Assembly: GCA_021774965.1 (NCBI GenBank) | Contig: JAJFIL010000206.1 | Location: 1 to 39,218 of the forward strand | Origin: Alphaproteobacteria bacterium | GTDB taxonomy: Bacteria; Pseudomonadota; Alphaproteobacteria; JAJFIK01 | Direction: 5' to 3' | DNA length: 39,218 bases | Shown here: piece after piece, positions 1 through 39,218 of the stretch | How positions within the stretch are numbered: the first letter of the stretch is position 1 | Layout of the letters: each line of letters opens with the position of its first letter | Translations under genes and position numbers: made by a program | The notes under the pieces: generated by a model | What the model was told of the DNA's origin: nothing | The model's database searches: none | What the model saw: the letters and a program-made list of their open reading frames with translations, nothing else

Positions 1-35
1 GGGGGAGGGAATGAGACCCGCATGATTGCGCCAAA

Positions 36-205
36 AAGCACCTCCCCCTTCAGGATGGGGGAGGTCCGGAGCAAAGCGGAGGGGTGGGGGTGGCAGACCA
101 TCGTTGGGGCGCAAACGAAAACAGAGTCTCAGTTTCCGCAAACCTCATCGTTTCCAGCAAACGGCTGCAGTCGAAACAACCAATGGAGAGTTAAACCGGA
201 CAGTA
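36..205 (+). repeat. Dispersed repeat, copy 1
   Basis: About 170 bases that recur in the opposite orientation at 35451-35630. Shared blocks include a C-rich/G-rich hairpin (cctccccc...gggggagg), a GGGGTGGGGGTGGCAG tract, ACAGAGTCTCAGTTT and a terminal TTAAACCGGACAGTA. The open frames across it are similar in both copies but have no recognisable protein features, so I treat the unit as a non-coding dispersed element. The remainder of 1-248 holds no gene that I can support. Confidence 0.75.
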
Positions 206-248
206 GTGGGTCAAGCCGGGGAATGACGGAGACGGTTACTGTAGATCA

Positions 249-581
249 CTATCGTCCTGGAATTATTTCTTCAATTTCCAAACTATCTGGATCGAGAATA
301 TAGGTCATACTACCACCGCGCTGATGGTGATTCCTTGGGCCAAACACGATCCGGATGAAACTATCTTCCTCATCGCAAAAAACTTCCCATTCCTCGCCCG
401 AAGAAGAAATGAATTCCGCTGTATTTGTTTCATAACGAGCAGTCAACTCAGTCATAGAGACATGAATTGCAGCAGCGCAGTTGATGCTTAGAGGCCCAGC
501 TACTGTATCTTCTTCTCCCCCTGCAAAAGCAAGACTTCCGCAGACGACAACTATCGTCATTGCAAGAAAAGTCTGTTTCAT
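249..581 (-). CDS. Small secreted protein of unknown function
   Basis: A 110-residue protein that I do not recognise. Residues 1-20 form a typical signal peptide (MKQTFLAM, then a hydrophobic core ending LAFA before GGEED), so export to the periplasm is likely. The mature part is acidic and has two cysteines, which could form a disulfide. The start at 581 was chosen because AGGACC lies just before it; an ATG four codons upstream (593) has no ribosome-binding site. It lies downstream of a flagellin gene on the same strand, but a strong terminator at 686-717 separates them, so it is probably its own transcript. No function is proposed. Confidence 0.65.
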   Translation of the reverse strand: MKQTFLAMTIVVVCGSLAFAGGEEDTVAGPLSINCAAAIHVSMTELTARYETNTAEFISSSGEEWEVFCDEEDSFIRIVFGPRNHHQRGGSMTYILDPDSLEIEEIIPGR

Positions 582-685
582 GGTCCTGCCCATTCAAACA
601 ATATTTCCAAGGGAAACTGAGATACTCGAAACACTCGATGGTTAATCAAGAAATGCGGCGATTTGGTGTTGCTGCCCCCCTCACG

Positions 686-717
686 AAAAACGCCCCGGAG
701 CGGTGAGCTCCGAGGCG
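686..717 (-). terminator. Rho-independent terminator after flagellin 1
   Basis: Read on the minus strand, an 11-bp stem (CGCCTCGGAGC / GCTCCGGGGCG, one G-U pair) with a 5-base loop is followed by TTTTT. It sits about 25 bases past the flagellin stop at 743. Confidence 0.9.
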
Positions 718-742
718 CCTTTGAAGAAGGTTATCTTCTCGC

Positions 743-1573
743 TTACTGGAAGAGCGAGAGGATCGATTGTGGTTGCTGGTTCGCAATCGACAAGGCCTGG
801 ATGCCCAGTTGTTGTTTCACCTGCAAACTTTGTAATCGAGCGCTTTCAACGGCCAGGTCTGCATCCACCAGATTACCAATACCGGCGGTGAACTGATCTT
901 GCAGTTTACCCAGGAAGCTGTTGTGCGCTTCGAGCTGTTTACCCATGGAGCCAAGGCGCGCCAGAGCGGCATTCACATTGGTCAAGCTGGTGTTGATCTG
1001 CGCCAAGGCGACGGATGCAGTCGCCTTCGTGGAAACTGTTGTTCCCGCGCTCATGGTAATAATGGAGCCGCCCAGCGACATGCTTTCCGTCCCCACCGTC
1101 AACGTGTTGGAGGCATCGGCATCGGCCAGCACTGTCAGGCCATTGGTCAACGAGCCATTGATCAGGTTCGCGCCATCAAAGCCGGCATTGGTGGTGATCG
1201 TGTTGATCTGCCGCAGCAGAGCCTGGAAATCTTCATTGATCGCGTTGCGTGATGCCGTATCCAGTGAGGCATCATTGGCCGCTACGGTGCGTTCCTTCAT
1301 TTCCACCAGAAGGTCGGAAATGGTTTCGCCAGCCGCCAGAGCTACATCGGTGATGCTGCTGGCGCGGGAGACACTTTGCATAACAGCATTCAAGGCCCCC
1401 ACATCGCCGCGCATGTTTTGCGCAATGGCGTAGACGGACGAATTGTCCTTGGCCCCGCCCACTTTGAGGCCCGTGTTGATCCGGTTCTGAACAACATTCA
1501 TATCCATGTTGGTCTTGGTCAGATTCTGCAGTGCCAGCATCGCTGACTTGTTGGTGTTGACGCTCATTGACAT
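743..1573 (-). CDS. Flagellin (filament subunit), paralog 1
   Basis: A 276-residue short flagellin exported through the flagellar type III system to build the filament. The N-terminal D0/D1 region shows the family signature (ALQNLTKTN near residue 15, then NRINTGLKVGGAKDN). The C-terminal helix has NLVDADLAVESARLQSLQ and ends in SILSLFQ. The central part is short, giving the compact type usual in alphaproteobacteria. The start at 1573 follows GAAGGAG with 7-base spacing; an upstream in-frame ATG extends the frame only through non-homologous sequence. A near-perfect sigma-54 promoter at 1649-1663 precedes it and a terminator follows. Its leader and central sequence differ from paralogs 2 and 3. 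Confidence 0.96.
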   Translation of the reverse strand: MSMSVNTNKSAMLALQNLTKTNMDMNVVQNRINTGLKVGGAKDNSSVYAIAQNMRGDVGALNAVMQSVSRASSITDVALAAGETISDLLVEMKERTVAANDASLDTASRNAINEDFQALLRQINTITTNAGFDGANLINGSLTNGLTVLADADASNTLTVGTESMSLGGSIITMSAGTTVSTKATASVALAQINTSLTNVNAALARLGSMGKQLEAHNSFLGKLQDQFTAGIGNLVDADLAVESARLQSLQVKQQLGIQALSIANQQPQSILSLFQ

Positions 1574-1648
1574 GGCTTGTCTCCTTCTTCGCCCTTCTAG
1601 GCACGCCCCACTTTCGCCGGGGCGCAAATTGCGTTCAGAGCTATAAAG

Positions 1649-1663
1649 GCAAGCCGCGTGCCA
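1649..1663 (-). promoter_or_regulatory. Sigma-54 promoter of flagellin 1
   Basis: The minus strand reads TGGCACGCGGCTTGC, an exact fit to the -24/-12 consensus TGGCACG-N4-TTGC, with ten bases between GG and GC. The transcript would start near 1637 and have a leader of about 65 bases. That leader contains a hairpin at 1604-1624 (CGCCCC/GGGGCG, 9-base loop), a possible target for leader-binding regulators such as FlbT. Confidence 0.88.
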
Positions 1664-1789
1664 ACTATTTACACGTCATAATGCATTGATTTAATTGGTA
1701 TTTTTTGCTCACACGGAACGCAGATGTCGGATGTTGCAGGGCAAGGCTGGCCTAGGACGGGGACATTTTTGCCCAGTGGAATAACGCCC

Positions 1790-3154
1790 CTAGAACAAGG
1801 AGAGCACACCCGCGCGCGCATCGGTCGCAATGGCGATGCCCTGCATGCCAAGCTGCTGGCGCACCTCCAGCGATTGGGCGAGGGCTGCGTCCATGGCAAG
1901 GTCCGCATCCACCAGATTGCCGATACCAACCTGGAAGGTTTCCCCCAGTGCGCCGAGAAAAACTGAATGCATCTCCAGTCGTTTGGAAGCGCTACCCAGA
2001 CTGGCACTCAGTAGCTCCACTTGATCAAGATAGGTTCGAATTGCCGATAGAGTATCTTTGTCGATGATAAGAGCCGACGAGGAAACTGCTGCGCCGGAGG
2101 CGCTGGTATTTGATGACGTAACCGGTGTTGTTCCCGAAGGCGCACTTCCGGCGGATGGTGCTGGATCAGTCACAATAGGCGTGGGTGACGGTGATGACAC
2201 GGGCACCGGTTCCGGCGCAGGCGCTGAGACTGGCGCCGGTACTGGTGCCGACACTGTCGCGGTCAAAAGAGTTGAAAGCACGGGCCGCACGGGATCAGCC
2301 AATTCAATTGCCGTAACAACATTGTCAGCCACCTTTTTGTCATGGCCTTTTGCCTTACCCGGATTGTCCCGCCCATCCGGCTTATCGGGTCTATCAGGTC
2401 TATCAGGCTTGTCCGGTCTATCCGGCCTGTCAGGTCGACCAGGCCTGCCGCCACCTTGAGGAGGCGTATCTGCAGGCGGCGCAGGCGTTGGTGTCGGTGC
2501 TGGATCAGGCGCAGGCGCCGGTGCTGGTGTGGGTGTCGGTGCGGGATCCGGCGCTGGTGCAGGATCTGGCACGGGCGTAGGTGCGGGCGAAGATACAGGC
2601 GGCGGCGCGGGAGCGAGGACGGGGGCTGGGTCAGGGTGGAATGATTTCTTAAGCCCTGAGAAATCCCGGCCCTTAACAGAGATCTCTGCAGACTTGTGGC
2701 TACCGCCTCGGACCTTCAGGCCCTCCGGTCGGCTGCCATCAAGCAGGTTCACACCATCAAAGCTGGCACTGGCGACAATTTCATCGGCCTCGTCCAGCAG
2801 GCCGGCAAAATCTTGGATCAGGGCCGCGCGGGAGCTTTCATCGAGGGAGCCATCAATGGCGGCCAGCGCTCGCTCTTTTAATTCAATCAGCACATCTGCG
2901 ATGGCTTCGCTTGCGGCAAGGGAGACGTCAGTGATGCTGATTGCGCGGACAAGGCTTTGCTCCACAGACATGACCGTAGAGCGATCATCCCGAAGCCGTT
3001 GAGCCATGGTGAAAGAGACCGGGTCATCTTTTGCGCCCGCCACACGCAGACCGGTAGAAATTCGCTTTTGAACGACAAATAGATCCCGGGCGGCCTGCGC
3101 AGTAATTTGCGCAGCCGATCCGGTTCCTCTGCCAAGAGAAAACGCATCTGGCAT
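1790..3154 (-). CDS. Flagellin-like protein with a long proline-rich central insert
   Basis: A 454-residue protein with flagellin ends and an unusual middle. Residues 15-165 match the D0/D1 N-terminal region (KRISTGLRVAGAKDDP, then ITDVSLAASEAIADVLIELKERAL in outline). Residues 370-454 match the C-terminal D1/D0 (GNLVDADLAMDAALAQSLEV, ending AGVLSLF). Between them lie a Pro-Ala tract (174-230), an R/K-P-D repeat tract (237-260) and a second Pro/Ala/Ser/Thr tract (302-345), all predicted to be disordered. The extreme N-terminus lacks the usual MxxVNTN start, and the Shine-Dalgarno is weak, so the start is uncertain. No clear sigma-54 promoter was seen. It may be a minor filament subunit, a surface-exposed adhesive flagellin, or a hook-filament-type structural protein. 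Confidence 0.85.
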   Translation of the reverse strand: MPDAFSLGRGTGSAAQITAQAARDLFVVQKRISTGLRVAGAKDDPVSFTMAQRLRDDRSTVMSVEQSLVRAISITDVSLAASEAIADVLIELKERALAAIDGSLDESSRAALIQDFAGLLDEADEIVASASFDGVNLLDGSRPEGLKVRGGSHKSAEISVKGRDFSGLKKSFHPDPAPVLAPAPPPVSSPAPTPVPDPAPAPDPAPTPTPAPAPAPDPAPTPTPAPPADTPPQGGGRPGRPDRPDRPDKPDRPDRPDKPDGRDNPGKAKGHDKKVADNVVTAIELADPVRPVLSTLLTATVSAPVPAPVSAPAPEPVPVSSPSPTPIVTDPAPSAGSAPSGTTPVTSSNTSASGAAVSSSALIIDKDTLSAIRTYLDQVELLSASLGSASKRLEMHSVFLGALGETFQVGIGNLVDADLAMDAALAQSLEVRQQLGMQGIAIATDARAGVLSLF

Positions 3155-3243
3155 CGACAGTTACTTTACCCCACCCGGTTACGCGCGCCTCCCAACATTC
3201 CAACCAAAGGCAGCGCACCCCCTGGTTTCGTCACCGATACTTT

Positions 3244-3281
3244 AAAAAAGTCACGGCCGAGGGCGGCGCCCCCCGGCCGTG
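3244..3281 (-). terminator. Terminator after flaG
   Basis: On the minus strand CACGGCCG pairs with CGGCCGTG around a GC-rich inner stem, followed by ACTTTTTT. It lies 23 bases past the flaG stop and separates flaG from the proline-rich flagellin gene. Confidence 0.85.
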
Positions 3282-3303
3282 AAATGGTAGTCGTGAACTG
3301 AAC

Positions 3304-3687
3304 TCAAGCTCGACGGTCCACCATAATTCCTTCCATAACTCGAAGAAACCGTATCGAACGTAGTAGCTGTTCCGCGGGGTACTGTTTCATAACTTCCCCC
3401 GTGTCGTTGTGGACGGTTTCATAAACATATCGGCCAGAGACTTTGTCCTCGCTAATTCGCAAGTGGGCGTTATCCACCCCAGCCTGGCTTAAAATTTCAT
3501 CCTGCAATTCCGACAAGGCAGCAAGCCGTCGGCCTTCGCGATCTTTATCTTTTTTGGTCTCTGCCTCTTCTCTCGAGACAGGTACGTCCCTATCCTGGGT
3601 CGTGGCTTCCACGCCCTGGCGGTGCTCAACGCTTGCCACTTTGGCAACTGCGTTGGGAACGGTAGTATTTGATACCGGTTCCACCAT
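3304..3687 (-). CDS. flaG: FlaG family flagellar protein
   Basis: A 127-residue protein. Residues 1-55 are polar and variable. Residues 75-120 carry the FlaG pattern: LRISEDKVSGRYVYE followed by DTGEVMKQYPAEQLL, matching the family's conserved 'D...GEVIRQIP' segment. FlaG proteins affect filament length or assembly in several bacteria, though the mechanism is not well defined. It sits between two flagellin genes on the same strand, which supports the call. The best AAGGAGG-like sequence is about 24 bases upstream of the ATG, too far to act normally, and no alternative in-frame start lies nearer. Start assignment is therefore less certain than the identity. Confidence 0.85.
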   Translation of the reverse strand: MVEPVSNTTVPNAVAKVASVEHRQGVEATTQDRDVPVSREEAETKKDKDREGRRLAALSELQDEILSQAGVDNAHLRISEDKVSGRYVYETVHNDTGEVMKQYPAEQLLRSIRFLRVMEGIMVDRRA

Positions 3688-3784
3688 AATCTCAAATCCC
3701 GGCTCAGGGACCCTCCTTTCAAGTTCGCCGCATCTCCATTGGTCGCTGGTGCATTTTCGGCTGCAATATTTCTAAGCTGCGGTC

Positions 3785-3810
3785 GGTGGAGCGGAAATTT
3801 CCGCCCCACC
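3785..3810 (-). promoter_or_regulatory. Hairpin between flagellin 2 and flaG
   Basis: A 10-bp stem (GGTGGGGCGG / CCGCTCCACC on the minus strand, one G-U pair) with loop AAATTT, 15 bases past the flagellin stop. No T-run follows, so it could be a weak terminator or an mRNA-protecting 3' hairpin that allows read-through into flaG. Confidence 0.5.
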
Positions 3811-3825
3811 AAACCAAGGCAGTTC

Positions 3826-4647
3826 TTAGAACAAGGACAGGAAGATCTGCGGTGCAGAGTTCGCAATCCCAAGGGCCTGAACACCCAATTGCTGCTTAAC
3901 CTGCAAGGACTGCAATTTCGCGCTTTCTGCGGCGAGATCGGCGTCCACGAGGTTACCAATACCAGCAGTCAGAGCATCGCTCAATTTGCCGACAAAGCTC
4001 TCGTGCAGTTCAAGCTTCTTGGAGCCAACACCAAGACGAGCCAGAGCTTCGTTGACGTTTTCCAGTGACGTGGTGATGGTCGCAACAGCCGTCGAAGCTT
4101 TTGCAGCCGTATCAACAGTTGCCGTGCTGGCAAGGGTCACAACCGAACCACTCAGCGACATATTTTCCGCAGACACGGTGATAAAGCTTGAGTTGTCCAC
4201 ATCGGCCAGAGCCTGAATGTTGGCGGTTGAACCATCGACCAGGTTGATGCCGTTAAACTCAGCATTGCTGACGATTGTTGAAAGCTGATCGCGAAGAGCT
4301 GTGAAGTCTTCGTTCATGGCATCGCGGCTTGCGGTATCAAGCGAACCATCAGCGGCACCGAGCGCCTTTTCCTTCATTTCGATCAAAAGATCGGAAATAC
4401 CTTCGGCTGCTGCAATGGCAACATCGTTGGTGGAGCTGGCACGGCTCAATGACTGGCTAACAGCATTGAAGCCCGCGACATCGGCACGCATGTTTTGGGC
4501 AATAGCGAAGACAGCGCCATTGTCCTTAGCAGATCCGACTTTCAAACCCGTAGAAATACGGTTCTGAGTAACGCCGATCTGATCATTTGTTCTGGTGAGG
4601 TTTTGAAGGGCGATCATCGCGCCCTGATTCGTATTGACTGTGGCCAT
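3826..4647 (-). CDS. Flagellin, paralog 2
   Basis: A 273-residue flagellin starting MATVNTNQGAMIALQNL, with NRISTGLKVGSAKDN near residue 30 and a C-terminus with GNLVDADLAAESAKLQSLQV and FLSLF. It is very similar along its whole length to paralog 3 (4983-5807), including the central 'SFITVSAENMSLSGSVVTLAS' type segment, which points to a local duplication. The ATG at 4647 follows GGAG. A sigma-54 promoter (4717-4731) and a leader with two A-loop hairpins (4676-4705) precede it. It is expected to be exported unfolded and to polymerise in the filament, probably after glycosylation by the TPR glycosyltransferase at 6989. Confidence 0.96.
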   Translation of the reverse strand: MATVNTNQGAMIALQNLTRTNDQIGVTQNRISTGLKVGSAKDNGAVFAIAQNMRADVAGFNAVSQSLSRASSTNDVAIAAAEGISDLLIEMKEKALGAADGSLDTASRDAMNEDFTALRDQLSTIVSNAEFNGINLVDGSTANIQALADVDNSSFITVSAENMSLSGSVVTLASTATVDTAAKASTAVATITTSLENVNEALARLGVGSKKLELHESFVGKLSDALTAGIGNLVDADLAAESAKLQSLQVKQQLGVQALGIANSAPQIFLSLF

Positions 4648-4675
4648 TTCTTGGACTCCATTCTGGTTTTACAAC

Positions 4676-4705
4676 GAGCGTTTTGCTCTATGGGCGTTTT
4701 GCCCA
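4676..4705 (-). promoter_or_regulatory. Paired A-loop hairpins in flagellin 2 leader
   Basis: In the mRNA, UGGGC-AAAAC-GCCCA is followed by a 2-base linker and GAGC-AAAAC-GCUC. Both stems lie between the sigma-54 promoter and the ribosome-binding site. The same arrangement, with different stem bases, occurs in the leader of flagellin 3. Confidence 0.7.
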
Positions 4706-4716
4706 CGGGAAACACT

Positions 4717-4731
4717 GCAATGTGCAAGCCA
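4717..4731 (-). promoter_or_regulatory. Sigma-54 promoter of flagellin 2
   Basis: The minus strand reads TGGCTTGCACATTGC: GG and GC are separated by exactly ten bases with TGGC and TTGC intact. The transcript would begin near 4705 and include the two leader hairpins. Confidence 0.85.
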
Positions 4732-4850
4732 GACTGAATGTCGAATTTTTGATTAACCAACTAAACTCAAGAATACTGGGAAAAAATTGCTGGTCAGAAT
4801 TTTCCTGGTAACAAATGGCCCGGCAGAAAGTTCCGCGTCTAGGTCAAAAC

Positions 4851-4890
4851 ACTAGGCATTTTCTTCCGGGTACGGAGTTTTTTGCCTAGT
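4851..4890. promoter_or_regulatory. Inverted repeat upstream of flagellin 2 promoter
   Basis: Perfect 8-bp arms ACTAGGCA / TGCCTAGT with a 24-base spacer containing TCCG..CGGA. It lies about 120-160 bases upstream of the sigma-54 element, where an activator of sigma-54 promoters would bind. It could alternatively be a transcript hairpin. Confidence 0.4.
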
Positions 4891-4936
4891 TACATACTTT
4901 CCAAATCCTTAAACGGTTTCCAACCCGTTAAAGAGG

Positions 4937-4972
4937 AAAAGTGAAGGTGGAGCCAAATACGCGGCTCCACCT
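4937..4972 (-). terminator. Terminator after flagellin 3
   Basis: A perfect 10-bp stem (AGGTGGAGCC / GGCTCCACCT) with an 8-base loop begins 10 bases past the stop. The following T-run is short and interrupted (TTCACTTTT), so termination may be partial. Confidence 0.7.
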
Positions 4973-4982
4973 CCAATATGGC

Positions 4983-5807
4983 TTATCCGAAGAGGGACAA
5001 GAACATTTGCGGTGCGGCATTTGCGATCCCCAATGCCTGCACGCCAAGCTGCTGCTTGACCTGCAAGGATTGCAGCCTCGCACTTTCCGCGGCAAGATCC
5101 GCATCCACCAGGTTGCCGATACCAGCAACAAGAGCATCGCTCAATTTGCTGATAAAGCTCTGGTGAAGTTCCAGTTTCTTCGAGCTTGTGCCCATCCGTG
5201 CAAGGGCCTCGTTGGCATTTTCCAATGAGGTCGTGATCGTTGCAACGGCTGTGGAAGCCTTCGCTGCGGTGTCAATTGTGGCCGTACTTGCAAGGGTCAC
5301 AACAGATCCGCTCAGCGACATGTTTTCCGCAGACACGGTGATAAAGCTCGTATTATCGGCATCTGCCAGGGCCTGAATATTAACGGTCGAACCATCCACC
5401 AGGTTGATCCCGTTAAAGGCCGCATTGGAATACATGGTGGAGATCTGATCGCGCAGAGCGACAAAATCTTCATTCATTGCATTCCGACTGGCAGTATCGA
5501 GAGAAGCGTCAGCCGCGCCGAGCGCCTTTTCCTTCATCTCAATCAGAAGATCAGAAATACCTTCAGCAGCAGCAATAGACACATCGACCGTGCTCAAGGC
5601 ACGACCAAGCGATTGACCAACTGCGTTAAAAGAAGCCACTTCCGCTCTCATATTCTGTGCAATGGCGAAAACTGCGCCATTGTCCTTTGCCGATCCCACT
5701 TTCAGCCCAGTGCTGATGCGGTTCTGAACCATCCCAATTTCGCTGTTCGTCTTGGTCAAGTTCTGAAGCGCGATCATTGCGCCAGGATTCGTGTTTACTG
5801 TAGCCAT
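4983..5807 (-). CDS. Flagellin, paralog 3
   Basis: A 274-residue flagellin starting MATVNTNPGAMIALQNL. It has the D0/D1 signatures NRISTGLKVGSAKDN and, at the C-terminus, GNLVDADLAAESARLQSLQV ending FLSLFG. It is nearly collinear with paralog 2 and differs mainly by scattered substitutions. ATG at 5807 follows AAGGA with 9-base spacing. It is the flagellin closest to flaF and flbT. A sigma-54 promoter (5879-5893), a leader with two hairpins (5837-5864) and a downstream stem-loop indicate a monocistronic, separately regulated transcript. Confidence 0.96.
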   Translation of the reverse strand: MATVNTNPGAMIALQNLTKTNSEIGMVQNRISTGLKVGSAKDNGAVFAIAQNMRAEVASFNAVGQSLGRALSTVDVSIAAAEGISDLLIEMKEKALGAADASLDTASRNAMNEDFVALRDQISTMYSNAAFNGINLVDGSTVNIQALADADNTSFITVSAENMSLSGSVVTLASTATIDTAAKASTAVATITTSLENANEALARMGTSSKKLELHQSFISKLSDALVAGIGNLVDADLAAESARLQSLQVKQQLGVQALGIANAAPQMFLSLFG

Positions 5808-5836
5808 GGTAATTTCCTTCCATTCTGGCAGGGTGC

Positions 5837-5864
5837 TAGCATTTTGCTAATAGGCTTTTTGCCT
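5837..5864 (-). promoter_or_regulatory. Paired A-loop hairpins in flagellin 3 leader
   Basis: In the mRNA, AGGC-AAAAA-GCCU, a 2-base linker, then UAGC-AAAAU-GCUA. Loops are A-rich and the linker length matches the flagellin 2 leader, while the outer stem bases have changed on both sides, keeping the pairing. Confidence 0.7.
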
Positions 5865-5878
5865 CGGTAGACGAGAAC

Positions 5879-5893
5879 GCAAGAAAGGCGCCA
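5879..5893 (-). promoter_or_regulatory. Sigma-54 promoter of flagellin 3
   Basis: The minus strand reads TGGCGCCTTTCTTGC, with ten bases between GG and GC. The leader would be about 60 bases long, starting near 5867. Confidence 0.85.
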
Positions 5894-6029
5894 ACTGCGA
5901 GACTGCAGGGCGCCTTGTAACACATTGATTTTGCTGGAAAATGATCGCGCGCTTGGTTAAGCGCTCGTTAATTCGTATGCGGATGGGAAAGCTTTACCCG
6001 GCCAAACTTGCCGAGGGGCATTGTTGATT

Positions 6030-6401
6030 TCAGGCGCCTGCCGCTGCAGCTCCACTGTTCAGTGCAAGGCCTTCCATGATCGTCTTGTTGATGTCGATCA
6101 GAGGCTCAAGGGACTGTTTGTCCCGTGTTACCATGCCGGAGTACTTAGTCACCCAGATGCTGAGGGAGATGATTTGCGCGCGCGTTTGTTCGGGCAGACC
6201 ATTGGCCTCGGACGCGCAGTCCGCTGCCAACATCGACCATAAACGTCGGTTCTTGTCGATTGCCTCGACGAGCTGAACACCCTTTGCATTACTGTCCAAC
6301 GCGTCCATCAACATGCCCGTCACCCGCGCAAAGACACGATGTTCAGTGTCACGCGGTGTTTCGGTCCTCGACTGAACCGTCTGATACGCCTTCAGGGACA
6401 T
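6030..6401 (-). CDS. flaF: Flagellar biosynthesis regulator FlaF
   Basis: A 123-residue FlaF-family protein. In alphaproteobacteria FlaF is needed for flagellin synthesis or secretion and works with FlbT. The sequence begins MSLKAYQTVQSRTETPRDTE, the family's conserved start, and continues with the helical core LWSMLAADC...LPEQTRAQIISLSIWV. Start at 6401 is supported by AGGAAAG. It overlaps the end of flbT by 53 bases in another frame, a tight arrangement implying co-transcription, and it lies next to the flagellin genes it would control. Confidence 0.92.
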   Translation of the reverse strand: MSLKAYQTVQSRTETPRDTEHRVFARVTGMLMDALDSNAKGVQLVEAIDKNRRLWSMLAADCASEANGLPEQTRAQIISLSIWVTKYSGMVTRDKQSLEPLIDINKTIMEGLALNSGAAAAGA

Positions 6402-6786
6402 AGTTGAGTCTTTCCTGCTCGTAATCGAATAGTTTTTTGCATGTCACCAGTGCCTTGTAGTACTGGCTCGCCATGACTTCCTTGCTGATATGCACACAAA
6501 GGGCCAACGCACTGGGGTCCTTGATGGCATTCATGAATTCAGACATGCGCAGAACGAATTCATTGTAGAACTCGTCATGGTTCTCTGAATCCAGATACAT
6601 CATCATAACCGGGAAATAGATGCGACGCGCAGGCGTGTTGGCATCTTCCATTTGCATGATGTCCCGCTCGCGCAGGATGGCCGCAGTGTTCTGCACAACG
6701 AGGCTCGAGCGCCGGTCGCCATTGACGAGAACCGCGCCATTGAGGACGAATTTCTCGCCCGGCTTCAATGAGAGCTTAAGAGGCAT
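6349..6786 (-). CDS. flbT: Flagellin post-transcriptional regulator FlbT
   Basis: A 145-residue FlbT protein. In Caulobacter FlbT binds the flagellin mRNA leader and destabilises it until the hook is complete. Matching features are the start MPLKLSLKPGEKFVLNGAV, the segment NGDRRSSLVVQNTAAILRE, and PARRIYFPVMMMYL. Start at 6786 has GGAGG at 5-base spacing. It is first in the flbT-flaF pair and diverges from the glycosyltransferase gene across about 200 bases. The structured leaders of the nearby flagellins are candidate targets. Target binding here is inferred, not seen. Confidence 0.94.
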   Translation of the reverse strand: MPLKLSLKPGEKFVLNGAVLVNGDRRSSLVVQNTAAILRERDIMQMEDANTPARRIYFPVMMMYLDSENHDEFYNEFVLRMSEFMNAIKDPSALALCVHISKEVMASQYYKALVTCKKLFDYEQERLNYVPEGVSDGSVEDRNTA

Positions 6787-6988
6787 GATGCCCTCCAGCT
6801 AGAAACTCCGATACGCAATTGAATCGGATCAGATGTGAGTCAACCGGATTAGAGTTAAGAAACTCCTGACATCCCACCTTCATTTCTCCATGGCTGGGTC
6901 AAGGACCTGGTCAAGGCCCCAGCTGGGCTTAGGCAAATATTAAGCGTGTTTGGCCAGTTTCATGAGCAACATCAAGGTGGAGAGAAAA

Positions 6989-8779
6989 ATGAGTGCAACG
7001 CCAGCTATGGACCCGTCCATATCGTCCCCCATGCCCAACGAGACGCCCAAAGGCGCGGCAGGCGTGGACGATGCCAAGGCCCGGTTTCTCAAGCGCGTTG
7101 AATCCCGCGTTAAAAGCGGCAAGTACAAAAACTCCAAGAACCTGGGAAACAAGAAGCTGGTGGTCACTCTGCGCCGGGCGCTGAAGTGCTATAATCGGAT
7201 GGAATATGCCGACGCCATCAAGCTTGCTCTGGAAGCCATTGATATTGATTCAGAATCTCTTCAGGCGCACCAGATCCTGGCTATATCTCTTGAGGGAAAG
7301 GGCGAGTTGAATAAGGCCATTTCCGTCTACCAACGCGCCATCGAGCTTGACCCCACCGACCCGGATTCGATCCTCAATCTTGGCCTGTTGGCCTGGAAGA
7401 TGAACCTCTACGATGTGGCGGAGAAATTTTTCCGCATCTTCCTCACCATGAAGCCCGAAAGCCCCTCGGCGATTATCAATCTTGCTGGCACCCTGCGCGA
7501 TCAAGGCAAGGCGGATGATGCAGTCGAGCTTCTTCAGGCCGAATTGTTCAAACACCCTGAGAACCATGAGCTCTGGAATTCTCTTGGTTCCGTGGTGATG
7601 GAGCAAGGCAAATACGAAGAAGCTGTCACCTTTTACGAAGAAACCCTTCGCCTTGCACCGGACTATGCCCGCGCCCATCACAACATGGGCTATACGGTGC
7701 ATCACCTTGGCCGGGTCCAGGACGCCTTTGATTGTTACAACAAAGCCCTTGATTTGATGGGCGTGAGCCCGGATAGGGCAGAAACCCTTCACGGCCGGTC
7801 GCTCGCCATGCTGGAGCTTGGATCTCTGGAAGAGGGATTGCGCGAATGGGAAGTGCGCAATGACCTTAGCTTCCGCACCGCCATGCATTTCCTTGTGGAT
7901 GCGCCTTACTGGATCGACCAGGACGTGCGCGGCAAGAAGCTGCTGGTCATGGGCGAACAGGGTATCGGGGACGAAATTGCCTTTGCCAATGCCATTCCTG
8001 ACCTCATCAAACATGTAGGTCCAGAGGGCCAGGTTTTCATCGCCGTCGATAAGCGCCTGGTAGAGCTGCTTCAACGCAGCTTCCCCGAGGCCATCGTGGG
8101 AACCTATGGCAATCTCAACCACAACGGCCGTATGGTGCGCCTTGCGCCATGGATGAAGGAACACGATGGTTGCGATTACTATGTGACCATGGGCTCCACC
8201 CTGCCCCATTTCCGCAAGACGGTTGAAGATTTCCCGGCTGATCGAGAATTTATGGTGCCGGACGCAAGCAAGGTTGCCCATTTTCGCGAAGAATTGGAAA
8301 AGCTTGGCCCCGGCCCGTATGTGGGTCTGTGCTGGCGGTCCATGCGCACCGGTGGTAATCGCGCCAAATACTACAGCCCTATTGAGCAATGGGGCCCGGT
8401 GATGCGCAACAAGAATGTTACCTTCGTCAATTTGCAATATGGCGATTGCCAGGCCGACATCGACGAAGCGCAGGAACGCTATGGCATCAAAATCCACCAG
8501 CTGGACCTGGATCTCAAAGATGATCTCGATACCAACGCGGCCCTGTGCCAGGCATTGGATCTGACCATCGCTGCCCCTACTGCTGCGGCGGCTATTTCCG
8601 GCTCCGTAGGAACAGAGACCTGGTTTGTTACCATCGGCCGGGTCTGGCCCATGTTGGGTACGGATCATTTCCCCTGGTACGCTCACTCCCGCGTCTTCTT
8701 CCCCGAGGAATTTGCCAATTGGCCCGAGGCCATGGGAGCAGCGGGTGAGGCTTTGAGCGAATTTGTGGGTAAGGCCTAG
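6989..8779 (+). CDS. TPR glycosyltransferase, FlmG-like (probable flagellin glycosyltransferase)
   Basis: A cytoplasmic protein of 596 residues. The N-terminal half holds about six tetratricopeptide repeats (for example ALEAIDIDSESLQAHQILA and AIELDPTDPDSILNLGLLA). The C-terminal half is a GT-B-type glycosyltransferase domain with LLVMGEQGIGDEIAFANAIP and GLCWRSMRTGGNRAKYYS. This architecture matches FlmG of Caulobacter, which uses the TPR part to bind flagellin and the C-terminal part to attach a nonulosonic acid. Position beside flagellin, flaF and flbT genes fits. The start at 6989 follows GGTGGAGA; ATG at 6962 and TTG at 6950 are possible but less well placed. No sugar-synthesis genes lie in the window, so the donor is unknown. 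Confidence 0.82.
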   Translation: MSATPAMDPSISSPMPNETPKGAAGVDDAKARFLKRVESRVKSGKYKNSKNLGNKKLVVTLRRALKCYNRMEYADAIKLALEAIDIDSESLQAHQILAISLEGKGELNKAISVYQRAIELDPTDPDSILNLGLLAWKMNLYDVAEKFFRIFLTMKPESPSAIINLAGTLRDQGKADDAVELLQAELFKHPENHELWNSLGSVVMEQGKYEEAVTFYEETLRLAPDYARAHHNMGYTVHHLGRVQDAFDCYNKALDLMGVSPDRAETLHGRSLAMLELGSLEEGLREWEVRNDLSFRTAMHFLVDAPYWIDQDVRGKKLLVMGEQGIGDEIAFANAIPDLIKHVGPEGQVFIAVDKRLVELLQRSFPEAIVGTYGNLNHNGRMVRLAPWMKEHDGCDYYVTMGSTLPHFRKTVEDFPADREFMVPDASKVAHFREELEKLGPGPYVGLCWRSMRTGGNRAKYYSPIEQWGPVMRNKNVTFVNLQYGDCQADIDEAQERYGIKIHQLDLDLKDDLDTNAALCQALDLTIAAPTAAAAISGSVGTETWFVTIGRVWPMLGTDHFPWYAHSRVFFPEEFANWPEAMGAAGEALSEFVGKA

Positions 8780-8826
8780 GCCAAAGATCTCGTTTCAATT
8801 CGAACCAATGCATTAATGTTTGATTA

Positions 8827-10191
8827 ATGCCTGCAGCGGATGCTTTGCACATGAGTGCGAAGGTAACCCCCAACAAAAGAATCCTGCTCATCTGGCCCCC
8901 TGGCATAGCTGGGGCGGACTGGATGCTGTTTCCGCTTGCCTTTGGGTTCCTGCGCAATCATGCAGATTGCGATATTCTCGATTGCACCCTCACCCCCCTT
9001 AGCCCTTTGGAGATTGCTCAGCGTGCCAGTGCCTATGATCTGGTGGGAATCACCGTATGGGGCTTTAATGTCCGAACGGTGCAACACCTGACGGACCTCA
9101 TTCATCAGCATACGAATGCAAAGGTCGTGGTAGGCGGACCCTCTGCCGGATTAGTCAAGGCGGACTATGCCCTCTTAGGGGAAGCGGAAGAAAAGTTCGG
9201 CGAACTGGCAGCGCAGGTTCTAAGCGGTGGAAACGCCGCGGACCTGAGTATTCAGGGCCTGGGCATCAATGGAAAATCACAAGCAAAAATGCCCGCGAGT
9301 TTTACCGGAGATCTGGATGAGCTGGGCCTGGTGGATTATGGCGCCCTTGGTCTTGGCCGTTACAATGCTGCAGGATACAAATACTGGCTCTATACCTTGT
9401 CGGACAAATTCACCACCGGGCCGATGATGGCAACCCGCGGCTGCCCCTATAAATGCACCTTTTGCGCCGCACCGGCATTGCAAGGCGTCAAACTGCGCAA
9501 ACATTCGGTCGACTATGTACTCGCCACTATTGAAGACCTCTACTTCAATCATGATGTGCGACAGATCAGTTTCCTTGATGACAATCTGACCCTGGATGCC
9601 GCCTGGGCCAAGGATCTGTGTGTGTCCTTGATCAAGCTCAAGGAAGCCAAGGGGATGGAGTTCATCTGCTCCACGTCAAACGGCGTGCGCTACAAGACAC
9701 TCGACGATGAGTTGTTAGGCTTGATGAGACGCGCTGGCTGGGGCGAGATTGTCCTTGCACCGGAAAGCGGATCGCCCCGAACACTGGAGCGTATGAAAAA
9801 ATACGTGGACCTGGATGTTCTGGAAGAGAAGGCAGCCCTCGCAAAAAAGAATGGGCTTAACACGGTCGGCTTTTTCATCATCGGCTATCCCGGGGAAACG
9901 CCTGAGGATCTGGAGATGACCCGCGCCTATATCCATCAATCCGGGCTTACCCGAACTTTGGTGAATTGGTTCAACCCCATTCCCGGAACGCCGATTTATT
10001 ATGACCTGGTGGAGGCGGGCGAGATTGACCCCGAGCAAATCGAGATCAACTACGGCTCCATCGATAAGCTGGACTACCTTACTCCGGGCCTCACGAAGGA
10101 TGATTTGCGGGCCTTTGATGCTGCGGTGAAGTCTCGTTCGGCTTTCACCGACATGAAATTTGCGGACCTGCTCTCCGTCAACGCGGCCTAA
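8827..10191 (+). CDS. Cobalamin-binding-type radical SAM protein
   Basis: A 454-residue protein. Residues 15-135 resemble the B12-binding Rossmann domain that precedes many radical SAM domains (LIWPPG near 21, VVGGPSAG near 101, then GEAEEKF). Residues 195-400 form the radical SAM barrel, with the iron-sulfur cluster motif C206-x3-C210-x2-C213 in RGCPYKCTFCAAP. The usual GGPHP histidine is Ser here, which is common in this group. It begins 47 bases after the glycosyltransferase gene and may be co-transcribed. Such enzymes often methylate unreactive carbons, so a role in modifying the flagellin glycan or flagellin is possible, but nothing in the sequence proves it. Neither ATG 8827 nor ATG 8851 has a good ribosome-binding site. 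Confidence 0.85.
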   Translation: MPAADALHMSAKVTPNKRILLIWPPGIAGADWMLFPLAFGFLRNHADCDILDCTLTPLSPLEIAQRASAYDLVGITVWGFNVRTVQHLTDLIHQHTNAKVVVGGPSAGLVKADYALLGEAEEKFGELAAQVLSGGNAADLSIQGLGINGKSQAKMPASFTGDLDELGLVDYGALGLGRYNAAGYKYWLYTLSDKFTTGPMMATRGCPYKCTFCAAPALQGVKLRKHSVDYVLATIEDLYFNHDVRQISFLDDNLTLDAAWAKDLCVSLIKLKEAKGMEFICSTSNGVRYKTLDDELLGLMRRAGWGEIVLAPESGSPRTLERMKKYVDLDVLEEKAALAKKNGLNTVGFFIIGYPGETPEDLEMTRAYIHQSGLTRTLVNWFNPIPGTPIYYDLVEAGEIDPEQIEINYGSIDKLDYLTPGLTKDDLRAFDAAVKSRSAFTDMKFADLLSVNAA

Positions 10192-10335
10192 GCGGACCCT
10201 TCCCCAGCGTCACTCGAACGTTTTGCGCCCCTTCTGGACTCTTGCTGCTCCGCACCATAGATTTCTCTTCAAATGACAGATTGTCGGGCAACCCGAATAA
10301 TGGGCAGCTCGGCCAAATAATTTCGAGGAAGATCC

Positions 10336-11184
10336 ATGCAGTTCGAAGGCACCAAGAATTACGTCGCGACCGAAGATTTACGCGTGGCGGTCAACGCCTC
10401 TATCGCGCTGGAACGCCCGCTGCTGATCAAAGGCGAGCCCGGCACCGGCAAGACCGTTTTGGCTCATGAGGTGGCAGGTGCCCTTGGCGTGCCTCTTATT
10501 CAATGGCACATCAAGTCGACGACCAAAGCTCAACAGGGCCTCTATGAATATGATGCGGTCTCCCGCCTGCGGGATAGCCAATTGGGCGACGAGAAAGTCA
10601 AAGACATCGGCAACTACATCAAGAAAGGCAAGATGTGGGATGCGTTCACCTCTACGGAACGGCCCGTGCTGCTGATTGACGAGATCGACAAGGCCGACAT
10701 CGAATTTCCAAATGACTTGCTGCTGGAGCTCGATCGCATGGAATTCTTCGTCTACGAGACCGGCGAGCAGGTGAAAGCCGAACAACGCCCCATCGTGATG
10801 ATTACGTCCAACAATGAAAAGGAACTCCCCGACGCCTTTCTGCGCCGTTGTTTCTTTCACTACATCAAGTTTCCCGATGCGGAGACCATGACGTCCATCA
10901 TCAATGTTCACTTCCCGGACCTGAAGGGCCGCCTGCTCACCGAAGCACTGAACGTATTCTACGAAGTGCGCGACACACCGGGCCTCAAGAAGAAACCTTC
11001 CACGTCAGAACTGCTGGACTGGCTCAAGCTGCTGCTGGTGGAAGACATTGACCCAGAAGTGCTGAAAGAACGCGACCCGACGAAACTCATCCCGCCGCTT
11101 CACGGGGCGCTGCTGAAGAACGAACAAGACGTGACCTTGTTTGAGCGGCTGGCATTTTTGGCGCGCCGGGAAAGCCGGGGGTAG
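10336..11184 (+). CDS. MoxR-family AAA+ ATPase
   Basis: A 282-residue AAA+ ATPase of the MoxR/CoxD type. Walker A is GEPGTGKT (residues 33-40) and Walker B is VLLIDEID (111-118). A sensor region ITSNNEKELPDAFLRRCFF follows. MoxR ATPases act as chaperones with VWA-domain partners, often in metal-centre or complex assembly. ATG at 10336 follows AGGAAG. The VWA partner at 11861 lies downstream, separated by one small gene. No molybdenum hydroxylase or CO dehydrogenase genes are visible, so the client complex is unknown. Confidence 0.92.
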   Translation: MQFEGTKNYVATEDLRVAVNASIALERPLLIKGEPGTGKTVLAHEVAGALGVPLIQWHIKSTTKAQQGLYEYDAVSRLRDSQLGDEKVKDIGNYIKKGKMWDAFTSTERPVLLIDEIDKADIEFPNDLLLELDRMEFFVYETGEQVKAEQRPIVMITSNNEKELPDAFLRRCFFHYIKFPDAETMTSIINVHFPDLKGRLLTEALNVFYEVRDTPGLKKKPSTSELLDWLKLLLVEDIDPEVLKERDPTKLIPPLHGALLKNEQDVTLFERLAFLARRESRG

Positions 11185-11188
11185 GCGG

Positions 11189-11860
11189 ATGGAACCAAAT
11201 CCTTGGGAATTTGGTTGGGATGAGCTAATTGCGATCTTGAGCCTTGCTGTTGTCATTTTTGGAATTATTGCGGCGGCTGCATCCGTCAAGAAATGGCAAA
11301 AGGAAAAACGCACGGAACGCAGATTTAGCATTGCCGAGGAAATTCTTGAAAAAGCTCTGGACGCTCGACTAACTGCTAACAAAGTCCTCTCTTTCGGGAT
11401 TACTACCTCCCAAAAGGAAATGCAGAATGGGATGTTCCGCAAGTCGAGTTTCTGTGATGTTGAGGAAATCTTTAGACGTGCGCGACCATTGGTACTTGAG
11501 CTACAGGATTGCAGCCAAATACTGACAGCTTCGCATTTCTTAGCGGACGTATACTTTGACAAAGCAGTCGATGAGGCAATTGATCTGTTCGCATTACATG
11601 TTTCCGCACTGCATTCGAAGTACTGGTATCTCGCAACAGTTGCCCAAACCATTCAAAAGTCTGTGAAAATATCAACGGGAAACCAAGACTACATGAACAT
11701 TCCGTTTGAACAACTCATTGATAGCGGTCAATTACCGGAGACTATAGCAGAAACATTTTACTTGTTTGTTTTTCTAAACTCAGACCGCTGTGAGGAATAC
11801 TTGAATGAACTGGATAGTAGGTTGCAAATAGTTCGCAAAGAATTGAAGAGGTTCCTATAA
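11189..11860 (+). CDS. Membrane-anchored protein of unknown function inserted between moxR and VWA genes
   Basis: A 223-residue protein that I do not recognise. One hydrophobic segment near residues 12-32 (ELIAILSLAVVIFGIIAAAA) is followed by a basic stretch (KKWQKEKRTERR), suggesting a single-pass anchor with the rest cytoplasmic. The remainder is mainly helical. Start at 11189 is just after GGGGGTAGGCGG; the gene begins 4 bases after the moxR stop and its stop abuts the ATG of the VWA gene. Its base composition is visibly more AT-rich than its two neighbours, and codon use differs, which suggests later insertion into an existing two-gene operon. Confidence 0.7.
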   Translation: MEPNPWEFGWDELIAILSLAVVIFGIIAAAASVKKWQKEKRTERRFSIAEEILEKALDARLTANKVLSFGITTSQKEMQNGMFRKSSFCDVEEIFRRARPLVLELQDCSQILTASHFLADVYFDKAVDEAIDLFALHVSALHSKYWYLATVAQTIQKSVKISTGNQDYMNIPFEQLIDSGQLPETIAETFYLFVFLNSDRCEEYLNELDSRLQIVRKELKRFL

Positions 11861-13036
11861 ATGTTCTACACACTCTTCTCAGAACTGCGGCGGGTCGGCG
11901 TACCGGTCTCGCTCAAGGAGTACTTGCTCCTGCTCGAAGCCATGTCCAAGAACCTGGCGGGCTATCATCTCACGGACTTTTACTATCTCGCCCGTTCAGC
12001 ATTGGTAAAAGACGAACGGCATCTGGATAAGTTCGATCAGGTGTTCTCCCACGTCTTTCGCGGGCTGGAATATATCGACGAGATCATGACCGCAGAGCTG
12101 CCGGACGAATGGCTCAAGGCGCTCACGGAAAAATTCCTCACCGAGGAGGAAAAAGCCGAGATCGAATCCCTTGGTGGCTGGGACAAGATCATGGAGGAGC
12201 TGCAAAAGCGCCTCGAGGAACAGGAAAAGCGCCACGAGGGCGGCAGCAAGGCTATCGGCACCGGCGGCACCTCGCCGTTCGGCAATTCGGGCTATAATCC
12301 CGAAGGCGTACGCATCGGCCAACAGGAAGGCCGTCACGGCAAGGCCGTGAAAGTCTGGGACAAACGCGAATACAAGAACCTGGACGATACCGTCGAGCTG
12401 GGCACGCGGAACATCAAAGTGGCCTTGCGCCGCCTGCGCCGTTTTGCCCGCGAAGGCGCGCCCACGGAACTGGCCCTGGATGACACCATCAGGGCCACGG
12501 CTCATCAGGGCTATCTTGACCTCATCTTCCGACCCGAACGGCATAATACGGTCAAGGTTCTCTTGTTCTTTGATGTGGGCGGTTCCATGGACCCGCATAT
12601 TCGTCTGTGTGAGGAGCTTTTCTCCGCCGCGCGCACTGAATTCAAACATATGGAATATTTTTACTTCCACAATTGTCCGTATGAGTTTGTCTGGAAGAAC
12701 AATCGCCGCCGCCATTCCGAACGCACGGACATGTGGGAGGTGCTGCACACCTACCCCGCCGACTACAAGGTCATCTTTGTAGGGGACGCCACCATGTCAC
12801 CGTACGAGATCACCTACCCCGGCGGCAGTGTGGAACATTGGAACGAAGAGCCCGGTGCCGTCTGGATGGATCGCATTACAAGCATCTATGACCGCGCCGT
12901 CTGGCTCAACCCCACGCCGGAGCGCTATTGGGACAGCACCCCGTCAATTCAGATTGCCAAGCAGCTGATGAATGACCGCATGTTCGGGCTGACACTAGAT
13001 GGCCTCGACGGCGCCATGAAGGAATTGAGCAAGTAG
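11861..13036 (+). CDS. CoxE-like VWA domain protein
   Basis: A 391-residue protein of the CoxE-like family. The N-terminal 110 residues are helical. Residues 110-165 are charged and Gly-rich. From about 230 there is a von Willebrand factor A domain whose metal-ion site reads FFDVGGSMD (D238-x-G-x-S242). The first Ser of the classical DxSxS is Gly, as is usual in this family. VWA proteins of this group pair with MoxR ATPases in assembly or activation of a target complex. It is the last gene of the three-gene plus-strand group; palindromic repeats at 13061-13160 follow and may end transcription. Confidence 0.9.
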   Translation: MFYTLFSELRRVGVPVSLKEYLLLLEAMSKNLAGYHLTDFYYLARSALVKDERHLDKFDQVFSHVFRGLEYIDEIMTAELPDEWLKALTEKFLTEEEKAEIESLGGWDKIMEELQKRLEEQEKRHEGGSKAIGTGGTSPFGNSGYNPEGVRIGQQEGRHGKAVKVWDKREYKNLDDTVELGTRNIKVALRRLRRFAREGAPTELALDDTIRATAHQGYLDLIFRPERHNTVKVLLFFDVGGSMDPHIRLCEELFSAARTEFKHMEYFYFHNCPYEFVWKNNRRRHSERTDMWEVLHTYPADYKVIFVGDATMSPYEITYPGGSVEHWNEEPGAVWMDRITSIYDRAVWLNPTPERYWDSTPSIQIAKQLMNDRMFGLTLDGLDGAMKELSK

Positions 13037-13060
13037 GGTTTTATCTTACTGATAGATTGC

Positions 13061-13160
13061 CCCCTCACCCGGCGCGGCGCGCCACCCTCTCCCCCAGGAG
13101 AGGGTTATTGGCAGTCACTCTTTTTCTCCCTCTCCCTCGGGAGAGGGCTGGGGTGAGGGG
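13061..13160. repeat. Palindromic repeat unit with nested hairpins
   Basis: Perfect outer arms CCCCTCACCC (13061-13070) and GGGTGAGGGG (13151-13160) enclose two internal hairpins, 13085-13104 and 13128-13147, both built on CCCTCT...AGAGGG. The form is like a cruciform-prone intergenic repeat. The 3' end of the DUF559 gene lies inside the right half. Confidence 0.8.
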
Positions 13161-13510
13161 TGGGCCTCAATTAAGACAATCTGAATTTGAGACAACACAC
13201 CTTCCAGGTTTTCCAAAACTTCATTGTTCCAGAAGCGAATAACGCGAAACCCCTTCCCTTCAAGGTACCTCGTTCGGTGTGCATCCGTCTTTGAATCGGC
13301 ATGCTGCCCACCATCTAATTCAATGATCAGTCGAGCCTCCCAACATGCAAAGTCTGTAATATAGGGGCCGACGGGAAACTGCCTGCGAAACTTCGCGCCG
13401 CTTAGTTGATTTGCCCTAAGTACCTTCCACAGTTTCTTTTCTGCTTCCGTCGTGTCGCGCCGAAGCCGTCTCGCTTGTTGTGTCGTTCCTTTTCTTTTTG
13501 CGCCTGGCAT
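13115..13510 (-). CDS. DUF559 endonuclease-like protein
   Basis: A 131-residue protein of the DUF559 family, related to very-short-patch-repair (Vsr) nucleases with a restriction-endonuclease-like fold. Visible marks are the N-terminal LRRDTTEAEKKLWKVLRANQ, then KFRRQFPVGPYITDFACW and IIELDGGQH, and RVIRFWNNEVLEN. The Asp of TDF and the ELDGGQH residues are the likely catalytic set. Start at 13510 follows GAGGGGGA; an upstream ATG at 13525 is less well placed. The last 16 residues (HPSPQPSPEGEGEKE region) are encoded by the palindromic repeat. The gene begins 11 bases after the stop of an imuA-like remnant and may use the SOS promoter at 13745-13784. Confidence 0.85.
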   Translation of the reverse strand: MPGAKRKGTTQQARRLRRDTTEAEKKLWKVLRANQLSGAKFRRQFPVGPYITDFACWEARLIIELDGGQHADSKTDAHRTRYLEGKGFRVIRFWNNEVLENLEGVLSQIQIVLIEAHPSPQPSPEGEGEKE

Positions 13511-13521
13511 TCTATTCCCCC

Positions 13522-13743
13522 TCAATGAAAATCGCGGGAGCGCAACATCGGGCTTAGGAAGCTGGTGGCGGCGGGAGTATCACGGGGGTCTTTGGGGAGG
13601 ACCTCATGAAGCGCATTTGCGATAATCCCGCCGCCGGGCAAGTGACCATCCACCTCGTAGGGACCAAGGGGGATGGATTGCCGTCCGGGCGTCACGGTCT
13701 GAGGTGGGGACCCCAGAACCGAGCCGGAGAGCCCGGATAAGGA
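13522..13743 (-). pseudogene. Truncated imuA-like remnant behind an SOS promoter
   Basis: An open frame of 73 codons without ATG runs from the SOS box to TGA at 13522. Its product contains VDGHLPGGGIIANALHEV and DTPAATSFL, which closely resemble the N-terminal part of ImuA (pattern 'LDAxLPGGGLxxGALHEV...AATGF'), a RecA-like protein of the SOS mutasome with ImuB and DnaE2. An intact ImuA is over 200 residues; here the similarity stops at about residue 62 and the frame ends soon after. Only a poorly placed GTG (13695) could start it. No imuB or dnaE2 is seen. I infer an imuA gene truncated when the DUF559/repeat segment arrived. Confidence 0.65.
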
Positions 13744-13744
13744 T

Positions 13745-13784
13745 GTTCTTGTTTTGTTCTAATTCTTGAAGCAGGAAAAGTCAA
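13745..13784 (-). promoter_or_regulatory. LexA-type SOS box with overlapping promoter
   Basis: GTTC (13745-13748), seven bases, GTTC (13756-13759) is the alphaproteobacterial LexA operator. On the minus strand a -35 TTGACT (13779-13784), 17-base spacer and -10 TAGAAC (13756-13761) overlap it, so LexA would block the promoter. Transcription would go left through the imuA remnant into the DUF559 gene. Bases 13785-13892 hold no other feature that I can see. Confidence 0.8.
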
Positions 13785-13892
13785 GGCGTGAACGTCTGCG
13801 TAAGTGATTTTCCTAACGCTTTGAACGTCGAGGCGGACAATCAGCGTCGAGGCCACCATTCTGACCTCTGAACATCGAGAGGCAAACCGCGC

Positions 13893-14663
13893 CTAGCCGA
13901 CCTCTTCGCTTTCCTCAGGGGCCATTTCGACAGCCTGGGACGCGCCGCAGTCGTGAAGCTTTGCAACATAATCAGCAATAGCCAATTGAAGCGCACGCTG
14001 CCCGGCATATCTTGTCATTGCCTCAGAAGTGCCAGCAGGGGCCACACCTTGGCCATAGGCCGTAACGCGACCTGCATTTATCGCGACATTGTTTCGCGCA
14101 GCTGTAGTCAGTTCCGCTGTTATGAGATTACTGGCATCTACCCCTACAAAGGCAAAGGCAACACCAGCAACAATCGCATAGGCCCGGCGACCATCGCCCG
14201 TCCGATGCGGCGAGAGGGCTTCAAACTCAGCAACACCTGAAGAGGTAAGACAGGCGCTAAACTCATCTGTCTCAGAAAGTTCGTTCAGCGTCTCAAATTG
14301 AACCTCAGCCAAAACCCTTCTGCCGCCGTCCGTGGGAGAGATTTGAAATCCCATTGCATTTGCTGTCAGCCCATACCGCGCCGCCGATGCATCAGCCGCC
14401 AGGTATCCATGATTGCGAAGCGATTTCGAAACGCCCTCTGAAAAGCTCTCCTGGGCAAGTATACCGTCCGTGCCCATCTGTTCGGCAACGCCCACCTGCA
14501 ATTCAGCATCCTGTATCCACAAAGCCTCAGATAAACCCGTGCCCGAAGCCGTGGGGAGGCCATGCCGCCCACTGACAGTCATCAGATCCGCAGTAAGAGG
14601 TTCGGGTGGGATAGTCGAGCAAGCACCCAAAAACACAAACAGAAATAATAGGAAATACCGCAT
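13893..14663 (-). CDS. Predicted lipoprotein of unknown function
   Basis: A 256-residue protein. MRYFLLFLFVFLGAC is a lipoprotein signal with lipobox LGAC, so it is probably anchored by a lipidated Cys near residue 15. The rest is mixed, with a hydrophobic Ala/Val stretch (AIVAGVAFAFVGV) and an Ala-rich helical end. I do not recognise the family. The start is given as ATG 14663, which has AGG eight bases before it; GTG 14672 would add three residues. It starts 9 bases after the stop of a second lipoprotein gene, forming a two-gene unit. Confidence 0.8.
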   Translation of the reverse strand: MRYFLLFLFVFLGACSTIPPEPLTADLMTVSGRHGLPTASGTGLSEALWIQDAELQVGVAEQMGTDGILAQESFSEGVSKSLRNHGYLAADASAARYGLTANAMGFQISPTDGGRRVLAEVQFETLNELSETDEFSACLTSSGVAEFEALSPHRTGDGRRAYAIVAGVAFAFVGVDASNLITAELTTAARNNVAINAGRVTAYGQGVAPAGTSEAMTRYAGQRALQLAIADYVAKLHDCGASQAVEMAPEESEEVG

Positions 14664-14672
14664 TGCTCGCAC

Positions 14673-15266
14673 CTATTGGCGATCAAAATTTCGGCGCAAC
14701 TTCTCTGCGAAGTCATTTGCCATTATACCTTCAATGTCTGGTTGGATAATCGACTGAGCAATCGCACCGATGATCCCGGCATTGGACGCATAATTCCCTG
14801 TCGCGCTATAGACGCCCAGAACAGTGTCATCAGAAAGACGGACAACACTCACCGAGGCACTCACCCCATTCGATCCACCGATTATGTTTCCAAACGCTGC
14901 GCCAACTCGATGATAGGTCGCAACATCCACATCAAAGCGAACGGCCTCTGATCCCGATGGGGAATTGCGAAATTCTTCACTGACACGAGCCTGAAGGAGT
15001 TCTATCAAGGTTGCTTTGCCAGCTGCGTAATCCTCATTTGAGGCCGCCTTGGCTTCATCATCCACTGACCAGCTGACCTCAACAGAGTCAACATAAACAC
15101 CATACCGAGTATCGCTAGACAAAGGATTAGGCGTGGTCGTGGTACAACCCGCAACCAAGAGAAGGCTCAGGCCAATGCCCATCGCCCTCACTACGGATTT
15201 TGCCCAGGAAAGAACCCCCAACGGACGGACGAATGAACGGTCTGTACCAACCACATGAGTGTCCAT
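14673..15266 (-). CDS. Predicted lipoprotein of unknown function, first of a pair
   Basis: A 197-residue protein. Signal region with LLLVAGC lipobox near residue 40 follows a longer basic N-terminus (VVRAMGIGLSLLLVAGC), so lipidation is likely. The mature part has YGVYVDSVEVSW near its start and a region with repeated S/V/G, DDTVLGVYSATGNYA, ending in IIQPDIEGIMANDFAEKLRR. This pattern of a short lipoprotein that counts secondary beta strands recalls GNA1162/CsgG-neighbour lipoproteins but the resemblance is weak. Start 15266 follows AAGGAGAGG; upstream ATGs are poorer. It is expressed with the lipoprotein gene at 13893. Confidence 0.8.
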   Translation of the reverse strand: MDTHVVGTDRSFVRPLGVLSWAKSVVRAMGIGLSLLLVAGCTTTTPNPLSSDTRYGVYVDSVEVSWSVDDEAKAASNEDYAAGKATLIELLQARVSEEFRNSPSGSEAVRFDVDVATYHRVGAAFGNIIGGSNGVSASVSVVRLSDDTVLGVYSATGNYASNAGIIGAIAQSIIQPDIEGIMANDFAEKLRRNFDRQ

Positions 15267-15339
15267 AGTGCTTACCTCTCCTTGCATACTCAATTTTTGA
15301 TTGAGTGGAAGTGATCAAAAAATTTCCATGTGTGTCAAT

Positions 15340-15371
15340 GGGTTGAAGGTAAGCTATAGCTCTTTCAACCC
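15340..15371. promoter_or_regulatory. Inverted repeat operator candidate between divergent genes
   Basis: Perfect 8-bp arms GGGTTGAA / TTCAACCC enclose the palindrome AGCTATAGCT. A further GGTTGAAGG copy lies about 50 bases to the right. It is located 70-100 bases upstream of the lipoprotein gene start at 15266. Confidence 0.45.
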
Positions 15372-15468
15372 ACACTGTAGTTTGGTTGCAACAGGTTGAA
15401 GGCGCGTCACTTTCTAGCCCAAATACCTCACCCTGCTCGAAGGCTTAAGTGAAACGGGGGCAGAAAAT

Positions 15469-15536
15469 CCATGACCGTCATGGAACTGGACACCAATTGC
15501 TTTTCGCGTCACAAACTTTGCTAATGGACATCAATT
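15469..15536. promoter_or_regulatory. Palindrome and direct repeats upstream of the cupin gene
   Basis: CCATGAC-C-GTCATGG (15469-15483) is a 15-base palindrome. It is followed by two near-identical copies of TGGACAyCAATT at 15487-15498 and 15525-15536, 38 bases apart. Spacing and position upstream of the cupin start suggest regulator-binding sites; the regulator is unknown. Confidence 0.4.
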
Positions 15537-15598
15537 TAGGGGTCGGCTGCCGCGCTGACCCTTTAAATAGTTGAGCGCCTAAAACCCGGGAGAGCCTT

Positions 15599-16138
15599 AT
15601 GAGTCACGACCTTCGCCGCATCGTCACCGGCCACAATGCGGATGGCAAATCCATCATCGAGATTGATGGCGGACCGGCCGTTGAAGCGGCAGCCAATGGC
15701 TCTGGCCTGTTTGAGATCTGGCTCTCTGAAACAATCCCGGCGGATAATTCCAAGCTTGTAGACAAGATCGCCGAGGCAGCCCCTACCCTTTGCCCTCCGC
15801 CCGGTGCTGTGAAAGTGCGCTGGTTCATGGTGCCGCCCGAAGATGACACCATGTCGGCTGAAGACAAGGAAGCTGCCGCTGCCTTCACCTTCGATGTGGT
15901 GAAAGCCGGTCACGCCCGCGTAGATACAACGCGCCACCCCAACATGCACAAGACCTCAAGCGTGGATTACATCATCCTCATTCGCGGCGAAGTGGACATG
16001 CTGGTGGATGAAGGCGAAGCGAAATCTCTCAAGCCCGGCGACGTGGTGATCCAGCGCGGCACCAATCACGCCTGGGTCAACACGGGCACAGAACCTGCCT
16101 TGCTGGTCGCTGTGTTGGCAGACGCTGCCGGGGCTTAA
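15599..16138 (+). CDS. Cupin-domain protein
   Basis: A 179-residue protein of the cupin_2 fold. Residues 70-90 include KVRWFMVPPEDD. The metal-site region starts with HPNMHKTSSVDYIILIRGEV (first cupin motif, approximate HxH...E) and ends with GDVVIQRGTNHAWVNTGTEPA (second motif with His). Similar proteins are often regulators or small-molecule dioxygenase-like. The start at 15599 follows GGAGAG. A damaged copy of its middle part lies after the next gene (17278-17391). Substrate unknown. Confidence 0.85.
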   Translation: MSHDLRRIVTGHNADGKSIIEIDGGPAVEAAANGSGLFEIWLSETIPADNSKLVDKIAEAAPTLCPPPGAVKVRWFMVPPEDDTMSAEDKEAAAAFTFDVVKAGHARVDTTRHPNMHKTSSVDYIILIRGEVDMLVDEGEAKSLKPGDVVIQRGTNHAWVNTGTEPALLVAVLADAAGA

Positions 16139-16185
16139 CAAGCTTGGGTAATCATCCGCAACACTCCGCGAGGGAGGGATAAGCT

Positions 16186-17268
16186 TTGAAAGTCTACGGC
16201 ATAACCGTCTCCTATTATACAGGCAAACTCGAGGCCTACTTGCGTTACAAGGGGATCAACTATGAGTTGGATCATCCCTATGCGGACCAAAAACGCATTA
16301 AAGAGCTGGCTGGGGCTATTCAAATCCCTATCGTCGAGCGTAACGATGGTCGTTGGATGTCGGACAGCACGCCAATAATCCAACAGCTGGAACAAGAGCA
16401 TCCGACGCCGACTGTTCTGCCCTCCGATGAGACCGTTCGGTTTATCGCAATGCTTATTGAGGACTATGCGGACGAGTGGCTATGGCGGGCCGCCATGCAT
16501 TATCGTTGGAGCTATGAACATGACCGCGAGCTCCTGTCCCGGATTTTGACAGATGAGGTCATGACCCACATCCCCCTTCCGCGTTTCATGCGGCGTCGCC
16601 TCATTAAAAAAAGACAACGCATTGGTTTTGTCGTGAGGGACGGTGTTTGTGCGGATACTCAGGCTCACGTAGAAGCCGGTTATCTAAATGCGCTAACGAA
16701 TATGGAGGCGATGTTGAGTGAGCGCCCATATTTGCTGGGCAGCACGCCTTCAATTGCCGATTTTGGACTAATGGGCCCTATGTTGCGCCACTTCGGGCAG
16801 GATCCCACACCGGCAGAGATTATGCGCGACAAGGCCCCGGCAGTTTTTAGCTGGCTAGCCCGCGTCTGGAACGCCCGAGCCACTGCGGGTGAGCCCACTT
16901 TCGTCAGCGAGGTTCCTGACGTGGCAGCGCCCATGCTGAAAGAGATTGCTGAAACGCATCTGGTTCAGCTGGCAGAAAATGCCGCGGCATACGGCAATCA
17001 GCAAAAGCACTTTGAAATGACCGTTCAGGGGTGTTCTTACAAGAACTTGCCTGTCTCCCGCTACAGAGTTCATTGCCTGGAGCAATTGCGGGAGGCATTT
17101 GATGCCCTGAGCGATGGGGCTCAAAGCAAAGTAAAATCCCTTCTGCCCTATCCGGAGGCAGAACTGCTCTGGCAGGCCGCACCAATTGCAAAATCAGAAT
17201 ATGATGAGGCGCGGGAGGCACCCTTCAACAAAGCAATCAATGTCTATGGGAACGGGGTCCCGCAGTAG
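16186..17268 (+). CDS. Glutathione S-transferase-like protein with C-terminal extension
   Basis: A 360-residue protein. Residues 1-75 form a thioredoxin-like GST N-terminal domain (VYGITVSYYTGKLEAYLRYKG, then IPIVERNDGRWMSDSTPII). Residues 90-240 are a GST C-terminal helical domain (YLNALTNMEAMLSERPYLLGSTPSIADFGLMGPM). The final 110 residues are beyond the usual 200-230 residue length. The start is TTG at 16186, with GGAGGGATAAG before it; no ATG is near. It lies 47 bases after the cupin gene and is probably co-transcribed. Classical detoxification is not assured since the substrate is unknown. Confidence 0.88.
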   Translation: MKVYGITVSYYTGKLEAYLRYKGINYELDHPYADQKRIKELAGAIQIPIVERNDGRWMSDSTPIIQQLEQEHPTPTVLPSDETVRFIAMLIEDYADEWLWRAAMHYRWSYEHDRELLSRILTDEVMTHIPLPRFMRRRLIKKRQRIGFVVRDGVCADTQAHVEAGYLNALTNMEAMLSERPYLLGSTPSIADFGLMGPMLRHFGQDPTPAEIMRDKAPAVFSWLARVWNARATAGEPTFVSEVPDVAAPMLKEIAETHLVQLAENAAAYGNQQKHFEMTVQGCSYKNLPVSRYRVHCLEQLREAFDALSDGAQSKVKSLLPYPEAELLWQAAPIAKSEYDEAREAPFNKAINVYGNGVPQ

Positions 17269-17277
17269 GTGCACGGC

Positions 17278-17391
17278 CAAGCCCCATCCCGTTGCCCGCC
17301 GCCCGGTACTGTGAAAGTGCACTGGTTCATGGTGCAGCCCGAAGATGACACCATGTCTGCTGAAGACAAGGAAGCCGCGGCCGCCTTCAGA
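17278..17391 (+). pseudogene. Partial duplicate of the cupin gene
   Basis: About 114 bases closely match the part of the cupin gene around 15775-15888. Shared blocks include GTGAAAGTGC, CTGGTTCATGGTGC and GAAGATGACACCATGTC. The frame reads PPPGTVKVHWFMVQPEDD and ends in a stop after AAAAFR. There is no start codon or cupin core, so it is a remnant. Its end overlaps the 3' end of the CPBP gene by 5 bases. Confidence 0.85.
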
Positions 17392-18076
17392 TAGCGCTGT
17401 CGCCAAGATAATTCCCGAGGAACCCAAGCGTATTCATAGTCCCGTGCGCTAGAATCAGTGGCCAGAGGTTTCGGCCGAAAAGCACATAGCAGATCCCGAT
17501 AAAGATCGCTGCAGGGAAGAGCTGCAAGGCACCATATGCACCTTGATAATATAGATGTACCGATGCGAAGACAGCCGCCTGAAATACAATTGCAAGGGTA
17601 GTCGAAGCCCATCGCGATTTGATCATTGCCTCCACACGGGTGAGGAGAAATCCACGGAAAATCATTTCCTCGGAGAAACCACCAACAACCCAACTCAGCA
17701 GAACCCACCACAAATAGAGTTGGAGGTTACCCTCCATATCCCCAAATCGTGCGTTCAATGATTCGGGTTCTTCGAAAAACTGCTCAGTAATCAGAGTGGC
17801 CGCGTAGACCGCAATGATGGTCCCAGCAAAAACGACCAAAGCCTGCAGCAACGTGAGCCAAATTTTACGGGGCCTTTTCAGACCAAGGTCACGCCAGTTC
17901 ACTCCCCTGCGGTGGTTGAGAATGGTGATCAGGACAGTCGCAGACAGGGCTGTAATCGGCCCAGCATAAACCCAGGTGATCTGATAGATTGTAATGTTCA
18001 CAATCAGCATAAAGCCCAACACGGCAGCTACGTCGTTTCGTGCTTCGACTTTGTCAGTGTTGCTCACCCTACGCAT
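17387..18076 (-). CDS. CPBP family intramembrane metalloprotease
   Basis: A 229-residue membrane protein with about six hydrophobic segments. The CPBP (Abi/CAAX-protease) motifs are present: E136-E137-xxx-R141 in GGFSEEMIFRG, His174 in FASVHLYYQG, and H211-xxx-N215 in ILAHGTMN. These residues form the metalloprotease site. Family members process prenylated or membrane proteins or protect against toxins, and the target here is unknown. The gene starts 18 bases after the MarR stop and is co-transcribed with it, so the regulator probably controls it. Its last codons overlap the cupin remnant. Confidence 0.9.
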   Translation of the reverse strand: MRRVSNTDKVEARNDVAAVLGFMLIVNITIYQITWVYAGPITALSATVLITILNHRRGVNWRDLGLKRPRKIWLTLLQALVVFAGTIIAVYAATLITEQFFEEPESLNARFGDMEGNLQLYLWWVLLSWVVGGFSEEMIFRGFLLTRVEAMIKSRWASTTLAIVFQAAVFASVHLYYQGAYGALQLFPAAIFIGICYVLFGRNLWPLILAHGTMNTLGFLGNYLGDSAI

Positions 18077-18094
18077 CCTTTGTACTAATCATTG

Positions 18095-18607
18095 TCAGGT
18101 ACTTGCCTGGTGTCTCTGGGAAATCCGTTTGGCAAGACTACGCTCAGCCAGGGCTGATTTCACCTTGATCAAGGCGTCGAAAAGATCGACCCCTGTTTCC
18201 TCGAAAAGGATCAGAAATTCTGCCTCCGTATCCTGACAAATACTCTCCATCTTTCGCGCAACACTCTTGCCGGTTTTTGAAAGCGCAATCAGCGTTCGGC
18301 GACCATCATCTGGATCTCGTTCTTCGCTGATGATCCCATGAGATTTCAGGTCTTTGACCCGGTGACTGGCCAGTTGATGGGACATCCCAAGAAAGTGGGC
18401 TAGATCAGTAATTGAAGTCCGCCCGTATCGGTGCAGGTAAGCGATCGTTGAACCCGACCGCGACGGAATCTCTATTCCTTCACGGTCCACCAATTCCTGA
18501 CCCTGGTGCTCGACAATGGAAAGAAGCTGAAACAGTTGAATACCAACAAAGGCAATACCCAACTTATCCGCTGCATGAAGATCAGCTATTTCTTTAGGCA
18601 AATTCAT
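18095..18607 (-). CDS. MarR-family transcriptional regulator
   Basis: A 170-residue MarR-type winged-helix repressor: YGRTSITDLAHFLGMSHQLASHRVKDLKSHG is the recognition helix and GIISEERDPDDGRRTLIALSKTGK the wing, in a typical order. The start at 18607 falls within the palindromic operator at 18605-18638. An upstream ATG at 18625 would be encoded by the operator itself and is unlikely. No ribosome-binding site precedes 18607, and the promoter geometry puts the first transcript base at the ATG. A leaderless message is therefore likely. It is the first gene of a pair with the CPBP protease. Confidence 0.9.
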   Translation of the reverse strand: MNLPKEIADLHAADKLGIAFVGIQLFQLLSIVEHQGQELVDREGIEIPSRSGSTIAYLHRYGRTSITDLAHFLGMSHQLASHRVKDLKSHGIISEERDPDDGRRTLIALSKTGKSVARKMESICQDTEAEFLILFEETGVDLFDALIKVKSALAERSLAKRISQRHQAST

Positions 18608-18642
18608 ATACAAATAATTGCGCAAATATTTGTATATGTCAA
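18605..18642 (-). promoter_or_regulatory. Near-perfect 34-bp palindromic operator with leaderless promoter
   Basis: 12-bp arms at 18605-18616 and 18627-18638 (CATATACAAATA / TATTTGTATATG) surround TTGCGCAA. Only one pair in the whole palindrome fails to match. On the minus strand -35 TTGACA (18637-18642), 17-base spacing and -10 AATTAT (18614-18619) place the start of transcription at about 18607, the A of the ATG. Bound MarR would cover the promoter and start. Confidence 0.85.
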
Positions 18643-18736
18643 GATATTTTCACCTCCGCGAAAATCAGCCTATTTCAGAAGCTCTCCGTCCGGAAAACTC
18701 GCCACTAGCCGCCATAACACTGCAGCAATGGCCGCC

Positions 18737-19819
18737 CTACTCCATCTCCTCAGGGTTTACGCGCACCACGAAATCTGAGATCAATCCGCCTACATACAAA
18801 CCATCAGCGTGTTGATTGACCGAAGTGGTCATGCCCACTTCACCATTGGCGCTTTGTAGATTGTATTGCACCTCGCCATCCGTATCGAACCCGACGGCCA
18901 TGCCGTGCATCACCACGGGGGAAAGCCTCAGAAGGTTCACCATGCGATAGAACATCTTGCGGAAGAAGGGATTGTTGCTGCCGATCTCGGCTGCATCGGT
19001 GCGCGGCGTTGCAAAGGCAACCCAAAATGTGCCCTGCCCGTCAAAGGAAAGATTGTCAGGAAAGCCCGGCAGGTTTTCTGCGAACAGGTCATGCTCCCCG
19101 GCGCGCGGACCCGTTAGCCACAGGCGGGAGATGCGGAACGCCATAGTCTCATTGACCAGCACATATTCCTCATTCGGGCCCAGGGCCACGCCATTGGCAA
19201 AATAGAGATCATCAAGATGCACGATGGTCTCATCGCGACCTGGGTGATAGCTGAGCAAACGCCCGGAAGCTCGACGCTCATAGAAATCATTGAGGTTTTC
19301 ATGCAAGTCCCAACGCGTGGAAGCGTCCGAGAACCAGATGGTGCCGTCCCGCGCGATGGAGACATCATCTACAAAGATCATGGGCTCCCCATTGACGCTA
19401 TCGGCCAGAACCCGGATTGAGCCGTCTGAATCTACTGCGATAAGACCTTTGAAGGCATCGGCCACCACCAGATAACCGTCCGGATGAAACTCCATCCCCA
19501 ACGGGCGACCACCCGTGTTGGCCACGTCTTCCATTGTGGCGGCTACATTGTCAGGATCAAAGCGCACGATGCGCCCGTCTTCAAAGCCCGTATAGATCAA
19601 CCCGTCATGATCCATGGCCGTGTCTTCCGGTCCATGCATAAGGCCAACGCCCAGACGTTCCGCACCGGACAGAATATCATTGGCGGCATAGATACCTACA
19701 TGGCCGGGATTTTCCGGAGCCTCGAACACTGCAGGATCAATCGGCACAGGCCAAAAGCTCAAATAGGCCGCCAGGCCGACAGCCAACCCCGTCACAATAA
19801 AACTTAGCATACGGAACAT
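18737..19819 (-). CDS. SMP-30/strictosidine synthase-like beta-propeller protein
   Basis: A 360-residue protein with an N-terminal hydrophobic segment (residues 4-22, signal anchor) and a beta-propeller of the SMP-30/APMAP/strictosidine synthase-like group. Recognisable blocks are GPEDTAMDHDGLIYTGFEDGRIVRF, PDGYLVVADAFKGL, and FADNL-type blade ends such as GFPDNLSFDGQGTFWVAF. These proteins are lactonases or esterases in some families, and in others have no known activity. ATG 19819 follows GGGGAG. Downstream of the globin and methyltransferase genes on the same strand. Substrate unknown. Confidence 0.85.
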   Translation of the reverse strand: MFRMLSFIVTGLAVGLAAYLSFWPVPIDPAVFEAPENPGHVGIYAANDILSGAERLGVGLMHGPEDTAMDHDGLIYTGFEDGRIVRFDPDNVAATMEDVANTGGRPLGMEFHPDGYLVVADAFKGLIAVDSDGSIRVLADSVNGEPMIFVDDVSIARDGTIWFSDASTRWDLHENLNDFYERRASGRLLSYHPGRDETIVHLDDLYFANGVALGPNEEYVLVNETMAFRISRLWLTGPRAGEHDLFAENLPGFPDNLSFDGQGTFWVAFATPRTDAAEIGSNNPFFRKMFYRMVNLLRLSPVVMHGMAVGFDTDGEVQYNLQSANGEVGMTTSVNQHADGLYVGGLISDFVVRVNPEEME

Positions 19820-19859
19820 ATCGTTCTCCCCTTAAAGCCCATTTGAGACGCAATTCAGA

Positions 19860-20282
19860 TCAGGCGGCAGGTGCGCTGAGAATGCCGTCCACTTCGGTAA
19901 TCAAATCCTGCCACGCTGTCTCCATGGCACTGGTCCAGTCTGCCCCCAAGACATCCCGGAACACATCACGCACGGTAGACAAAAAGGTTCCAAAAATTTT
20001 GGGCGGAACCCCCAAACCATCGTGATTGATCATTTCAGTTTGCAGAAGGCCCACCGCGTAAGCGCGCTCCCCCGCCAGATCCAGAATACATTCAAGAAAC
20101 TCTGCCAGCATGTTGCCCCTGGCGCTGCTATCGCGATCCAGCACAAAGAGGTGCTTCATTTCCGGGTGAAGTTCGAAAACGCGCTCATAGATCAATGGTG
20201 TCGGATCGCCAGCACGCTCTGCAACAAGCTCCAGGCATTCGGTAATGGTGTTAGCGCTCACTCCGTATTCCTCATCAATCAA
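19860..20282 (-). CDS. Globin-family haem protein
   Basis: A protein of about 140 residues with the globin fold. The A-B region has ECLELVAERAGDPTPLIYERVFELHPEMKHLF. The distal/proximal region is MINHDGLGVPPKIFGTF, where His fits the proximal F8 position and the rest fits helix G. The C-terminus has TSAMETAWQDLITEVDGIL, like helix H. It may sense or bind O2 or NO. I place the start at TTG 20282, whose TTG overlaps the TGA stop of the methyltransferase gene (TTGA), with AAGG upstream; TTG 20303 is possible. The coupled arrangement suggests joint expression. Confidence 0.75.
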   Translation of the reverse strand: MIDEEYGVSANTITECLELVAERAGDPTPLIYERVFELHPEMKHLFVLDRDSSARGNMLAEFLECILDLAGERAYAVGLLQTEMINHDGLGVPPKIFGTFLSTVRDVFRDVLGADWTSAMETAWQDLITEVDGILSAPAA

Positions 20283-20899
20283 GTTGGCCTTGCCGTGCCC
20301 CAATAATTATACCCCAGAATTTGCGGGGTTGAGGGCAGATACATCTGATCAATCTCAGTGATCTCAAAGCCCGAGGCATTCAGCATATTCGGCACCGAGC
20401 GCGTTAAATGGCAGCCCCCGGCAATGGCCTTCCATGCGGGCTCAATCCGTTGCTGCCATTTTGCGACTTTCGCATCAGGCGCAAGACCGTGTTCGCAGAA
20501 AATCATCTGCCCACCGGGTTTGATCACCCGCCGCATACCGGAAAGTGCCTTCATCACATCGGGAATGGTGCACATGGTATAGGTGATGAGAACCGTATCA
20601 ACGGCTTTGTCTTCAAGGGGAATTTCTTCCCCCGGCAGATCGAGATATTCAATTTTGAGAGGGCTTGCCGCCACACGCTCTGCTGCCCGCTTGCGCATGG
20701 CCATGTGCGGCTCCAGCGCGAAAAGGCGATCCACCTTGTCCGCATCGTAATAGGGCAAGTTCAGCCCGCTGCCGAAGCCCACCTCCAGCACGGTGCCAGA
20801 AGCTTTGGGCACGACCTTGTCCCGCTGATAGCGAATGGGTTTTGCCGAACAGGCCAGATTGACCAGCGGCGGCGCAATATATTCGTCCCATAGATTCAT
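20279..20899 (-). CDS. Class I SAM-dependent methyltransferase
   Basis: A 206-residue methyltransferase. Motif I is VLEVGFGSGLNLPYYDA (residues 37-53), and the fold continues with ALEPHMAMRKRAAERV, DTVLITYTMCTIPD (motif II/IV region) and VIKPGGQMIFCEHGL (post-II loop). This resembles the METTL7-like/UbiE-related group. The substrate cannot be told. It is followed by a globin gene with a 4-base overlap. ATG 20899 has only a weak C-rich ribosome-binding region. Confidence 0.9.
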   Translation of the reverse strand: MNLWDEYIAPPLVNLACSAKPIRYQRDKVVPKASGTVLEVGFGSGLNLPYYDADKVDRLFALEPHMAMRKRAAERVAASPLKIEYLDLPGEEIPLEDKAVDTVLITYTMCTIPDVMKALSGMRRVIKPGGQMIFCEHGLAPDAKVAKWQQRIEPAWKAIAGGCHLTRSVPNMLNASGFEITEIDQMYLPSTPQILGYNYWGTARPT

Positions 20900-20961
20900 G
20901 GGGGTATGGTGGCATGTCTTGGGAGCAGCGAAAAGGGCTTTCGCGCTAACTCATCACCGCC

Positions 20962-22551
20962 TTACCCAACGTCAATGCCGCCTGCCTCCAGGGTTGCCTT
21001 CAAAACCCCAAGGCGATCTTCGAACTGACGCCATTTGCCCACCGATGATTGATAGATTGGCTGACGGATTTGGGCGGCGCTGGCCGTCATCGAGGCGCGA
21101 GGGTTTGCCGTGTGATCGAGGCAAGCCTCTTCCCATTCCAGTCCAAGGCGTTCGATCAAATCGCGGGTGGTGGTTTCTGTATCTGCGACAAGGTCTTCGT
21201 ATCGCACATGAATGATCTTGCCCGGCATGACCTTTTCCCAATGGGCCATGATCTTGCGATAGGCGAGATAGTAATCGCCTAATTCTTTCTGGTCATAGGA
21301 TGCGAAGTGGCCTTCGTTGAAATGCTGCTTGTACATGGCAAAACACGTGTCCATGGGATCGCGCATCACATGGACAATCTTGGCATTAGGCAAGGCGCAG
21401 GCAACCAATCCGCAGGAGAAAAAATTGGTCGGCAACTTATCGGTAAAATAAGGCCGATGCCCCGTCCGGGGGCGCGTGGATGCAATATAGGCCTTGCCCA
21501 GATCCTTCATCTGAACCTTGTCCATAACCTCGACCGGGTCCGACGTTCGCATCTCGTTGGCGTAGATGGCTTCCGTCATCTTGACCTGGGAGACCCATCC
21601 TAAGTTCTGCAACTCCCCGGCCGCAAAGACAGAGGAGTGCGCACCAATGATATGCTCCACAAGCGTGGTGCCCGACCGAGGCATGCCAACGACGAAAATT
21701 GGTTCCTCGGATAGGCAGGCCTTCCTCGCGCTTTCCTGAATAAACTGGGTGCTGTAGATGGTAATCGCGGCATCAATCTCTTTGGCAAGATCATCCTCAG
21801 TGTATTCAATCTGTCGCCGTTTGGCTGTTGCTGCCTTCTCGATTGTGTCAAAGGCCTCTTTGTTCTGCCCCACATCCTCATATTCTTTACCCAGAGCGTA
21901 CAACAAAAGCGGAGATATTTGCTCCTTACCCGGAGCATTTTCAACAACCTTCAGGAGTTCTGGAATGTGGTTGCTCTCAGGGCTTTGGCGACGTAACCAG
22001 GATCGATTGAGAAAGATGAAATCATCCGTGCTGCCCTTGGCTATCGCCTCATCATAAAGCGCTTCGGCCTTATCAATCTCTCCCAAAAACCCATAAGAGA
22101 CCGCGAGGTTTGAGATCACCCGAATCTCATTCGGTGCCATCTTGTGGGCCTTGGTAAAGGCCTCATGGGCTTTTTCAACTTCGGAAAGCTGTCCATATTT
22201 GTTGCCCAGCTCATCATAATCCACATAGGTCCGGCACAGCTTTTCTGCGGTCTCCATGTGCTTGTGCGCTTCTTTGGTAAAGCCAAGGCCCAGCTCAATG
22301 TCGATGAAATCCAGCAATAGCCGGAGATTACTGGGTGCGCGTTTGTGTGCTGCCTGCAGCCCTGCCAGAGTGGTTTTAGAATCGGCAAAGCGCTGGCCCA
22401 ATTCTGCGACGGCCATGCAGTCTTGTGCACTTGCCGCAGGCAGCTTGACCATGCGTTGGCCCAGACTAAGCGCCGTGGCGCGATCATTGACCTGAATAGC
22501 ATTCATGATCTTGTCGCGCAGAACTGCTGGGTCTTTGGAGCTGGGTGCCAC
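20962..22551 (-). CDS. TPR-sulfotransferase
   Basis: A 529-residue protein. The N-terminal half has TPR-like helices (for example AHKMAPNEIRVISNLAVSYGFL). From residue 285 there is a PAPS-dependent sulfotransferase domain: 5' phosphosulfate loop GMPRSGTTLVE (289-299) and 3' phosphate motif MRDPMDTCF with Arg397. Such proteins transfer sulfate from PAPS to a carbohydrate or protein. The start is GTG at 22551, AGG being 8 bases upstream. Downstream of ferredoxin genes on the same strand, but there is a gap of 72 bases and no clear link. Substrate unknown. Confidence 0.92.
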   Translation of the reverse strand: MAPSSKDPAVLRDKIMNAIQVNDRATALSLGQRMVKLPAASAQDCMAVAELGQRFADSKTTLAGLQAAHKRAPSNLRLLLDFIDIELGLGFTKEAHKHMETAEKLCRTYVDYDELGNKYGQLSEVEKAHEAFTKAHKMAPNEIRVISNLAVSYGFLGEIDKAEALYDEAIAKGSTDDFIFLNRSWLRRQSPESNHIPELLKVVENAPGKEQISPLLLYALGKEYEDVGQNKEAFDTIEKAATAKRRQIEYTEDDLAKEIDAAITIYSTQFIQESARKACLSEEPIFVVGMPRSGTTLVEHIIGAHSSVFAAGELQNLGWVSQVKMTEAIYANEMRTSDPVEVMDKVQMKDLGKAYIASTRPRTGHRPYFTDKLPTNFFSCGLVACALPNAKIVHVMRDPMDTCFAMYKQHFNEGHFASYDQKELGDYYLAYRKIMAHWEKVMPGKIIHVRYEDLVADTETTTRDLIERLGLEWEEACLDHTANPRASMTASAAQIRQPIYQSSVGKWRQFEDRLGVLKATLEAGGIDVG

Positions 22552-22623
22552 GAAAATGCCTATCGGTTGGTGATCACGTATCAGCCCTAAGCTTTAGCAG
22601 AGCATTGCGCGAAATGGCAAAAC

Positions 22624-24339
<1,716 letters not shown>

Positions 24340-24699
24340 ATGACCAACCCAAACGACATCCGCCGCAATACCGGACCGGAATGTAAGGATATGCCGGACG
24401 TACGCTATGAGGTGGATCGCCTGGACCGGGTGTTGGTCGCTCTCATCGCTGAACGCCAAAGCTATATGGATGCCGCAGCCCGCATCAAAGGGGATCGCAA
24501 CACCGTGCGGGACCCAGCGCGGATTGAGGACGTTGTCTCAAAAGTTCTGGCAGAAGCCGCCAAGCAAGGGCTTTCGGCTTCTATTGCTGAACCCGTCTGG
24601 CGCACCATGATTGAGCAATGCATTCAACATGAGTTCGTTGAGTGGGATAGTTTGCGCGAAGAACCTGCTGAAGCGGCCCAGGAAGCTGTAGAGGGCTAG
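24340..24699 (+). CDS. Chorismate mutase (AroQ type)
   Basis: A 119-residue all-helical AroQ-class chorismate mutase. It converts chorismate to prephenate for Phe/Tyr synthesis. Helix 1 has DMPDVRYEVDRLDRVLVALIAER, with the active-site Arg and Asp pattern. The segment AAARIKGDRNTVRDPARIEDVV includes the conserved Lys and Arg. The C-terminal helix is MIEQCIQHEFVEW. The size fits a monofunctional enzyme. The start at 24340 follows GGAGTGA. It stands alone between divergent and convergent neighbours. Confidence 0.85.
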   Translation: MTNPNDIRRNTGPECKDMPDVRYEVDRLDRVLVALIAERQSYMDAAARIKGDRNTVRDPARIEDVVSKVLAEAAKQGLSASIAEPVWRTMIEQCIQHEFVEWDSLREEPAEAAQEAVEG

Positions 24700-24705
24700 C
24701 CACCT

Positions 24706-25863
24706 TTATGCTGGCTCATAGGCATCAATCTTTCCGAGCTGGCTTTTTGCCATGGCCTTTATATTTTCAACAATCAGTCCCGTACCCGGCTTTGCGGTGT
24801 AACCCGCAAGATCCCTCAAGAGGTCTGTGTAGTACGCCCGATTGGCATCGACGATCTGTTGCTCCACGTCCTTAACCAATTGAGATAGTTGACGACCTTT
24901 GGGTTGCCCGCTCATTTTCGAGAAGAAAAACCGCAGGATACGTCGCAAGGCGCGGGGCGAGTTTTTAGGCGGAATATGAAGACATCCGATCTCCAGACGC
25001 TTGCCCTCTTTGCTAATCCTCACCGGAGAGAGAAAGCGCTCAAGGCCCTCAAGCTGCGGCGGCACCGGGTTGAAATTGTGAGGCATATCCGGTCGCCGGT
25101 GGATTTGCAGGATGCCAAGACCAGGCACATCCAGCTCAAGTTCCTGAGAGACCACAAAAGGTGTTCGGGTCTCCACATAGCCGTAACCCGTCAGCATCAG
25201 GTGGTCATCGTGGGGGCCATATTTCACGAAACACTCGTTGCCAGTATCGGAAGCTGCGAATTTACCAACAGCCACTTTCCCATCGAGCTGAGCAAAGCCA
25301 TTGGCCATTGGATGATTGTTGAGAAAATCCGCAATCGGATTAATCACGAGGTTGCGACCGCTCTCCGTGCGATCCGCTCTGAAATCAAATTCTCGCGCGA
25401 TGAGGAAAGACTTCAAAACGAAATCATCAGCTCCCCTTCGGGCACACATCTGAACAAAGTCATCACTCGTTATGCGGCGCAGTAAGGCTTCATCTTGGAA
25501 AAAGAGCATGTCCACGGAACTCGCCCGATGAGCGGCGACCTTATGGGTCAGATTATAGATGGATACCATGGTTTCCAGCAGGGCCACTTGCTCCGGTGGC
25601 ATGTCTTTGGAGGTGGAAGCGATGGAAATATCATCCCCCTGCAACGCCAATTGAAATTGATTGAAAGGCAATGCCGCACCGGGTGAAAGCGCCAGAAGCA
25701 AAGCGCTCTGGGGAACGACCTCCGGAGCTTCAAGGCTTAGATTACCCCCCTTGCAGGCAATTGTTAGATCCTCATTGAGGAGTGCTCCGCGCGCGCGCGC
25801 AAGATCACAGAGGTGTCCCAGCTGCTGCTCAACTTCACTATTGTCAGAGATGATTTGAACCAC
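24706..25863 (-). CDS. SET-domain protein, Rubisco LSMT-like, paralog A
   Basis: A 385-residue protein resembling the SET-domain lysine methyltransferases of the Rubisco LSMT/SETD3 group. The markers are, in order, an early GGNLSLEA...ALLLALSPG region, SFLIAREF, INPIADFLNNHP (the Pro-x-Asp-NH segment that forms the SAM and substrate pocket), and NECFVKYGPHDD...GYGYVE, matching the YG-x-S/D-N...YGFV motif. The C-terminal 130 residues resemble a Rubisco-substrate-binding-type helical domain. Start was set to GTG 25863 because that aligns with the start of paralog B and AAGGACAC precedes it; the open frame extends to TTG 25908. The enzyme would be a protein lysine methyltransferase, but a catalytic check has not been made and the target is unknown. 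Confidence 0.75.
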   Translation of the reverse strand: MVQIISDNSEVEQQLGHLCDLARARGALLNEDLTIACKGGNLSLEAPEVVPQSALLLALSPGAALPFNQFQLALQGDDISIASTSKDMPPEQVALLETMVSIYNLTHKVAAHRASSVDMLFFQDEALLRRITSDDFVQMCARRGADDFVLKSFLIAREFDFRADRTESGRNLVINPIADFLNNHPMANGFAQLDGKVAVGKFAASDTGNECFVKYGPHDDHLMLTGYGYVETRTPFVVSQELELDVPGLGILQIHRRPDMPHNFNPVPPQLEGLERFLSPVRISKEGKRLEIGCLHIPPKNSPRALRRILRFFFSKMSGQPKGRQLSQLVKDVEQQIVDANRAYYTDLLRDLAGYTAKPGTGLIVENIKAMAKSQLGKIDAYEPA

Positions 25864-25917
25864 GTGTCCTTGCCCTCGCCCTCGTGCCGCCTGCACAAAG
25901 CAGATCAAAAACGCCGA

Positions 25918-27087
25918 TTAACTGCGCGCCTTCTCAAATGAGTAAGCCTTGACCTTACCCAATTGGCTAGCGGCGGAGACCTTTACGTTTTCGATGATTT
26001 GCTCAGAACCGGGTTTGGCCACATAGGTTTCAAGATCAGAGATCAGGTCTGTGTAGAATTTCACATTGTTATCGATAACCTGCTGCTCTGCGTCGTTGGC
26101 AAATTGAAACACCTCAGTGAAGTGTTTGCCCGTATACATTCTGCCAATAAAGAATTCCAAAACTCGCCGCATTGCTCTCGGCGCTGAAGCCGGCGGAATT
26201 GACAGGCTACCAAACATAAGATGGGTTCGGTCATCACTGAGACGAACCGGTGGGAGGTATCGCTCCAGTCCGCGAAGCTGACCTGGAAGCTCTTTAAAAT
26301 TGTGAGAGGCATTGTGCCTTCTCTGCAGCTCAATAACGCCTAAGTGGGGTATATCTATAGTCATCGGCTGCGAGGCAACCATGGGAGACTGGGTCTCCGC
26401 ATATCCATAGCCGAGCATTATCTGGAAATCATCATGCTTCCCATATCTGACGAAACATTCATTTCCAGATTGGGCCGTCGTAGATTTATCTACGGAAATT
26501 TCAGCTTCAGTATTCACGAAGCCCTTGGCCAAAGGGTGGTGATTGAAAAAATCAATCAAGGGCATGAGCACCTGGCTTTTCTCAACACTCTTTGGTGTGA
26601 GTTTTCGGCCCAATTTACGGGAAGCCAGGAATGATTTGAGATAGAAGTCCCCCTGGTCCCATCCAGAACACGTCGCAACCAATTGTTTGCCCGCAAGTCG
26701 CTCAAGAAGTTCGGTATCATGATGATAAAGAGCATGAGTGGTGCTTGCCTTATGGAAGGCAATCTTTCCCGTAAGATTGTACAGCGTTGTCATGATTTCC
26801 AGCAGAGTAACCTGCACTGGCGACATCGCTTCTGATGTTGAATCGATGCAAATATCATCACCGTTTAGGGATAGCTGGCAGTGATCCAAAGTCAGCAAAG
26901 CATCCCCCGGCACCGCTACAAGTCGCTGCCTTTCGGGAATGGAATGAGGCGCTTCAATGGTCAGATTGCCGCCCTTGCAGCAAATCACAAGGTCCTCGTG
27001 AATAAATGCACCATTGGAGACCAACACCTCCTTCAACTTAAGGAGTTGCTGCTCAATCTCGTGAGTGTCTGCTGTAATTTCGACCAT
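25918..27087 (-). CDS. SET-domain protein, Rubisco LSMT-like, paralog B
   Basis: A 389-residue paralog of the gene at 24706. It has the same order of SET-type segments: SFLASRKLG (152-160), LMPLIDFFNHHP (174-185, with D179, N182, H183), NECFVRYGKHDD (209-220) and GYGYAE (226-231). It is collinear with paralog A with about 40% identity by eye, so it is an old tandem duplication. ATG 27087 lies downstream of a GGA/GAG-containing leader. It is the first gene of the pair, whose coding frames are separated by about 54 bases. Bacterial members of this SET group have few known targets. Confidence 0.78.
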   Translation of the reverse strand: MVEITADTHEIEQQLLKLKEVLVSNGAFIHEDLVICCKGGNLTIEAPHSIPERQRLVAVPGDALLTLDHCQLSLNGDDICIDSTSEAMSPVQVTLLEIMTTLYNLTGKIAFHKASTTHALYHHDTELLERLAGKQLVATCSGWDQGDFYLKSFLASRKLGRKLTPKSVEKSQVLMPLIDFFNHHPLAKGFVNTEAEISVDKSTTAQSGNECFVRYGKHDDFQIMLGYGYAETQSPMVASQPMTIDIPHLGVIELQRRHNASHNFKELPGQLRGLERYLPPVRLSDDRTHLMFGSLSIPPASAPRAMRRVLEFFIGRMYTGKHFTEVFQFANDAEQQVIDNNVKFYTDLISDLETYVAKPGSEQIIENVKVSAASQLGKVKAYSFEKARS

Positions 27088-27203
27088 AATCGCTCATTCC
27101 AGAAAAACCGGAGAATGCATAGCTGAAATCTGGCCCCTTGGATACGGTCTTTTGGTTAAATGCCTAACCTGGCCTCACAGGACGAGGGAACCACTTATGC
27201 GCC

Positions 27204-27791
27204 CTAGCGGTGGTCCTCCCCCGTCCAGCCGTGCCCCTTCAGATGCTCATCGGCATAGTCGAGGGGGCTTTGTTCCAGCTCCGTGGACAATGTGTCGTTC
27301 CACCGGTTGAGCCAGCCAAAAAGAGAGATCACAGCAACGATCTCGATAATTTCATCATCCGTATAGTGATCTTTAAGCTTGGCAAAGTCCGCATCTGTTA
27401 CCGCATTGGGCACAGCCCCGCCCCCTTGCGCCACCACAAGGGCTGCGCGTTCAGCATCTGAGAACAGATCGCTGGTCTCATATTCCCAGATGGCATCGAA
27501 CTTTTCTTGAGAGACCCCACCGTGCACCGCGGAATGGGCCGTATGCGCCATGCAATACTGACATCCCGCCGAGCGGCTGCAGATAAAGGCAATCAGGCCC
27601 TTGAGTTCTTTGGAGACCTTGCCCGGCCCATTGGCAACGGCTGCCAGTCCGGCAAAAGCATCCATCAAGGGCTTGTTGCGCCCCATATCCAGCAGCGAAT
27701 TAGGCAGAAAGCCCATCATCCCTTCGACCAGTTGAAACAGGCCTTCGTGCTCAGCCAAATCGTCCCGTTTCGGTGTATCAAGTCTCGACAT
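27204..27791 (-). CDS. Carboxymuconolactone decarboxylase/AhpD-like peroxidase
   Basis: A 195-residue protein of the AhpD-like alkylhydroperoxidase group. The active-site sequence is GCQYCMAH (C77-x2-C80-x2-H83) in an all-helical context (KELKGLIAFICSRSAG). Proteins of this family reduce peroxides using the Cys pair; some members are decarboxylases. The start at 27791 follows GGGAGGTCTCCC. Longer frames upstream to 27941 are not homologous. The gene diverges from the sulfatase-family gene at 27852 across only 60 bases. Confidence 0.9.
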   Translation of the reverse strand: MSRLDTPKRDDLAEHEGLFQLVEGMMGFLPNSLLDMGRNKPLMDAFAGLAAVANGPGKVSKELKGLIAFICSRSAGCQYCMAHTAHSAVHGGVSQEKFDAIWEYETSDLFSDAERAALVVAQGGGAVPNAVTDADFAKLKDHYTDDEIIEIVAVISLFGWLNRWNDTLSTELEQSPLDYADEHLKGHGWTGEDHR

Positions 27792-27851
27792 GGGAGACCT
27801 CCCTCGTTCTAATGCTGCGTGCTCAAACCCCAACTCGTGGGAGACCTCAAG

Positions 27852-29390
27852 ATGCAGCCTAACATCCTTTTTATCACAGCGGACCAGTGGCGCGGCGATT
27901 GCCTTTCCCACGGGGGCCATCCCATGGTCAAAACTCCCCATCTGGATGCTCTCGCCAAGGAAGGGGTTTCATTCCGTAGGCATTATGCCAACTGCGTGCC
28001 GTGTGCGCCCAGCCGCGCCTCCATCCATACCGGCATGTATCTGCAGAACCACCGCTCCGGCACCAACCAGACCCCCCTGGACCGGCGCCATACCAACTGG
28101 GCGCTTGAGCTACGCAAAGCAGGGTATGACCCGGTTCTGCTGGGCTATACCGACACAGTGCCGGACCCCCGCAATCACGCACCGGATGATCCCATGCTTG
28201 CCAATTGGGAGGGCGTATTGCCGGGCCTGAAGGCTGAGTTGGACATGAACACGGACCCAGGCACCTGGTATGAGTACTGCAAAACCAAGGGCTATGACGT
28301 CCCCAAGGCAAGACCCATGCTCTACGCCCTGCGAGGGTCCGGGCCTGAGTGGGAAGAGGGCGCGGAGGCACCCAAGCCGCTGGCGATCTCCAAGGACGAC
28401 AACGACACGGCTTACCTTTTCAACCGGACCATGGACTATATCTCAGACCAAAGCCGCCCCTGGGCGGTGCACCTTTCCATCATGCGCCCTCACCCGCCGT
28501 GGATAGCGTCTGAGCCTTACAACGCCATGTACGACCCCATGGATGTGCCGCCGTTCGCGCGCAAAGAAACCGCAGCGGAAGAAGGCAAGCAGCATCCCTG
28601 GCTGGCCCATCAATTGGGGCGCAAGATTTATCACGCACCGGTCAATGAGAAGTCCCTGCGCCGTCACAAGGCGGTCTATTATGGGCTCATGACCGAGGTG
28701 GATCACCACATGGGGCGGTTGATGGAATTCCTCAAGGCCTCAGACCTGTTGGACAATACATTGGTGGTGTTTGTGTCTGATCACGGCGAGCAGATGGGCG
28801 ATCACTGGCTGCGCGGCAAGTGCGGGTATTTCGATGGCTCCTACCACGTACCCCTGATCATTCGCGACCCACGCAAGGCGGCAGACAAGACCAGAGGCAC
28901 GCAGATTAATTCGTTTACGGAGAATGTGGACCTCATGCCGACGCTGTTGGCTCATGCCGGGGTGGAAGTGCCCGTGCAATGCGACGGCCATGACTTATCA
29001 CCGTTCATTGAGACCGGCACCGCGCCAACTCATTGGCGCTCTGAAGCGCATTGGGAATTTGACTTCCGTAACCCGGCGGACGATCACGCGGAACAGGATT
29101 TAGGCCTCTCCTTGCACCAATGCGTGATGAACATCATCCGCGATGAGAAGTTCAAATATGTGCACTTCGCAGGCCTGCCGCCCTTGTTGTTTGATCTGGA
29201 GGCGGACCCGGGGGAATTCAACAACCTGGCCGAGGACCCGGCGTATCAGGGAGTGCTGTTAAAGTACGCCCAGAAAATGCTCTCCTGGCGCATGACCCAC
29301 GATGAGCAAACGCTGACGCACTATGCCATCACGCCAGAGGGCCTAAAGGAACGCGCAGCACCGAGGTATCCGCTGTTCTCGGGGGCATGA
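27852..29390 (+). CDS. Phosphonate monoester hydrolase-type sulfatase superfamily protein
   Basis: A 512-residue alkaline-phosphatase-superfamily hydrolase. Residues 1-20 have NILFITADQWRGD with a metal-binding Asp. The formylglycine site is C51-A-P-S-R55 in NCVPCAPSRAS. Later motifs are YHVPLIIRDPR and VSDHGEQMGDH. Overall text such as PLDRRHTNW, GYTDTVPDPR and EFDFRNPADDH closely follows Rhizobium phosphonate monoester hydrolase, a promiscuous phosphodiesterase/phosphonate/sulfate-ester hydrolase, rather than choline sulfatase. The cognate Cys is conserved, so a sulfatase-maturing enzyme is needed; none is in this window. ATG 27852 follows GGGAG; upstream frames to 27819 are not supported. 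Confidence 0.9.
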   Translation: MQPNILFITADQWRGDCLSHGGHPMVKTPHLDALAKEGVSFRRHYANCVPCAPSRASIHTGMYLQNHRSGTNQTPLDRRHTNWALELRKAGYDPVLLGYTDTVPDPRNHAPDDPMLANWEGVLPGLKAELDMNTDPGTWYEYCKTKGYDVPKARPMLYALRGSGPEWEEGAEAPKPLAISKDDNDTAYLFNRTMDYISDQSRPWAVHLSIMRPHPPWIASEPYNAMYDPMDVPPFARKETAAEEGKQHPWLAHQLGRKIYHAPVNEKSLRRHKAVYYGLMTEVDHHMGRLMEFLKASDLLDNTLVVFVSDHGEQMGDHWLRGKCGYFDGSYHVPLIIRDPRKAADKTRGTQINSFTENVDLMPTLLAHAGVEVPVQCDGHDLSPFIETGTAPTHWRSEAHWEFDFRNPADDHAEQDLGLSLHQCVMNIIRDEKFKYVHFAGLPPLLFDLEADPGEFNNLAEDPAYQGVLLKYAQKMLSWRMTHDEQTLTHYAITPEGLKERAAPRYPLFSGA

Positions 29391-29401
29391 GTTTTTTCAT
29401 T

Positions 29402-29495
29402 GTCATTCCGGGGCAGCTAGCTGAACCCGGAATCTCCGGATCTCAGATTGCTGGTCCAGATTCCGGATCACGAGCAAGCTCGCGTCCGGAATGAC
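29402..29495. repeat. Inverted repeat around dispersed CCGGAAT elements
   Basis: Perfect 10-bp arms GTCATTCCGG (29402-29411) and CCGGAATGAC (29486-29495). The interior holds more copies of CCGGA and AGATTCCGGATC. It lies 12 bases past the stop of the hydrolase gene and may serve in transcript ending. Similar CCGGA palindromes occur at 35274-35290. Confidence 0.7.
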
Positions 29496-29533
29496 GGATT
29501 ATCCAACTCCCCTCCCCCAGTGCGGGCACACCC

Positions 29534-29584
29534 CTACAACACCAGCCGCACGTTCTCCCACGCGACGAACGCATGCTCACGCAT
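29534..29584 (-). pseudogene. Tail remnant of a second MBL-fold gene
   Basis: 17 codons including TAG, reading MREHAFVAWENVRLVL, nearly the same as the C-terminal end of the MBL-fold gene at 30393 (WEHAFVARENVRLVL). DNA agrees in blocks such as CACCAGCCGCAC and ACGAACGC. No upstream portion of the gene remains, so a tandem copy has been mostly deleted or replaced by the zinc-ribbon and cold-shock genes. Confidence 0.8.
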
Positions 29585-29625
29585 GTTGAGAACTTGATTT
29601 ATTTGGGCTTTGGGGCGCTAGCGAA

Positions 29626-29799
29626 CTAGGCGCTGCGCCATGTGTTTGAGGATTTGCACTTGCGGCAGATGCGTTCGCCGGACCATTCGCTGGAGAACGT
29701 TGTGCTGCACATCAGGCATTTGCGGGTTTTGGCGGTTGGCGTTGTGTCGCCCTCTGAAACCGGCTTTTCCGGATTATCCTTTAAGGCGTATCTGGCCAT
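29626..29799 (-). CDS. Small zinc-ribbon protein
   Basis: A 57-residue protein with two cysteine pairs, C28-x2-C31 (RKCLMCSTTF) and C45-x2-C48 (ICRKCKSSNTWR), the layout of a zinc ribbon. The N-terminal 25 residues are polar and probably disordered. ATG at 29799 has AAAGG seven bases upstream. A longer frame to 29853 lacks support. Small zinc ribbons of this kind are common in alphaproteobacteria, and no function is known to me. It stands downstream of the cold-shock gene, behind a terminator. Confidence 0.75.
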   Translation of the reverse strand: MARYALKDNPEKPVSEGDTTPTAKTRKCLMCSTTFSSEWSGERICRKCKSSNTWRSA

Positions 29800-29851
29800 T
29801 TCAAAACCTTTCCTGAACTCGATAAGCTCATTGCAAAACTCGTGGTTTCGC

Positions 29852-29884
29852 AAAAAAACCGCCCCCAGGAAATCCTGGAGGCGG
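29852..29884 (-). terminator. Rho-independent terminator of the cold-shock gene
   Basis: On the minus strand CCGCCTCCAGG pairs with CCTGGGGGCGG (11 bp, G-U pair) around a 4-base loop and is followed by TTTTTTT. It lies 12 bases after the cold-shock stop codon. Confidence 0.92.
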
Positions 29885-29895
29885 CCTTCGTGTAG

Positions 29896-30105
29896 TTAGT
29901 CAGCCATCGCAATGTTTTCGGCAGATTCTTTGCCGTCGCGACCGGGCTCAAGGTCGTATGTGACCTTGTCGCCTTCGTTGAGGGTGCTCAGACCTGCGCG
30001 TTCGATTGCAGAAATATGCACAAACGCATCTTTCGAGCCGTCTTCTGGCTGAATAAATCCAAAACCTTTTGCGGTGTTGAAGAATTTAACGGTACCTGTA
30101 GTCAT
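29896..30105 (-). CDS. Cold-shock domain protein, CspA-like
   Basis: A 69-residue single-domain cold-shock protein that binds single-stranded RNA/DNA. RNP1 is KGFGFI (residues 13-18) and RNP2 is AFVHI (27-31). The start chosen (MTTGTVKFFN) is the third of three ATGs at 30111, 30108 and 30105, because AAAGG is 8 bases before it. A strong terminator follows. Upstream, 30106-30392 (about 290 bases) holds no gene; such leaders often regulate cold-shock mRNA, but I could not pick out a promoter or defined structure. Confidence 0.97.
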   Translation of the reverse strand: MTTGTVKFFNTAKGFGFIQPEDGSKDAFVHISAIERAGLSTLNEGDKVTYDLEPGRDGKESAENIAMAD

Positions 30106-30392
30106 CATCATATCCTTTCACAGAGATGTTTGCGTGGCTCACCTCATGTGAGGGCACGTTTGGCAGCATTCCAATGTAAGGGTATAACGAGAGATATCGG
30201 CGAACCGGTATTCAGTATCACCATCGCTGTAATGCTTGAGGCAGGCAAATGACACAAATCTCAGAAAAATCAAGCTAAATCAGGATATTAAACAGCTAAA
30301 CAGCTCTGCACCCCCGCTGCGCGCCACCTGCATTTTTGGAAAAATTGGCAGAAATCCGGGCCTAATCACCCTTTAATGCCCACCATTGCCCC

Positions 30393-31244
30393 TTAAAGCA
30401 CCAGCCGCACATTTTCTCGCGCCACGAACGCGTGCTCCCACATTTCGCGGGCGCGGCATTCGATTTCTTCCATCTTTTCGTCCTCGTGATCGGGGTCATG
30501 ATGGAAAATAGCGAGTTGTTTCACATTCGCGGCTTTGCAGAGGCGGATGCCTTCTTGCCAGGTGGAATGGCCCCAGCCGACTTTGGCGTCGAACTCTGCG
30601 TCATCGTAAGAGCAATCATAGATCACCATGTCCGCGTCTTTGATCAGCCCAAGGATGTTTTCATCGGGCTTGCCGGGCACGTGTTCGGTGTCTGTCACAT
30701 AACAAAGTGACTTGCCGTCAAATTCCAGACGATAGGCGGTCGCCCCGCCGGGATGATTTAAGGGCGCCGTGCGCACATGGATTTTGTCGGATAAGTCAAA
30801 GTCATCCCCGGCGGTGAAATCCTGAAAGGAGAACTGCGCCAGCATGATGTCGATGGGCACGGGGAAATAGGGCGCCGTCATTTGCTCCCCTAACACGCCC
30901 TGAATGGTGCGGCCTTCACTCTCATGCCCATTGCTCGTATGTGCGTCGCCCAAATGCCCTGCCATAATCTTGAAATTACATTGGGCATCGAACGCGGGCT
31001 TGAAGAATGGAAAGCCGTTGATGTGATCCCAATGGGTATGGGACATGAGGATCGTGGCCTCATGCGCACCCTTTTTCAGCATCCAATTGCCCAGATTTCG
31101 GATGCCGGTGCCCGCATCAAAGATGACTTTCTCCCCGCCCATGGAAACTTCCACACACGAGGTGTTGCCGCCAAAAATGGTGTGCTTGGGCCCGGGACAG
31201 GCAATGGTGCCGCGCACCCCCCAGAATTTCACTTTAAAGGCCAT
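30393..31244 (-). CDS. MBL-fold metallohydrolase
   Basis: A 283-residue metallo-beta-lactamase-fold hydrolase of the PhnP/cyclic-phosphodiesterase-like group. The N-terminal GVRGTIACPGPKHTIFGGNTSC (residues 9-30, in two parts) is characteristic. The metal motif is SHTHWDH (68-74, H69-x-H71-x-D73-H74), with later ligand candidates LNHPGG and YDCSYD. Substrate could be a cyclic nucleotide or nucleotide phosphodiester, but it cannot be told. ATG 31244 was chosen over GTG 31262. A short fragment matching its C-terminal end lies at 29534. Confidence 0.9.
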   Translation of the reverse strand: MAFKVKFWGVRGTIACPGPKHTIFGGNTSCVEVSMGGEKVIFDAGTGIRNLGNWMLKKGAHEATILMSHTHWDHINGFPFFKPAFDAQCNFKIMAGHLGDAHTSNGHESEGRTIQGVLGEQMTAPYFPVPIDIMLAQFSFQDFTAGDDFDLSDKIHVRTAPLNHPGGATAYRLEFDGKSLCYVTDTEHVPGKPDENILGLIKDADMVIYDCSYDDAEFDAKVGWGHSTWQEGIRLCKAANVKQLAIFHHDPDHEDEKMEEIECRAREMWEHAFVARENVRLVL

Positions 31245-31393
31245 GGGATCTCTAGTTTCCACGATTCAACGCAATGCCAAGAATGGCACAGAGATAGGAT
31301 GCGTCAAGATCGGGTAGGTATCCAACTGGATCAGCGGCAATTGACCAGCCCTCAGCCAACCCTCACCACGCAACCCACACCCAGCACGAAGCG

Positions 31394-31765
31394 CTACCCA
31401 GCGAATGAGCCGTCTTCCAGAAGCTGATTGGCGTAGCGGGCTGCTCTTTCTGCTGCCACGCCCAGGCGCTCCACAATATCGCTGTGTTCGGGGGTGGCGA
31501 GGGCGTCCAGGCCCTCCGCGGCGACGGCCAGATCAGCCAGCTCACCTGCGCCGACCCCGAGACAGGAGCCTTTGAGGCGGTGGGCCATCCGCTTCCAGAC
31601 GTCAAACTCAATGGCCCAACGCAAATCCTCGACCATCTCCCCCATTTGCTCGATAAAGAGGCGCAGAACCTCGCGGGTGACCTCTAGATCATTGGCCGTA
31701 TACTGGGACAGATGTTCCAGATCTATGGGCAGGGGCCCGCCATCTATCGTCTCAACATTACCCAT
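31394..31765 (-). CDS. Hpt (histidine phosphotransfer) domain protein
   Basis: A 123-residue four-helix Hpt protein. The phosphorylated His is H62 in MAHRLKGSCLGVGAGELADLA, the standard H-x-x-K-G pattern. Helices before it are HLSQYTANDLEVTREVLRLF and after it EGLDALATPEHSDIV. It would pass a phosphate between a hybrid kinase and a response regulator. No kinase or regulator lies nearby. Start at 31765 follows AGG six bases upstream; a TTG frame to 31810 is less likely. Next gene on that strand is the MBL hydrolase, 149 bases downstream. Confidence 0.92.
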   Translation of the reverse strand: MGNVETIDGGPLPIDLEHLSQYTANDLEVTREVLRLFIEQMGEMVEDLRWAIEFDVWKRMAHRLKGSCLGVGAGELADLAVAAEGLDALATPEHSDIVERLGVAAERAARYANQLLEDGSFAG

Positions 31766-32176
31766 AACTTGCCTCACATGAGCAGCCGGATTTGGCCTTG
31801 GGAGAGACAAGCCTACCCAAGAGAGCTTAGAGGGAGCTTAAGGACGCCCTCAGGGCCCAAAATTGAGGCTGGCAACTGTTAAAAACGGTTAATAAGTGAT
31901 TAAAGGGACTAGGTTTTACGCCTCGAAGCGGGTAGCTTCGGCGGCTATGGGAGTTACATTCGTTGAGTTTCGTTGCGGGGGCACGGGCTGGCGAGGAATA
32001 TGCGCATTGCAGGAGGCATCCTGAGGGCCAAAGCGCACGATCCTTGCGGCTGAATACGAAAAGGGGCACGAGAGGCCTTGCCGCCACCAGCGCAGAACGC
32101 GCACCACCCAGGCGACTTTCCCTCCATCCGCTCCATCTTGGTCCGCACCTCCCCTATCCGGGGCGGGCGTTTAAAG
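31766..32176. other. Gene-free structured region
   Basis: About 410 bases between the Hpt gene and the coiled-coil gene. No plausible protein was found. There are nested pairings, for example TGCGC...GCGCA around CAGGA-GGCA-TCCTG near 31998-32035, and a GGCGGC...GCCGCC pair across most of it. A small RNA is possible but I recognise no family. Confidence 0.35.
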
Positions 32177-32218
32177 TCAGTTTTAATGGTCAGTCTTAGA
32201 GTTCAGTTTAAAGGTCAA
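32177..32218 (+). repeat. Tandem TCAG repeats before the coiled-coil gene
   Basis: Four TCAG/TCAA units at 32177, 32190, 32203 and 32215, with spacing of 13, 13 and 12 bases. Each is followed by T-rich/TTA sequence (TTTTA, TCTTA, TTTAA). The array ends 4 bases before the ATG at 32223. It could be an operator array or an unusual leader. Confidence 0.7.
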
Positions 32219-32222
32219 TTGC

Positions 32223-35200
32223 ATGCAGCGTTCTGATATTCCGAAGATTCAGATGCCTCCAGGATCACGAGACGTGATCACCCGCCCCACCGGCACAGCT
32301 TCCGGCAAAGGTGCTGGCAAAGCGCCGGGTAAAAACACTGGCAAGGACGGGGAAAAGCCTGCTGCAGAAAAATCTGGTCGCACAAAAGCCAAACGCGGCT
32401 CGAAAGGCCGAGCCTGGGTCACCCTGATCACCAGCAGCCTCAGCCTGGCATGGATCGGAGTGTTCGTTGCCTTCTCTTACGGGTTTTACAGAACCGAAGG
32501 GGTCTATGTCCCCAATCTCGCCCCAACCTTGTGGGCCGGAATCATCACGGCCATGCTGGTGCCCGTGGGCATGATATGGCTGGGGGCCGCCGTGTTGCGC
32601 CGCCTGCTGGAGCTCAATGAGACATCTTTGAGGTTGGCAACCGTCTCTCGCGATCTGGTTGATCCCAGCACCACCGCGGCCAATGACGTGGCCAAGCTGG
32701 GCGCTGTGATCCGCAAGGAGCTTGAAGGGCTGAACCGGGAAATCGACGGTGCCGTCAGCCGGGTGAGCGAGCTTGAATCCCGTCTCAAGCAACACACCAC
32801 CATGATCAACGAGACCGCCAAGCGGGTAGATCAGCGTACAGACGATATCGCCAACCGCCTGGGCGAGGAACGCGAAAAGGTGGATGCGGTCACAAGGTCC
32901 CTGTCATCTGAGGCCAAGCTCATTGGCGAGACTTTGGATATGCAGGCCCACGCCATTAATGCCTCCTCGGAAAAGGCCACCAAGGCGCTTAAAGAAGCCG
33001 AAGACAGCCTTGCCGCCCGCACCGAAGGGCTGGACAAGACCGCTCAGGATGCGGCCGATACCACAAAGACCCTTGCTGAGGATATTGAACGGGAAACCGG
33101 CAAGCTGGAAACCGTCTCCTCCAGTGCGCGTTCGCGTGCCGAGGTCATCTCTGCCCGCTATGGTGAACAATACAAGACCATGGTGGAGACCCTTGAGAGC
33201 CAGAACGAACAGCAGACCAAGCTGGAAGCTGCCATGGAGCAACAGCATCGCCTGGTCAGCAAGATGACGGAAACCGTGGCCCGTCAGATCCAGCAAATCA
33301 ATGAGACGGTCGCAGGGGCCGCGAAAGGTTTTGAGCACTCAGTGGAAGTTGCCCGCGAAAAAGCAGCGGATGCAGGTCAAGGCTTTGAAGGTCAAGCCGC
33401 CGCCATGGCCAAGGCCGCAGGGGACGCCGCCAGCCAACTCAGCGCCGCTGCAGATACGGTCAACGAGCTGACCCAAGAGGCACAACTGGATCTAGAAAGC
33501 CAGTTGCACAGTGCCGAAGCGGTATTGAACCAGCAGGCCAAGAACGCCCGTGATCTGTTGACGGATCAATCAGCCACCACGGAGGCCGCATTGAAAGGCC
33601 AGTCCGAGACCGCCCTCGCCGCTCTTGAAAGCCAGACCAAAACCGCGACGGCGAAACTAAGCACTCAAGACAAGACGGCGCGTCAGATTTTGGCGGATCA
33701 ATCCGAAGCTGCCGTCGAGCATTTGGCTACGCAGGATGAGAAGGCACGGCAGCTTCTCTCCGGCCAATCGCAAGCTGCAAGTCATCGCCTCAGCGATCAT
33801 GATGAAAGCGCACGCAAGCTCTTGGAGAAAAAGGCTGTCACCGCAGAGGTTCTGCTCACCAAACAGGCTGACGATCTGGCCGCGGCCTTTGAAAGCTCCC
33901 TCGACACATTGCGGGCGCGGCTGACAGAGCTGGCTGATCAAGGCTCCAATGCCATGATCGGGCGTGCGGTGGAATTGAACGAAGAGCTGCGCCGAAGCGA
34001 AGCCAGCATGCGCGAGCTTTCCGCACGGCTGGACACAAGCGTCCAGGGCGTCAGCGAGGGCACCGAAGAAGTGGGCAAACAACTGGCCGAGACAGCAGAT
34101 GCCTTTGAAGCCCGCATGGCACAGTTCCCGGCCCACGCAGCAGATGCCGCCAAACAAGTCCACAAACAAATCCATGCCCAGATTGCGCAACTGGCTCAAT
34201 TGGCCAGTGCCGCTGCGGACAAGGCCCAGCATCTCACCCAAGCCCTTGAAGAGAGAAATGCCCTTGAGGCAGACCCCGCACAGGAGCGGCTGGATCTTGA
34301 GCCTGCGAGAAGAGAGCCGACAAGAGCTGAGCCAAGCAGAGCGGAGTTTGGCAGAGCGGAGTTTGGCAAAAACATATCTGCGCATGAGCCGGTTTTAAAA
34401 CCTCTGCCCAAAAAAGAACCACGGCAGCGCTCAGAACGATCCGCTCAGGCTCGTCAGGCAGAAGCGCTTGGCGGCCTTGAACGTCCCGGCAGTCAGGACA
34501 AGCCCCGCAAAGGGCGCTTCGGCGGAGGCGGCTTTGCCCGAACCCTCGCGGACCGTTTACGCCCCGGCAGCAATCGCAGTGAAGACGACGGCAATCTTTC
34601 CGCTGGCGAACGGGCTGCTCAATCCACCGGCGCGGTTCCTCAGGCAGGTGCGGAAGATATTTCTGATTTCCGCGTCGTGCACACTGGAACTGAGAAACCT
34701 GCAAGCCAACAACGGGGCGAAGCAGAACGGCGCGAGACACCGGCCCATGTGGAATTGGGCTCAGCCATTCCCGGCTTTGAAGATCGCGGGTGGAAACAAA
34801 TCCTCAAGTCCATGGACCAACAAGAAGCGAGCCGCAGTACCACAGGCGCAGACGCTGCTTCCGGCGACGACGCCACTTTCCAACGGGATGCCTTGCTGAT
34901 CATCGAAAAACTTCAGGCGCTCTCCATTGATCTGGACCGGGCCCTGGAAGATGCACCGTCTACGGAGCTTCTGGACCGGTACATGAGCGGAGAACGCAAC
35001 GTCTTCGCCCGACGCCTTGCCACCTTTACCGGCGCTGACATGCTGCAAAAAATCGCCCGCACCTATCGCGAGGACGCAGAGTTCCGCACGGTGGTCACCC
35101 GCTATATCGAATCCTTTGAAGGGCTGTTGAAGGCCGCACGCGGACGCGACCGGGAAAATATCCTGATCGAAACCTACCTCACCTCCCAGACCGGCAAGGT

Positions 35201-35240
35201 CTACATGATCCTCGGCACCGCCACGGGTCATTTGAAGTAG
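32223..35240 (+). CDS. Large membrane-anchored coiled-coil protein with hendecad repeats
   Basis: A 1005-residue protein that I do not recognise as a named family. Residues 1-63 are basic and rich in Lys/Gly. Two membrane segments (66-88 and 100-122) follow, so both ends are probably cytoplasmic. Residues 150-680 form a long helical, coiled-coil region. Residues 424-555 contain twelve consecutive 11-residue repeats, each starting with Leu (for example LKGQSETALAA, LSTQDKTARQI). Residues 685-880 are low complexity. The C-terminal 120 residues (FQRDALLIIEKLQALSIDLD onward, to 1005) look like a separate compact domain found in other alphaproteobacterial proteins. ATG 32223 follows AAAGG, in a TCAG repeat array. 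It may be a structural or polar scaffold, but that is a guess. Confidence 0.85.
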   Translation: MQRSDIPKIQMPPGSRDVITRPTGTASGKGAGKAPGKNTGKDGEKPAAEKSGRTKAKRGSKGRAWVTLITSSLSLAWIGVFVAFSYGFYRTEGVYVPNLAPTLWAGIITAMLVPVGMIWLGAAVLRRLLELNETSLRLATVSRDLVDPSTTAANDVAKLGAVIRKELEGLNREIDGAVSRVSELESRLKQHTTMINETAKRVDQRTDDIANRLGEEREKVDAVTRSLSSEAKLIGETLDMQAHAINASSEKATKALKEAEDSLAARTEGLDKTAQDAADTTKTLAEDIERETGKLETVSSSARSRAEVISARYGEQYKTMVETLESQNEQQTKLEAAMEQQHRLVSKMTETVARQIQQINETVAGAAKGFEHSVEVAREKAADAGQGFEGQAAAMAKAAGDAASQLSAAADTVNELTQEAQLDLESQLHSAEAVLNQQAKNARDLLTDQSATTEAALKGQSETALAALESQTKTATAKLSTQDKTARQILADQSEAAVEHLATQDEKARQLLSGQSQAASHRLSDHDESARKLLEKKAVTAEVLLTKQADDLAAAFESSLDTLRARLTELADQGSNAMIGRAVELNEELRRSEASMRELSARLDTSVQGVSEGTEEVGKQLAETADAFEARMAQFPAHAADAAKQVHKQIHAQIAQLAQLASAAADKAQHLTQALEERNALEADPAQERLDLEPARREPTRAEPSRAEFGRAEFGKNISAHEPVLKPLPKKEPRQRSERSAQARQAEALGGLERPGSQDKPRKGRFGGGGFARTLADRLRPGSNRSEDDGNLSAGERAAQSTGAVPQAGAEDISDFRVVHTGTEKPASQQRGEAERRETPAHVELGSAIPGFEDRGWKQILKSMDQQEASRSTTGADAASGDDATFQRDALLIIEKLQALSIDLDRALEDAPSTELLDRYMSGERNVFARRLATFTGADMLQKIARTYREDAEFRTVVTRYIESFEGLLKAARGRDRENILIETYLTSQTGKVYMILGTATGHLK

Positions 35241-35273
35241 GGGTGACGTCCTCGGCCATCCAAAGCAGTCATT

Positions 35274-35386
35274 CCCGGACTTGATCCGGGGCAATTGTAT
35301 TTCACGTGCGGTAGATGCCGGGTTTGGCGAGCTCTTCTGAAACTTGAACTCAAACCCCTCGTCATAGCGGGACTTGATCCCGCTAT
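35274..35386. repeat. Two short palindromic repeats
   Basis: CCCGGA-CTTGA-TCCGGG (35274-35290) and AGCGGGA-CTTGA-TCCCGCT (35368-35386) share the CTTGA loop and differ in stem sequence. They belong to a dispersed palindrome family. They lie after the coiled-coil gene and may end its transcript. Confidence 0.75.
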
Positions 35387-35450
35387 CTGGCGATGCCAGC
35401 AAAGCCAACGGGGACAGACCGCCAGATACCTGTGTCTTGGATCTGTGCCA

Positions 35451-35630
35451 TACTGTCCGGTTTAACTTTGTAGGATTTGTCTCGAATGCAGTAGTTTGTT
35501 GGGATTGATGCAGGTTGTGAAAACTGAGACTCTGTTTTCGTCTGTGCCCCAACGATGGCCTGCCACCCCCACCCCTCGCTTTGCTCGGACCTCCCCATCC
35601 CAAAGGGGGAGGTAAAAGTGCATCCGGCCA
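35451..35630 (-). repeat. Dispersed repeat, copy 2
   Basis: The inverse copy of the element at 36-205, read on the minus strand, with the same order of hairpin, G-rich tract, ACAGAGTCTCAGTTT and TTAAACCGGACAGTA. The two copies stand in opposite orientation. The whole gap 35241-35725 has no gene. Confidence 0.75.
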
Positions 35631-35725
35631 AAGAAGATATCGTCCCCTCCCCCCTGCGTGGGGGAGGGTTAGGGAGAGGGGGATGCCGAAGGCATAAGCA
35701 AAAGACCGCAGCACCTCACCCAATT

Positions 35726-36430
35726 CTACTCGCCATTCTCCAGTCCCAGCTCGTCGGCATTGGTATTGCGATATTCTTCTGCCGTGCGCAAAGACCATTG
35801 CACCGCGCGTTTCATGACACCGCCAAGGGCATCATCGAAGGCTGTGACAATGGCTTCGATATTATCGCCTTCCAGCAGCTCTCGCCGGGAGAAGGTGGTT
35901 GAGGCAATGATATTGGCCGATGGCATTTCGATGAGTTTGAAATTCATCCGCACCAGGACACTTGGGCCATCACCGTTTTGGAAATATTCCGCCTGGAACT
36001 CGCGCAGCTCGCTCTTCAGATTATAATCCCCGCGCAGGCCAATGGTCTGACGCCCCACGGCAACAATATGGTCGGAGTTCTCAAAGCTTTCCACCAGACG
36101 GGTCTGGATCATGCGCGGGGCACGATCACTCCACCGAGCTCCTGAGATATAGCCGATCTCAAACGGCGTGCGTTTGATCAGTATCCGGTCACTGTCCACA
36201 GCGCGGGAGGAGACAGGTTCCTCCACCACCAGCTGCCAATCCACCGTGGGCATCTCATCGAAGGTGCTTTTGGGGGAGAGGTCATAGACATTCGGTGCTG
36301 GGCCGCCCGGGCCAAGCAGGCTCACGCCGCCACAGGCCGAAACCGATGTAGCCAGAAGAAGTATGCTCAGCCCTCGGAATATCTGCTTAGATACTCCAAA
36401 AGTGCGATCAGTTTTCATATTCAACATCAT
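35726..36430 (-). CDS. ABC transporter auxiliary lipoprotein (MlaD/PqiC-associated type)
   Basis: A 234-residue lipoprotein. The signal ends with SVSACGG (lipobox SAC near residue 33). The body matches the ABC-type transport auxiliary component family (VYDLSPKSTF early, and YISGARWSDRAPRMIQTRLVESFENS in the middle). These outer-membrane-side lipoproteins occur with MCE/Mla transporters. ATG 36430 has GGGAGA before it. It follows the MCE gene by 12 bases and is the last gene of the operon. Confidence 0.85.
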   Translation of the reverse strand: MMLNMKTDRTFGVSKQIFRGLSILLLATSVSACGGVSLLGPGGPAPNVYDLSPKSTFDEMPTVDWQLVVEEPVSSRAVDSDRILIKRTPFEIGYISGARWSDRAPRMIQTRLVESFENSDHIVAVGRQTIGLRGDYNLKSELREFQAEYFQNGDGPSVLVRMNFKLIEMPSANIIASTTFSRRELLEGDNIEAIVTAFDDALGGVMKRAVQWSLRTAEEYRNTNADELGLENGE

Positions 36431-36442
36431 TCTCTCCCAGCC

Positions 36443-37435
36443 CTAGTCGGGAACACTAATTTCAGCAGTGGTTTCCCCACCGCCAAATAAAAATCCGGAC
36501 GGATCGCTTTCGAACCGTTGTGCCACGCGATCCAACGTGGTGATCAGTTGCCTCGATTCAACAACCAGATAGCCCAGCTGTGCCAGACCCTGGTGGGTAA
36601 AGCTGAACACGGCATCTTCGTTCCGGCGCAACATATTGTCTGCATCATTGGCCAGCACGGTGAAAGCTTCCGCTGCCTCATTGATACTGCCAATGGCTTC
36701 GGCCACGTCCTCATTAAGCAAGTCGTTGGCCGTTGAAGCGATGGAGGCCACATCGTCAGCCATGGTCACCAACATATCACTGGTCTCACCCAGGCTCTCA
36801 GCAAAAGCGCTCAGCGATTCAATGCTGCGGTCGATCTCATCGCTCCGGCTGGCAACTGTTGATGTGATGGTCTGCGCATCCTGCAATATGCTGGTAATGA
36901 TCGCGCGGTTCTCATCATTCAAGAGATCCTGAACCGAACGTAGCGTTGCCCGGGCTTCCTCCATCATCGCGGGTGCTGCTTCAAAAAGCTCCTGGATATA
37001 GGACCGCCTTGAGCCGATGGAGGGGCGGTTTTCTTCGTCATTTGGATCGGTGACCAGTGGCAGAGGCTGGCCCTCTGCCCCACCGCCCACGATCTGCACG
37101 AAGGCGACCCCGGTGATGCCTTGGGACTGAAGCGCTGCTTCGGAACTGGAGCGGATGGAAAAGTCATCTCTAACTTGAATACGCACAGTGACGCGCACGC
37201 GGGAAGGATCATCCTCATCCACGCGAATGTCCGTGACCGTGCCCACAGGGATGCCTTGGAACTGCACATCGCCGCCCGTAGTGAGCCCTGCGACACTGTC
37301 CTCAAAGACAATGTCGTAATAGGCAAAGGACTGATCAAGCTCGCCCTTCAGTGTCCAGAAGACGAACATGAAGATGGCTGTGATTGCCGCCAGGGTCACT
37401 ACCCCGATAAGCAAATAGCTGGCTCGCGTTTCCAT
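36443..37435 (-). CDS. MCE domain (MlaD-like) lipid transport protein
   Basis: A 330-residue periplasmic protein with one N-terminal membrane anchor (residues 7-28). The MCE domain is at 38-120 (DSVAGLTTGGDVQFQGIPVGTV and TGVAFVQIVGG). The rest is a long helical region with heptad-like content. MlaD-type proteins form a hexameric ring on the transporter to carry phospholipids between membranes. It lies between the ABC ATPase and the auxiliary lipoprotein genes. The helical tail is longer than in E. coli MlaD, as in other proteobacterial homologs. Confidence 0.92.
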   Translation of the reverse strand: METRASYLLIGVVTLAAITAIFMFVFWTLKGELDQSFAYYDIVFEDSVAGLTTGGDVQFQGIPVGTVTDIRVDEDDPSRVRVTVRIQVRDDFSIRSSSEAALQSQGITGVAFVQIVGGGAEGQPLPLVTDPNDEENRPSIGSRRSYIQELFEAAPAMMEEARATLRSVQDLLNDENRAIITSILQDAQTITSTVASRSDEIDRSIESLSAFAESLGETSDMLVTMADDVASIASTANDLLNEDVAEAIGSINEAAEAFTVLANDADNMLRRNEDAVFSFTHQGLAQLGYLVVESRQLITTLDRVAQRFESDPSGFLFGGGETTAEISVPD

Positions 37436-37474
37436 TATTCGCGCTCCTCAGTTGTGTTAAACCTTATAGCCATT

Positions 37475-38257
37475 TCAAACCTCGTGGCCTTTTGCATCAA
37501 TAGCCGCACGCGCGCGCGGACCGTGGAAATATTCGCGGACCCAAGGATGATCAAAGCGCTTCATCTCTTCCATGGTCCCTATTGTAATCACACGTTTTTC
37601 GGCAAGCACCGCGATCCGATCACAAATAGCGTGAAGACTATCCAGATCGTGGGTCACCATAAACACCGTCAGCCCCAGTGTGCGTTTGAGGCTTAAAATA
37701 AGATCATCAAAGGCCGCCGCCCCAATGGGGTCCAGCCCGGCCGTGGGCTCATCCAGGAAAACGATTTCCGGATCAAGCGCCAGAGCGCGGGCAAGCCCTG
37801 CCCGTTTGCGCATACCGCCTGAAAGCTCGGACGGATATTTCGGCCCAGCATTGGGCGGCAGGCCCACAAGGCCCAGCTTCAGCGTTGCGATATCATCCAT
37901 CAATTGCTTGGGCAGTTTCAGATGTTCCTTGATGGGCACTTGAATGTTTTGCGCCACGGTCAGCGAAGAAAACAGCGCGCCGTCCTGGAACAAAACCCCC
38001 CAGCGGGTCTCATATTGCCGCCGCTCCTGATCATTCAGCTTGGTCAAATCCTGATCAAAGACCTTGATCTGACCTTCGCGCGCCTTGTTCAGGCCAATGA
38101 TCGTGCGCAACAGTACGGACTTACCTGTGCCCGACCCCCCGACGATGCCCACCACTTCACCACGGCGGACATCGAGATCGAGATTCTCGTGAACGACCTG
38201 TTCACCGAACTGGTTCTTCAGACCACGGATTGAGATGATGTTGTCATGTTCTGCCAT
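37475..38257 (-). CDS. ABC transporter ATP-binding protein, MlaF-like
   Basis: A 260-residue ATPase. Walker A is GGSGTGKS, the signature motif is LSGGMRKRAGLARALA, and Walker B is IVFLDEPTAGLDP, with H-loop VTHD. It powers lipid transport by the MlaE permease. Start 38257 is used because it follows the permease stop by one base; a longer frame to 38299 overlaps permease sequence. Part of the operon permease-ATPase-MCE-lipoprotein. Confidence 0.96.
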   Translation of the reverse strand: MAEHDNIISIRGLKNQFGEQVVHENLDLDVRRGEVVGIVGGSGTGKSVLLRTIIGLNKAREGQIKVFDQDLTKLNDQERRQYETRWGVLFQDGALFSSLTVAQNIQVPIKEHLKLPKQLMDDIATLKLGLVGLPPNAGPKYPSELSGGMRKRAGLARALALDPEIVFLDEPTAGLDPIGAAAFDDLILSLKRTLGLTVFMVTHDLDSLHAICDRIAVLAEKRVITIGTMEEMKRFDHPWVREYFHGPRARAAIDAKGHEV

Positions 38258-38258
38258 C

Positions 38259-39218
38259 TTAATATCCGATCTCGATAAAGTAGATGGCAAACATGGCATC
38301 CAGCACGATCACCGTGAAGATGGCTTCCACCACCGACAGGGTTGTGCGTTGGCCTACGGATTCGGCACTGCCTTCGACCTTCAGGCCTTGATAACAACCG
38401 ATGACGGCAATGGCGGCAGCAAAGAAGAAAGACTTGATCATGCCCACATTGAAGTGAGCGATCTCAGTGACATTCTCAAGCCGCGTAAAGTAAAGCCCCG
38501 GCGACATGCCTTCCAAAGCATAAAGAACGATCCCGCCGCCCAAAAGCCCCATCATGTCAGACACAAAGGTCAGCAGCGGCAGACAAATGACCATGGCAAT
38601 CACCCGCGGCAGCACCAGCAATTCCACGTAGTCCAGCCCCAGGGCGCTCATGGCGTCAATTTCTTCGCGCCCTTTCATGGAGCCTATCTGGGCAGTAAAG
38701 GCACTGCCCGACCGGCCGGCCACCATAATGGCGGTCAGCAACACGCCAAATTCCCGCAAAAAAGCAAATGAGACGAGATTGACGGTAAAGACTTGCGCGC
38801 CAAAGTCTGCCAGAAGGTCCGAGCCCAAAAAGGCCAGCACGGCACCAATCAGTATGCTGATCAGAGAGATAATGGGAACAGCATTCAACCCCACTTGCTC
38901 CATGTGATAAACAACCGGGGTGATGCGAATTCGGTTGGGCTTGCCAACCCAGAGGAAGAAGGTTCCCACCACCCGGCCGGTAAAGCCCAGCAGATTTGCC
39001 CCCTCGTGGAGCGCCTTGTAGAGGCCCTCCCCTAGTCCACTGATCGAGGCGACAAGAGAAAGGGTTCGGTGCGGCGTTAAATCTGTATCGTCAAAGGCTG
39101 CGGCCACCTGTTGCATGAGCTGGTCTAGCGCGGGCTCTGCGCCCTTCACCACAACGCTGCCTTGGGCTGCAAGCATCTGGCGCGTGCGTTCCAGCAGCCA
39201 GGCGCCGGTGGTATCCGC
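38259..39218 (-). CDS. MlaE-like ABC permease with N-terminal STAS domain, partial at the 5' end
   Basis: 320 codons run from the window edge to the stop at 38259. The N-terminus (DTTGAWLLERTRQM...LAAQGSVVVKG) is the end of a STAS-like domain, typical of the longer proteobacterial MlaE form. The permease core has MVAGRSGSAFTAQIGSMKGREEIDAMSALG, the conserved cytoplasmic coupling loop, and about five membrane segments. The true start is outside the window. It transports phospholipids in the Mla system and is the first visible gene of this operon. Confidence 0.93.
   Translation of the reverse strand, partial: ADTTGAWLLERTRQMLAAQGSVVVKGAEPALDQLMQQVAAAFDDTDLTPHRTLSLVASISGLGEGLYKALHEGANLLGFTGRVVGTFFLWVGKPNRIRITPVVYHMEQVGLNAVPIISLISILIGAVLAFLGSDLLADFGAQVFTVNLVSFAFLREFGVLLTAIMVAGRSGSAFTAQIGSMKGREEIDAMSALGLDYVELLVLPRVIAMVICLPLLTFVSDMMGLLGGGIVLYALEGMSPGLYFTRLENVTEIAHFNVGMIKSFFFAAAIAVIGCYQGLKVEGSAESVGQRTTLSVVEAIFTVIVLDAMFAIYFIEIGY

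Follow-up and report, generated by a model that had tools for sequence, protein, structure and literature searches.

A DUF559 nuclease bracketed by triplex-motif repeats, a candidate mobile unit, behind the conserved SOS promoter of a decayed imuA gene

The window analysed here is a 39,218-nucleotide stretch of an alphaproteobacterial genome (contig JAJFIL010000206.1 of assembly GCA_021774965.1). Along its minus strand, a LexA (SOS) box overlapping a -35/-10 promoter leads into a start-less remnant of imuA with a weak terminator-like stem at its end and, 11 bases after the TGA of the remnant, the ATG (13510) of an intact DUF559 nuclease gene. G-rich motifs of the BoxC/PIT triplex type lie at the ends of this gene (Table 1). 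The genome of the window (G000) was compared with those of two congeners (G001 and G002), giving three species of the genus.

Table 1. Features of the promoter, imuA relic, nuclease gene and repeats in the window
Feature	Position	Strand	Evidence
-35 hexamer TTGACT of the relic imuA promoter	13779..13784	-	same hexamer in all three species (G000, G001, G002), each time with 17 bp to the -10
-10 hexamer TAGAAC, overlapping the LexA box	13756..13761	-	identical in the three species
LexA (SOS) box GAAC-N7-GAAC (GTTC-N7-GTTC on the plus strand)	13745..13759	-	15/15 in G001, 14/15 in G002; uvrA/ssb and dnaE1 have boxes of this type
imuA remnant, a 73-codon frame that lacks a start codon and covers roughly a quarter of ImuA	13525..13743	-	E = 7.5e-7 to G003 ImuA; G001 and G002 share the relic
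Weak terminator-like stem at the relic end, between promoter and DUF559	13531..13546	-	1 found, 1.0 expected by chance
TGAGGGGG, probably what truncation has left of the 5' triplex motif	13517..13524	-	sequence; DUF559 relatives have a hairpin, GGGTGAGGGG and ATG here
DUF559 (Vsr-fold PD-(D/E)XK) nuclease, 131 aa, family-invariant residues intact	13115..13510	-	PF04480 E = 1.1e-42; model pLDDT 87
3' triplex motif CCCTCTCCC-TC-GGGAGAGGG-CT-GGGGTGAGGGG, inverted relative to the gene, overlapping the DUF559 3' end	13128..13160	+	sequence
Second triplex-type motif, opposite orientation, CCCTCTCC-loop-GGAGAGGG-second stem-GGGTGAGGGG	13061..13104	-	sequence

Results

A predicted LexA-controlled promoter is shared by three species

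The exact pattern GTTC-N7-GTTC occurs once in the window, where 1.09 occurrences are expected by chance; taken alone the box is at chance level, and its significance comes from three further tests. On the minus strand the box shares bases with TTGACT-N17-TAGAAC (hexamers at 13784-13779 and 13761-13756), a composite of which about 1e-5 are expected per window. Both congeners have this composite at the matching syntenic place, again with 17 bp between the hexamers, upstream of the imuA relic and between a VWA (CoxE-like) gene and a cupin gene. When the alignment is anchored on the promoter, both hexamers are identical (6/6) in all pairs of the three species, and the rest of the LexA box agrees with the window at 11/11 and 10/11 positions in the congeners. 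The spacer keeps its length at an identity of 5-9/17 among the three species (5/17 for the congeners against the window), and the surroundings are near random identity (6-13/40 in the 40 bp upstream and 11-15/35 in the 35 bp downstream).

The sub-motif GTTCNNNNTTTGTTC has 8 copies in the window's own genome, compared with 1 for a reversed control, and its sites include the uvrA-ssb intergenic region and the region upstream of dnaE1. The dnaE1 gene, encoding the replicative DNA polymerase, has a LexA-type box upstream in both G000 (C283) and G002 (C95).

The box is of the alphaproteobacterial LexA type and overlaps a promoter, and this predicted LexA-controlled promoter is kept in the three species of the genus although imuA is dead. 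The genes that come after it in G001 and G002 lie on the opposite strand, with no codirectional gene close by. In the window, DUF559 is the first codirectional gene, and the conserved SOS promoter is the nearest codirectional promoter identified. In the window the SOS box is separated from the cupin gene by two lipoprotein-like genes (13893-15293, minus strand), which are not at this place in the two congeners.

The imuA gene decayed before the nuclease arrived

The imuA remnant is a stop-to-stop frame without an ATG, closed by a TGA at 13524-13522. It has no match in Pfam or NCBIfam, so its identity rests on genome comparison. Intact ImuA proteins were retrieved from relatives, and the best of them, from G003 (locus L004), matched the remnant when compared with the window's genome (39% identity over 67 residues; E-value in Table 1). 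This ImuA is genuine, having an IMS-family (ImuB-type) protein and DnaE2 next on the same contig, and the similarity is therefore to the ImuA of an imuA-imuB-dnaE2 locus. The remnant retains neither a start codon nor the C-terminal part of the protein. The original prediction, made from the DNA letters, had proposed an SOS promoter, a 73-residue frame resembling the start of ImuA and a Vsr-like DUF559 gene 11 bases further on. All three are supported, the third as an intact, codirectional gene of Vsr fold.

ImuB and DnaE2, sought elsewhere in the window's genome, were found neither there nor in G001 or G002, the only matches being a replicative-type DnaE and a DinB-type IMS protein; the assembled sequences indicate that the imuA-imuB-dnaE2 mutasome is gone from the three genus members compared. 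The locus resembles that of the ImuA-ImuB-DnaE2 SOS mutasome in promoter type and in the first quarter of imuA, and differs in holding a start-less fragment only, in a genus that appears to have neither ImuB nor DnaE2.

All three relics end in TTTCAYTGAG, the very point at which the nuclease unit starts in the window. DUF559 was found in neither G001 nor G002. Because these DUF559-free congeners carry the same relic with the same junction, the truncation of imuA predates the nuclease.

A small nuclease with a Vsr-type fold

The nuclease scores 144.8 bits against PF04480 (gathering cut-off 20.6), and Glu24, Asp53, Glu64, Asp66, His70 and Trp94 are shared without exception by the 102 relatives compared, among them the window copy. 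The best fold match to the structure model is 3HRL, and the second, which covers the catalytic-domain fold, is the homing endonuclease I-Bth0305I (3R3P, EDxHD; E 1.3e-5, TM-score 0.78 by target). Vsr itself (1VSR) ranks 11th and shares a similar fold only, the NCBIfam model of the Vsr family (TIGR00632) giving 14.9 bits against a cut-off of 97.85. The modelled DUF559 fold thus resembles that of the Vsr-like EDxHD enzyme I-Bth0305I, whereas DUF559 is a short single domain that is bracketed by palindromes and has no intron or intein location. Its closest relatives, at 45-62% identity, are scattered among the Alpha-, Beta-, Gamma- and Deltaproteobacteria, Omnitrophota, Chloroflexi, Spirochaetes and others. 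A phage origin was considered and rejected, with only 5 distant phage records.

Triplex motifs bracket DUF559 genes across bacteria

The motif at the 3' end of the window's gene has the hairpin followed by a mirror third strand that characterizes BoxC/PIT, a reading based on sequence and on the family-wide third-strand comparison given below. Relatives show a recurrent layout, in which CCCTCTCC-loop-GGAGAGGG is followed by xGGGTGAGGGG and then by the ATG, and a further copy of this unit, in inverted orientation, covers the gene's 3' end. What appears to be left of the 5' motif in the window lies 6 nt before the ATG and could act as a Shine-Dalgarno sequence (the upstream sequence being GAGGGGG). 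With its 5' motif cut back in this way, the unit in the window may no longer move, but its nuclease is intact. The window's own genome holds 11 copies of the core motif pattern, and the DUF559-free congeners hold 0. The original prediction had the nuclease arriving together with a repeat segment, and this part of it stands, the repeats being BoxC/PIT triplex motifs at DUF559 gene ends.

Under a fixed rule, a motif-like hairpin was found within 150 bp of DUF559 upstream at 75, downstream at 82 and on both sides at 63 of 109 loci, counts that are partly non-independent because many of the loci are orthologous between relatives, and biased in that 80 named loci were retrieved with a query that included the repeat-encoded C-terminus. 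The 63 doubly flanked genes lie between inverted, dispersed palindromes; in the window the 5' copy is truncated. Random placements gave 13, 9 and 0 of 1447 (upstream, downstream and both), and the neighbouring genes at these loci, counted from 120 residues upwards, gave 15, 8 and 0 of 290. Among the 29 loci retrieved with the Pfam model, which are free of the query bias, 16 have a hairpin upstream, 17 downstream and 24 at least one.

The two features also co-occur at the level of genomes. Across 289 genomes of the class, the motif is present in 44 of 71 with a strong DUF559 match versus 15 of 218 others (odds ratio 22, p = 9e-21, a value that is optimistic because the genomes are related), and the excess persists within four genome-size strata. 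The exact motif pattern is missing from 27 of the 71 DUF559-positive genomes, partly owing to variant motifs, and 15 motif-positive genomes have no strong DUF559 match. The third strand mirrors the hairpin arm at 8/8 positions in 55 of 75 upstream motifs; such a full match arises in 14% of comparisons with the tail of another locus and in 2% with shuffled tails. Escherichia coli K-12 carries the DUF559 gene ycjD, with a motif copy about 150 bp past its 3' end, and the last codons of ycjD run into a degraded motif.

The triplex motif itself is already known; its link to DUF559 appears to be new. Holder et al. (2015) described the BoxC/PIT/triplex motif in more than 260 genomes and reported no transposase or integrase remnants near the E. 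coli copies (PMC4666352). The 3' motif in the window (layout CCCTCTCCC, GGGAGAGGG, GGGGTGAGGGG) resembles theirs in being G-rich and dispersed and in combining a hairpin with a mirror third strand, but here such motifs bracket one specific gene family. We found no DUF559-repeat link in the literature on DUF559 or BoxC/PIT repeats open to readers without subscription; no title in the DUF559 literature searched concerns palindromes, and the RepRanger survey of REP sequences is silent on nucleases.

Copies of the unit point to movement as a block, at times into essential genes

Two copies in a Spirochaetes metagenome-assembled genome (MAG; loci L065 and L089) are 91% identical, with the identity confined to the unit, which has an outer inverted repeat; the flanks differ. 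The pair has a dN/dS of 0.07, and the protein has therefore been under purifying selection between these copies. Four Omnitrophota loci (L051, L053, L079 and L095) show the same behaviour.

In three Rickettsiales MAGs (L064, L077 and L091) the DUF559 unit lies in frame, at a similar place, inside the editing region of isoleucyl-tRNA synthetase (IleRS). For L091, comparison with a homologue of solved structure puts the insert between the equivalents of its positions 248 and 277, approximately. Assembly error is possible for any single MAG and unlikely for the three IleRS cases. The IleRS of L077 also holds an inserted GNAT acetyltransferase domain. In another MAG, PriA (L093:4476-7238) has two in-frame inserts, one a DUF559 unit and the other a motif pair that lacks the nuclease, and DUF559 fusions were found before RimM and TilS. 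In Rickettsia palindromic elements, too, palindromic DNA interrupts protein genes without breaking the reading frame; the DUF559 insert differs in carrying a nuclease gene and in occurring across many phyla.

In E. coli, ycjD and its triplex motif are polymorphic, with at least 80% of the locus present in 3363 of 5426 genomes (~62%). Four other E. coli genomes that were inspected have an efflux-pump cluster beside fabI, followed as far as sapF in one of them (L171; the K-12 order is fabI-ycjD-sapF). A clean empty site at ycjD was accordingly rejected, these alternatives forming no simple empty/filled pair.

Discussion

The window probably consists of a decayed imuA head with a conserved LexA promoter, behind which a mobile, REP-like unit of triplex motifs and DUF559 has landed. 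The mutasome would have been lost before the three species diverged, with its LexA-controlled promoter retained, and the unit would have arrived later, directly behind the relic, where most of its 5' motif is now missing. We propose that the nuclease cuts DNA, at a target site or at the folded motif, and that host repair machinery then copies the unit elsewhere; copies consisting of the motif only would be non-autonomous, passive derivatives. The unit seems rarely, if ever, to bring an SOS box of its own, and its expression would be set by the landing site, here a damage-inducible promoter.

Expression of the nuclease from the relic SOS promoter is plausible, if slightly short of an even chance. 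An SOS-induced DUF559 protein would not in itself be new, since Caulobacter VsrA (CCNA_02930), which has a DUF559 domain, is SOS-induced (PMC12907096). Both proteins are alphaproteobacterial and share this domain, but the LexA box of VsrA lies inside the gene and the one described here lies in the upstream relic imuA promoter.

The most durable competing explanation, which we consider unlikely though deserving of real weight, holds that the promoter serves a small structured RNA derived from the relic, or the divergent cupin gene, that the transcript ends before DUF559 and that the nuclease is not SOS-regulated. A promoter conserved despite a dead imuA, without a close codirectional gene in G001 or G002, fits either version, as does the terminator-like stem between promoter and DUF559. 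In G000 the relic RNA (window 13526-13749, minus strand) folds better than any of 200 shuffled sequences (z -4.15), and the G001 relic also beats its shuffles (z -2.05), as against z -0.34 in G002; a GGCGGCGGG/CCCGCCGCC stem is found in all three species, but the covariation term is unfavourable (+2.34, from three sequences only) and Rfam yields no match. A conserved small RNA, folding well in one species, was therefore rejected as a candidate in its own right and is kept only within this alternative. The cupin version draws on G001, where the box lies about 100 bp from the cupin start, and loses ground in G000, where the two lipoprotein-like genes intervene.

We regard as improbable the idea that the window's DUF559 has been domesticated for SOS repair, as an enzyme like VsrA that is kept to mend mismatches or breaks when the SOS response is on, with the repeats incidental. 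The VsrA precedent (PMC12907096), the conserved SOS promoter upstream and the intact invariant residues agree with it, but a domesticated enzyme sits poorly with the absence of DUF559 from both congeners and with a motif association that is family-wide and far above that of neighbouring genes. Nor are SOS boxes enriched at other DUF559 genes: a LexA-type box lies near 1 of 109 other loci, about the chance level, so that an SOS link is no family-wide trait, and SOS boxes as a general DUF559 feature were rejected.

A gene-end effect without any mobile unit, in which DUF559 genes tolerate or attract G-rich terminator hairpins, is highly improbable. Similar hairpins of Enterobacter sp. 638 were interpreted as terminators at gene 3' ends (PMC2869309), but the DUF559 motifs also lie upstream, inverted, and overlap the gene's own coding end; they travel with the gene, reaching unrelated sites and entering essential genes in frame, they are lacking at the other genes of these loci, and the block-wise copies largely contradict this explanation. 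Weakest of all is the course of events in the original prediction, in which imuA was still intact when insertion of the DUF559/repeat segment cut it short and its promoter was captured: order and orientation agree, the gene begins 11 bases past the remnant and such units do insert within genes elsewhere, but the same truncated imuA with the same junction and no mutasome in two DUF559-free congeners already contradicts it.

The mobile-unit reading of the window leads to a broader proposal, in which DUF559 is a candidate mobilizer of BoxC/PIT triplex-motif repeats. On this proposal, which we offer tentatively and with the balance still somewhat against it, DUF559 would be the missing BoxC/PIT mobilizer, the repeats would form a REP-like family with a homing-endonuclease-like enzyme instead of a transposase and with in-frame insertion into essential genes, and in the window the SOS promoter would couple this activity to DNA damage. 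REP/RAYT (TnpA-REP) systems offer a close parallel, having a small gene between inverted, dispersed palindromes and many gene-less palindromes elsewhere (PMC2817692, PMC8266576). Unlike RAYTs, which are Y1 HUH enzymes, the window protein is a DUF559 nuclease of the Vsr-type PD-(D/E)XK fold, and its repeat is the triplex motif.

Triplex repeats of the BoxC/PIT type are found in hundreds of bacterial genomes, where they mark sites of instability, and the searchable literature names no enzyme that spreads them. With one small nuclease family bracketed by such repeats in many phyla, the question becomes open to direct tests, for which ycjD offers a way in E. coli as well, and if the proposal is true a second nuclease class would join the REP/RAYT way of life. 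Locally, the window suggests that a mobile nuclease can end up under the conserved SOS promoter of a dead mutagenesis operon. Elsewhere in the window, at 743-5807 on the minus strand, lie four tandem flagellin-like genes, one of them with a long proline-rich insert.
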